From positions 18,042,001 through 18,106,000 of the forward strand of contig OU612072.1 in assembly GCA_914767715.1 (NCBI GenBank): a DNA stretch of 64,000 bases. Reading direction: 5' to 3'. Made by a program: the position numbers and the translations under genes. The stretch comes from Membranipora membranacea. Its lineage: Eukaryota > Bryozoa > Gymnolaemata > Cheilostomatida > Membraniporidae. This document shows, in pieces, positions 1-64,000 of this stretch (positions are counted from its first letter, which is position 1; every line of letters starts with the position of its first letter). The notes under the pieces were generated by a model, which worked only from the letters and a program-made list of their open reading frames with translations, ran no database searches and was not told the DNA's origin.

Positions 1-222
1 ACAAGTTTATTTGACCTGGATAGCATTTTGGATAGGATGTAAAACCACAGCTACGAGTTAATCAGCCTGTCATTACTAAGCCGGGCATTCCCAGGGGCCT
101 GATTGATGTTAGCGTTAACTATGAGAGAGCAAAGGTTGAATTGAGGTCATCTAAATATTATAGTTAGTACCATTGCTGGAGTGAGATAATTGAAATGGAT
201 GTAGCCTTTTTCATGTAGATCT

Positions 223-342
223 TAGATCAAGTTTGATCTTATTTGCCTGCATCCCAGTTGCTCCCTTCCACTGGTAAAGCCGCGGTGTGACCAGTGGAGG
301 GGAGCAACTCTGAATGCAGGCAAACTGACCAAACTTGATCTA
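223..342. repeat. Foldback element, family A, copy 1
   Basis: This is a long imperfect palindrome. The left arm starts TAGATCAAGTTTGATC and contains TTTGCCTGCATCCCAG and TTGCTCCC. The right arm is its reverse complement and ends AAACTTGATCTA. The centre is CCACTGG...CCAGTGG. Similar palindromes lie at 17296-17423 and 36763-36906, so it is a dispersed family. No protein is encoded. A non-autonomous MITE-like foldback element is the likeliest identity (inference). Confidence 0.75.
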
Positions 343-1548
343 TGTTCCATGTGAGGACCCATGTCTTGCCTATCCTCATAGTCATAATGTTTCCAGATTG
401 CAAGAACACAGTATGATTCGACAAATAAGTTGTGTGCAAGATGCAACACAGATTTTAGCGTCGTAGATTAGTATAGCAAGGTTTTCAATCCTTCCAAAGC
501 CAATCTTCAATGGCTCCTGAACATGATTGTTGGAGAGTGACAATGTCTGTTTCGATGACATGGTTGTCACTACCGCTACATTCGAGCTGATTGAGTTATG
601 ATAACCGCTGATCTTCGGAGAACACTCTGGTATGGTATGGTAGTGTCTGGTGATGTAAAATTGACTGACATATCAGTATACAGTGTAATTAATTGGTAGT
701 ATCTGTAGATGAGCTAACACTGATTTATGTTATGACTGATTGGCGCACATATATCATCAGTGGCTGCCTTGGTAAGCCGTGGTGGTCAGTCAGTTCCATG
801 TGTAGCCAGGCAGTTTGGGACAAACCTCTGGCGTATCTCAGTGGTTGTTTATCATCTTTCAGAGTTGCATTACCTCTCCACAGCCTACAGCTGACCGAGC
901 TGTGGGGAAGTTAGCTCGCTAAGATATCAATGTGTTTTGAGTACCACCAGTTTTGGAAGAATATTGGTTCAGTTCATCCACAGTTTCCCTTGTTGATAAT
1001 CATAATCCAACATTGAGTTTTTGGTGTTGTTTCCCGCATATGCATGTCTTAATTTGACTTGGCTTTCGTTTTGGATTCGAAGTTGTTTCATATCAGAGTT
1101 TTGTTCTCTTATTCCCCACAACTTCAATCTATTATGTGCCAATGTTATCCCATGTATTCAGAGTTTTTTCTTCTTTTCTTATTGGCACCATTGAGAAAAA
1201 TAGCAAAAGCTTGACAGACTGACGCATTCAAATCTTGTAAAAAGTCCACATTTCAGGCTTGGCAACAGCAGAAATCAGAATTGGTGTTTCTTATCACATA
1301 ACAAACATCACTAAACAACAGTATGGAAAGTTTCAGCAGATTATCCAAACAGTAAAGAGCCGATGACATTGCTTTCACATATTCAACCATATTTATGACT
1401 GTCACAAAACCTAGCCTAAAATCCCACCATTATGTGTAGCTTAGGGTGGCCTATACTAGTCCGGGCTACCCTGAACTGGTACAGGCTATAATCAAAGGTA
1501 AAATACTACAATATCGTCCTAATTCAAGTTCTAGTCATAACGGTCGAA
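343..1548. other. Non-coding stretch, nothing recognised
   Basis: This is the 3' flank of the Mic19-like gene on the minus strand. I see no conserved protein segment, RNA gene or clear repeat, and no convincing AATAAA on the minus strand close to the stop codon at 1549. The short open frames here look random. Confidence 0.5.
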
Positions 1549-3570
1549 CTATTTGTCTTTATTTAGTGGTTTTGGCAGATAGTCATTTCTGTTAAACTGC
1601 ATCTGATGTTTGAGGACACATTCAGTGAAGTATTTCACTTCCTCACTACAGTTTAACGACTGCTCCTTATTTAGCTCGAAACACTTCAATACGGACTTCT
1701 GTGCATCCTGACATATCGGTTGCTTCTCCACATAAGAGAATCGCTCATATACCTAGTAAATAAAAAGAATTTACAAGCTTTTATCATGAATTTCTCTTAG
1801 CAGTGTCTGTTATCAGGGACCACAAACCTAAAGGATTGATCCGCATCAGATGTAGCAGAGTTGTCACATACCAATTAATTATCAACATACAGCACAGTCT
1901 TTGGGAGTTGTCTACAGGCACTATGTTTGGACACAGACAACTCCCCATTACTATTATTATACACTTTTTATTTTGGCAGATAAATGCTGCAACGGAAAGC
2001 ACAACTTTAATCGATGTGATAACATTGTGCTGCAGAATCGAATTTTGAAAAAATGACCATCTGTCTGATCGGCACCTCGGTCTTGACCTGTTGACCTTAT
2101 GTTGACTCAAACGAGTCTACTAGATCTACCCGCCACCTAGAGGAAGCCAAACCCTGCTAGAACTAGCAAAAATGTAGTCATGAAAGTAATTTTCTGTTCA
2201 CTAGGACTCTCATTTTCTCAATAGTAGTTCGACATGAAAAAAAATTGCCAAATGATCTTGAAAATATATCGGCAATATTGTTGGGCTTAAGTGTTTCCCT
2301 CTTATGACAAAAAAAAGAGACATTAGATTAAACCAACCTCATCAGCTTTTTGTATAAGTTCATCTCGGACTTTTCTGGTGAATTTCTCATTTTGTTTCTC
2401 GAGGTCCTTCATCCATTTAGCGTAATCCTCGTCTAACTTTGCTGTTAGTTTATCTGTCTCCTCAGGGCCGTACTCTTTCTTCTGTGTAACAACAAGTTGG
2501 GACATGGTCATAGATGATTGCAGTGACAAAAGAAACGTTTGTAATTGTTTGTTCAATGTATTACTCTCTCTCCAGAGATGTTTACAGATTTAAAGAAGTG
2601 CAAGCTTCGAAAAATAAAAACTCCTTGGATCTGGCAAACAGTAATATTAATAATAATGATAATTAAAAGTATTTTCAACTTCCGGTTTGAGAGTATTGAA
2701 TTTCCTTGATTAACAGTTTTAATTTAGCTAGAAGATAGTAACAGATACTAAAAACAACAAGACTGAGGTAAGAGTTTTCTCATTTAAAATTTGGATTTGA
2801 AATTTTATTCATAGATAAAAAATTCATATGGTTCATATGAGAACCTTATGAAGAGAGCTATGATGATTGTATGTGAGATGTGTCTAGAAAATAGCATGTC
2901 CCTGATGATATAGGTTCTACATACATACACTCACAATACAAATAGCCAAATAGCAAGGGTATAGGGACTACTCCACACAAACCACCCATACTGACTCTCG
3001 TGATCTGACTGGGCATGTAGGTCACTGATAAACTAGGCTAGCATTACCACAAACCAGGTGTCGTAAGGCTAAGTATGCATCATGCGTGACTTGAATTTGC
3101 GCATGTGCAAGAACAATGAGTTTAGTTCGGGTTCTGATTGCAACTTTGGAAAGGGGAAATGGGATATCCCCTGCATAAACTGTCAATCATAATCAGCTAA
3201 TAATGACAAGAGAGGATAACTATTAATAACAAATCCGCACGCTTTGGGGAGTATGTCACCAGAGCAGGTAGCCAATCAGATGGCTTCGGAATTCCGAGAC
3301 TTAATTTTGCAGAGATCAGCTCATGCCCAGAGCTGAGCATGCGCAGAATGCAAGCCACCTGCGCTTATGGGGACCCGTTAAATAGGGCGGTCAAATAAGA
3401 CCTAGTACATAGAAATAAAGCCTCAGCTCCTAACTCACATTTTTTGGAGATTGGACGACTGCTTTGTCGATAGCCCCGTGTGTTGTACAGAGCACAGGCT
3501 GAGTAACTTCTATAGAATCTGGGTTATCTAACACAGTACTCCTGCTATCCGTACTCTGCTCGGCTCCCAT
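1549..3570 (-). CDS. CHCHD3: MICOS complex subunit Mic19/Mic25 (CHCHD3/6-like)
   Basis: This is a coiled-coil-helix protein of the mitochondrial inner membrane. In this family it joins the MICOS complex that holds cristae junctions and links inner and outer membranes. Coding exons, minus strand: 3570-3439, about 2565-2338, 1752-1549, giving about 187 residues. Exon 1 starts MGAEQS, a good N-myristoylation signal that family members share (MGxxxS/T). Exon 2 is a charged coiled coil (about residues 45-120). Exon 3 carries the CHCH domain with two CX9C motifs (C134/C144 and C155/C165), which are oxidised by Mia40 in the intermembrane space. Donors are GTGAGT and GTTGGT, and all joins are phase 0. 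The exon 2 acceptor is uncertain because several AGs lie in a GAGAGAG run. The product is shorter than human CHCHD3 (227 aa), so a middle exon may be missed. I cannot separate Mic19 from Mic25. Confidence 0.85.
3098..3109. promoter_or_regulatory. NRF-1-like site in Mic19 intron 1
   Basis: TGCGCATGTGCA differs by one base from the palindromic NRF-1 consensus TGCGCATGCGCA. A second half-like site, GAGCATGCGCAG, lies near 3336-3347. NRF-1 commonly controls nuclear genes for mitochondrial proteins, which suits this host gene. Both sites are in the first intron, about 220-470 bp downstream of the start codon, so a role is only a guess. Confidence 0.25.
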
Positions 3571-4729
3571 CTTGTCTGCTTCTGTCTGTTAGGATCGAGT
3601 AGAAAGGGAACTTTGAATGAAGATTCAATTAGAATGAGCAATGCTTTACTTAAACTCACCATCACTATCACTTCGCTCAAATTTATGACTCACTTGGTCT
3701 TTCTATTAGACAAAATAATTCCCAAATCGCTCACTCAGAATGTATACAGTTCAATCAATGACTGAGCGATTTCTGAGCGAGACCTTAGCAGGTATCACTC
3801 ACTCATTGAGTGATCAGATTGCGATTTTGGCTGTTTTCAATTGAAAGAACCCCAATAAGAGAATCAAATATATCCCGAGATATTTGAAATTATTGGTTGG
3901 CGATCTTCGCACCTCGTATACATCGGTCACATTCAAATTTTATTGTGGGATAATAACAAACCGGGCCTCCATACACGCATGATTTAGGATATTGAGTAAC
4001 CTAAATTTATCATACCCCAACATAAACAATTCAGAGAACATTTTTTTGCTAGATTGATTGGTTTGTTCACTTAATATATTTATGATACATACATAGAAGC
4101 GATTCTGGATAAAACAGTCAAGCGAATAATAACAATTGATTCCGAGTTCTTATGCGCAGAAACATTGCCATAATAAATGGCCTCAGGGAGGGTGGCATAA
4201 TGCATAAATTAAAAGCCGAGTTGTCTATTCTCCCAAATTATCTTCAATGAGAAGATAACCCTATATAAATAAGCTTTGCATCATTTAAGCAGGGACATGT
4301 CATCAATTATTAGAAAGTTTATAGCAGGATACCACAAAATCTGGCTTGCAAATGTCGACGCTCTCCAATAATATCATGTGGTCAATCAAATCAGTCAAAT
4401 AGATTTTTCCATTTTTACACATACAACTTACTAGTATTAGTAATAGTAATAGATTGTGTCTCTTAGTGTCAGACTTGTTGTTATTTAATTCCTCAGTCTC
4501 AGTTCATCGTCTTCAAGCTGAATAAAAACAAACCTATAAGATATAACCTACATCTCATATTTTTTTCAATTGCGAAGAGATTTGATCACATGAGAACAAT
4601 GTTTCAAGAGCGTACCAATATTTTATGGTCCTGTATCTGGAAGGCAATTGAGATTTATGAGTGACCCATGTTGTGAGTATATAAGAGAATCTGAAACTAT
4701 CACATGACCGTAGTTCAGAAAACTTGATA

Positions 4730-4744
4730 GGGGGGGGGGGGGGG
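4730..4744. repeat. Poly-G run of 15
   Basis: Fifteen consecutive G on the plus strand in otherwise AT-rich DNA. It is one of seven G or C runs of 11-18 bases in the window. Confidence 0.9.
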
Positions 4745-6851
4745 CAGGAATCTAGATTTTAGATTGAAGCTTGAGCTAACAAAGCATTTAAAAGTACATA
4801 AATGACATGTGTTTTTGCAAATCTAGTGTCGTTAGGCCACTCGACTTAACTTTCTAGGGGAGGCAGTGCCTTCCCGCCAACCCTAAAACTATGGGCCTGC
4901 ATAATTTGAAGAGCAGCCAGATTAAATGTTGGGGGCACCATCTGACCAAATATTAGGCAGTGCACAACTAGATCCACAATATATAGTGTAAAAAAGGGCT
5001 AGGATGGGCTCTACAGTCTGCGAATCACCTGATCGCCTTGTTAGTTAAAAGACTGAAACTTTGTTCTTTTACATAGCCAATATAATATTATTTGAAAGCT
5101 GCCATCCTTACCTACTAAAACACATGAAAACTTTAAACTAATATTGGATGAGTGATCTATTAATAATGATAGTTCTTGAAAGATACAAGTAATCTATAAC
5201 ATGACATTTATAAGCAATGCATGCATGCCTTTTATTCGGTTTATCTACATAGAGAATGAATGGATCAGTTGAAAATTACTTACTCCTAGTTCTACGTCCT
5301 GCATAAAACAATGACAAAAATTCGACCAGACGCGACTCAATACCAGTTGAGAGGAAACAACTCCTAAATACCGACAGTTAAATAGTTATAATAAATAAGC
5401 GATCAGCTTGGCATATTGTTGAGACTTCACAGCAGCTATATAATGTCCCAGACTTATTGTAGCTTATTGCATATTCAGGGCTTTAAATTCCTGACTTTTA
5501 AAACATGTAGAATGTCTTCTTGCCATAATGCCGCCATTTTTAAGCCAGTAAAAGCAGACACTCGGTTATTTTTTTATGTCACATGTTAATCATTGTTCAG
5601 TCATTTTTAGGTTTCTGCTACATACTAGTGATAATCCAATGATATATAAGCAACATCAACAACTTCTTACTTTTATTCAATGTCTTGGATAGAGCCATAT
5701 AGCGAAATACCAGATTATGAAGAGAGTAGCGCAATTTCTTTTTGGGAGAGGATTATGTACAAATTCAATAGCGAAGGGCTGAGGCAAATACACTAGAGGA
5801 CTATAGTATTGGCTGTAGGTAGACTTTTTACAAATGCCTGAAAAAGATAAATTTAATTATAGCTAACATTACCAACCCATGAACATTATATAGACTCCAA
5901 CCTCAGCTAGCCAATATTTAGTGCTAGCTAACATTGGGTCACCAGAAACAAATCAATCTAAGCCCTAGCTTATGTCTACTCCTCTAGGATAATTATTCAA
6001 GGTATAAAAGTTGTACTGTAATTATTCATGATTGAATTCCCAGGTCAGCTTTCTGAAAGTTCACCCGTAAACTTTGGCAGTGGGTCAGCTCACCAATGCC
6101 CTTAACATTTTACAAGTTATATATTTGTAACTATTTGAAGCCTTGAGGCATCAATTGATTGACAACAACTTCTTATGGAGTCCCAATATTGCCTTATATA
6201 CCTTTTACTCAACAAGCAGGATCTCTCTATATCTACATTATCTGGTATCAAAAGGTTGGCATGTGACCCATTTTGGAGAGATAAACCCACTACCCACAAA
6301 CTACTAAATGTTAGATCTGGCGTTTCTGCTCAAAGGGCATCTGGCCTCGATTTGTGCAGAAGAGGAGGGAGAGAGGGGTCCCTGAGCAGACAGTGCGCAA
6401 AGGTATTCTAGGCTACAGCACAGGGCCAACACTTGACACCGAATAAAGAAGATACGAGGATTAATTGAATATTGGCGGGCTTAGTTAAGGGGCATGGAGG
6501 AGTGATGACTAGGACACCCTGACCAAAGAGAGATAACTCATCCAAACTCTTTGTCAAGTTTTACCTCTGTAAGCTAAGTGCTGATCAGACTTATTCCACT
6601 ACACTTGACCTAAGGTGTGACCATAATTCAATGGTTGAACCTTGGCATTGCCTACATCATATCAAATGCGAGCAATGATGCAGAGTCCCACTGCAAAACC
6701 TGATCTTGGGATCTTGACAATGTGCAGTATCGGGACATATCCCACAGCACTCATGCAGCTCCTTCAGCACAAACAACAATGCTTTATATGCCTTGAGTGC
6801 TGTAAGACATGTCCTATACAGCAGTAACAGCACCTGAGACATGTCATACAA

Positions 6852-6888
6852 CACCCGTCACCAGCAACGGTTTTGTTGGTGACGGGTG
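6852..6888. repeat. Short perfect hairpin
   Basis: The arm CACCCGTCACCAGCAA pairs with TTGTTGGTGACGGGTG (15 of 16 positions) around a five-base loop. It stands alone between unrecognised sequences. No family member was seen elsewhere in the window. Confidence 0.55.
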
Positions 6889-7720
6889 ACGTGCAGAATT
6901 TGTTGGCTCTCCTGGTTTGGCAATTGCCGAACGAGCTGAATTGTGGTGGTGGTGGTTGAGGTGGGCTAGGTTTATGACCAGCAACAGTCGAATCAGGAGT
7001 TTGCATCTTAAAGCACCTCTGAGAAGCGAGCCCCAAGGCATGGCTACTAGCAATTCTGGGTCCTACCTACTGAGCATTTCCTGATCCCTGATAGGTGATA
7101 GTACATGTGTTCGTACCCTCTGCCAAGGGGGCTGGCTGTCTAGCAGACAGCCCTGTTATCCAAGCAGCAATGTTGGACTTTGGCAAAGTAAACAAACATG
7201 CTTTTGCGTAGCAGTCAGATGCCCACTATTAGTTATTAACTATAAATTAGTTATTATGCATTCCAACACCCAACCCATTCATCAATCACATAGATAGATT
7301 AAGCAATGGGTTTGTGGTAGACTACTTTTCATTGTTATAATAATGGATCCCAAACAGCCATTGGTTGAATCAATGAGTTAATCTGAACTCATCCAGTCCT
7401 TGATTGAATCAAGGAGTAACTTCTAGATCCTCCTTGATTGAATGAATTAACCTTCATTAAATTGAAATTAATTTTATGCATGGCACAAATTTCATCATCT
7501 AGGGTGATACATATGTACTTAATGGGGATATTTCAGTTTTTATGGACAGCAGGGCTTATTGCCTCTAATGCTGGAGTTGATTTTACAGCCAAGATGTGAT
7601 GCAGGCTTCAATCACTCCAGTATACTCACAGAAATCAGTCACAGAGAGTCAGGACTGCAAACAAGTCTTGTGGAGAAATTCTCAAGGTCTTTTCAACCAG
7701 CTAAAGGTCACGCTCTGTTA

Positions 7721-7761
7721 CTGGAGTTGTTTTGTCAAAATGCATGAAAACACAACTCCAG
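7721..7761. repeat. Hairpin containing GGAGTTGT/ACAACTCC
   Basis: CTGGAGTTGTTTTG is followed, after a short loop, by AAAACACAACTCCAG. The arms contain the GAGTTGTC/GACAACTC-type core that recurs across the window. Confidence 0.55.
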
Positions 7762-7792
7762 CATAGGCCAGCTTATTTGTTTTATTTTAATG

Positions 7793-7832
7793 GCTGCAGG
7801 CAATGAACTAAACCTTTAGTTCATTGCTGCAG
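7793..7832. repeat. Hairpin with ~17-bp stem
   Basis: CTGCAGGCAATGAACTAAA and TTAGTTCATTGCTGCAG face each other around a three-base loop, with one small bulge. Seen directly in the sequence; identity unknown. Confidence 0.55.
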
Positions 7833-10800
7833 GCAGGCAGGGAGGGTGGGTATTAAAGGATGGCTGCTGGTCCTTGATTGCTGAAGTGTAATAATTTGTT
7901 TTCTGCTCTAAACACACTTATGACAAGACTGTCTAGCTCAAGACAGTCTGCCTGCTGAAATATGTACTTCGAAATTTCATAGATCTAAGTGCGTCTTAGT
8001 CTTAACAAGGACTCCGTGGTCTTAATCACAGCGTAACTGAAGATTATTTTTATATAATGCACGATCAACAGAAATAAAATTGTGGAGGATCACATTATTC
8101 ACGTATGTGACTGTATCCATTAAATCTCCTATAGGGAGTTCCCAATGGGTTAAAACTAAAAGATATTGTAAAAAATTGAATGTGACTGTTTGAGAATCGG
8201 AATTGAGATACTAAGCACCATTGTCCAGGGATTGTGTGGACTATGTAGTATAGTTAGAAGTTCTCATTGTCCAAAAAATGTTTTGTAAGTCTGAGGGTTC
8301 GCAAAAAGGTAAATTTGTGACAAGATATGGCATGTTTTGTTTTGTTTTGTGATGATATGCCAGTAAGGTATGCATATTGCCTATAACTGGAAGATTTTGT
8401 GCACTCAATAGTATGTTATGTAACATACTATAGGGTGATCAAATGGACTCTGGCCAGTTGATGGCGATTCATAAATTTTTTATCATCTGTTTGGCTGCAT
8501 AGTACACATCCCCTCCTCAGACAGACCAAGGAGTTACTCCCCTTGGACACACAATGTCTGGGATGACTCTGTTGATTCTAGATGGGCTATTAACTGATAT
8601 CATTTGGATTTACAGTATTGAAATCACAATGTGTCATAACATGGCATGACACGGCACTTTCGTAGTTACCGTTAAATTAGCTTCAAATATCAAGACTGAA
8701 TTTACTTTGTCCCACCAGAATATTTATCGATTGAAAGCTAAAGCCCCAAAAGATATTAATTCCAATCAACTCGAAATGCAAATATGCCTTACTGCTATAA
8801 AAGGATTTGGTTTAATGGCCAAAGTTGGATAACATTAATACAAACAGTGAAAAAAGTCTAAATTCAATAATATGCAGCGCAGTTTGTCTTTGCGCTATTT
8901 ACACTGACATGATTTCATGCTAAATAATTCATAGCTTTAGTTAGTTGATGTTTACATGACGTCTCGACAGCGTAGATGTCCATGGTAGCAAAGCTGAATA
9001 GCACATATACTAGCCGGCATCATGGTGTGTTGTATGAAAAACCCAAACAAACTGTCAATGAAACGCAGACCGGCATAACATGGTATTCGATTTTTTATAT
9101 GTGACCTTGAAGAACATGGCTGTCGATGGAGACTGTTTCATTAGTTTAGGCTGTTTGGAGCAGTCATACAATAAGAAGAATGGGATTAGAGCCTTGGAGG
9201 TCCAGGTGCAATTTATGGAGTCAAAAATCAGTTCTGATTTGGTTTTCGCACGCATTCATCCCCCTGCCCCTGTCTTCTCAATTTTGTGTAGACGTGGGTC
9301 TTAGGCATGCGGTTTGACTACTATGAGTGCCGACAGCTATACTTTCCAGAGGAGATAACTCTCTCCGCATTGAAGCTAAGTTACGATTATATTCAGAATT
9401 TGACCACCACTGCTTTCTGACGGTAAATGAATTTCGAATATGATATTTGCTAGTTTTGCTCTTTTGCAGACACAGTACTGGTTGTGGAAATACTTTCATA
9501 TTTCCTGACAATCGCACAGCCCACTCTCAACACTCAACTTACACGGCCTCTGTTCTCTGCTGGCATTCCATGAAAGAGATCGGCTAATTCCATAGAAACT
9601 AACGATAATATGGGAAAATCTAAATATTTGGTCATTACGAACAAATTACAAGCAGTATGTGCTTAGTAGTTAGGTGCAACATGTTTTTTACATTTTGCAA
9701 TGCTATGTTACCAAATTTAAGGCAACAAAATTTCGCTCAACACAAAAAGTGTTTATTCCGTAAGACATGACTGGATCTTGAGGTCAGTGGTGAAGGATGA
9801 GCTAGATGGAAGAGCCTGGAAGTCCGACCTATATCAACAACCCTATCAGCACACAGCCGTGAATGGTGAACAATGCGAAAATTATATCAAAGACATTCTA
9901 ATTTAAAGATTGAGATTTACATAAAAATTCGATAGGGAAATTTGGTAACTCGGATAAGCGAGTTAATCCAACAAAAAAGGGGTATTTTCACTGAACTGTA
10001 GGGGTCCCATAATTCTACCACGCCCACTAAGACTAAAGTTATAGCTTGACACAAGTAATTTGAGTCTTTACACCCATTTTTACCAGTATCATTTGCCAAT
10101 CGACTATATAGGTAGGGAGTCTGCTATGCAATGTGATTTCTTGATGCTAATTATATCTACCCACTGTAGGTAAGGTTGGTCAATGGTTGCTATGGATTAC
10201 GGTATGTCCATCTGGGCTAATAAAACAGGCAAGTTCATTATTATCAGATTTGGAAAAGGCATGTACCTATGATATTGAATGTTGATTTCATAGCAATATT
10301 TGGTAGCCTAACTTACTACATACCTACCTAATACCGGACGCTAAACTAACCGAGAGTTAGGACTACTATCACCCTTTACAAGTCTTGATACAACTTGTGA
10401 GAACTCTATAACATTTGCTTCGTCACTGTCTGTGTTCCCTTTGACCTCCTGCTCCATCTCCTCCTTAGCAAAACCAGCAGAGCCCAGATAATAAAGAATT
10501 TAGGTGCAGATAGAGAGAATTAACACAATAGATCAGGTTTAATCTCAAATATCTGCACGCAAACATCTCAATCAAGGGCTCTAACTGAGGCCAATAGATC
10601 TTTGACAGCAGCCTCTTTTCCTTGTAAGTGATGTATGTGCCAGTCATCAGTCACTGCTCTACACAGTGGTGTCAGACTCTGTTGGTCACTTCAGCTTATC
10701 GGCTTCCTTGTTGTTCTAAGATTCCTCTTGGTGGCGATGTTTAGGTTATAAAGGAGCTGGTACCGATAGCCATTATTTATGAGCGGAATGGACTGGTAGA

Positions 10801-13800
10801 CAGTGAAGCAACCTAAAACAATGTCACCCTTCGTGGGACTCACCTGCTCTAAATGATGAAGTACGATGAAGAAATCTTATTCAAACTACGACCTGGGTTG
10901 TGACAACCATCATTTTGATATCCTAAGGATTTTTGTTTCTATTTCTACTCCCCGTCTCTATTTTAGTGACAATAATTCGGCAATAATGTTTCAGGGAAGA
11001 AATTTGTTGCACAATGAAATGATGTGCTCAATAATTTGGTAGTTCATCTATGGAGATGAACTTACCCAGCTTTTGTCTTGTCAGATTATGTTGTGAATGC
11101 AGTTTACCAAACATAGAGGGAGAAAAATACTTATTCACTATTTCGATAATTTATACCGGTAACTTACTTGTAGCTTGCTTGTTATAACTTACTGCTAGAT
11201 TATTGATAACTTACCAGTAAATTATCACCACTACTCAGAGCAGACCTTCTGTCACATCAGCCGGCATCGAAAGAAGCCACTAAAATGAGTTTAATTTAAT
11301 AATTAAAATATTTTACCACAGCCCCGTTGCTGCCCGATACTGCTGCTGTTACAGGAGAGCGTTGAGTTATTAATAATGTAAATGAGAGGTATCAAACAAA
11401 TTCAATATCCCTATATATACATTATAGCTCACAGGGAGCTTTTACTGCAAACATACAAAAAATACTTTGGCCTGCTAATGTACAATCTCGCAAATTAGCC
11501 TTGCTTGTGTGGTCTGTTGACAAAGACAATGGACTGATTCTGGTTGGGTACTTGTTTCAGGGGAACTCAAACTCCAACTAAATACCCAACAGTAATAGCC
11601 CGGAACAAAACTTGGTGTTTTCGATTGACCACATCAGTGGGAGGGAGAAATTCCAACTCAGTAATTTTTGTTTGGGGATATACAGTCGGCAGCATTGCAG
11701 CTTTTACAATTGTCCCTATCGATTTTATTCAACCAATCAATACATCTATGCATTACACGGCTATATGCCTCTACATTGTAGTGTGTAAGTTGTACAGTGT
11801 TGTATATGCTCAATGACCCGTGCATGTGCTGTGCGTATAACATAATGTTTATATGTTACGTCAGTGTGGCCATAGGCAACAGTACTAACCATACAAACAT
11901 ATACAAACACCACCACCAAAGTTATCTGCGTATGATATTCTATAGCCTTTGGTCTGTTTTTGGTAGGGTTTATCCGTACACCATCTCTAAAGTCCATAAT
12001 TGACTGAGGCTAATTTGGATGAATTTGGATGAAGGAAAAACCCGTGATAAATTAATGTGGGCGGCGCCGGAATGCCATTGAGCTATTGGCCGGTTTGTTA
12101 GAAAATTATAAGTTCATTCCGGTGAATGAGTGACTATTCAAGATAAATACCTCCTATCTATGACTGCTCGGAGGTGTTATTTTCATTGGTTAATGGCAGA
12201 TTACTGTTGAAATGCACATGCACCAAGCCGCAATTTAAAAAAAAATTTAAATCTTAATAGTGAAATTAAACTGGCTTATGGAGGGATCGGTAAAGAACAC
12301 CAAATACACCTTCCTACAATGGTGCTAACTAAATCTGAATGTTTCAACATAGAGTCGTTGCTATCGTAATTTTTTTAAATTGGTACGAGGGAATATAACC
12401 CTCAACCCTTTCTCTCCTAATTCCTTTATAAAAGGGAGTATTTCCTCTGATAAATACATCTTTATTTAGCACTTTGTAGCTATCACCTGTTTTAGATATG
12501 TTTACTATTACAAACAAAAGCCGGCAGCATTACCAACAAACCAAATCGCGTCAGCGGTAAGCAGCGTAGTCATAGCTGTGATTGATCTCATTTCTCAGGG
12601 TGTCAAAGCTATTGTGATCTGATATGAAATATTGATTGGCAAAATCTAAAACTATTTTATAAGCTCATTGATATGAAAAAGCCGGTACCCAGTATTGTCA
12701 AAATCTAGGCCTCTGTATTGCTATATGTTGGCGCCTGGAATTGTGACCATCAATGAATGTAAACAGCTTTTTCATTTATTTAGCATCCCAGGTTAGTACG
12801 AACAACGATAATCAGGAAACTGTTATGGATTGAAAATAAAGCCACTGAGTTCTGTTTCCCGTAGATTGCTTTGAATGATACTGGCTTTTGTGAGTAAATA
12901 AAACAGTTAATTTTGCACGGTTTGATCCGTGGTTCAATTACAGTTATCTTTCATGGAGAAGTTCTCTGAACTATTTTCAGTACAAAATAAGGAATTTTAA
13001 TTGAGGGATTCCTAATTGTTATCACGTCTCTGCTAAAAAATATTGAGGAGGTTAGGGTCGGATCGGGTCCTGGGAAAAATATATTGCTTATTCACAAACT
13101 CAGAGCACCACTGCTATCTTTTTTCTAATATATATAAACGATCCTAATCATTTCATTTTACTCATATATAAAAATGTGGCTTGCATGACAGAGAACGACT
13201 TTTGATGTTACACTGATTTTCAGGGCACCAAAGCATGGAGACAGACATTCAGTATGTAATTCATCACCACCAGGGCATTTCGTCGTGGGGCTTCAGAGGT
13301 CTTTTTTTCGAGAGAAAGTAAAGAATTTGATCCCCAGAAAATTAGATTGAGTGCCAAGGCTGATTTTACAGGGAGGTTAGGAAACTGGCTTTATCCATCA
13401 AACAGCTTGACATCTCAACTGAAGTTTGATTGCAGTAAAGTTAAATACTAATTTACATGACACATTTATATTCATATCTAAATCACACCGACTAGGATGC
13501 AGCTAATCCTAGTGCAAGATTAGTCTAAAATACTTCAAAAAATGACTCAGTAGATTACTGAATAAATATATGTTGTATAATTACCTGCTCTCAACAAATA
13601 TAGGCCGACACACCAAAAATCTCAAAGTCAATGATAGCTATAGGATGATATCTGACATTGTAAGCGTTTGTTCTATGACAGGAAGGGACAGTTTGTGACA
13701 GTCCTCTGAGAGTAAAAATGTAGGGAACCCATCGGCCATCGCTGAGGTTATGTTTTTTTGGCAAAATATTCATTTTATGGTTCATGACCAGTGAGCTATG

Positions 13801-14139
13801 GGAAGTTTTGGTTAATTGGGCCTATTGCTTTAGTGAATTTGTCAGCTTTTAGAGTAAAAAGTGGTATTTTACATGCATCCATCGGCATTCAATACATGAC
13901 TGAGTGCAACTTCTTTGGTTACACAAAGTTTGGAAAGCGTTAATTTCTCCTATACAATATATAACCAAAAACCAATGACAAACTTAAAGTCTATTGATAG
14001 TGATATAATAGCTACCAATGTGATAAAAAAACGCCAATTGTGTGCTTTGTTTTGAGGACCGAAAACTTGTGGGGTCTAGTATGAGGTGGACGCAGGGTCA
14101 GCTAAGTGAGTGCGAGGTAGTGTTGGTACAGATCAGGCA

Positions 14140-14350
14140 CACTGATGACGTGATGTACTATTGCATGTATATCTCCGATCGAAAGAGAGTGAATTAATTC
14201 ACTTAGCATGAGTACCATCAAAAGGAATTCAGTATGACAACCCGAGTTCAGTTTCACTAAATAGGGGCGGGTACATGTTAGGTACTCGTACTAAATTGAC
14301 TCTAACGTTCAGAGATACACATGATAAAAGCGTAGTCTTGATGTCAGTAT
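14140..14350. repeat. Dispersed repeat E, copy 1
   Basis: This segment runs through TACTATTGCATGTATA, CACTTAGCATGAGTACCATC, AGGGGCGGG and ACTCTAACGT. It aligns along about 200 bp with 54100-54310, and along its right part with 48699-48862. No coding potential or terminal inverted repeats are visible. It could be a SINE or MITE fragment. Confidence 0.7.
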
Positions 14351-15862
14351 GGCACAAATGATAAAATCTATCTGAGGAGGGTTACGATTTCTAAAGGTGA
14401 AGAAACTGCAGTAATTACGTTGAGAACAAGATATTTCACTTAGATTTCTAAAATTAGTTTATTTTACCACGCTGGCATACAAATTGAGACCCACACATTT
14501 GATTACAGTTGAGTAATGACAAGACGTTATGAGTGGTAGGGTTATTAGTAGACTTTGCTCTGAACCCTACATACAATCAAATCTTGGTACTAACTAACCA
14601 TGCGGCGGCAGCATCACTGAAACATTATAGTAAACTTACCGACTTTTGCTGAGTCTGAGCGTCACCTTATGAGTCACCATCAGCAAACCATCACTAATCG
14701 TTCACTCTTCCCACAGGTTTGCCCATATTACAACAGAGTTAAAACTTTGTGTTACTTGGATTTCACCTTGTTGATTGACGCGATGTCGCTTGTGCTACCT
14801 TAGGCTAGTAATTCTGCGGAGGAGGTTGACTAGGAGTGACTGCCGAAACTCCAGTCGAATAGAAAAGTAGAGCTGGACAAAGTTGTCTGAGCGTTTTAAA
14901 TACACAGCGAGTCTGGTACTATGGTAGATTAGATGTAGTATCTGTATAATTCTGTATGTGGTATATTATTTTATTAGCTCATACATAGTTACCATCAACT
15001 GTATAACCTCAATAATAGGCTTGGTCTATGTCACAGTACGTTTGTTGATAAGATAATAATTTTATAATAATATAGCGAATTCAAAATTTTACATACAGTG
15101 CTAATAAAATGCCTATCAATCTGACCCCATTTCAGGTTGTAACAATTTAAACCCAGATTGATCTTATCTCAGCTTTAAAAAATAATTTTCAAACCCTGCA
15201 ACGCAATTGCAATGTCATTGAGCGTGATCGATGTTGTCACATCATCCGGGGACTTACATTGATCATAGCGTGTATTAGAGATCATACAGTAGTAACTATT
15301 TCGCCATCTCGCCTTTCCAAATACAACACTAAATGTTTGTGTGCCTTTACCTAGTAGTCATGGTGCTATCTGAAAATCTGCACGCACGACAGAGACTGGG
15401 AAACACCACTACAAATATTTACTCTCGAAGTGTTGTATTACCAAGCTTAGTCAGCGACATCATGATGTCGATAAATCCATTAGGTCGAGCATGACATCTC
15501 AATATGAAGCCGGTACATATTACTACCGTGCGAATGGTAACATCATGCTAAACACAGAAATAGCCCAATGAAGTTTAGGATATGTAACTTTTGATAGCAC
15601 CTAAACATACAAATATGAAAGTATCTATATTTATGTTTAATGTTTTGCACTTATAGTTTCAAGATAATTCAGTGCTGACTTGTGCTCGTAGTGGGAAATT
15701 AAATTTAGTTTTGCTAGTTGATTAACCACAAAAAAAGAGCAGATATGGATAGAAATACCAAATAAGGATAGTGGCTGAATATTAATTTAAGAGCAACTTT
15801 CCAATTCACACAGATAGGTTATCAACAGTCTAGAGCCCCCCAGACTCTTGCCTGGCAACCCT

Positions 15863-15880
15863 CCCCCCCCCCCCCCCCCC
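15863..15880. repeat. Poly-C run of 18
   Basis: Eighteen consecutive C, followed by GGCCGGG. This is the longest homopolymer of the G/C type in the window. Confidence 0.9.
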
Positions 15881-16914
15881 GGCCGGGAAGGTTGATAAGT
15901 GTGTCAATTAGAATACCAATAGATATGCAAAAAACTGCTACCTTCACACTAGAGAATCCATCAGAAATCATCTCTCAGAACCATAGATTTAAAATCTATG
16001 CTCAGAACATTACATAGTTCTATAATTGTATTCTGCTAAAATGGTAGGTATATCAAGAATTGTTAATATTAAAATATGTTGAGGGATAACATAATCAGAA
16101 GACTAGATTTTTCTGCAAAAAGGCCCATTACGGATCAGTAAATCGTCGTACTACTTACACCTATACATACACAGGGTAATATTCTTGGTGCAAAATGGAC
16201 AAATAAAATCAAAGTTACAGATTTATTATATTATTGCTCTGTCCTTTATCATATTCATCTTTATTCTAAATGAATTTTAAAACAAAGCTTATAGTAACCA
16301 TAAGCTCATTCCAACTGACCCGCTGAAAAAAAATTGGGCCATGTTACAAGGTAGGGGGAGGCCTGTTGGGGGTAGGGCAGGAATTTTGCGCTTCAAATGA
16401 ACAATATTCCACAAATATGTAGGTAGATTTAGTGATCTCCCTCTGTGTAACTGATGATAGGGTAAATCAAATAATGCCTCCCCAACCAAGAGTTTCCCAC
16501 TTACAACACTTAAAATAGAAGTGCCACTACTATAACTAAAGAGCTGCTTCCATCTATAAACTTTTATTTGCTGCCAGAATCATTTAAACTCGGAAATCTG
16601 AATTGAATCTCAATAGCCTTGAATAACAATATCATAAAACAAAGTTAAAGCTTTGGTATTCTCTCAATTAACGCATATTTGTGCGCATTTCATGGGTTTT
16701 TTCATTTATTGTATGTATTCGTTCAGTGGTGGATATAGACTTTTGGCTAGAGGGAGGAAAAGCTGTCAACTGGTGATTGGTCAAAGATTTTGGCGCAACA
16801 ATATTTCTGTTTTTAAATACATTAATAGCAACTCATCTTTTTAATGTTTTCGCAAAGAGCCTGGATATGTAGGGAAAAATTTATTTGTATTTGAATGAGG
16901 TATAGAGTAGTATT

Positions 16915-17033
16915 AGAGCAAGTTTGTACCCTCTGTGGTGGCGGAGGGATATTGCAAAAGTTGGGTATTGAGGCGCTTCGATACCCGACTTTTGCAATAT
17001 CCCTCCGCCATCACAGAGGGACAAACTTGTTCC
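16915..17033. repeat. Foldback element, family B
   Basis: This is a near-perfect palindrome of about 119 bp. The left arm runs from GAGCAAGTTTGTACCCTCTG through GGCGGAGGGATATTGCAAAA. The right arm is its reverse complement, ending CACAGAGGGACAAACTTGTT. The loop is only about ten bases. A diverged, internally shortened relative lies at 53605-53680. It would fold into a stem of more than 50 bp if transcribed. Confidence 0.8.
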
Positions 17034-17295
17034 TGAGTAATATAAGTAGAAGAAATGGAAGGGCATAGGATGCCCTGCATTTTTAAGGTCCCCCTCCCTA
17101 TATCCCTCACTGACATTCTACAGTACATGGTGAGAGCACAATTAGAATTAGGTGTTGAAATTCAGGCCAAAGTATGTTTGCCTTTTCATTCACAAATTAT
17201 TGATTAGTCATCATTGAACTAATTCAGGCAGCTCAGTGTACCAGTTTGGTGATGTGGCAATTTCTCTATCAAACCGCTTACTGCTGCCTGTAGCC

Positions 17296-17423
17296 TAGAA
17301 CAAGTTTGATCCAATTGCCTGCATTCCTGTTGCTCCCATCTGCTGGTCACGCCGCAGGCCTGCGGCGTGACCAGTGGATCGGGAGCGACTCGGAATGCAG
17401 GCAAATGGACCAAACTTGGTCTA
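17296..17423. repeat. Foldback element, family A, copy 2
   Basis: This is the best-preserved copy of family A. The arms start TAGAACAAGTTTGATC and end AACTTGGTCTA, and they contain TTGCCTGCATTCC and its complement. The centre is a perfect palindrome: CTGGTCACGCCGCAGG followed at once by CCTGCGGCGTGACCAG. With almost no loop, it is a potential long dsRNA hairpin. Confidence 0.85.
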
Positions 17424-17565
17424 GTGTAGCCTTGTAACGCAGCTACTTTTTTTTGTTTGGAGAGTAGCCGCTTCACAAGGCTATTATGAGTGTACATGAC
17501 TTAATATACTGCTTACAACGATTCTGACGCCCCGAGACTTTGAAGGGGGCAATAATTACCCCCTG

Positions 17566-17578
17566 CCCCCCCCCCCCC
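17566..17578. repeat. Poly-C run of 13
   Basis: Thirteen consecutive C downstream of foldback A2. It has no other visible significance. Confidence 0.85.
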
Positions 17579-19220
17579 ACTGGCCCGAGAAGACAGGGAA
17601 AGTTACAGAAATGCACTGTACTGCATTACTGTACCACTTTTTTTCTGTTTTTATGGAAGTACCGTGTATCGTTTTTTTACAGAACCTGTGTTAGTGAAAG
17701 AAAGAAATAAATCAATCAAACCCACACCTACTGAACCAATCTAGTTTGCTACTTGGTATAACCAGGCCATCTAACCTCTACTGGTACAATTGATATGAAA
17801 ATGCTGGTACATCCACACTATAGGGCCAACTACCTATAGGGAACTTGGCATAATCTGCCTTGCTACTGTGGCTAAATTTGATAAGTTTCTGGCTGCTAAA
17901 GAAGCTGCCGTCTGTCCGAAAGCAGGTTTTTGCTGCCTCATATGTTTCAATGTGAGGATATTATAGCCCTTAGATCGGTTGATGACATTAGACAAAAGTG
18001 TCCATCTCTTCCCTCGGACACTCATGTAAGAGATGAATTTAAAGCTGGATTGATGTGAGAAACTATTGTTACAATAGACAGATGACTATGGCTAATAAAA
18101 AAATGGATTTTCACAAATCCAAGTTGTGGAGACTTATGAATTCATTTATTCCAGAAATACATCGGAATTTTCCTAATTTCGACCCCACGTCTAGACAATG
18201 AAGCGAAAAGCCACAAATTACCTTCTGATTGTCGAGCAGTAGCCTATAGGAGAGGTTCACTGCATCTGTACTCAGAAGTCTATCCAGCTAAGATTGCTCA
18301 AAATGGCTAGGTGTTATCCTACCATGCTTTGAGAGTGGGCAACTCCTTCGATCAGTGCCAGCCGCAGCATGGAGTTTGGGACATCATAACACCCTGGTTG
18401 CGATTTGAAAGGAGTTTGAGGCATGTGATGTGATGTTATCTGCATAACATAAAAGAAATAATCCCTTTGATTGTTTAATTTGTAAGCCATTACCCAAATA
18501 CCCTCACATGATAAACAAAAGTGATAACCAAAAACAATTTAAAAATAATCTTGAAAAGCTCGGATAGGCAATGTTTATTATTGAAGAGAAGTTCACTCAT
18601 TTGCTTCTTATGGTCTTGAGTTATCTTGAAATATTGCAAATTGGATGAGAAGCAAAAGTAGTTTATTAAATACCTGCAACTTGGTAGTTAAGTTTATACT
18701 ATTCACATTTTTCTTTCACCAATACAAAACTAGAGACTAAAGTTCTCCATGGTGTACCTCGAATCGAACCTCGATCATCTAGTTCATTTACCAAATATTA
18801 TCAGAGCAATGGAATGCCGAGAAATTACAGCTTGTAATTTGAAGATTCTGCGAATATTGAATTTGAATTTAATCTAAAGCAATTATTGTTACAGGCCCAT
18901 TTTGTGAGTTATCTGCCCTTGCACCTTGGTTGCCACTAGTTACTAAGTTATGAATGAGACTAGACTGTTCTCAGCCTTTCATTGACGGGTGTACTCTATT
19001 CCGATTCTATATTTTTGTTCTGTGATAAGCCTCAGGCTAATGTGTGTCATACCTTTGTGTTGATTAGTCATCTGTAGTGGCTACTGACCAATCAACGTGC
19101 AGTATTGCTCATCATAGATAATGATCGAAGTAGTAGTTGTAATACGCACAGTGGGCAGTTTAACAATCACCTGTTATTTAGATTGCTAACTTGCTGCAGG
19201 TGTCTGCAAGTGATAGCCTG

Positions 19221-19289
19221 TCACGTCATAGTGGGATAAATACTGCTTCTTACTAACTGACTGAAATATCACTACTGTACTGAGCTAGG
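19221..19289 (+). promoter_or_regulatory. Probable IRF2BP promoter and 5' UTR exon end
   Basis: TCACGTCA (CRE/E-box-like, 19221-19228) is followed by a TATA-like GATAAATA (19235-19242). About 50 bases further on there is a good splice donor, AGG|GTAAGT, with the exon ending at 19289. The coding exon at 19588 is preceded by two acceptors (AG at 19549-19550 and 19576-19577). A short non-coding first exon ending at 19289 therefore fits well. This is inference from motif spacing; the transcription start is not proven. Confidence 0.35.
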
Positions 19290-19587
19290 GTAAGTCATTT
19301 TATATGCGTATGTTAAATCCAGAGGAATACCATTCACTGAATGATTAAGTAGCTCCCCCACCCTTCTTGCATGATCTATTTATTTAAGTTAGTAAGGAGC
19401 AATGAAACTGCTTGATCAAAGCACCAAATCAGCTTATTATTCTATACATTTTTTGCTACTGCCTGCTGCAAGGTTGCAACCAGTAGCCAGTATTTAAAAA
19501 TGTTCAACAACAAGTTGCATCCAAAATGAAATGAGTTTTGGTTTTTACAGCTCTGTCTTGATTTCATTGACTTTTAGAATAACAGAT

Positions 19588-22500
19588 ATGAGTATGATGG
19601 CGTTGTCGTTTAAGAGTCCACCCATAGTCAATCCGCTGCACACTCCTCAGAGCCCTATGATGGCACCACCAGCCAGGGAGTCGTGTTTTCTCTGTGAATG
19701 CCCGAGGATGCCGTGGACAATGCTCAGAGAGTTCTCCGAGCCCGTGTGTCGAGGATGTGTGAACTATGAGGGCAGCGATCGTATCGAAGTTATCATCGCA
19801 CAAGTAAAGCAACTCAAAACTAACGTTCCAACAACTCCGACTTCTAAAGCTGCTGCATTTACAACACAGAATCCATTCTTCAGTAAAAACATAGCAGCGG
19901 TTAATCCCCTGCAAAAAAGTGCTCCAAGCACCCCTCAGGATAAAATACCCGCTAATCTGCTGCCAAAATTATCTCAGGCTAATGGTCTAATCACAGATTT
20001 TAACTTTCACAAAGACCCCATGCCATCTCCTGCTGCTTTACTACATCAACATAGCAGAGATACAATGCCTAGCCCGAGTATTCCACCACCAGGAATGATG
20101 GATTTCTCACGGGGGTTCCCACCTCCGGCCCCAACTCATGCAGCATTAACACCTACAGGACCTCCACCACCTCAGTTGATGTCTCCAGCTGCAAGTTTAG
20201 CCTACAGGCAGGGTAAGTTAACATAATCATCCTCCCCTGCCTCTATAACTTCACTCATAAAATAATCCAACCTTTAGTCTGAGAATCTGGCCTTATAAAA
20301 TAAGAAGTATTTATTTATCAACACATAAAGCAAAAGGGGTAGTGTAAGTTAGTATCCTAAATATAGCAAAAAACTTTCGATGACCAAAATAACGTGACAG
20401 TGACACCGAAGTAGATGACACCAGCTATCGGAGTTATTGGTCGGTATATGATGATCTACCGGCACAATTTGCCATGGTTGTCATTATAATACTAAATACC
20501 ATAGACAGTTGTAATAATTTGCCCGCATAAAAATCCTGTTATAAACAGTCTTGACACTCTTGTGGTTCTGGCCGATTCTTCATATAGTTAACTATTATTG
20601 TGCATGGTAATGACAGATTGGTGCGACATGACGTCACATTCTCTGTCAATTTAGGAGTTCATGTTTTCAAACAAATGAGATTCAGCGATGCTCATGTGCC
20701 AAGACCCTCAAACAGTTCTAGGCAAGGTGGCCCAAAGAGTGCAGTTTTGTCATTTTGATAAACATGGTATCATGACTTCTCCTGTCCTCGGTATGAGGGG
20801 GTAGCATATGCCCCTAAACGTTTTTGTTCTTGAGATAGTATCCTTGCCACTACTGCCACGATAGCAATGTCATGCTCTTAGGCTAGCTAGCTAGGATGAC
20901 AGCATTGGTACTACAGGATAGGTATAAGAGTTGAGCTGAATGACAGAGTATAAAGCGATCATGCCATATTGGATGATTCATAGAAGCTACCACCACTAGC
21001 ACTCAGTAAACAACAACATGGCAGTATATATACATCTCAGCGAATCACACTGCCTGCCTGTGGATAGCCCCATACTATGTAAGGGCTCTATCGCACAACT
21101 GTCCGACAAGCGACATCTTTTAACTCATTGGTCCAATCATATTTATACCTACATTCATTAATATGAATATATATATATATATCAGTACCTACATTGCTGA
21201 CAAATGCAATAAATAAGACTTAATACTGTAATATTGGTCAGTTTTGCGTAGGCCAAGTCTGTGAACCAAAGAAGATGCTTTCACAGTATTAAGAAATTAT
21301 AGCGCCGGAATTAGCGAAAGTGATAACTAATATACAATTGACCCCGGCCCTCGCTATCTCATTAAACTCTGCTAATCACAGAAGTGTCAGCACCAGATGA
21401 TATCTGTCCTCTAGCAAACACGGTCAACAAAACAGGAATTTTCCCCCTAATATTTCCATGCATCATGACTATGTGTGGGATACACATTAGACTTAATTAA
21501 TTAACTTGAGCACTTTCAGCGCAATATCATCTTCAAAGTTGAACTATTCCTCATATTCACAAAAAAAACCAGAAATTTCCAACCAAACTTCCGGCAGTTT
21601 ATAGTTATTTTATGGCGTGTGAACAACAGATCAATCTACACAAATTCAGTTCGCTCTCCTCACAACCTCCGGAAACTTTTCAGTGAAGTCAAGGAGTAGC
21701 AAAACATGCATGCTTGGGTACAGTTTTGGCTTGATCAACATACTTCCAATTCTCTATCTCTACCTCCATGTTGACTAGCCCATAGAGTAAACAGCCATAT
21801 CGTTTTAAAGAATGTGGGCTCAAGGCCAATGTGGTGAGGATTGCCTGGTGTTTTGGGTCCTGTTACATTTATTCCCAAATAAATCCAGACGACAGAAAAG
21901 TGAAGGATGATTAATTCAGTGATCAGCTTAGTGGCCTTGCTGCAAATGGATATGGTCAAATAGAAAACTGAGATTTTCTCCGCACAGTTTCCATCCTTAT
22001 AAATCTGACGTGGTTTTAGCAGAGCCAGTAGGGTAAGTCCTGTATGGTCTCGTGATGAGAATTTCATGTGAAAAGGTTTAGAATACCATTAACTATTGTG
22101 ATTATTGCCATACAGTGTGAATCATACTTTTGAGGTATTATTATTTTTTCAATGCCTGGTTTTTATTCTATTCGCTGAAAGAGACCCAGTAATTTATTGT
22201 CATTTGTAGGGCTGTATTAAATTCCTTTGGCTGATCAGCTTTTTAACTCCCCACTGGACAATGTTATGAAATGTGTATGAAATCGCACACCCATCAATTA
22301 TAAAGTCTGAGGTATGATTCACCAGTAAACAATAGTTACAATGCATTCCTACGAGATGATTGGCCTGTTTAGTTCTTGTATTATTGACTGTGCGTTTTTA
22401 GTAGTTAGATGGGCTTTTTCGGTGCTCATTGTGGTCAAGCTTTATCAGAAGTGTTGTGGGATAGATATCTTGTAGGAAAAGTTACCTGTGATGTAGACAG

Positions 22501-25500
22501 TAGGCCTCACTGGGAAAGGCTGAGGAATGTACCTCACCAATTCATTGATCACCTGGTCAGCTTAGAGCCTGACAATGTTACAATATTCTCTTGTACAAGT
22601 GGGAGGTTCTGTGGGGGGAGGGGGATTCTAGACTTTTTAGTTTGCGGAACATAAAATTTGCTTTGTTATTCACCACTGGACTAGAACATTGTATCATCTT
22701 GAGAATGTCTGTGTGCAATGAGTAGACCGCAGCCCAGCCACAATATGGTGGCCTCACTCAGTGCAAATTGTCAAAACGTTGAAAATGTCTTAACATGGGG
22801 CTTTTGAGGTTGTGAAGATCATTCTTACAATCTGCTACACCATCTATGGGGTCACTGATCTGTTGCTGATCTATATATAGCTTTCTCGCTGCTGCTCCCG
22901 CTGGCCTTGGTGTAGTGCTCGGTGTTATTTACGCCATCAGTTCATGGTCATAAGCTATCCTTTTAGAAGTTGATGGAGAAACCACCCTGTTAGTGATGTG
23001 CATACTACAAAATTTGTTGTATAAACTCGGGCTGGAAAATCGAGGAATGAGGACTTAATGCATATCCTCAACTCTGTTCTCATATCTCACAAATATATAC
23101 CTCAAACTCTACCCCTAACTCATATACCACAAACTCCTTTTCAATTATTTTTTTTACAAGATTATAACAGGATTACAGACAAAATGGAGATAAGTTTACT
23201 CTAATCTACTGTCACCTTAAACTCTGAGATAAACAAAAACATCAAACTATGAGCCATCTTGAGGGATTAGACTAATTCCTATCAATTCACTTATACTAAG
23301 GCTTGAAGAACCGAGACTAACCATGAGTTAGTGTCCATTTTGTAAGGAACAAGAAATCACCATGATGGATGACTCGCTGTTTTACCTGTCCCTCAGTACT
23401 CAGGTATTGCAGGACATCAGATATTCTTTTTACTAACACCTGATTCAACTACCTGACATTCTCAGGTGTTAGTAAAAGGAAGAGACAGAGTGAGTGGCAA
23501 TAAAATCAAACTGAAGCTATTTCTAAAGCCCTTTATAAACATAAGAGGAATATTTCTTCACCTTCCCCTCTATATCACATGTGACTGGATTATAACCGAA
23601 TCATGACTCAACTTCAGCATTTCGTAAGCATACTTAGCAGTCTCTCAGAGTTACCCTATGCTTAAAGTGATGCCATGAGTGCTGTTTTGTGAATCAGCAC
23701 TTTGGTTGAGCCTTCATCTTTCCTGAGGGGATAATAGGCTCAGTGATCGTCCCTTTTTGTAAACTGATATCAAAGCTTAGCTTGCTTTTGAAGTTGTTGA
23801 CGATGACTCATGGTCAATGTTGAAGCCTTGAGATCTTAGAGAAATAGTGTAGATATGCAACAGGGAAGTTTTACACAGTGCCTGTTTTACAACCTGTCTG
23901 GTGCAAATAATAAAAATAAGGCGTGAGCAGCATTTTCGTGAAACATTTCTCGTCCATAATGTTCATTTTCATTTACCTCCTTTCATCTCCAAAACATCAA
24001 TTTCTCTGTTTTGTTGTTTTGATGATTCAGTTCCATCAGTTTCAGCATGGTGACTAAGACACCGATAACAAGATCTATTTCTCATTGATCTTTCGAATTA
24101 TATCAGATTGTCAGCGCGAAGGAATTATTCTCAATCGTTGATAGAAGAGTTTACTAATGATCCACAAGGGACAGTCACCGGAGGCCACACTTTCAACTTA
24201 CAAATGCAATATTCAGTTATGTATTATAGATTTTCACATCGAGGTCAATGTCTCATCGTATTAAGGGGATGAGGGTGTATCATTTTGCCTGGCCTGTCCG
24301 ACATCCAGCACTCATAACCAGCACTCATAACCATTCAGACAAATACCTCACCCTCTATGGTTCTCATTTTTACCACAGCGCTTATTCAATCATTAATTAA
24401 CAATCTACCTTGTAAGGGTGGGTCAGACCACCACCCAGCTTTCATCTGTGAGATGATGTGTAGAACTTGCTGCTGGTATGAATCAGAGAATGGGCTAAGG
24501 CCAGTCATTCACTGCTAGTAATGAGATCAATAGCCACAAGCCTCAGTCAATACTACTGTTATTACCCAATTCCTTTCACTAACTCTAGGCTTAACCTTGC
24601 TTAGGTAGCCAATATTATGTGGTTATTTCAACGTATCCTTCTACAGGACAGTAAATAAACCTAGGATAATTATACAAGCAATTAGCTGCTGCGCTTGAGA
24701 TTATCTATTTTTCTATAACTCTGGCATTGATAGCAAATTATTGCCTATAATTATGGGCAGCAGTCAGCCTTAGATTCCCAACTGATAAATCTCAACACAT
24801 CAAAGTTGATTGACCCCAGTGCTGCTTCTGGCCTGCTACAGAATAACGCATACTCGGGTCAACGGCTCATCAAAACTCTCTAGATTTGGAATGATGTGTC
24901 AGAAGATGTGAAGTTGATGTACCGGTAGTCACTCTTGCTGCGAAAATGTGGCGAGGCCCTTACTGATGCATCGATATGGTTCTCTTTGATACTGGCACAT
25001 GAAACTTTGATGATTTAAAATTTCATGCTTCGGGATATGGCTTGTGAAACGACAACTTGATTTTAATCAACCATCAACCAAATATTTAACTAGGTAATAC
25101 TAGAATGCAATATTCAGCCCAAAACTTCACGACCAGAACTTGAAAATAGACAGGCTGTCAAAATATTCTGAGGTACGCAATCTTGATAAAATGTCTCTCT
25201 CCAAAACAAAGACCGGCAGGATCCTGAAGAGTACTGGAATGCTTTGATCTTAAAGTCCTAAAATCTTGATCATCAAGATAGCCCTGATGAGTGCTGAGAC
25301 ATACGTACGATACACACTTACGAAAAGCATTAAAACTGCCTGCATTGAGAGAAAACATGCTAACCACATATAATTGATGGAGGATTCCTCACTCCCCCCC
25401 CTCCCCAACCCCCTTCCCTACACATCTGAAATGTTTCATTATTTTAAAGCATCAGTAACAACTAACTGGAATTCTGGGGCTCCCGGATTTACTGATAACT

Positions 25501-28500
25501 TGCATCATGATTATTTACCAATATCGGTAACCAGAATAAATGTCATCACGAATCGTGGCAGTGGTTTCAGTTTTGTACAGCAACACAACTGCAGGGATAG
25601 ACTGCAGTACTAAAATTAACTTTGGCCTATGATGTAACTTCTGGCATAAACTGGTGTGGTGTTAAAAAAAACTGCTGCCAGGGTATTTTTGCCATCAGGT
25701 ATTTGGCTGGCTGCTTGCAGCAGCATCAGCAGCATCAGCAGCGAGGGTTAGCTAATAATATGATAGCTCAATGTAAACACAGCAGCAGTGAGGTGATACT
25801 AATCGCCTTGTAGTATATTAGACTGTACATATATGTGTATGTACCTTAGCCAGATATACGGCTGGCAGAATGCCAATATTTACACTATTGCATAATCTTC
25901 TCACGGCAATACCTGGCAGCGCATGTAAGCCGCACATGTTGCAAGTAGCTCAACAGCAGCTGTGAGTTAGGCTATTTTAAAATTTGTACGCCTGCAGACT
26001 TGGCGGCTCATATTGGCATAGCTGCAAAAAGTTGGGCCTCGCTAGGACAAGCTGGATAGATAGATGGATTGGTTTATTGAAATCACTGAAAAACAAGCTA
26101 TGAAATTTGGTGAAGACCCTGGCAGACCCACAGAAAAAATCAGGTCTCTGTGGTAAAAGTTGTTCTACTGTCCTGACCACAATCTTGTCGGCCCAAGTTC
26201 ATGGCACGCTTCTGTTCGCAGCGATAACCTGTGATTAAAGTAATAAACAGTTGTGCAGATTGAATTTGTAACTGATCGGGTGATATCTTCATTTCCGGAA
26301 AACAAATGAATCAACAGAAAGTGTGAAGTTATTGTGTGGAAAATTACTAAATGCAAGTAATCCAGCAGCCTGTCAGGGTCGATGATGAATATTGCACCGT
26401 AGCAGAAGACCATGGGTATAGGCAGCTTTGTCTGGTAACTCCATCATCGGGGTTTGGAGAGTGATGATCATGCAATATATCAGTCTCAGTGGCGTATCGG
26501 AACGCACCACTTCTTCAGTCTCCGTGGTCAAACCAAATAACAATCGAGTAATAATTCTATAAATAAATTAATGCCAACCCCTATTTTAGAGCCTAACCCA
26601 GTCTTTTGGGGGCTATTCAAAGCGTCCCTGTTGCAAGTTTAAATATCCAAGCTTCCTGATACATGGAAAAGAGATCCTGTTCTTTTCTTAACATTCTGTC
26701 ACACCAAATTATGATGAGAAATCACTGCCAAAGCGACAAGGCCAATAAAACTTGTCAAAGTTCACCTCAGGCACATTATTATCAGAAAGGTTAATATTGG
26801 CATGGGTGATGATTCAGCCACCAAAGACTTGGTGTCATAAGACTGCCAAATCTCTGATAGCAGGTTCTGGAATTCGGCCAAATGATATAAAAAAAAATTT
26901 GATGATCTGTTATCAATGACTTCCATATTGAAACGAACAAACTTTGAAGTTGAAAAGAGAGAGTGCCGATGTGACGCTGTCCTATAGGCCTACATTCTGC
27001 ACTGCCGGCGTCAGTGCAATGAAGGGGAGAGGGACTTCATTGGTCAGAGCATACACGCTACAGGGACAATGATAATATTTGGCTCTAGGACAGTGTCAGG
27101 GTTCGATGTGTGTTTCCGGTTGCCATGAACGGTTTTGTTACTTCAAGAAAAGGTTTGGATGTGGCATTACGGCTCGAACATGAAATGTCCATTCTGTTGC
27201 TGGTCGCAATTTTCTGCCAATAGCTAGCCAATGCCTTCGGATATATCAGGATATCAGATCTTTGTAGCAATATAAAATAATCTTGGCAGGTATTGCAATG
27301 GTCTGATTCGTGAACCTAAGGTGGGTTGAAGGAAATCCCAGCTGATATCATCACTTAGCCCTAAATCCTAAGGACAGAACAAAATTACTGTGTAGTGAGT
27401 AAACCACCCCTTATTGTAGTGGGTATCCAAGGCTATATGATAAATGATTGTATCTCTACCATTTTTGTTCACCCCAGTAGCTCACGTAGGATTCCATCAC
27501 AGGCGGTAACAGTGGTTTCTTCAGTCAATTAACAATCTAAAACAGCAGCAAAAGTGACAAAGCTTCTCCTGTGATCTATTCTAGATTTGCCAAAACCTTC
27601 ACTTTCCATCGCCACCACATCAGCGTTGACCCTTCAAGCCGATAATGGAAAACACACTATATATATATTACGACCAGATATAAAGGTTATCTACGAGGCA
27701 AAAAAATGTTACTTCATTCGCTGCCTATAATTTGTTTTCAATGATGACATGAGTATAAGCACCTCAGCACCATTTTTTGCTCATAGCTGACTCGGCTGAC
27801 AGATTATAAGATTGTTTTGACTGGCAGACTTAGCTATGTTGGAAGTCATCAGTGTCTTAGCCACTTCCTTTTATTATAAATCGCTGACCCTTTGGTTGCA
27901 CAATGGTTTGATTGAATGATTATCATGTGAACTGATATATGAGGTTTTTTCTTGGACATGAAATAGCAGAGAGTCTGAGGGCCCAGACCTTGACAGGGTA
28001 CACCATTATCAGCCTAACCTACTGGCCCTAATACAATATGACACACCTCACCTCAGAAAAGAGCCACACTTATAATCAGGGCTTTTAATTTGTAAAAAAA
28101 AATGTGATGTCGAAATATCCAGGAGTATATCCTTTATAAAAACAAAAACAACGTTCAGTGAATGAGGAAGAAAATCCCACGAAACTGGTTATCTGACAAC
28201 GGGTCGTTTTGTCGTGAAAGGAGCCTTGAGGTATTTTAATCTATACCCATGAATCACACTAACTCAACAAACCGTTGCGCAATTTGATAAACAACATCAA
28301 CAAAGATAAGACTGTTGGGGTGTGCGTAACAACCTTCCAACTTTGCTCGATATATGTTATTCGACCTAAGAATTGAGGCTACGCAGAATGAGATGTGAAT
28401 CACTAAGCTAATGCAGGGTGTTTATTTGTCAGCCCATTCATGATTCGCAGTGGGTTATGAACAAATAGAATAGAGCAACTTAGAGTCTAGCTCCAGTGCA

Positions 28501-31500
28501 CAAGACTTTAATAGTTAGGGGTAGGGGTGGTGGTGAGCACCCCAACAGAACATTCAAGATTTATTTATAGAACCTCATAAACAGGTAGTGTCCAAACCCA
28601 AATAACAATAACTTATTTAGTCTGGGTCTGAACTATGGAATTAATTGAGTCATGCTATTTTAAGTTTGTTGATTGAAGAGAAAGTGTTTGATGTTCAATT
28701 CCATGTGACACAAAAACTTGTCTTTTAAAATCGTTGTTTTGCATCTGATTTTGTAATCAGCAATAAAGCTGCGAAATTTGAAAAACAACTGTCACAAAAT
28801 TCATCCTTGCAAAAATTTCCTTGTAATTATAGCAATGGGCTCGCATTACATGGGAACTTGAGATTTTTCCTGCACTTGAAAAGGGACAGCATATAGATCT
28901 CCCATGTGTTGTGAGCCTATCTGAAAATTGTGGCAAGTTTTCTAGTATTTTGGAGAAGTAATATTTTTTTGCACATGACTTGATATTAATGTTGGGTTTT
29001 TATGGGTGTGACACGACATTAACATGACGGATGACATTCATGAGCAAACAAGAATTTATGAAAAAGAACTTTTCCAAGAATTCATGCCAAGAGAAATCGG
29101 CAGTACTAAATCAGAGCAGGATTTAGGCAGTCCCTGACTCATGGCCCTGAGTTTGACCCGCTTAAGTCACTTTTGGAGGGTCATTCTTGTAGTATTTATC
29201 ACAGTATATAACATCTCTAGCTAAAGCAGCCAGTCTACAGGAGTTTAGGGATAGTTAGGCATTAGTGCTCTGGTATGCCATTAATCATACTGATGAGATA
29301 ACATTTGTGCTGATTCATCGACTACAACCAAAGATATCATCCCTACAACAACACAATTAGTGTTAGATTAACAATCACCTTATCACACAAAAAATGGTTG
29401 AAAATGAGGATCTGCAGTGCTCGTAGCAAGCGATAGTTCTAAAAGCCTAAAAAGGTGCACAGGGCATGGATTCTCACTCTGCGCATGTGCGAACTGTTGA
29501 GGCATACGTTCGTCTCTGCAGCATAGGGCCTGAATTAATTCACCTAAACTGAGTACCCAAATCAATTGAAACCCACAATTTACAAAAAATGGAACACTGG
29601 CTTTGATATCTCATAACCTTGAACTCTGGGAGTTGCCTTTCTTGATGGGAGGCAGCTCCACCACTGCTGTGCTGCATTGATGACTATGTCACAAGGCTAT
29701 TATCCTGCAAGCAGAATGATAGATTCTTAGGCGTGGTGTAAAAATAAAATGACGCAGTTGACAGAACCACACAATTACAGGAAGTGTGAAAATTAATCGA
29801 ACATTGAATCTGATCATCAAGTCTTTGCCAAGCAATAATGCAGTCCTGTCATAGCTTTAGGACCTTAACCTCTCTGATAACCGACGCTTCCGTTCCCGAT
29901 ACACACATTCTCCACTGAAGCTATGTTGTCTGCAAGGGGAAGAGTCAGCATTAATTTTCCATTGATAATCTCTCATTATTTGATTGTGCTCCGGGCCTAT
30001 TAAACACTGTACCGTCAAACAATGACTGAGTGTTAGGTGGGATGTCATGTCATGTGGGATGTTCTGTGCATGTGTTAACAGTTTGGTAAACAGAAGGACA
30101 GGATGTGTTTGCCACCACGCCTTGGCCTTCATACGTAAACGACAACCTATAAGTGTAGATCTGTAATTGCGATTATGTTCTTTGGGTCGAAAATGCTGTT
30201 AGTGCAGCTTATGAAAGTTGTTGTGCTTTGTAGAGGTGACTAATTGTTGATTGTTGTTCTCTCTTTAGGTATTATAGCTGCTAGAATTGCTGCTGCGAGT
30301 GCTTGGGCTCAGAAGATTGGCACGCCTACCTCAGGAACTACTCCTTCCTCCTCATCTACTAGTGCAGTCAGTGAAGACTCATCCTCTCCTGGTACTCCGG
30401 CGGAGGAATACAGACCTATCACCACCTCACTTAATCTAGATTACTCCTCTAAGGTGAGAAAATATGAACCCAACTTCGTCCGAACCTGGTCACATTGCTT
30501 TTGCTAACGATAGTCAAAATCTTCAACAGCGGATTTGATATAAATATGAACTGTTCCCTCACCAGAGTGCTCAGCAAGAAAGCTGCAAAAAAAGTCCACA
30601 GAGTACTAACTTACAATATGATGACGGTTCAGACGTAGCCAATAATTGGGATCATAGAACATGATCGGTGATATACAGACCGAGGTGTTGTTATTAGCGC
30701 AGTTTGCACAATGTAACAGTCATTCACACCAGGGAGTTAGGGATATATGTTCACACATAGGGCTAGAATGTTTATCTATTTTTCTCTTATCATGCAAGTA
30801 CACCTCACTTCTCTGCTGTTGAGGGATAGATGGAACAATTATTAAAATTCAGTCCGATTGTACGTTTATGAAATAGCACAATTTCAAGTAATGCACAATA
30901 GCACCTTAAGTTGTCTGCTCTTGAGGTTGAAAAGACAACTTGTATATCATTTCTAAAATACTAGGTAATTGTAGTAATCGTGTCTAGTTGAGCCAGATAC
31001 AATTACAGCAAACATTAGCTTGGTTGTACTGTAGAAGGTCCTACCTGACTGTTTTCACTACTAACCACAATCCTGTTACTGCAGACATCAGGTTGTATAC
31101 CAACATATACTACAACAGATGGTATGAATTTGATAGTTTTGCTCGCCTTTATTACCAGAATTAGATTTCAAATCTAGGTTTTATCTCACTAAGATGACTG
31201 CATTGACTCATGGTCTCATGTTCTGTTTCAGCCCCCACATGTTGTGCAGGCCCTACAAGCTTTGTCCAGGGTGATGCCATTTGAGGTTAGATTCAAGAAG
31301 TGCCATACAGAGAAAGGTCGAGTATTTGCTGTCGATGCCAGCCTGAAGACCGGTACTGACTATGATCTAAAGCTTTACATCGAATATCCTCTTGGATCTG
31401 GCCAGGTAAGATAACAGGCTAACAGACAGACCTTACCCAGGTCCATTCTATTTAAGACTATCCATTCTCTGCATTATGATGTCACAGTCTCCCGGAAGTG

Positions 31501-34500
31501 CAATACAAGAAACAAGCAATTCCGGGAGACTGTGACATCATAATGCAGAGAATGGGAGGTATCTTCCTTATGCGAGGCACCTTTTCCAGTATCAATATTT
31601 CATGCCAAGTAGAGCGTTGCATTTTTTACCATGCAAATCTCACAAAACTTTATCATAAGTGACTGCCTGGCTATAACATGCTTTGGGAAGTCTTTAATAT
31701 GCGTTTTCTTGTCAACAAGTAAACACTGAGGCTAAGGCTAAGAAAGAACAGAAACCGCTAAGATCTTTATTTCAAATAAAGATCTTCAACCAAAATAACT
31801 CATCAGCTGTCACAGTTCTTGAGTGTGAATCAATTTTCTGTTCCTGGTACCAAGTGAGACGGAGGATTATTTTGGTAGGGCCGTTTGGGGTGTGTCATGT
31901 GTGATATTGTGTCACATACACACCACAGTGATTATGTGTACCCAGATAAGTGTGGCCCTCTGTGGTAAACTGTCTGTCCACATTAATCCAGACCCACATC
32001 CTCTTATATGGTTAATACAACAACCAGCCGCCGTATCCAGCCACATAATGTTATTTGTGTCTGTGCATTGATAGCAAACAATATCAGATAATCGAGCTGC
32101 ATTTTTGTTTGAAACATTGATAAGCTAAGCAATGATTCATGATATTTTGTCTCAAAAACTTCCTTTAATTCAACTTTTTTACCTTCTTGATGGTTTGTCC
32201 TTCAAACTCTCCTCCCCCCCCCCCCTTCAATATCTAACGTATTGAACATATTTCCAATACTTTGGGATGTAAAAAATTTGAATTCAGGGAAGCTTTTGAA
32301 GCATAATATATATCATGAATAATTGCTTAGCATATCAGAGTTTATAAAAAATCTTTAACCAGCTCGGGTTATCAAAATAAATGAAGATTATCACTTTTCC
32401 ATTTATCTCATTTGTATCGCACATTTTCAGGTTTACACATCAGCGTCAGGAGTAGCTAAGCAGATGTGCAGAAACTCTCTTAGGGAGATGAGTCGTCCCC
32501 TCTCCTCAGGCTTTAAGTATCTCGAGTACGAGCTGCAGTCTGAGAAAGGAGACTGGAGGTTAATAGGTGACCTTCTACCAGAACCTGTCAGATCGTTCAA
32601 GGTCAGTAAGAGCGCACAAGAAACTATTATAAGACTTGCAAAATTAAATAGATGTTTGCTAGAACTGTTTGGATGAACCCATGATATTCTTGATAACTTT
32701 AAACGGATCTTGCAAAATTGAACTTTATTTTTTATCGGTAGAGTAGAGAGTGATATGACAAACTAATTTAGTGTTTACTAGAACTGCTTGGATTAACCCA
32801 TGATATTCTCGAATAAATTGGTAAACTTACGATTATGAGAAAAGAGGTTTTAAGCAGCTTATATAAAAATAAAGAAGTGATGCTAGGACACACCCCAAAG
32901 ACATAAAAGGCATAAAAATCTGGCAATATTTTTAATATTTAATGTATCATTTATCTGTTACAGGAGTGTGTGAAGGAGGACCTGTTGCCTAATGCCAGGC
33001 TGGATCCTAATTATCCTACGCTGCCTAAGTTTACCATCAACCTGTCCTCACCCCTGGACGTGACGTCATCACCTCTAAAGAGAGTCAGCAGCTTCGGCAG
33101 CGGTGGAGACACAAACAACAACAGTACAGGATCACCTATCACAGCAGCAGCTAAGAGGAAATCTACAGAATGTTATCCTGATATACCAGGATTTCCTGTT
33201 AGTAAGAGGTTATCTGCAGATTCACCTGCTGCCAGGAGACCTACTAGTTTGACTCTATCGATGCCGAGCCCATCTCATCAGCAGCCTCTGCAGAGAAGTC
33301 CATGTAAGTCCTCAGCAGTAAGTCCTCAGCAGTAAGTCCTCAGCAGTAAGTCCTGAGCAGTAAGTCCTCAGCAGTAAGTCCTCAGCAGTAAGTCCTCAGC
33401 AGTAAGTCCTCAGCAGTAAGTCCTGAGCAGTAAGTCCTGAGCAGTAAGTCCTGAGCAGTAAGTCCTCAGCAGTAAGTCCTCAGCAGTAAGTCCTCAGCAG
33501 TAAGTCCTCAGCAGTAAGTCCTCAGCAGTAAGTCCTCAGCAGTAAGTCCTCAGCAGTAAGTCCTCAGCAGTAAGTCCTCAGCAGTAAGTCCTGAGCAGTA
33601 AGTCCTCAGCAGTAAGTCCTCAGCAGTAAGTCCTCAGCAGTAAGTCCTCAGCAGTAAGTCCTGAGCAGTAAGTCCTGAGCAGTAAGTCCTCAGCAGTAAG
33701 TCCTCAGCAGTAAGTCCTCAGCAGTAAGTCCTCAGCAGTAAGTCCTCAGCAGTAAGTCCTCAGCAGTAAGTCCTCAGCAGTAAGTCCTCAGCAGTAAGTC
33801 CTCAGCAGTAAGTCCTCAGCAGTAAGTCCTCAGCAGTAAGTCCTCAGCAGTAAGTCCTCAGCAGTAAGTCCTCAGCAGTAAGTCCTCAGCAGTAAGTCCT
33901 CAGCAGTAAGTCCTCAGCAGTAAGTCCTGAGCAGTAAGTCCTCAGCAGTAAGTCCTGAGCAGTAAGTCCTCAGCAGTAAGTCCTCAGCAGTAAGTCCTCA
34001 GCAGTAAGTCCTCAGCAGTAAGTCCTGAGCAGTAAGTCCTGAGCAGTAAGTCCTGAGCAGTAAGTCCTCAGCAGTAAGTCCTCAGCAGTAAGTCCTCAGC
34101 AGTAAGTCCTCAGCAGTAAGTCCTCAGCAGTAAGTCCTCAGCAGTAGATTCTGACCCCCAATTTCACACTAGGAGCCATTCATAAGAAATATATTGGTTT
34201 TTAGCATTTCTAAACACCAATATATTTCTCGTAAATGGGTCCTAGTGTGAAATATGGTGTCAGAAAGGGAGGCTGAATTGATGTCGAGTTTAATTTGACA
34301 TGGTGTGACCAGTTTCTCTCACTTAACTGGTTTTGAATTCCTCAATCTGTGATATACTGGATTACAAGATAAGCTGAATGTTTGTCCCCGGAACATCGGA
34401 ATCTTGTGAGCGAGAGAAAAATTGGTTTATACCAGTTTAGGAAAGCTGAAATTATTGCTAAATCACTCGGGCTACCGTGACATAATTAGGCTGATGTCAT

Positions 34501-37442
34501 TCTGAAGTTATAAAACATGACAGGCTGGTCAACATTCATTGAGATTGATTTGAATAAGATGGCATCAAATTTAATGTTTGGCTATATGTGACACTTCTGT
34601 ACAAGCTAGAAAGTGGTCCTCTATAATAATTCTATATGTAAATCAACCCTGTGATTTGAAATGGAGAACAGCTAAACTATTAGCATCTATTTTACAAATT
34701 TGACAGTACCTGTATTTAGTTACGGCAAATGGTGAATTAAACAACTATATCGAGATGCTAATCTTATATCAAACGTATAAATTCCTGTTTTATCAGAAAT
34801 TAATAAGCAGTGACTCAGCCCAATGCCTTTGTTAGAATTTTAAGGACCGTGGTTAATGATTTGTGTCAGTGAGAATCATTTCTCCTTGTTATAATATTAC
34901 CTGCTTCCTGGATTCTAATCTGGATAAAATTAATGATCTTCTCAGTGATGAGTCATACTTTATCTGCTTCTTGATGCATACTTTACATGTAAATTCACAA
35001 TTAGCTAATCATTATTCACCAAGTGAACCCAAGCCTAACTATGAAATGTAACGAATGGCTAAAGAAACAGCAATACACCGTTCAATTCTTCATTTCAAGG
35101 CTCTTGCAATTTTAATATGATAAAGATCTTAGGGCCTAAATCGCTTCTAGTTGAAAGATATCATGATGTGTCAGATGTATAAACATATAAATTTATATGT
35201 TTATGGTTAGATTTCATCTCTTTCTGCAAAGCTGAGACTTTTCATGTTGTCAAAATCATATCCTGATTCTGGATGGTGCAGAGAGTGAAAATTCATTTTT
35301 ATATAGAAGGAAACTGTTTGCCTCTGATTCATAGAACGAAAAAATGTTTTGTCACTCTTTCAACATAGTAAAAAAAAGTTTATTTCGCCTGAAATTTTTG
35401 TCTAGGCACGATTTACAGAATAACAGCTCAATTTTACATTATTCCCTCTCACTAGATAGATAGATATTAGATAGATATTAACTTTATTCATCACCGATCA
35501 ATGCAACGAGGGCAGATGAGATTAGGGCAAATGACACTAGAGTCGCAGACATTTGTGATATTTTGATTTGAAGTCTTATTTATATTTTCTGTTTGTAGTT
35601 GGATCGACGAGTTCACTGCCACCTCCGACCCCTACAAATACTTATCCTCTCCTCTCACCTCAGGTAAGCAGAGAGTGACAAACTGTGAAATACCATAGAG
35701 GAGTGTAATGTTAGCTTGTATTAAATTCAGCTAGTTTGGGAGAGTGACTTAATGTTAGCTAGCACGACATTTTTGCGATTTTAGAGATGTGCGAACAGGC
35801 AAAATTTTAGCCCTGCTAATACTTAACTCTTCTGTGGTACCAAGTGCTGTAGACACAATAGCGACAATTTTAACCAGGACTAAATATTCAACAAGAGGAT
35901 ATTGCAAGAGTATCAGTTGAAATAAGCAAAAGTATTTTATAATGTAATGGATAAGAGCAGTTGTCCTCTCCTTGACATATAGAGGACAACTCCCGTGTTG
36001 TTAAAAATTATGTGATGTCAGCAAATAGTAATTAGCAGAAGTGGCCGAAGCACAAAGCAGTTTATTGATCTGAGATTGTTAAAACCTCTGAGTATCAGAT
36101 AAAGGTGGCCAGCTTGTAAGCCGTGTAAGCGATATAAGGCTTCAAACCAACTGATATAATAAATAAGTAATAGGACTAATGACATTCAGCATTGAACCAT
36201 ATCATAGCTAAATACGGTATAAAGTCAACTCTCTCCCAATATATTCATTAGGAAAACTTATGGTTGACATCTTCTAAACAATATATTCATGATACTATCA
36301 TTATCTTAATATGTGGCCATTTTAATATAATTTTACTACACATGCATATTGACATGCAATTTCGCAAACCTAGTGTATAGGCCTACTGCACTGTAGCTTA
36401 TAATTGTGATGACTTTATTTATGCTATTATACTTAATCTATTTCATAATATATTGTATCCGTTACCGAATATTTATGTATATGTATATTCAATATATTTA
36501 ATTTATTATATTATATTTGTATTTTTGTATTCACTATTATTATATAATTATATATATTGCAGAGATCACCCGTATATAATAACATACAGAGACAGACAGG
36601 TAGCCCACATGAGTCAGCACAGTACGGAGAGATTATGAAATGTTACCTCTGCTGCTCACAGCTGGAGGACACACACTTTGTACAGTGTCCAGCAGTGACA
36701 GATCACAAGTTCTGCTTCCCCTGTAGTAAAGATAGCATCAAACAACAAGGTATGTTCATATCTAGACTAAGTTTGATTCATTTGCCTGCATTCCAGTTGC
36801 TCCCCTCCCAGCCGCAGCCTGCATTCCAGTTGCTCCCCTCCCCGCCGCAGCCTGCGGTGGACCAGTGGAGGGGCAACTGGAATGCACATGGATTAAACTT
36901 GATCTAGTTTGTATATAGATCAGTGGTTGATTTTACCTTTTAGGTAGAAAAGATTTGGGTTTTCAATTTGGATATTCTGCTTTTCTGTACGAGGGTTATG
37001 AAATAGTCTGTGTTTTTTTTAATCATTTAAGTTATCAACTGTGTTCAGATATGTGGCTATCTGAAAGAAAACTGTGATACTGTGCCATCCCCCTCCCCTC
37101 TTCCAATTTTCAACCTGCTCAGGCTATAACAACGCAGCCCATCTTACCTACTACAATTACTCATCATCTGCATTGCACTGATGCGTTTTATATGGCACTA
37201 ATTGTGATATTTTGTGTTTTCTAGGAGCGAAGACAGAGGTGTTCTGCCCGAGTGGTAAGAGGTGCAGACTGAGCGGTAATAATACTGTGCCGTGGGCCTT
37301 TATGCCTGGGGAGATTAGCCAAATACTATCTACGCAAATACCACCTAAATATAGATATGATAGAATCAGTCACAGCCAATCATTGTCCGAGGCTCGAAGG
37401 GATTCCAACAGGAATTCCAGGGAGAAAAGCATCAGCCCATAA
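19588..37442 (+). CDS. IRF2BP: Interferon regulatory factor 2-binding protein (IRF2BP family)
   Basis: This is a nuclear transcriptional corepressor; vertebrate members bind the C-terminus of IRF2. Coding exons: 19588-20212, 30269-30453, 31232-31405, 32431-32601, 32964-33303, 35599-35663, 36563-36749, 37225-37442. All phases agree, giving 654 residues. The N-terminal IRF-2BP zinc finger has C33, C36, C54 and C57 in the hallmark context [20 protein letters not shown]. Exons 3-4 hold the conserved middle block ([33 protein letters not shown]). Exon 5 and part of exon 2 are Ser/Pro-rich and disordered. Exons 7-8 form a C3HC4 RING (C547, C550, C562, H568, C571, C574, C590, C596) with the family signature [10 protein letters not shown], ending in [11 protein letters not shown] chose the first ATG after the acceptor; M3 and M4 are alternatives. 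Intron 1 is about 10 kb. Oddities: a 60-copy donor minisatellite opens intron 5, and a foldback element sits 13 bp into intron 7. Vertebrate paralogues have few or no introns. Confidence 0.95.
20213..30268 (+). other. IRF2BP intron 1, no second gene seen
   Basis: This ten-kilobase intron runs from donor GTAAGTT to acceptor CTCTCTTTAG. I see no embedded gene. It holds a retroposon 3' end (26053-26155), a short AGCATC/CAG repeat (about 25718-25743) and an inverted repeat around TACTAACACCTGA...TCAGGTGTTAGTA (about 23432-23476). Open frames inside it show no recognisable domain. Confidence 0.6.
26053..26155 (-). repeat. Retroposon 3' end with microsatellite tail, copy 1
   Basis: On the minus strand the segment ends in AATAAACC followed by an ATCCATCT-type tail. 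On the plus strand it begins with GATAGATAGATGGATT and continues to AAAATCAGGTCTCTGTGGT. The second copy at 51304-51412 shares both ends. A short tandem tail is typical of some invertebrate LINE/SINE 3' termini. The class is inferred. Confidence 0.55.
31455..31703. repeat. Palindrome plus half-copy of foldback family D
   Basis: An inverted repeat (CTGCATTATGATGTCACAGT...ACTGTGACATCATAATGCAG, each arm about 38 bp) is followed by sequence matching the right half of the element at 44748-45027. Shared blocks include GAAACAAGCA, TCATGCCAAGT, ATCATAAGTGACTGCCTG and CATGCTTTGG. The left arm of family D is replaced here by a local inverted duplication. It lies 50 bp into IRF2BP intron 3. Confidence 0.7.
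31760..31786. repeat. Short palindrome AAGATCTTTATTT...AAATAAAGATCTT
   Basis: A 27-bp near-perfect palindrome in IRF2BP intron 3, centred on a single unpaired base. It contains BglII-type AGATCT cores in both arms. Function unknown. Confidence 0.6.
32214..32225. repeat. Poly-C run of 12
   Basis: Twelve C in IRF2BP intron 3, about 205 bp before the exon 4 acceptor. Confidence 0.85.
33304..34146 (+). repeat. 60-copy 14-bp minisatellite of splice-donor sequence
   Basis: The unit GTAAGTCCTCAGCA is repeated 60 times with no length change, then GTA. The first unit begins exactly at the 5' splice site of IRF2BP coding exon 5 (CCAT|GTAAGT), so every unit offers a consensus-like donor (GCA|GTAAGT). 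Only position 10 varies: 48 units have C and 12 have G (units 4, 9, 10, 11, 21, 26, 27, 45, 47, 52, 53, 54). The near-identity implies recent expansion or homogenisation. In the exon's frame, reading into the array meets TAA at 33333-33335, so retention would end the protein before the RING. Confidence 0.98.
34150..34266. repeat. Foldback element, family C, abutting the minisatellite
   Basis: The left arm TCTGACCCCCAATTTCACAC...AGAAATATATTGG and the right arm CCAATATATTTCT...TAGTGTGAAATATGGTGTCAGA are inverted copies of about 50 bp with a loop of about 15 bp. It starts four bases after the last repeat unit. No other copy was seen in the window. Confidence 0.8.
35178..35204. repeat. AT palindrome CATAAACATATAA type
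   Basis: AACATATAAATTTATATGTT is a perfect 20-bp palindrome, extended on both sides. Its arm matches the arm of the hairpin at 57485-57537 (CATAAACATATAA). It lies in IRF2BP intron 5. Confidence 0.55.
36763..36906. repeat. Foldback element, family A, copy 3
   Basis: It starts TAGACTAAGTTTGATTC and ends ATTAAACTTGATCTA. The left arm carries a tandem duplication of GCCTGCATTCCAGTTGCTCC with flanking bases, so it is longer than the right arm. It begins 13 bp inside IRF2BP intron 7, right after the donor GTATGT. A late insertion so close to a working splice site is unusual. Confidence 0.8.
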
Positions 37443-38425
37443 TTTCTACTACAAGATGAAAGGAGGCTGCTTGCATTAATTCTCACATCTATTCAGGGAT
37501 TTCTATATTTTTGAAGAGCTATAATTTTTGCTGTGTTTTCTAGATCAACCATTTTATTATGATTATGATTTCTTAATTGATTGAATTGTGTGCACATAGT
37601 TTGCTGTTGCCTTCTCTGTCTAATATCTGCAATAATTTTTTTCCATAGAATCAAGCAATTATAAGATTTACCCGAATTCATGGATCAGGTAAAGTGCAGA
37701 TGTTATTTGGGTGTAACACATCGGAAATTGCAGATATATCTTATGACAGCTGCCCAACCATTTTTCTTTTCAATTGCGGATGTAGTCGGTGGGCTGCATA
37801 AAGATAGCTTCCGTTTTTGTTGTTTTTGTTGCTGTTGCTGCCAAGTTGCTGCCAACACAGTTTTGCTATACAATGCAAATTGTATTCCCAAGGTGTTGAT
37901 GAAAGTGTTTTCTTTCATTTAATTAACTTTGTCAACTTAAACCTCTGTTTGTTATGACTCCAGTTTGGATACCTCAAAATACTTATTGCTTAATCCCCAA
38001 CAGATAATAATGAAATATGATATTTTCCTGAACACGGATAATGATTTTACAGTGCACTGTGTTGAAGCCCACAGTCACCACTTCTATTAACTGTGAATAT
38101 TTTGACATGAAAAACTTTTTTAATATTGTCTTTTTCTCTTTCCTGCAGTGTTTGTGCACTTAATTAATTAATCATGATTTCAGTCTGTTATAAATTTGGT
38201 AAACTGATGATTAATATTATCCTATTGAACTGAGAGTTGCTTTCCTTTGTTGTGCATTTATGGCTGGAATCCTTTTGGCCAGCGCTATAATAATATATTT
38301 TTTTTGTTCAATGTTATGTGCCATTGACAAGGTTGTATATAAAGAGTTGTATTGTATTGTCAAAACATGAAATGATATTTTTATATCCGGTTTTTGAAAT
38401 AAAACTGTGCTGAATTCTACAGAAT
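37443..38425 (+). other. IRF2BP 3' UTR
   Basis: This AT-rich stretch follows the stop codon. It has no competing conserved reading frame and ends at a candidate polyadenylation site. The extent is inferred from the AATAAA at 38398 and the GT-rich bases after it. Confidence 0.5.
38398..38403 (+). terminator. Candidate poly(A) signal for IRF2BP
   Basis: AATAAA about 955 bases after the stop, followed within 30 bases by GTCCCGTGTCTGG, a GT-rich downstream element. Confidence 0.5.
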
Positions 38426-39354
38426 GTCCCGTGTCTGGCACAGTGCTATATATTTTTAAAAATACCAAATTTAATTTTGCATAAATGGATGACCAAGAAC
38501 CGCTGCAATGATGGCCTTATTATTACCTAAGTGTACTGCTAAGTTCAGAACAGAACAGAGGTAAAACGGTCACAAATAGAATTACATCACGGTATTTTTA
38601 ACCCAATATTTATGACAAGATTTAATGTTGGTATTTAAGCACCAAGTGACAGTAGGCCTTCAGAGAATTGACAGATATATTTATCGTTTTCAATTTCCTC
38701 TTATTGAAGGTTTGCCAGGCGTAAAACATCCTCTGAACGTAAATGAACTATTATCTCGATACAAAATCAACGGAGAAGAATAAGTCGTTTAGAAATGCAC
38801 TATTTGATTGCCGTGGCAAAAATATTTTATTGAATTCATTTCAAGTTCCTTGAGATCCTATCCATTACAAATTTATCCTTTTGACATATCGCTCTATAAC
38901 CTGCTAAGAGCGAAAAAAAAGGCAATACAAAAATCGATAGCTGTCATAGTCTAGCCTGTGGACCTAGAGGGCAAAGATGGCAAGAGGGCAAATATCCGCT
39001 GCAGTTACCCCCTTACCCTATTATATGGATGACAAAATGCTTTTGACCTCTTGCAATAAAGATATAGTCATAATCACACAGATAGGTTGCTAGGGGTAGG
39101 GAGAAGGGGTTGGGTGGCGGGTGGATTGCAATGGTCGGTTTACGAACTTCTTATTTGTGATGAATGCTTGATGACCTCTTGTTTTTATTTTTATGTATGT
39201 ATGAAGACAGATGATTCTGATGGTCCTATCAGAAGTTTATTTTACTGATATCTTATGGAGCACAGACTAAATGTCAGCAAACACATTAACAGCATAATTA
39301 TTTAAACTACTTCTCTGGTCCAGGCTGTCAATAAATGACAAGATAAATAAGAAA

Positions 39355-39499
39355 TATATATATATATATCTGGATGACAACAATGACCGCAGTGAGCACT
39401 TAGACACAGATAGTTACAGAAGCAGACTGTATCATCATCAATATCTCAGAACTTCAACAAACAGTAGATCTGTAAGCAAAGCACTGCAAGTGTAAAACG
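39355..39499 (+). promoter_or_regulatory. TATA-like promoter and 5' UTR exon of the Cys-rich gene
   Basis: A TATATATATATATA run (about 39355-39369) is followed by about 130 bases and then the strong donor AAAACG|GTAAGTAC (exon end 39499). The next acceptor, TACATTACACAG at 39886-39897, opens the coding exon 11 bases before the ATG at 39909. A leader exon starting near 39390 fits the usual TATA-to-start spacing. The run could also be a plain TA microsatellite. Confidence 0.4.
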
Positions 39500-39908
39500 G
39501 TAAGTACGGAAATGTAAATATTAACTCAACGTCTCAATATAGATAATTTATTAGCTTTTTTTGTTTCGTGCCGATTTCTGCCTGTCAGTTGTATGATGGG
39601 ACAAAAGTCACTGCATATTGAACATTAGTGGACAGCTTAGATGTAAATATTTGATATAACAGTTATGGTTTTCAGGTTGACATAGTTACGTTTAGAATTC
39701 AGATTATTTAGGTTGGGGAGGGTTTTGTAGATCCTGCACAGTTTTTGATTCTCAAAAAGCTTAATTAATAAAAAACATTTCTTCAAGTATTCTGATAAAC
39801 GCATTAAAACTATGCCGGTTATTTTATTTTATGGTGCATTGCTTATTTTCGCCAAATCTAATTCTGAAAGTTCTCTTTTTCTTTCTACATTACACAGACG
39901 CATAGAAG

Positions 39909-41613
39909 ATGAACACTATAACAGCTGTATTGGCTGTGTTACTGGCTGCCTGTATACTACAGACACACAGTATGGCTCAGTCGTACGAGTCGTACTATCC
40001 ACCTACCGGGGGAGATAACTCTGAGGAAGAGGAAGAGAGTCAGCAAATCGCTCAGGTAGGTCTCAATATACTAACTTACTTACCTACTTACTTACCTGGT
40101 TACGTACATACCTACATACATACCTTCTTACTTACCTGGTTACGTACATACCTACATACATACCTACTTATTTACCTTTTTACTTACTTACCTTATGTAT
40201 ATACATACCTGCTTACCTACCATTTTACTTACTTACCTAGACATACAGCCATGGTCGTAGTTTGTCTATGAGAGGATCCCTGATGTCCCAGTGGTAAACA
40301 ACTCGAGAAAACTCCATACTTATATCACTTTATTAGATCAATGAACTCCCTCTTCATTGATTAGAGCTTAACACATTTGCCCCTCACCTAATTTCACCTT
40401 TCACTTAGTATAGGGGTGAAGATGCTGATATTTTTGTTTATTCTTCGTAATGTTTTCTCCATCAGCTAGAGGTCCCAGCAATGGGCCATGTAAGGCCAAT
40501 AACCCTAACACGTACGCTGTGTTTCATAGGGTGGCAATGGTGGATTGGAATGTGCTGTGGCATGAGAGAACACAACTCCGAGTAGTGAATAGCGGGCTAT
40601 CTAATTAGCGCCATCGACCCATTCTTTTTTGGGGATGGTGAGATGGCGCAATCGGTTAGCGCGCTTGCTATTCACTGCCAGGCGATTAGTGCCGCAGGGG
40701 TTGTGGGTTCGAGCCCCACTGGGGGAGCATTCACTGTTGATTGTTCCAGCCCCCAGCACCCTCGGGTGTATACCTCTCCTTCCAGAGGTAAAAAATAGTA
40801 CCGACTTCCTTTATAAAAAAATATGCATAAATAAATAATATATATATATATATATAATATGAATATTTATACTAGGATGCTAATATTACAGTGTAAAAGC
40901 AGATGTAGAGAGAAGCAGGATAACTGTAAGAAGAAAGCGCCGATATGCTTTGGGAGGATGTATGTGTGGTGTGATAAGAAACCAGTGAGAGAATGTGAGA
41001 GTAATCTACGCTGCTGTCTCGCCTCCTGCCTCATAGGTGAGATAAGATTCTTACTTCACTTTGTAACCACATGCCAATTCTGAAAACAAGCAAGACAGGG
41101 AACCTAAGGTCGACCCGTCCTGAAGGGGGCAGCTAAGCCAGTGTACATCACAGTTTCAGATTTGCTCCGATTCATTCGTATTTCTGGCATTTTGAACAAA
41201 GATGCTAGATTAAATTTTGTTTTATGGACGGCTTGAGTCTCAGTTTTCCTGCTTTCATTTACCCTAAATACTAATAATAGAATAAACTAAACTCGCTGGT
41301 TTCAAACGAGTGAGTTTTGATTTATCCCCTCCCATACAAAGAGGACATAACTCAATTCATGTCAAAGCCATATTATCTAAACCTGCACCTGGAGTATTCT
41401 AGGTGCTCTCACAGAAACATCCCAGAGAAAACTCCACTTGCTCATTATTAATTTTACAATAATACAGGTACGAGCGCTGAGGTGAAGATGGCTGATATGT
41501 TTCCCGGACTCTACTCCAGCTGTTTTGGCAGCGTCAGCAGATCAGAGGAAGATAGGGAGGTCAAAGGTCAGGTGATGGGCCGACCTTCAGCTGGATACAG
41601 AGCAATATTCTAA
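39909..41613 (+). CDS. Small secreted cysteine-rich protein, family unknown
   Basis: The coding exons 39909-40055, 40892-41036 and 41468-41613 join in phase (0, then 1) to give 145 residues. Residues 1 to about 23 form a classic signal peptide (hydrophobic core AVLAVLLAACIL). After it comes an acidic spacer with GGDNSEEEEES. Exon 2 encodes a basic, Cys-rich core with C50, C54, C61, C68, C76, C84, C90, C91 and C95; C116 is in exon 3. The ten mature cysteines could form five disulfides. I do not recognise the spacing as a named fold, so no role is assigned. It could be a neuropeptide-like, antimicrobial or matrix protein. Donors are GTAGGT and GTGAGA. Intron 1 holds a GTAC-rich tandem repeat and a tRNA-derived SINE. 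The codons for GGDNS overlap the recurrent motif GGAGATAACTC. Confidence 0.8.
40064..40236. repeat. ACTTACCT/GTACATAC tandem repeat
   Basis: Four-base-based repeats (TACT, TACC, TACA variants) start nine bases after the donor of the Cys-rich gene's first coding exon. A longer block, TTACTTACCTGGTTACGTAC plus CTACATACATACCT, appears twice in tandem (about 40092 and 40129). The minus strand therefore contains many GGTAAGTA donor-like words. Confidence 0.8.
40633..40858 (+). mobile_element. tRNA-derived SINE, type 1
   Basis: The head looks like a tRNA: A box TGGCGCAATCGG with TTAGCGCGCTTGC, and B box GGTTCGAGCCC. The body includes CCAGCACCCTCGGGTGTA and CCTCTCCTTCCAGAGG. The tail is AT-rich (AAATAAATAATATATATAT). 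The anticodon arm is not convincing and the 3' tail is SINE-like, so this is a retroposon in intron 1 of the Cys-rich gene and not a working tRNA gene. Confidence 0.75.
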
Positions 41614-43975
41614 TTATATATAATGGTATATTGTGTAATTCAGTGTTTATATAATATTGTATATTCCGTTATTCAATGTTAGATGGTACATGCATTTTAT
41701 TACAGTACATGTATTTCATTATAGTACATATATTTCATTATAGCATAGAATTTATTTTATAGTTTGTATCATATTATAGTGTTAACTGTTATGTATATTT
41801 ATAAAGTTTAATTTTTTCAAAGAATTTATTTACTTATTTACAGTGATTAATTTTGTATAGGCATATAAACTGAAATTGTCATATTGAAGACTGTTACTGC
41901 ATTGTCCTCTCTCTTGAAAAAAACAGGCTTAAATTTAATTTTGAAGAAGATGGATTCCTGATGACAGATTTTTTAATAATATGATATTATATTATTCACT
42001 TTATTGAACTGATCAGTGCAGGGAAACAAATAAGATCATGTTTTACAACGGTTAAAAAGATAATGACTAAAAGACAAGGTAGCGAACAGTGAAGAAAAAA
42101 AAACGTATTTAGTATTCCCTACCTGATGCAGTACATTGTAATATATTGTTATTATTATTGTAATATATTATTATTGTAATATATTATTACCACCATAGTT
42201 TATTTAAACCTCTGATTAAGTTCCCTTTTAACCAACTCGCTAGGGAGGTCATAGTCTTTTCTTGTCTGAGTGTGGTACCACTACAATTCCAGTTTACATT
42301 CTTTAAAATTAGATCAGCACTACAAGCTTACCAGCAATGTGCTGACGAAACTTGATTATATTCTGTAATTAAACTGGTGATAACAAGAAAATTAAATGTT
42401 TTGTTCGTTTCTAGAATCAAAAATGGCAATATCCATAACTCTCTTCGCCATATTAATACCTACCCTTGTCACACAGCTACTTTTTTGTGTTGTTGCCACT
42501 AGGCAAGGCCGCCTAATACGACCACCCTTAAATTTCATACAGAGCAACATTTAAATTCCCTGCTGCATATCGAACTGATACTGCATTTATATAGCTATCC
42601 ATTCTCTCACTTGCTCTAGATATGTTTTCATTGCTTGCAGCAAAATAACTGCAAAATATCAGACTCTTTTGCCCGAATGGTCAGACATATTACATGTACT
42701 ATACTATCTGTGTTTGGAAAATATATCTGGTCACCTGTCTGTTGTGCTTAATAATGATGGGTAACATGAATCTGGGCTGGCTGGCACCAGTGTATATGAT
42801 GTTATATATTTTTTTAATGAGTGGCAGATTTTGCTCAAGTATGTGTATCTGTTGATTAAAATGATAACGCTTATGGTCTGTTTGAGTCAATAGGGACAAA
42901 CAGACATTGAGTGTGAGACTCAAAATATTGTCTTCCGGAATCCTCTTTAGGCTTCATACTATGCTATATAGGCTATTATCATATCTACACCCATCGCTGA
43001 AGTATATACATAGACTATAGATATATAATATATATTATTCCATCAATCAGTGCACCCAGCAACCAGCAATGGATAACATAAATAAGCAATACTGTTATTG
43101 GACTGGACAAACGAGGTTAACAATTAAATCTAACATTTTGCACAAAAATTGTCAAAAATTCATTTAATTGGTACCACTTTTCACTTCAAAATTTCATAGC
43201 TTTTGTACTCAGACACAAGGATTTTCCAGCATCTACCTCACAACTCACAGTATATCAAAAGAAAACTCCCCTCATAGACAATACGGAGATATATTATAAT
43301 AAAAATAAAGTTATAAAATAAAATCTTCATAAGCGCAATGAGTAAAAGCCTTTTAGAGAGGAGAAGGGGCAAGTTTACTGTGTCATCCATATCTTGGTTA
43401 CATTTTTCAGCTTACTAGAATGGAATTGTTTAGCTTTCATGACCATGTTTGTTTATGGGGTATGAGATCAGAAATAACATCATGATGTTATGAATTACCT
43501 GATCTGTCAAGGTCAAACATAACTGGAAGTGAGAGGCATAACTTCTCCTATTGTCAGAGAACAAAGATTTTCTTGTACAGACGTTCCCCTGCAGACTACT
43601 AGGCTATCAACAAACTATAAAGCTGAGAATAGATTCACGTCATATACAAATGATTCAAACTAAACACGTTGGTGTATCATATCAATGCTGATCAAGTTTT
43701 TTATTATTTTAGTTTCACTCATCTACTGACATGCTGCCGCCAAAGGGTATCAGTGGAGATGGGGCAACTCCAATACAAAAATGGGATCGAATCAAAATAA
43801 CATAAAATATGCTACGTCTAACATGAAGCCAGACTTTATCGACCTACCAATAAATCTCAATGAGATTAACAAAACAAATTGTTTTGGGGGGGGGGGTGTT
43901 AACTATGACAACTTCGACTTGAGTATAATGTCTCTCTTTGAATGGCAATAGTTAAAGCAGACGACGTCATCATAA
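41614..43975. other. Intergenic, AT-rich
   Basis: This separates the 3' ends of the Cys-rich gene (plus) and the lysine-rich membrane protein gene (minus). It contains ATTATAGTACAT-type short repeats near 41695-41745, TATTATTGTAATA repeats near 42135-42190 and an 11-G run at 43886-43896. No gene was recognised. Confidence 0.5.
43700..43705 (-). terminator. Candidate poly(A) signal for the membrane protein gene
   Basis: AATAAA on the minus strand, about 270 bases after the stop codon at 43976. There is no supporting transcript. Confidence 0.35.
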
Positions 43976-46900
43976 TCAGGCCTCAATCTCATCACCTTCC
44001 TCGATTTTACTCATCGGAGACTTTCTAGACTTCTCTTTCTTCTTGGACTTTTCTTCTATTAAATCAGAATCGTTATGAACTTTAGGCGCATACACAAAAA
44101 CAACAGACCAACCAGAACCATTAATGTTGATTTTGTTTCTCTGATCAATTTCATGAGGGAATTTGATGAAGGTGTTTTGATCCGTCACTATCACACACAC
44201 TGTGTAGTCTTTATTGTATTTTCAAACTGATTAAAGGGGAAACGGTAAAAAAGACTGGCGTCATATATACCTTTGCAAGGGCTGCTTTTGGACCCACATT
44301 AATGCTGACCAATCTCTATATAAAACACCTGACATTGACACATGATAAGAGCTCTTATTGTATTAATACCGGAAATCAAATTCAAACAGAAAAGTTAATC
44401 AAGTTTTAAGCTTTCTGCGTCAAAATTGGGCACAGCGTTTCTGAGAGAGGTTAACAAATGATAATTAGCTGCAGGTACACAGGTACTACAACTTACTTTT
44501 GCTCTTAGAGGACTTTTTCGACTTCTTTTTCTTAGTTTCTGACTGCTGCTTAACTGGCTCTCCCTCACTCTCTTGTGGAGGAGGTATGTTTAGCACGATA
44601 TCAGCATCTTCTGGTTGTATGTCTAACTTAGACTTACTTACTCCTTTCTTCTTCTTTTTCTTCTTCAGTTTTTTAGAGTTGGTTTCCGGGTTATCCTCAT
44701 CAGCGACAATCTGCATGAGATAATATTAAATCTTAAAGACTTCCGAAGACCATTGCATGCTATAGTCAGGCAGTTACTTATGATAAAGTTGTGTCAGATT
44801 TCCATGGTAAAAAATTCAATGCGCTACTGCCTACTTGGCATGAATTATTGATGGTGGAAAAAGTTCCTCCCAAAAGGGAAGGTGCAAGAAACAAGCACTT
44901 CCAGGAGACTGTGACATCATAATATAGATAATTCATGCCAAGTCAAGTAGAGCATTGAATTTGTTTACCATACAAATATGACAAAACAAGATCATAAGTA
45001 ACTGCCTGACTATAGCATGCTTTGGTCTTTGGGTAGTCTTTGATCATTTTCAAATGAAATTGTCAAGATTACCATCATGGTAACATTTAAAAAGTCACAA
45101 GCACCTAACATGTAATAATCACGATCTTCTCTAGTTAAGATTTTCTCCATGGGAACACTTGATTTGAAATTTGGATTTTGTGGGTCAACTGAAGGTCAAC
45201 TGCTGACTTTCCTATTCTCTTCACACACTGTGGCCCAACTTCCTTACAGTATCACAGCATCAGTGATTTACGATGGTCAAAGATTTTACGGGCACCGGCT
45301 AGCCAGGTCCTTGCGGAAAGGCACTAAAAATACAAAGGTCCACTGTGTGTTTGCACGCCCCACACGCAATAGAAAGCACCCACTATGCGTCTTCAATATA
45401 GATAGTAGCCTGGTTACCGGCGTGTATGGCTATAGGGTGCGGCATGAGTACTGTGCGTCCTAGTGCTGTACCCAAGAGAGCATAACTCCGATTCAAAGAT
45501 AATGATAGGCAGAATTGTAGTTGAAATACCCAGCTTCTTTTCTTTGTAAAGATAATAAAGATTCGACTCACTGTGTGTGGGTGGTCTCTGGCTTTGTGCC
45601 GCTTGTTCTTTTTACTTTTGTCTCCGTCATTTTTAATCTCCGAGAAGTTATTCTCCAGGTCTAGTTTGGTGACCGGCGTGATCTCCTTACTGCTCGATGC
45701 TGTCGCTGACTGGAATATTGAGGACAGAGTTACACTAGGGACAAGGGGTGATCAGGGCTCTCCCTTCATTCCTACTACAGTACTCAAAACCAGAAATCAA
45801 AACACTTATGCGCAAAATGATCGATCGGATTGCAAGAAAGTAATTCAGTGGTCTTTTTATCTCAAGGTCTTAGACACTCCTGGAACCCTTCTAGGTGTGA
45901 TGGCTCAATCTTGTTTTTACAGCGGGCATTGCGTTTGACATGAAAGTTGAAAATTACGCTCCAGTCATTCATTGAGCTCCAGTCATGTCCAAGTCATGTA
46001 CGGGACAGCCTTACCTTGAGTCGCAGTACAGCTGACCTCTTAACCTCACAGAACTTCTGCAGTAGGACACTCCCCTTCTGCGACTGACCTGCTTTGTTGG
46101 TAGGTTTCTTTTTCTTAGACAGGCAGGCATTCAGGCAGCAGCAGAAAATAACCAGGACAGGAATTCCTGGTAAAACAAATAATGGACAGAGGGGTTACAA
46201 GAATTAAAGAGCTCATCATGTGTATGGTGGGGCTCCCTGTGTATGGTGGGGCTCCCTGTGTATGGTGGGGCTCCCTGTGTATGGTGGGGCTCCCTGTGTA
46301 TGGTGGGGCTCCCTGTGGATGGTGGGGCACTCTGTGTATGGTGGGGCTCCCTGTGTATGGTGGGGCTCCCTGTGTATGGTGGGGCTCCCTGTGTATGGTG
46401 GGGCTCCCTGTGGACGGTGGGGCTCCCTGTATATGGTGGGGCTCCCTGTGTATGGTGGGGCTCCCTGTGGATGGTGGGGCTCCATGTGTATGGTGGGGCT
46501 CACTGTGTATGGTGGGGCTCCATGCTTATTTTACAGAAGATTGAACATTAGGTGTTTTGAAGTTAAAGAAGAAATTTGGTCAGTTTGAATGCAACCTGAA
46601 AAGAAGTATTTCCCATTTTGAGGCAACATTGAAGAGAAGACCACCTTCATCGACTAATAAGCTTTTGCCCAATGCTGGCTCAGTTTTTTTTAAGATTTAG
46701 GTTCAGTTTTATGTCCAGTCTATTATTCTGTTTTTTATTCAATTTTTTTGAAGATGACAATTTTAAAATTTAAGATTGCTCTATTTTTCTCCGAAGTAAT
46801 TCAAGTCAGCTTTGTGTGCAGAGAGCCCCTATGGTATTGGACAGTTTTGAATGATACAATATGGAGAGACAAACTTGGCAACAGGAATATAATATTTGAT

Positions 46901-49015
46901 ACCTAATATCTTGATGCTAGTTGTAGTGTGTTAAGATTTAACTTTTAAAACATTTGACAGTCTTGAGGCCACAAGATAGCATTGCGTGATTGTTGGCTCA
47001 AGCCTAAAAACTTAATTACTGTAATCTTAAGGCCAGAAGCTGTTCAAGGACATGGCCTAATGTTATCTGTCAGATAGAAACCAAGACCTTAACAATGAAC
47101 AATCATGAATCTCAATAAAAGATGAAAGTTCCATCAAATTTTTGATGGCCAAGTTCTGTCTTTCAGTTGCTGATAAAGAATTTCCAATACTTTTTTGAGC
47201 TCTTTGATTATAATTTTTAAATTGTGCCGATCAGCTGGCGCCAATAAAGTTCAAAAGTTTGTGCGAGCCCATAACCAGTTGTCAGGGCTGACCAGTGCAG
47301 ACATTAGATACTAAATTTATATTAGATTTGCAACAGAGATGGAGCTTATATCTGACACCAGGAAAATTATAATAACAACATTCAAAAAATCGATATGTTT
47401 TGTTTTGTAACCAATACAAATCTTTGGGTTCAACGGCCAGCTAAATGGACCAGCGAGTTATATTGAAATCAATATACACAGAGCAATGCTTTTCCGTTGT
47501 GCAGCTCACGTGTTTGTTCAGATAATATAAAGTAAATCTAGTTTCAAAGAGATAGAGGTTTTACCAGAACTGCATGATTATTATAATGTCTTAGATAAAC
47601 ATACAAGGGAAGGCCGACAGGGTTGATTATATTTCACATTGCAAAATTCTGATAAAATATAGTGCGTATCAAATTTTAAACTCCAGCAAGGATATATGCA
47701 GTAGAATCGGAAAACCCTAAGTCTCAGTTTGAGCAAGGAGTTAGAGACTGCTTGGTTTGAGTTTGAGTCTTAAAGTTTCATTTGGAGAAGTCAAATACTA
47801 TTTAATGAGAAACCTATATGGGTACCCTTATACAATGAATGTGCATACTCAGTTGCCTTATATATTACACCGGCTCCCAGTTTTCATTATAAAATTAATC
47901 AAGTATAGGGGCTGCTTCAAAATCCAGTATTCCAGAATTTCAAAAGCCAATTTCAGTAAGCTGTGAGAGAAAGAGTTGTCTTCTCACAGAGAGGTAAAAA
48001 TATGAGACTATTTACCCAACGCTTTTTCGTATGTATGATAACTAGTTTGTTGGTTAATAATGTAATGCCTTTGATTATTCTCTGTAGCAAAAGAGCCTAA
48101 TCTGGTCATCTCGTTAAACTCGTGATGCGTTATGACACAGTTATGTGGTATACAAATAGAGAGGGCCGTATATATACCCAGCGAGAACTATGTGATACCC
48201 GGCCCCACCACATATAACTCAACGTGACAAATCTCATGCCTTATCCTCATCGCTAGGGTATTCTCCTTTAAACTCATATTTTAAATCGAAAACACCTCTT
48301 TCTTGATAGAATTAGGAAAGATATCTCTATGATGGAGCTGAGGGTAGTCCTACAAATTCACTACAGCTATTACTTAGTCTATATGGTGACCTATATGAGA
48401 AGAGTTCAGTTCCATAGTGGTGAATCCATCATTTTATATTATAGTAGTCAATTTTCTTCTCTAAAAGGGCTAAAATGCCTCAAAACTACTTCTGTTTTTG
48501 AAAATTTCCTGGGAGGCTCCCATACACCCCTTGCGGAAAAGCGTTACAGCGCCCCTTTTGCACACACCCCGCCTGGCCCTACCACTTGAAAACCTATGGA
48601 CTCAGCTTTGAAGTGGTTTATTTTGATGGTTGATTTTATCTTTATTGATATTTGCTCCTAGTATATAACAATTGATAGACTTACCCACATTGTATAACTC
48701 TGATCAATAGCATGAGTACCATCACAAGGAAATTTGGTGTGACGTCCCGAGGTCAATTTGACTAAATGGGGGGGGGGGGGGTATATGTTAGGTGCTCGTA
48801 CAAAGTTGATTATAACAATCAGAGATACACACATGATAATAGCGAAGTCTCATGTCAGAGATAGACTTACCTCCCCCGATGCCGGCGATGATGCCTATCA
48901 CTGCCTTTTTGTTGAGTGTAAGTACAGTGTACGGGACCTCTGATATCGTTGTGCTGTTTATCCCCAATGTCGAGTACGTTGTGTTATCTGTAATTGTGTT
49001 CATTATGCTAACCAT
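43976..49015 (-). CDS. Single-pass membrane protein with lysine-rich tail, unknown
   Basis: Minus-strand exons 49015-48871, 46166-46015, 45709-45572, 44710-44497 and about 44208-43976 join in phase to give about 293 residues. Residues 1-36 are a short extracellular part with N-glycosylation sites N11 and N20. Residues about 38-60 form one transmembrane helix built across the exon 1/2 junction (AVIGIIAGIGG|GIPVLVIF). It ends in CCC (57-59), possible palmitoylation sites, and then the stop-transfer KKKK. The cytosolic tail is polar, with several lysine runs (KKKKKKK, KKKKSKKS, KSKKKEKSRK) and an acidic end (EEGDEIEA). There is no signal peptide. The layout resembles a synaptotagmin N-terminus, but there is no C2 domain. 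I do not recognise the family. The exon 5 acceptor is weak; 44199 is an in-phase alternative. The first ATG after an in-frame stop was taken as the start. Confidence 0.65.
44748..45027. mobile_element. Foldback (MITE-like) element, family D
   Basis: Long inverted arms begin GACCATTGCATGCTATAGTC and end GCATGCTTTGGTC. The arms pair over about 95 bp (CAGGCAGTTACTTATGAT, CATGGTAAA, AATGCGCTACTGCC) around a unique centre with CTTCCAGGAGACTGTGACAT. No transposase is present. It lies in the intron between exons 3 and 4 of the membrane protein gene. A half copy is at 31455-31703. Confidence 0.8.
46220..46523. repeat. 16 x 19-bp minisatellite
   Basis: The unit GTGTATGGTGGGGCTCCCT is repeated exactly 16 times (304 bp). 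Substitutions occur in units 6, 11, 12, 14, 15 and 16 and there are no indels. It lies in intron 1 of the membrane protein gene, 54 bp upstream of exon 2 on the minus strand. Because 19 is not a multiple of three and the unit has no stops, all three plus frames are open here; these are not genes. The regular GGTGGGG words could form G-quadruplexes. Confidence 0.97.
48699..48862. repeat. Dispersed repeat E, copy 2
   Basis: It matches copies 1 and 3 from TAGCATGAGTACCATCAC to the AGAGATACAC...AGTCTCATGTCAG end, but lacks about 20 bp at the left (GAGTGAATTAGTTCACT is missing). The AGGGGCGGG of the other copies has become a 14-G run (48768-48781). It reaches to within about 10 bp of the exon 1 donor of the membrane protein gene. 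Confidence 0.7.
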
Positions 49016-51303
49016 GTTTCTATCCTTCACCAGTCACCACGGAGTGACACAGCCAACCTTATACAAGGTAAAGTGTAAATAAGTAATATCGTTTACATGA
49101 TTAATAACAACAAGTGCTTACAACACTACGCGAAGGTTTCATCAAAATGTTTGTTTGTCTTTTTTTTTAACAGAAGATTTTTGTTTACGAAGGAAAAGCG
49201 GAATTATTGTAGAACCAGTTTTCACCTGTTTTCTTGACATCTGGAACCCACACTAGGCTACAAGAGTGAGGAGCCTTGCTTGTATCATATGACATTGAGT
49301 TGCCAAGTTTGGCGAAGCGAACATAAATATATGTATAACTCATAAGACCACTGTTTATCACAGCATTTCATGAATGATGCTAAGACTAAATTGTAAAGCC
49401 TCACACTCTCAGATCTTTGCCTGAATCTCTAAAATATTTTGTGCAATCGAACAAACTCGGATGTGAGTGAAGTTATCAGTTAGACATTAAACTGTCATCG
49501 GCAGCATCGAAGATGATATATAAGTGTAAGTCAGCACTTACCTCAAATGTACTTTATAGAAATCTATAGCTGCTGTCGAGTTACACCACACGCCTAATAC
49601 TGTCAGCTTTCATAGCTTGTCTAGTCCAGTTATTCACAGCCAGCATTTAAATTAAAAAAATTGATTATTTTAAAAAGTCTGATGTGTCAGTATGTAAGCA
49701 GGAAAAGCAAACGGTCAGTGTTTGTTAAAGAGCGGAGACTGAATTCAAACATGGTGAAAGCAGGAGAGAGGAATTTATATTGATTATAAAAATGGCAAAC
49801 AAAACGGGAAATTAAGCTGAAAATATAAAGTACTTCATTACTCAGTTGCGAGAGCCCATTTTTTTTAGTCAACCATTGTTTCCAAGCCTTAGTTTTTATC
49901 TCACTCCAGTAAATGTTAAGAAAGAAAGCTTATCACTCAATTGAGATAATATGAGACAAGGCTTTGTGTGCCTACGCACCATCTAGATTTGTAATCACAT
50001 CCGCTTATTGCGCTATGAGTGTACAATAAGGAGTTATCTCTCTGAAAACATGAGAAGACAACTCCTACTCTGTCCTATGTAGTTTGGGAGTTGTAGACAG
50101 TTTGTTCCAAACTCCATGGTCAGACGCTGTAGGGTTTTAAGGTGATAGCATTTTGTTATCAACCAAATTACCATCATAGTGGTCAATAACCCTTACAATA
50201 TCTGAGTACTTAAACCAAGGAGTTCTGTAACTCCTGCTTAAACCACGGAGTCTCTAGCTCCTTGCTTTACTATGTCTACTGATGATAAGAATAAAGCGAA
50301 AGTGAATGTGGATATTGTGACAGGCAGGTGACTGAGTGCAGGTAACTGAATGACAGCTGACTTAGCCCTACTGTGTCAAACATAATGACAGTCAGCACAA
50401 GTAACTGTGGAACACTACGAAATTCCTGTCAGATCCTGGCAAAGAACCAGTATTCATACTTTGTCAATCACACTATTTCAAACCATTATATCGTCATTTA
50501 TTGGACATCAGTACATTTGACCCAGACGCACAGTTTCACACCCTCCTCTCACACTGTGACCGCACAAGCAAGCTATTGGAATTTAGAGCGTCAGAATCTG
50601 GAATTAGATCTTTTGTTTAGCTCTGTATACCGCTTTGCTGCTTTAAACCTCTGGTGCTATCGGGGAGACATGAAATGTACCTTCTGTGTCTTTTCTCGTC
50701 CTAGCTCAATCCGTTCCCGCTCCGCATTACTGAATGCAAGCCATTTTTTATTTTTATTTGGATAATATACACAAAACATTTTTTAATTATATTATGATCA
50801 ATAAAGTTGTCGGAAGGGGAGGGGGGCTGGCCGCCATCATTTTATATTTTATATTTTCTTCCTAGCTTTTTTTAAATTTATGTCAGCAAGCTGAAATGTT
50901 ACGCAAGTAGTTTATGGATGTCACGAAATTGAAAATATCATGCAGATTAATTATTTCATACTGAGGAGGTGTTAACAGGAAATTATCATGTAGGAGCATC
51001 CTTACCACAATGTCTTATGTAATACTTTGTCATGCCAAAGTTAATTTGTTTTCTTGACGTCCTAAGATGATATAGAGTAATCATGACAACCAATTATCAC
51101 CAAAACAAAAATTATCAATCAAAGGCATCTCCATCATCCCATCCCAGCTACAACCATACCTCAACTCTCTAGATGCTGATATATGCGCGGAGTGTCGTGA
51201 AATTGAAAGTTGTGTCACACATCCACGGTTAAAACTCTATATAATCAATATGAGCAGACTTAATGTGACACATTGGGTAAACATATATCTGAGTTAAAAG
51301 GTG
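49016..51303. other. Intergenic, nothing recognised
   Basis: This is the 5' flank of both the membrane protein gene (minus) and the receptor gene (plus), so their control regions probably lie here. A 130-codon open frame at 50373-50765 has no domain I recognise. Inverted GAGACAACTCC/GGGAGTTGT words occur near 50034-50100. Confidence 0.45.
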
Positions 51304-51412
51304 TTGGATGGATGGATTTATTTCAGAACACTGACAAACAGGATGTGAAATTCGGTGTAGACACTGGCACTGGTAAAAGGCAAAAACATATAAAAATCAG
51401 GTCTCTGTGGTG
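51304..51412 (-). repeat. Retroposon 3' end with microsatellite tail, copy 2
   Basis: It begins GGATGGATGGATTTATT on the plus strand and ends AAAAATCAGGTCTCTGTGG, matching 26053-26155 at both ends. On the minus strand it reads AAATAAATCC followed by an ATCC tail. It lies only about 65 bp upstream of the receptor start codon. Confidence 0.55.
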
Positions 51413-51477
51413 AATGTTTAAAAAGTATATTGTTTAGTGCAAGTATCAGATGTCGTAAAAAGCAGTCTCTTTGAAGC

Positions 51478-52419
51478 ATGTCTTTCGTGAAGAACATGAG
51501 TGTCTGCGGTACAGGATCCAGCCTGGATATTGAGGATGTATGTCTGGACAAACCTACCGAACAGTTGTCCATCTTTATAGCTGTGATTGTACTCTTGACT
51601 AATGGAGTACACTTTAGCTGCCTCCTCCAGCTGCGTACTCAGAGAGTTACTGTATTCTACACGACTCTGCAAGCATCGGCCATACTGGACTTATGCACAC
51701 CTGTCTCACTTATTCTGCATACTACCTGCGGCGTGCGTCTCTTCACCGTCATTCAGCACCCCTCTCTCTGTATCCTTGTGACAATCGCCGGCTCTACTGT
51801 TTTATACTTGAAGAATCTTATCATAGTGTTTACTTTCGTTGAGCGCTGGCTGATATTGGCGCAACCGTTTCAGTACAGTAATAATATTTTTATTAAGCGA
51901 TACAATGTATGGATTTGCTTCGCTGCTATTTGCTCTTTTGTACTGAGTGTAACGACATATATGTTTCCTTATTTTTACGAATCTGAGGTTTGTTTTGACT
52001 CGGGATACGGAGCTTTAGGCGTACAATCAGATACATATTACATAGTTCTCTTTCCGCTTTTCGTTGTAAGTGTGGCTTTGATACTTTTTTCTCTACTATT
52101 TTTTCATGAATATCTGAAAATGCGTCGGCGTCACATCCTAACCGAGGAGGATACAATCACCCGTCACGCCTGTGAGTACGTCCTCGCCTCTACTATAGCT
52201 TACACAGTGTGGGCGTGTCTAGCTATACTCATCTTCATACTAGCTGAGGTCGGACAGAATCTCAAGCCGTGGGTACTTATAATTATACCAGTACACGGTA
52301 TGTGGAACATCATCGCTCTGTATATATGGCTTAAGTCCTACCGAGATAAAATTAAAAACCTATTGAAGAAATGTCTACAAAGAGGTGCAGTCTTAAATAG
52401 AGTCCATCCGACAATATAG
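51478..52419 (+). CDS. Rhodopsin-like G protein-coupled receptor, intronless, orphan
   Basis: A 313-residue protein with seven hydrophobic helices at about 30-51, 59-80, 97-120, 143-165, 186-210, 231-257 and 263-284. Family-like features: N-glycosylation site N6; TN in helix 1; LDLC in helix 2 (the D2.50 position); C98 at the top of helix 3, which can pair with C172 in the second extracellular loop; ERW (122-124) in place of DRY; basic KMRRRH at the start of loop 3; W245 with C247 in helix 6; PVHGMWNIIALYIW in helix 7, a diverged NPxxY; and an amphipathic helix 8 (SYRDKIKNLLKKCLQ). It is expected in the plasma membrane and coupled to G proteins. The ligand cannot be told. A single exon suggests either an intronless family or retroposition. 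The start is the first ATG. Confidence 0.85.
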   Translation: MSFVKNMSVCGTGSSLDIEDVCLDKPTEQLSIFIAVIVLLTNGVHFSCLLQLRTQRVTVFYTTLQASAILDLCTPVSLILHTTCGVRLFTVIQHPSLCILVTIAGSTVLYLKNLIIVFTFVERWLILAQPFQYSNNIFIKRYNVWICFAAICSFVLSVTTYMFPYFYESEVCFDSGYGALGVQSDTYYIVLFPLFVVSVALILFSLLFFHEYLKMRRRHILTEEDTITRHACEYVLASTIAYTVWACLAILIFILAEVGQNLKPWVLIIIPVHGMWNIIALYIWLKSYRDKIKNLLKKCLQRGAVLNRVHPTI

Positions 52420-52559
52420 TCAATGGGTAAAAGTGAGTGTGGAGTGATGGGCCACACACAACATCAAAGAGAGACTATTAGCTCAAGAAAAGGGGAGGCA
52501 TGTCATTTGTTAATGAAGTTCGATACTTGAGTCTACCTCTTCCACACGATGGCCACTAC

Positions 52560-52680
52560 TAAAAGGTTGATTAAACAAAGATTGATTAAAAAGGTTGATT
52601 AAAGGTTGATTAAAAGGTTGATTAAAAAACTAATACTAATTCTTATACTAATACTAATACTAGTACTAATATAACTTTAG
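52560..52680. repeat. GGTTGATTAAA and ACTAATACT repeats
   Basis: Four to five imperfect copies of AAAGGTTGATTAAA are followed by five to six copies of TACTAATACTA. They lie about 140 bp after the receptor stop codon, probably in its 3' UTR. Confidence 0.8.
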
Positions 52681-52811
52681 CAAAAGTTTGATCATTTTGA
52701 GTCACATTTACTTATTGTGTTCAGCTTTTGGCTCTTGATAACTATTACAGGTGATAGCTGAGAACTGTCTAAATATACAGATTTAAATTTTATGGTGAAA
52801 ATAGTCCGGAA

Positions 52812-52817
52812 AATAAA
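52812..52817 (+). terminator. Candidate poly(A) signal for the receptor
   Basis: AATAAA, 393 bases after the stop, followed by a GT-rich stretch (GGTTTTTGGTGTTTTTTTG). Confidence 0.5.
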
Positions 52818-53604
52818 GCAAAACATTTCTGGTTTTTGGTGTTTTTTTGTCAGCAAGATTTAATCATATTTTTAAACTATTATCAAATGATAATTGCCAT
52901 CAAAGAAGAATGTCCATTTGCGTTGTGCATTCATGTTCATGTTGTGTACTGAATCCCTGGTCTACAAACTGGAGTTAAACTTAATCATGTTAAACAATAA
53001 TATGTTCTGCTTAGTGTGTTTTACCAAAGTCATCTCATAAGAAAGTTTTTGCACTCAGTGCCAAAAAGAAATATCATGATATAGGTCTGAATTCAGAATC
53101 AATTCTTGGTGGGTTCTAAAATAAAACATAATTCTCGCTTAACCTGACATTCATCTGCAACTTTTGTTTTATCTTCATGTGTACACAGGGAGAATAAGCT
53201 TGATGATCATGAAGAGTTGTCTACTTTGTTTATGGCGGTGGACAACTTTTTGTATGCCACCACCTGGATATCATTTTGCCCAGTGTGTTTCTCCCAAACT
53301 CACTGTGTGTTCATCGCAATAGGCTGGGTTTAATGGGCAAACATGTAGGAGGAAGAGCTGGTTAAAATGATCCAATCCTGAAGTGATTGAACAGCTATTG
53401 CATGTATGCTGAGGCAATGTTCACCATTATAGAAACTTAACCTCTTTTTGAGGTTAATAGTTACATTATAGCCATGAGCCTCGCTTGGATAGCTTGGCAA
53501 AATTTGCTATCTGTTGGGTATTAAACCATAATTGAATGACGAGCCGCACGATAGTATCACTCAAGCTGAGTGAGGGTTCTTATATTTCCATCCTGGTATC
53601 ACCG

Positions 53605-53680
53605 AGAACAAGCTTGTTCACTCTGAGTAGGCGGCTTGATGCCCGACTTTTGCAGTATAACTCTGCTAGCTAAGCTTGTC
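53605..53680. repeat. Diverged, shortened relative of foldback B
   Basis: It shares GATGCCCGACTTTTGCAGTA with the right arm of the element at 16915-17033 (GATACCCGACTTTTGCAATA). Its ends, GAACAAGCTTGTTC and AAGCTTGTCT, match the family's AACAAGTTTGT terminus. Most of the left arm is missing. Confidence 0.5.
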
Positions 53681-53868
53681 TGTAGCTGATATCTTCTCCT
53701 TCAAGATGCTTTCAGACTTGAAAACATTTGAGAGGTTGCTTTAAGGTAATAGCTTGTGAAGTTGCCTAGCCTGCATCAAACTAGAACCCAACATAACTGA
53801 GTTCAATTTTCATAAGCAAATAAAAGCAGCTGGTTTTCTTTGTTTGGTGAATGTACATATCACCACAA

Positions 53869-53874
53869 TTTATT
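53869..53874 (-). terminator. Possible poly(A) signal for the SOCS gene
   Basis: AATAAA on the minus strand, about 685 bases after the stop at 54558. Weakly supported; repeat E copy 3 would lie in the 3' UTR. Confidence 0.25.
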
Positions 53875-54099
53875 CAATGTCTCATATTATGAAATACAAA
53901 AATAAAGATAGTATCATATGAAGGAGATATTTTGGAATATCAGAAGTTAAATAATGGAATTCTCAAGACTGAAAAGGTAGGAGACCAGAAAACATTGGGA
54001 TTTAGTTTGACACAAAAGTTTGCAGATTTCAAGAAAGCAGCATTGCTTCGGTGGGAGGGGATGATGTGAGAAAGCTAAGACATACAGTATTAAGGAATT

Positions 54100-54310
54100 T
54101 CCCACTGATCACCTGATATACTATTGCATGTATACCTCTGACCGATAGAGAGTGAATTAGTTCACTTAGCATGAGTACCATCACAAGGAATTTGGTGTGA
54201 CGACCCAAGTTCAATTTCATTAATTAGGGGCGGGAACAGGTTGGGTACTCAAATTGACTCTAACGTACAGAGACACGCAAGATAATAGTGTAGTCTCTAC
54301 GTCAGTGTTC
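54100..54310. repeat. Dispersed repeat E, copy 3
   Basis: It aligns with 14140-14350 through TACTATTGCATGTATAC, GAGAGTGAATTAGTTCACTT, GCATGAGTACCATCAC, AGGGGCGGG and GACTCTAACGTACAGAGA. It lies just downstream of the SOCS stop codon. Confidence 0.7.
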
Positions 54311-54557
54311 AGGAATACAGGACTGGATAGGGGGTTTTTCAATACATGGGCCTTGTGGAGATAAATTAAAAGAAAGAAGTTGGAAAAAAAATTCAGTTCA
54401 TTATTATGTTGAGAGAATATCACAAAAATTTGGTGGTGGTCGGCAGGCAGTCAAAATTCTCACCCCTTATGAATACCACATTTTTACAAACTACTTCCAT
54501 GAGAAAACTGTTTCAACACAATACAAGATAAAAAAGGGCCTGAGGTTAGACTAAGTC

Positions 54558-57500
54558 TCAGCTATAGTGACCGCCTCTTACTGTTTGTAATTCTCTGCTG
54601 CTGTTTTTATTACTAGAGTGGGTTCTCACTCTAATCTTTTGTTTATAGTGGTAATATCTGCAGTACTCCTGTAGATGTTTAGGTAAGTTAAGATTATCGA
54701 TGGCGTCATATGATATATTGTCACAAACCACAGCTCTGTAAAATAGTACAACAGCATTCTTTATAAACATCGTACATAGTCTCAAAATGGATTTTTGTAA
54801 AGTTTTACTAAAGAGAGAAAAACACGGCCATACCACCAAAGTACTGCGCCTCAGTTTATTGATCTCACATTGGCCTACACCCTGAGGGATGACAGATAAG
54901 GACAGCACATTCTACATATAATCACAGAGTGTCCCTCATTATAGGTTACCTGTGACCATATGTGATGCTGTGACCATATGTGGGATGTGCTGTGAGACAG
55001 TGTAAATTCACAGAGTTAGGATATATCCTTACTCTGTGATACAATTATGTGCATGCTACTGCCTGTCTGCTCTAGTATCATCTAATTAGCAATCACCTCG
55101 ATGAACAAATGTGACTATAAGTATCATGCACTGTGATTACTATGAGAGCAAGTTTTTAAGAACACAAACTACCTACAACAAGAGACAACTCCAGACACAA
55201 CCCCATTATGAATAGATTTTGACGATTATTAGAAAGAAATGAAATCACAGACACATACACTGTTGAAGCGAGATGTGTTATGTCCTCAATGTCACAATAA
55301 GTCTAGCCGACCTTCTCCAAGGGCCAACACATCACCCCGACTACTTTTGAACATTAATCATAGATGAATCAAGGTAGAGCTATATGTATGCTTCCTTACT
55401 TGTGATCACTTATCAACTAACTTACAACGCAATGCAAAGTGAAAAGGTCAACCAACAACAAACACCTAGTTGAGCATTAGATCAAGATTCATCCAGTTTG
55501 TCAGCGTTTGGGTTTGCTCCCCTTCCACTGATAAACCCCGGGTATTTTTCCTGCAGCTGATCAGGGGGGGGGGGGGAACAATTCAACTGGTTCACACCTT
55601 GGTTTAGTTGACTCCTCGGTTGAACACGTGCAGGTAGTTTTAAATTTTAATGTTGTCTCATTTGGCATCACAAAACTTGATTAGTTTTAGTAAAGCTCTA
55701 CTTCTAATTGCTGACTCACCTGGCGACATGAAGTAGACTGAATGTATGAGGTCGGTTCAGAGGTCGAGTCAGCATGGGCTCAAAAAACATACAGGTCTGC
55801 GGGTCCTTGTAATGTTCTGAAATAAGGAGAATCATAATTGTCATTCATCGCACTCATTACATCGTCTGACTTACCGGGACAGTGCAATTCTGAATCAGTA
55901 GGCCTTATTGGCCGTTGCGTATATGATATACATTTTAACTATAGCCCTAGAGTTTACTTATGTCAAAGTGCTCAACCAGTGACTCTGAGTTTGTAGCGGT
56001 ATTCCATCCCACATAGATTGAGAATAGAATCCCACTACAAGCTACCCAGGCTATGTTTAAGGATTTAGACATAGCCTTTCATTATTTACAGTCTCGGCCA
56101 AGGTAAGTTGTTCAATTTAGATAAACTAAGGGCTGAAGGATTGAATAATGGAGTGTTTGTATGCATTTGGCTGTGCTATAATATAGAGTTGTCTCCCATG
56201 TTGAATGACATCCCGGAGATAGATAACTCCTAATTTGATGCAGTGCCGATTCGAGCCAGATAGAAAATAATTGAGTCAAGCTAAAGCTGAACACTGACAA
56301 CTCAGACTACAAATTATGTTGCACTTTGAGGTGGGAGTAGTATGAACAGGCCAAAAGGTGGATATCATCAAATGTTGAGCTGTTTTAGCTAATTGCCAAG
56401 CATAAATGCTAAGCTTTGGATGATACTTCTGACAGGCAATTCATACTAGCCAGGTCTGTTCGAATATGGATCACAAATACAAGAGGTCTGTGTGCTTGTA
56501 CGCAGAATAAAGATCCCCCCCTCTTCCTTTTCGCAGAAAAGCGTGGCCAGCAACGGCGGGCAAAGATATCTACACCACACATACTCAATCTCGCAGCAAA
56601 CCTAATGTTTGTGACAAAATAAACCAGCCAACCAACAAACCACCTGTGCTAAAAGAGGCCGTTTAATTGGGTTATCTGGTGCTCTCCCCAAACTGAGATA
56701 TTAGGCCTTGGTCAGTTTATTTCATTTATTTATTTTGTGTTACAAAGAGCGTGGACCATGTCAATGGTATCTTGGAGCTTTTATAATTCAAATAGGGGTT
56801 GGAGATTTCGCCAACTATGAATTTAGAGGTGATCTGCACTCCATGTATTGTGCGGTCACGCTGTCCCAAGTGATTTACTAACCTATGAGAGCAGTCACTG
56901 ACTCAGCCTTATAAACTCCACTGTCATGAGCATCAAACGAGAACTTATGACTCCACTGCTCCACACGGGCGTGTAACGAACGCCCGTAACGACGGAAACT
57001 TACTGAGAATATGAAATCATCCTACAAAAATATCAAGATACCAAATTACATTCTGCGTTATTAGTCCAAACATTGAGAGAAAATAATATGAAGAAAAAAA
57101 TCCAAGCCTGACACTAAATGGTCAGAAGTCACAATATAAGTTTGTTAGACAGCCATCAAACAGTAGACAGTGGGATTGCTGCTGGTGACACATACACTAT
57201 TAGGATAGACAGCTGACATTAGTAAGATAAACAAGAGTGATTTATCTATCCATATATCACACACAGGCTGTGCTGACTCTGAGTGCACAAGGGTCATTGT
57301 CAGCGCATCGAAGATGGCCAGTATAAACAACTGCAAGTTTCCATATGGAAATTGTTGTAAGGCCATTTATTTTCATCGACTTCATAAGAAGACTTAAGGC
57401 TGGTTCACATTGTCCAAGATAGTGTTGGGATGGCATCTGGGTTTGCTGTCTGGGACAATGTGAACCAGGCTTGAAGCCCAGCCAGTTACAACCATAAACA

Positions 57501-60500
57501 TATAAACTTACTGTGCTTATATGTTTATGGTTACAACATAGTGACAGGTCTTGTCTCAGCTAAAGCGATTATTCTTCAAATGGTTATCATCAAAATATTA
57601 TTTTTGGTGCTATCCTTGCAATAATAATTGACATGATTGGTATTTAATCGCGTCAAATGTCAAGGTTATTTCCTCTAACTTTCATCAATCTGACACAGTA
57701 TCATTGCCTGTATTCCTCTCCATTTCCGCCCATGGTAACAAATGCTAGATATGATAATGAACCAGTTGGCACATTTGACTAAATATCGTAAGCTTTTTTT
57801 GAGTCTCATGAAGTTTCCTATATCCCTATTCATTTAGCCTTATCTCAAATACCTCATTGAAATAACTAAATATATTCATTGGCTTTCATAAGAGTGCAAA
57901 AAATCTGACCAGCATATGATTCATAGTTCTTGTTTTCCCTCTTCAGATTGCATATAACTTTTTGTAATTGTTCGGTCAAGCAGAGTTTAGTAAGGCACAG
58001 GTCAGGACTTGAGAGTGACTTGACTTTTCAGCCGAGTCGCTCCTCAATTTCCGAATTATACATGTCGCATCAAAGTTTCTGTGCAGGTCACAGCACTTGA
58101 ATTTTTAATACCTAAATTATGATATCCTAAACTTATATAATACAAAGCTTGTGTTTTGTAAAAAAAACTTTGATAACATACATCTTCCAAAACATCAATA
58201 TGGTATATAACTTAAATAAGTATAAAATTATGATGTAAACCATAATATGATATACAACACTAACTTATGCTATTCAGAATAAATTACTTATATAATATCA
58301 TAATATATAAGATCATATAATAGGAGTAGGAGGTAGCTCAGTTGGTTAGAGCGCCTGCCCTCTAATGCATAATGCAGACTTGCGATTTTAACCCACATTT
58401 TTTAAAATAAAAAACATAACTTACATAATAATATTCATCAATGAGCTTATGTAGTTTATAATAAATAATATTTAAATGAGTACATTATAGAATTCATATA
58501 TTCACACCACTTACCTGCGAGCTATCTCGTAGTAGGAATGTCCCCTCTGGTTTATCGTCTAACAAAGCCTCCGCCTCGTATCTGTCCATAATGCCCCAGT
58601 AAAACCCACAGTTAGTAATACTAGCTAGTCCTGGTACCAGATAGTGCAGGTAATCTACTGTGGTGTGTGCTCGTATCTGCAGCACTGAACTGATATCAGC
58701 AAAATCTCCGTCTTCTGTAACTATAGACAAGAAATTTGTGATAAAACACAACCGGGGGAGGTAAATCCTAATACATTAATTCCAAACGCTAATAGAACAA
58801 TATTCTACCAGCGATTGTAGTGCTAGATTAAGGCTGCTACATTGACTCTCTCTGAAGTATAGTATAGTATATTATAGTACATTATAGTACAGTATAGTAT
58901 AGTATAGTATATTATAGTACAGTATAGTATAGTATAGTATATTATAGTACATTATAGTGCAGTGTAATGTAGTGTAGTGCAGTTCAGTGCATTGCAGTGC
59001 ATTGCAGTGCATTGTAGTGCATTGTAGTGCATTGTAGTGCAGTGCAGTACAGTATAGTACAGTATAGTTCAGTATATTATAGTACATTATAGTACAGTAT
59101 AGTATATTATAGTATATTATAGTACATTATAGTACAGTATAGTATAGTATAGTATATTATAGTACATTATAGTACAGTATAGTATAGTATATTATATTAC
59201 AGTACAGTACATTACAGTACAGTATAGTATAGTATAGTACATTATAGTACATTATTAGTACATTATAGTACATTATAGTACAGTATAGTACAGTATAGTA
59301 CAGTATAGTACAGTATAGTACAGTATAGTACAGTACAGTACAGTATAGTATAGTGTAGTACATTATAGTATAGTATAGTATATTGTAGTACATTATAGTA
59401 TAGTATAGTATAATATAGTATAGTATATTATAGTATAGTACAGTACAGTACATTACAGTACAGTACAGTATGTTATAATATACTATACACTGTGGTTATG
59501 AAGCAGCCCGGAGTCTTTATAGGGTCAGTGTCAACTCAGTGATTCTCTCCTTCCAGCCAAACATCATAATGTAAGTAAAGTAGCCCAACTGATTTTAAAT
59601 TATCTAGTTCTCAACACAATCAAATATATGAACTACTGGTGGGGCTCCAAAGTCAGAGTTTTCACAACCTTAGAGGTGCAGATAGGGAGCCAAACATTTT
59701 GTAAGCGTGACGATTTCAATAAGAGGGGTCATCATTTAGGCCCACCATTTTACAGCACAAGCAAAGAACATCACAGATAATGCAATCGTTTGGCGAATTT
59801 TTGATATTAATGCATTACGAGACATCATGGAGTATATCATCATCAGTGTGATTTCCGTGCTACATTTTTTTATACAACACAAGGAAAAGTATAACAATGG
59901 AATTCTACTATCCTACAATAATATGACAGATGGAGCAATGAACTCCCTGTGTTAGTTCATTGGATGGAGTTACAGACTAAATAATTAGATTGCTTTTCGA
60001 AGGATCGGCATGATATAAAATTTGCATTTGCATTTATATTTTTTATAGCCCTATTATACAGTGAGACTGTCAACAAACCCTATATTATATTCACAGATGC
60101 ACCAAGACCTAGCTTTATATCTTTATTGTAATTAATAAGGTGATCATAATTAACATCACACATGTCGTACAGTCTTATAAATAAATTAAACAAGTGCGCA
60201 GGAAAGACACGCATAGCCTCAGCTCTTTGTATAATATTCCATTTATATGTAGTTATTGTAAATCACAGGGAAATAATTAAAATGGACAGCAGGCTAAGGC
60301 ATAATCTACACACACTGCACTGTCACTTAATATTGAGTTATTGGTGGTTGTCACAATTACAACATTGACTGATAGTCCGATGATATCGAGTTTCTAGCCC
60401 ACTCACCTTGTTGGGGAGGAGAGGCGCGGCCCATATTCATGACAGGAATAATCTGATGATTGTTGCCTGCTCCCGGTTGTACTGGGTTAGGGAGTGCAGG

Positions 60501-63500
60501 GATCTGCTCCACATGGCCTGGAAAAAACCAAAGTGTTGTCAAAAGAATCGAAATAAATGGGCCTGGTATCATTATTAATTGCATAATAATAATAGTGTAG
60601 CCTAATACATGTAAATATAAAGTCAGAAACAGTTCCTACAAGTATTATCACCATATCCATATTTTGAATGTAGTCTAATACAACCTCCCACCCCAAAACT
60701 TTGTCTCCGAATAACAAAAAGTACCAGGGGAAGGTAGAAATAATCCTTACCAATCAGCTGTTGCAAAATAAGTTTGGTCATGGTTTCAATCCAATTTTTG
60801 TGGGACCAGAAGTTACACAGTAGCCTATGTGAGGAGCGATACTGGATAAATGATCATAGTCTCATCCAATATACCTGCATGTGGAGTTTTCCCACTCCAG
60901 ATGCTGTTAGCTTACAAATAGATCAGGGTTGACTCAAAATACAAGATATTTAGATCAATTTTGATCCAACTGAGGACAAGGCCATACTGAGAACCGACAT
61001 GTTTCATTTCACAAGCGTGTTGGATTTGCGCCCCATACTAGTGAGCAGTCACCTCAAAGGAATAAGAATTCGACTGACTCAACTACAGCACGAGATGCTT
61101 TTCGTTATCAGTCAGTCACTCATGTAACTGATGAACAAGGAAATATTCAAACAAGGAAGCTTTTCCTCTATCTGAGATGTCAATGTACCGTTTTGTGGTT
61201 GTTAAAAAATCACCACAACAAAACACTGACTTAGTGTGGTAACTTTGTCTAGATTTTTTATTGGTATTCTCAAGCACTTTGTGCATGTGCTCCAATCCAT
61301 TCATATTGGTTACTTTGCACCGTAGCGTTTGATTGATCAAAATGTGCTTGAGTTCTCTCACTGAAAAGTCACCCCACCGCACTGGATAAAAGTTAGGTTA
61401 TATAAGCAAAACGTAGTTGGGTCATCTGGGCCAGTTTGTGGCACTGTCGCTACGGTGCAGAGAGATTTGTATCACAGAGTCTATCTGCAAACAGTGTGCT
61501 TCCCAAGGCCACATCTAGTGCTAGCGTGGGGCGTCATATCGCAGGGATATAGAAGGTTCAGCGCAACTGACAGATCAACCCTGCGTTGTACCTATATTGG
61601 CGCTATCAAAGGGTATGCTACAACATACACTCCTTAGCAATGTAAAGCTGAAATCCCTTCAATAGATGAGACAGTATTTTGATAACCTGACGATGGCTAT
61701 GGTAAGCTAGGGAGGGCTTGGTGAATGGGTCATATTCCAAGGGAGGTTTGTGAGGAGTCAGAATAGACTACATCTGGCAACACACCAAAATTTAGATTCA
61801 CAAAACGAAGCCCATACTAGACCAAGTCTTTAACTCCCTAGTCAATTACTATATACATGTTGAAATCTAATCCCACGATATTAAATTACCACAATGATTG
61901 GATTAAAATTGTGATAAAATCTTTAATGTCACTCTTTAAATATATTTGTAGCAGAGGGGAGGTTATCAACTCACCCCATGTTGGTATCACTCCAGTGGCA
62001 GGAGCTAAGGCTTGATTTTCTAAATAAAAAAATAAGGTGGTTATTATAAAATCTGTGAGTGACCCAGGGTTCCACAGCTTGTAACAATTTTGAGCAACTT
62101 CTCATTTATATATAACTTAATATAAAGATGAAGAGGGTTTTAATTGCTTGGCGATCAATAAGATTTAACACTTGACATCAAATCATTGTGGCTGACATGC
62201 CTTGATGAGTGCTTTTTATATAATCATTTAGGGAAGGCATTAAGCAGAACCTATAAGCAGAGAGATTTCACCAGGGTGGATATTCTCTTCAACTATTTAT
62301 GCAAGTTTTTGCAAAGGAATGAAGTTTCCCTAGTTCTGAAAATTTGGCAATTGTATGAAATTCAAAATTATCTAAAAAATTTTGGAGGTATGCAATATGA
62401 CAACTGCAAGGGTGTAAGATTAGTAATTTGATACATCTGACTCAACTAAGAGTTTATCATTGTGTCGCCAACTGTTGGCGACATTGTGTTAAAAGCCGGT
62501 TGCATTGTTAGTAGGTGTATAGAGAGGATAATTACCATTCAGATCATCATCAGAATTTCTGCGAGGTTTCACACTAAACTTCTTCTTGGTTGCTTTTATA
62601 AATGAGTCTATGGTCTGTTTGAAAGATGAGGATCTTCTTGAAGCTTCAACCTGAGTTGCGCTATCATTTGTTGACCCAGTTACATGATGACGCATGATTG
62701 GCTGATTCAGATCTATAGGCCTTGTGATTGGTTGAAGCTGTCTTTGCGGTGACCCTCCGTCTTCTCTAGCAGGTATATCAGATCTAAATTTGAAAAATCA
62801 CCAGTTCAAGGGTGTAAATTGTCACTGGTGTGTTGTATAATAACCCCCAAGCAGACTGTACTGGGGAGATTGGTTCAGCAAAAAAGGTTGATTAAAATCA
62901 GATGGTCATATCACTCACCACAATCCCAAAGCATGGGCGGCAAAACATTGACTGCCATGAAGGTGCAGCCGAAATTTCTGCGCCAGGTTGCTCTCTGTCT
63001 GCAGGCAGGTCAGAGCACACCTGAGGGCCAACCAAACCCCAGTTATTGATGGACTGCAGTGGGCCACCTCCTCCTATCTTATCTATTATTGAAGGGTCCC
63101 TCTTTGAACAAACTCAGTCAGCGTGGTTTGACAGCTTTTGGTTCAAACTTGATGTCATAGAATTGAGGGGTATTCAAGCCTTTGACTGACTGGCCTATGC
63201 TATTGCCCCTGACCACATCCAGGTATAGGTTTAGGAAATACTGAGCAGATAGGGAAGGGTAGGAGGTAGCTCAGCTGGATAGAGCGCCTGACCTCATACA
63301 CGTATGTGTTCGAGGTTCTGGGTTTGAGTCCTGCTGCAGTCTGACTACTCCTACCTGTATTCCTACCTGCTTACAAACTGAGAGCAACTTAGCGCTGAAC
63401 ATGCTGGCGGCGCCCTTGGGGCACCTCTATTTCGCAGTCCTTGGACAGAGAAGAAAACTTGCAATTTCAACCAACATCAGCAACTGTTTCATATGGCTAT

Positions 63501-63896
63501 ACAACCTAGTTTCTCAGCGTTCATTTATTTGAGTGCAGGTTTCATCTGCATGAATCATAGTCTTGTGACAAAGTTTTATAATAGGCGGACGACAAACTTT
63601 TATATTGTGTGATGTTGTTGACAGGTCATGGTGACACAGACAATGTCTAAGCTTAGAATTGAGCTGAAGGCACTGAAGGAGGACGCGGCCACCTACTCCT
63701 CGCTCAGAGATGAGAAGAGTATGTGACTCAACTGGATCAGCCACAGAGACAGCTATCCTTATGTAAGTCACAACAGCCAACACTTACCTTGGTCGCGCTC
63801 CGTGATAGGACTGTGTTGGCTCGCTTTCCTCGTCAGCTGGGGGTAAATCAGCGTAATTACCGCTAACTGACTCTATTTGCCTGTGAGGTAAGGTTC
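54558..63896 (-). CDS. SOCS5: Suppressor of cytokine signalling, SOCS4/5 type (5' end missing)
   Basis: This is an adaptor that binds phosphotyrosine through SH2 and recruits Elongin B/C-Cullin 5 through its SOCS box, dampening receptor and JAK signalling. Minus-strand exons: 63896-63788, 62783-62536, 62019-61975, 60517-60407, 58720-58515, 57021-56883, 55816-55720, 54735-54558. All eight join in phase (376 residues seen); the first enters in phase 1, so earlier exons lie beyond the window. The N-terminal part is low-complexity, with a basic stretch ([18 protein letters not shown]). The extended pre-SH2 helix and SH2 (about 190-305) include [14 protein letters not shown] and [12 protein letters not shown] with the phosphotyrosine-binding R235, then [19 protein letters not shown]. 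The SOCS box (about 311-354) has ARAVVCDN and [16 protein letters not shown]. These match vertebrate SOCS4/SOCS5 far better than other SOCS. It looks like a pre-duplication SOCS4/5 gene. One exon is only 45 nt. Confidence 0.93.
55489..55615. repeat. Possible diverged foldback A copy
   Basis: TTTGCTCCCCTTCCACTGAT followed by CAGCTGATCAGGGG recalls the TTGCTCCC...CCACTGG...CCAGTGG...GGGAGCAA order of family A. A 13-G run (55564-55576) stands where GGGAG is expected. The match is loose. Confidence 0.3.
57394..57475. mobile_element. Tiny MITE-like element with ~20-bp terminal inverted repeats
   Basis: TTAAGGCTGGTTCACATTGT at the left faces ACAATGTGAACCAGGCTTGA at the right, with about 40 bp between. 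Terminal inverted repeats this long on an 82-bp element suggest a deleted DNA transposon. It lies in the SOCS intron upstream of the 57021-56883 exon. Confidence 0.6.
57485..57537. repeat. Hairpin ACCATAAACATATAA
   Basis: AGTTACAACCATAAACATAT and ATATGTTTATGGTTACAAC are inverted across a loop of about 11 bases. The arm core also occurs in the palindrome at 35178-35204. The size is similar to a microRNA precursor, but no flanking evidence supports that. Confidence 0.5.
58329..58400 (+). mobile_element. tRNA-derived SINE head, type 2, degraded
   Basis: AGGAGGTAGCTCAGTTGGTT and AGAGCGCCTGCC match the head of the element at 63257. The B box is decayed (GCGATTTTAACCC). It sits about 115 bp downstream (minus sense) of the SH2 exon donor, in antisense orientation to the gene. 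Confidence 0.6.
58857..59488. repeat. ~630-bp AGTATAGTAC-type microsatellite
   Basis: Five-base units TATAG, CAGTA, TACAT and variants (ATTATAGTAC, CAGTGCATTG) run for more than 600 bp in a SOCS intron. Open frames rich in Y, C, L and T on the minus strand here are artefacts of the repeat. Confidence 0.95.
63257..63445 (+). mobile_element. tRNA-derived SINE, type 2
   Basis: The A box region AGGTAGCTCAGCTGGATAGA with GCGCCTGACC and the B box GGGTTTGAGTCCTG form a near-complete tRNA-like head (about 63265-63338). A non-tRNA body follows (CTACTCCTACCTGTATTCC and onward). It lies in the SOCS intron, antisense to the gene. A degraded second head is at 58329. Confidence 0.7.
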
Positions 63897-64000
63897 CTGT
63901 AAAAGAAGGCAAAATGCTGTTTCAAATCGAAGAGTAATCACCCTGAAATTGTAATTGCCCATTTTCTTCATGCGACGATACTCGCCAAATTCTTAAGTGT

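Follow-up and report, generated by a model that had tools for sequence, protein, structure and literature searches.

We found that intron 5 of an IRF2BP family gene opens with a 14-bp minisatellite of 60 units, and that the first six bases of the first unit are the 5' splice site of exon 5 that fits a protein made from the spliced gene. The gene lies in a 64-kb window of the bryozoan Membranipora membranacea; by the window we mean the whole of that stretch of DNA. Taken as a whole, we consider it probable that the array is a donor-anchored minisatellite that is mostly tolerated, and whose downstream copies would be weak landing sites for U1 snRNP.

The domains of the predicted protein place the gene in the IRF2BP family, in agreement with an earlier note on this DNA. 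All three parts of the family are present above the curated cut-off: the N-terminal zinc finger (PF11261; match at 19501-20223, E 3.9e-26), the middle domain (PF25457) and the C3HC4 RING (PF25454). The gene covers almost 18 kb of the window on the plus strand. Coding exon 1 (19588-20212) contains the zinc finger. Exon 2 (30269-30453) was read out from its splice sites and a protein match, and the middle domain is divided between exons 3 (31232-31405; E 1.2e-20) and 4 (32431-32601; E 2e-20). Exon 5 (32964-33303) ends in phase 1 (...AGA AGT CCA T) and is followed by a 65-nt coding exon (35599-35663; acceptor ...TTTGTAG, donor CAG/GTAAGC, the slash marking the splice junction). Exons 6 (36563-36749; E 5.5e-16) and 7 (37225-37442; E 5.8e-10) encode the first half of the RING, and its second half with the C terminus, respectively. 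In the intron that follows exon 6, a short repeat (36784-36855; 33-bp unit, 2.2 copies) begins about 35 nt from the exon and is followed by what appears by eye to be an inverted copy.

The best protein match to the gene model, P0001, is 652 aa long and is encoded on a 3,065-nt JGI contig. It supports each of the coding exons, starts at the ATG at 19594, and equals the gene model at 650 of 652 residues, the differences being at its residues 32 and 485. The source of P0001 is probably this animal or one very close to it. Because a 3-kb contig encodes the whole of an almost 18-kb gene, P0001 would be the product of a spliced transcript. Among the best 120 of 237 matches, the next was P0002 from the bryozoan Watersipora subatra, the nearest named relative (57%, 652 bits), and the remaining 118 scored at most 335 bits.

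P0001 fits a donor at 33304, in unit 1, and none of the other 59 copies. It reads ...QRSPF, and in the window the F codon is made of the T that ends exon 5 and the TT that begins the 65-nt exon. The segment encoded by the 65-nt exon, which starts at this F and includes a PPTPTN common to Watersipora, is present in P0001. Since the protein fits only if exon 5 ends at 33303, the exon 5 donor (CAT/GTAAGT, 33304-33309) would be that of the first unit, and Tandem Repeats Finder likewise starts the array at 33304. The statement in the earlier note that the authentic GTAAGT donor of exon 5 opens a 14-bp array was thus borne out. The note had treated exons 5 and 6 as direct partners and overlooked the 65-nt exon at 35599-35663, which is the true partner of exon 5. 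Joining exon 5 straight to 36563, an arrangement in which donor 2 would be in frame and donor 1 wrong, was overturned by the P0001 segment from the 65-nt exon. The evidence for the donor is a protein and not a cDNA read. The array may be shorter or absent in the animal that P0001 comes from, and we counted this against the preferred reading. At the place of the exon 5/65-nt exon junction, P0002 has the homologous stretch KSPYTSTQSLAPPTPTN, in which KSPYTSTQSL aligns with RSPFGSTSSL. Because P0002 aligns across the junction (as protein), the end of exon 5 is probably older than the array.

We defined the array (33304-34146, plus strand) with Tandem Repeats Finder and by cutting it into 14-mers. 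There were 60 exact units of GTAAGTCCTSAGCA, followed by GTA. The Tandem Repeats Finder row (period 14, 60.2 copies, 98% matches, 0% indels) had a score of 1602, the highest of the 21 rows for the window, and the previously noted 60-fold repetition without a length change therefore held. The general unit is GTAAGTCCT(C/G)AGCA, with 48 units of GTAAGTCCTCAGCA and 12 of GTAAGTCCTGAGCA and no further variation. GTAAGT is present in 60 of 60 units. Outside the array, it occurs 15 times on the plus strand and 38 times on the minus strand of the 64-kb window, and this scarcity indicates that the 60 in the array are not due to chance. The exact unit, in any rotation, was found nowhere else in the window; the nearest sequence, at 23061 on the minus strand, has one mismatch. 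The G-type units occupy places 4, 9-11, 21, 26-27, 45, 47 and 52-54. They are somewhat clustered (15 runs, where 10,000 shuffles averaged 20.2; p 0.039), as expected if a single mutation spread by local duplication. Because there are no differences beyond this one variable site, we infer that the array is young or was recently homogenised. A larger-scale duplication inside the array (offset 43, 17 overlapping units, one difference) was considered and is not established, because a repeated string of the observed length (15 units) or longer that included at least three G-types arose in 153 of 2000 shuffles. Scans of the window with Rfam (gathering threshold) and for tRNAs detected nothing, and a 22-base pattern had no matches in the viral contigs scanned, an uninformative result.

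Other repeats and open frames were seen elsewhere in the window. A 19-bp minisatellite of about 16 copies (46219-46521) has long frames open on both strands, one of which was scanned and had no Pfam match. A 10-bp minisatellite of about 62 copies (58856-59470) is located just upstream, on the minus strand, of an open frame matching SH2, and contains no GTRAG on either strand. A 314-aa open frame at 51475-52419 has by eye the look of a seven-helix receptor, with no Pfam match at E 0.01.

The left edge of the array coincides with the exon/intron junction. Leftward of the junction, beginning with 33303, there is no match to the unit in the first 11 bases, and 5 of 28 match overall. Homology to the unit does not extend past the junction into exon 5, which places the duplication seam at +1. 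None of the other six introns has a tandem copy at its start (best ungapped self-identity 0.48-0.50, periods 8-39). In the preferred reading, the first 14 bases of intron 5 would have been duplicated in tandem with the left seam exactly at the junction, and unequal exchange or slippage would then have expanded the duplication to 60 units. That the repeat grew from the splice site itself, as had been proposed, is the simplest reading of an array that starts at the authentic donor. Splicing would use the first copy to join exon 5 to the 65-nt exon, and the 59 other copies would leave with the intron. A unit with an exon tail would make each copy as strong as the original, so the seam at +1, which leaves the copies weaker, may explain why the array is tolerated.

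We compared the first donor with the other copies using a human donor matrix, applied here to a bryozoan sequence. Among the 211 GTs from 32964 to 35650, the donor at 33304 scored highest with this human matrix (5.48 bits). Array copies with GCA/GTAAGT, the exon-side context shared by all 59 downstream copies, took the next ranks at 2.45 bits, and nothing else among the best 12 rows exceeded that value. The first copy would be favored because it is the only one with exon-side pairing to U1 (C at -3, A at -2) and is at the real end of the exon. In contrast, the predicted U1 duplex energies do not separate the first donor (-5.5 kcal/mol) from the copies (-5.6 kcal/mol), so the case for the first donor rests on the exon-side positions and the exon context. 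The description of the 60 donors as nearly equal thus stands for the U1 energies and is not supported by the scores from the human matrix. Among the seven real donors, the first copy has the weakest U1 energy (the others range from -6.8 to -11.0), and it has T at -1 where the other six model donors have G; the lowest matrix score of the seven, 4.41, belongs to the exon 4 donor. Its predicted unpaired probability is 0.52, below 13 of the next 15 copies. The human origin of the matrix, the equal U1 energies and this accessibility were counted against the preferred reading. Between equal donor copies, splicing generally favors the intron-proximal copy, the one closer to the 3' splice site, so use of the most distal copy would be informative. 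The array had been suggested as a test of proximal-donor preference. The site that appears to be used is the intron-distal one, and the test would instead be against a preference for the donor nearest the 3' splice site.

We determined the frame consequences of splicing from each of the 60 donors (n = 0-59) into four downstream routes, 240 combinations in all. Four of the 240 were open. With n = 0, the 65-nt exon and 36563, the product is P0001; n = 0 is also open when the 65-nt exon is skipped and the acceptor is 36600, a possible in-exon site (ACAG/GTAGCC) that was considered for frame only and is unused in P0001. The third open route is from n = 1, the second donor copy (GCA/GTAAGT, 33318-33323, intron +15 to +20), skipping the 65-nt exon into 36563 to give 637 aa, and the fourth is from n = 2 with the 65-nt exon and the acceptor at 36600. 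On the true route, through the 65-nt exon to 36563, none of the 59 downstream donors works: splicing from n = 1 or n = 2 shifts the frame, with a stop after 549 or 534 residues, respectively, and 57 of 57 donors from n = 3 to n = 59 stop at a TAA within the array. The claim that every downstream choice shifts the frame or meets TAA is thus correct for the true route, but n = 1 with the skip and n = 2 with 36600 are open. Retention of one unit (+14) and loss of the 65-nt exon (-65) each break the frame, and together they remove 51 nt, or 17 codons, in frame.

The array has a counterpart in human ABCA7, which is linked to Alzheimer's disease. There, a VNTR in intron 18 directly follows exon 18 and supplies the canonical donor with its first two bases; it varies from about 12 to about 427 units and has a Tandem Repeats Finder consensus of GTGAGCCCCCCACCACTCCCTCCCC, starting GTGAGC (PMC5954066, PMC6857246). 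In both genes, the minisatellite comes directly after an exon, the GT of the first repeat is the authentic donor, and the unit starts with a donor-like hexamer (GTAAGT in 60 of 60 here). The array shares the structural layout of what we group as ABCA7-type donor-anchored VNTRs, and the layout is not new. The ABCA7 units are 25 bp long and GC-rich, with frequent substitutions and insertions, whereas those of the bryozoan array are 14 bp, nearly identical and of one length. The genes and the kinds of animal differ, and no homology is implied. PMC5954066 reports use of the second-unit donor in ABCA7, with one 25-bp unit retained, at 2 +/- 1% irrespective of array length, and skipping of the next exon that grows with length (3.2-fold between extreme samples, 4.1-fold between two alleles). 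If the bryozoan array behaved similarly, a small fraction of transcripts would retain one unit, with a frameshift, and some would skip the next exon. Leakage and disease association were measured for ABCA7, whereas the array here is known from DNA and one protein.

Two further systems resemble the array in part. The C. elegans CeRep25B minisatellite (PMC4039745) is tied to splicing decisions and located near alternative exons, but is a dispersed 24-base repeat with regulatory motifs and not a donor-anchored array. In human paralogs whose gene structure changed through tandem repeats (PMC2812944), internal repeats alter exon/intron structure, but the repeats are within exons, and the passages covered describe no donor array. 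A literature search combining minisatellite and splice donor site terms, which covered few subscription journals, returned no paper with four of its six terms.

The copies could also have a local effect on splicing. U1 binding in the intron near +17 to +20 favors the definition of PAH exon 11, which has a weak 3' splice site, and engineered U1 particles (ExSpeU1, PMC4822034) likewise aid exon definition. In PAH, where the variants are at +17 and +20, as in the array, where copy 2 covers +15 to +20, a U1 target lies a short way into the intron. PAH involves one site with an effect in a minigene and an exon made vulnerable by its weak 3' splice site, whereas here there are 59 sites, an effect by analogy, and a donor without G at -1. 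In the preferred reading the copies, just downstream of that donor, would be close to neutral or of slight benefit to the definition of exon 5. They may help locally, and we expect the array to be mostly tolerated.

A stronger, functional version, compatible with the preferred reading, is rather unlikely. It holds that a weakly structured array recruits several U1 snRNPs beside the T(-1) donor, thereby strengthening exon 5 definition or delaying splicing, with copy number tuning inclusion of the 65-nt exon. The copies start at +15, in the range where intronic U1 binding helps PAH, and the first donor alone among the seven lacks G at -1. The predicted minimum free energy of the array RNA was -85.5 kcal/mol (ensemble energy -124.4, centroid empty), weaker than that of every one of 20 dinucleotide shuffles, which averaged -124.0 kcal/mol (z +5.7). 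Of 150 arrays built from permuted units with the same make-up, 148 were more folded than the first 30 units. The weak predicted structure is modest evidence that fits an accessible row of GUAAGU, modest because the shuffles destroy periodicity and the unpaired probabilities of the donors vary (0.39-0.86 at the first 16). That variation also argues against a functional platform, as does the structure added by the G-type units. Pairing of CTCAG with CTGAG between units, considered as a source of hairpins, adds structure (-12.0 kcal/mol for 30 all-C units, -40.8 kcal/mol for the actual 30), and the whole is still weaker than the controls. Finally, the platform is putative, and the identity of the units is accounted for by the youth of the array, which has a single variable site, so that the presence of GTAAGT in all 60 is no sign of selection.

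The region just downstream of the array raised the question of a mobile element. Two nucleotides past the array there is a 117-bp palindrome (34149-34265, plus strand) with 56-nt arms that are 86% complementary and a 5-nt loop, which we take to be MITE-like. Mobile elements with internal tandem repeats exist, and the array and palindrome could together be one non-autonomous element that landed at the 5' end of intron 5 or took the place of that end, its first unit taking over as the donor. We consider this origin unlikely. The protein around the exon end aligns with that of Watersipora, the seam is located at the donor, and the 64-kb window contains neither a second full copy of the palindrome nor the exact unit in any rotation outside the array.

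A broader reading that joins several of these elements is distinctly unlikely as a whole. Donors would be recurrent birthplaces of minisatellites, and arrays with the seam at +1 would survive best, their copies staying weaker without exon-side pairing; the bryozoan array and that of ABCA7 would be two independent products. The array would also be a length-tunable U1 platform that links the choice of donor 2 with the loss of the 65-nt exon, two errors that together preserve the frame.

We regard it as very unlikely that an assembly artefact produced the array or its copy number. A single variable site in 840 bp is what such an artefact might leave, but the 12 G-type units are in an irregular order (15 runs), unlike a simple assembler loop, and ABCA7 shows that such arrays exist. 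Regulated alternative splicing, in which donor 2 (33318) and the 65-nt exon skip together would give a 637-aa isoform, is highly improbable. The sum of the two events (14 - 65 = -51) keeps the frame, the route is among the four open ones, and both kinds of event occur in ABCA7 (PMC5954066). However, CKSSA, the mark of this isoform, was present in none of 152 proteins (the best 120 of 237 matches and 32 of 32 in a second set), a weak test given that most of these are from distant animals.

A U1 snRNP sink, suggested in the earlier note, would be implausible and was rejected on arithmetic that uses the abundance of U1. On inspection, a minimal intron or recursive splicing within the unit (GTAAGTCCTCAG) was rejected, since the AG does not abut the GT, the unit lacks a pyrimidine tract, and gaining 2 nt would disrupt the frame. 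Protection from premature polyadenylation was also rejected; intron 5 has one AATAAA/ATTAAA in 2,295 bp, the lowest density among the seven introns.

Read as a donor-anchored minisatellite, the array would be a natural experiment on the choice of 5' splice sites, with sixty copies of one intronic hexamer that are alike apart from the exon edge and their position, and with the intron-distal one apparently used. The human ABCA7 risk VNTR would gain an independent counterpart in a distant animal. The two together suggest a rule that can be checked across genomes, that the seam is at +1.
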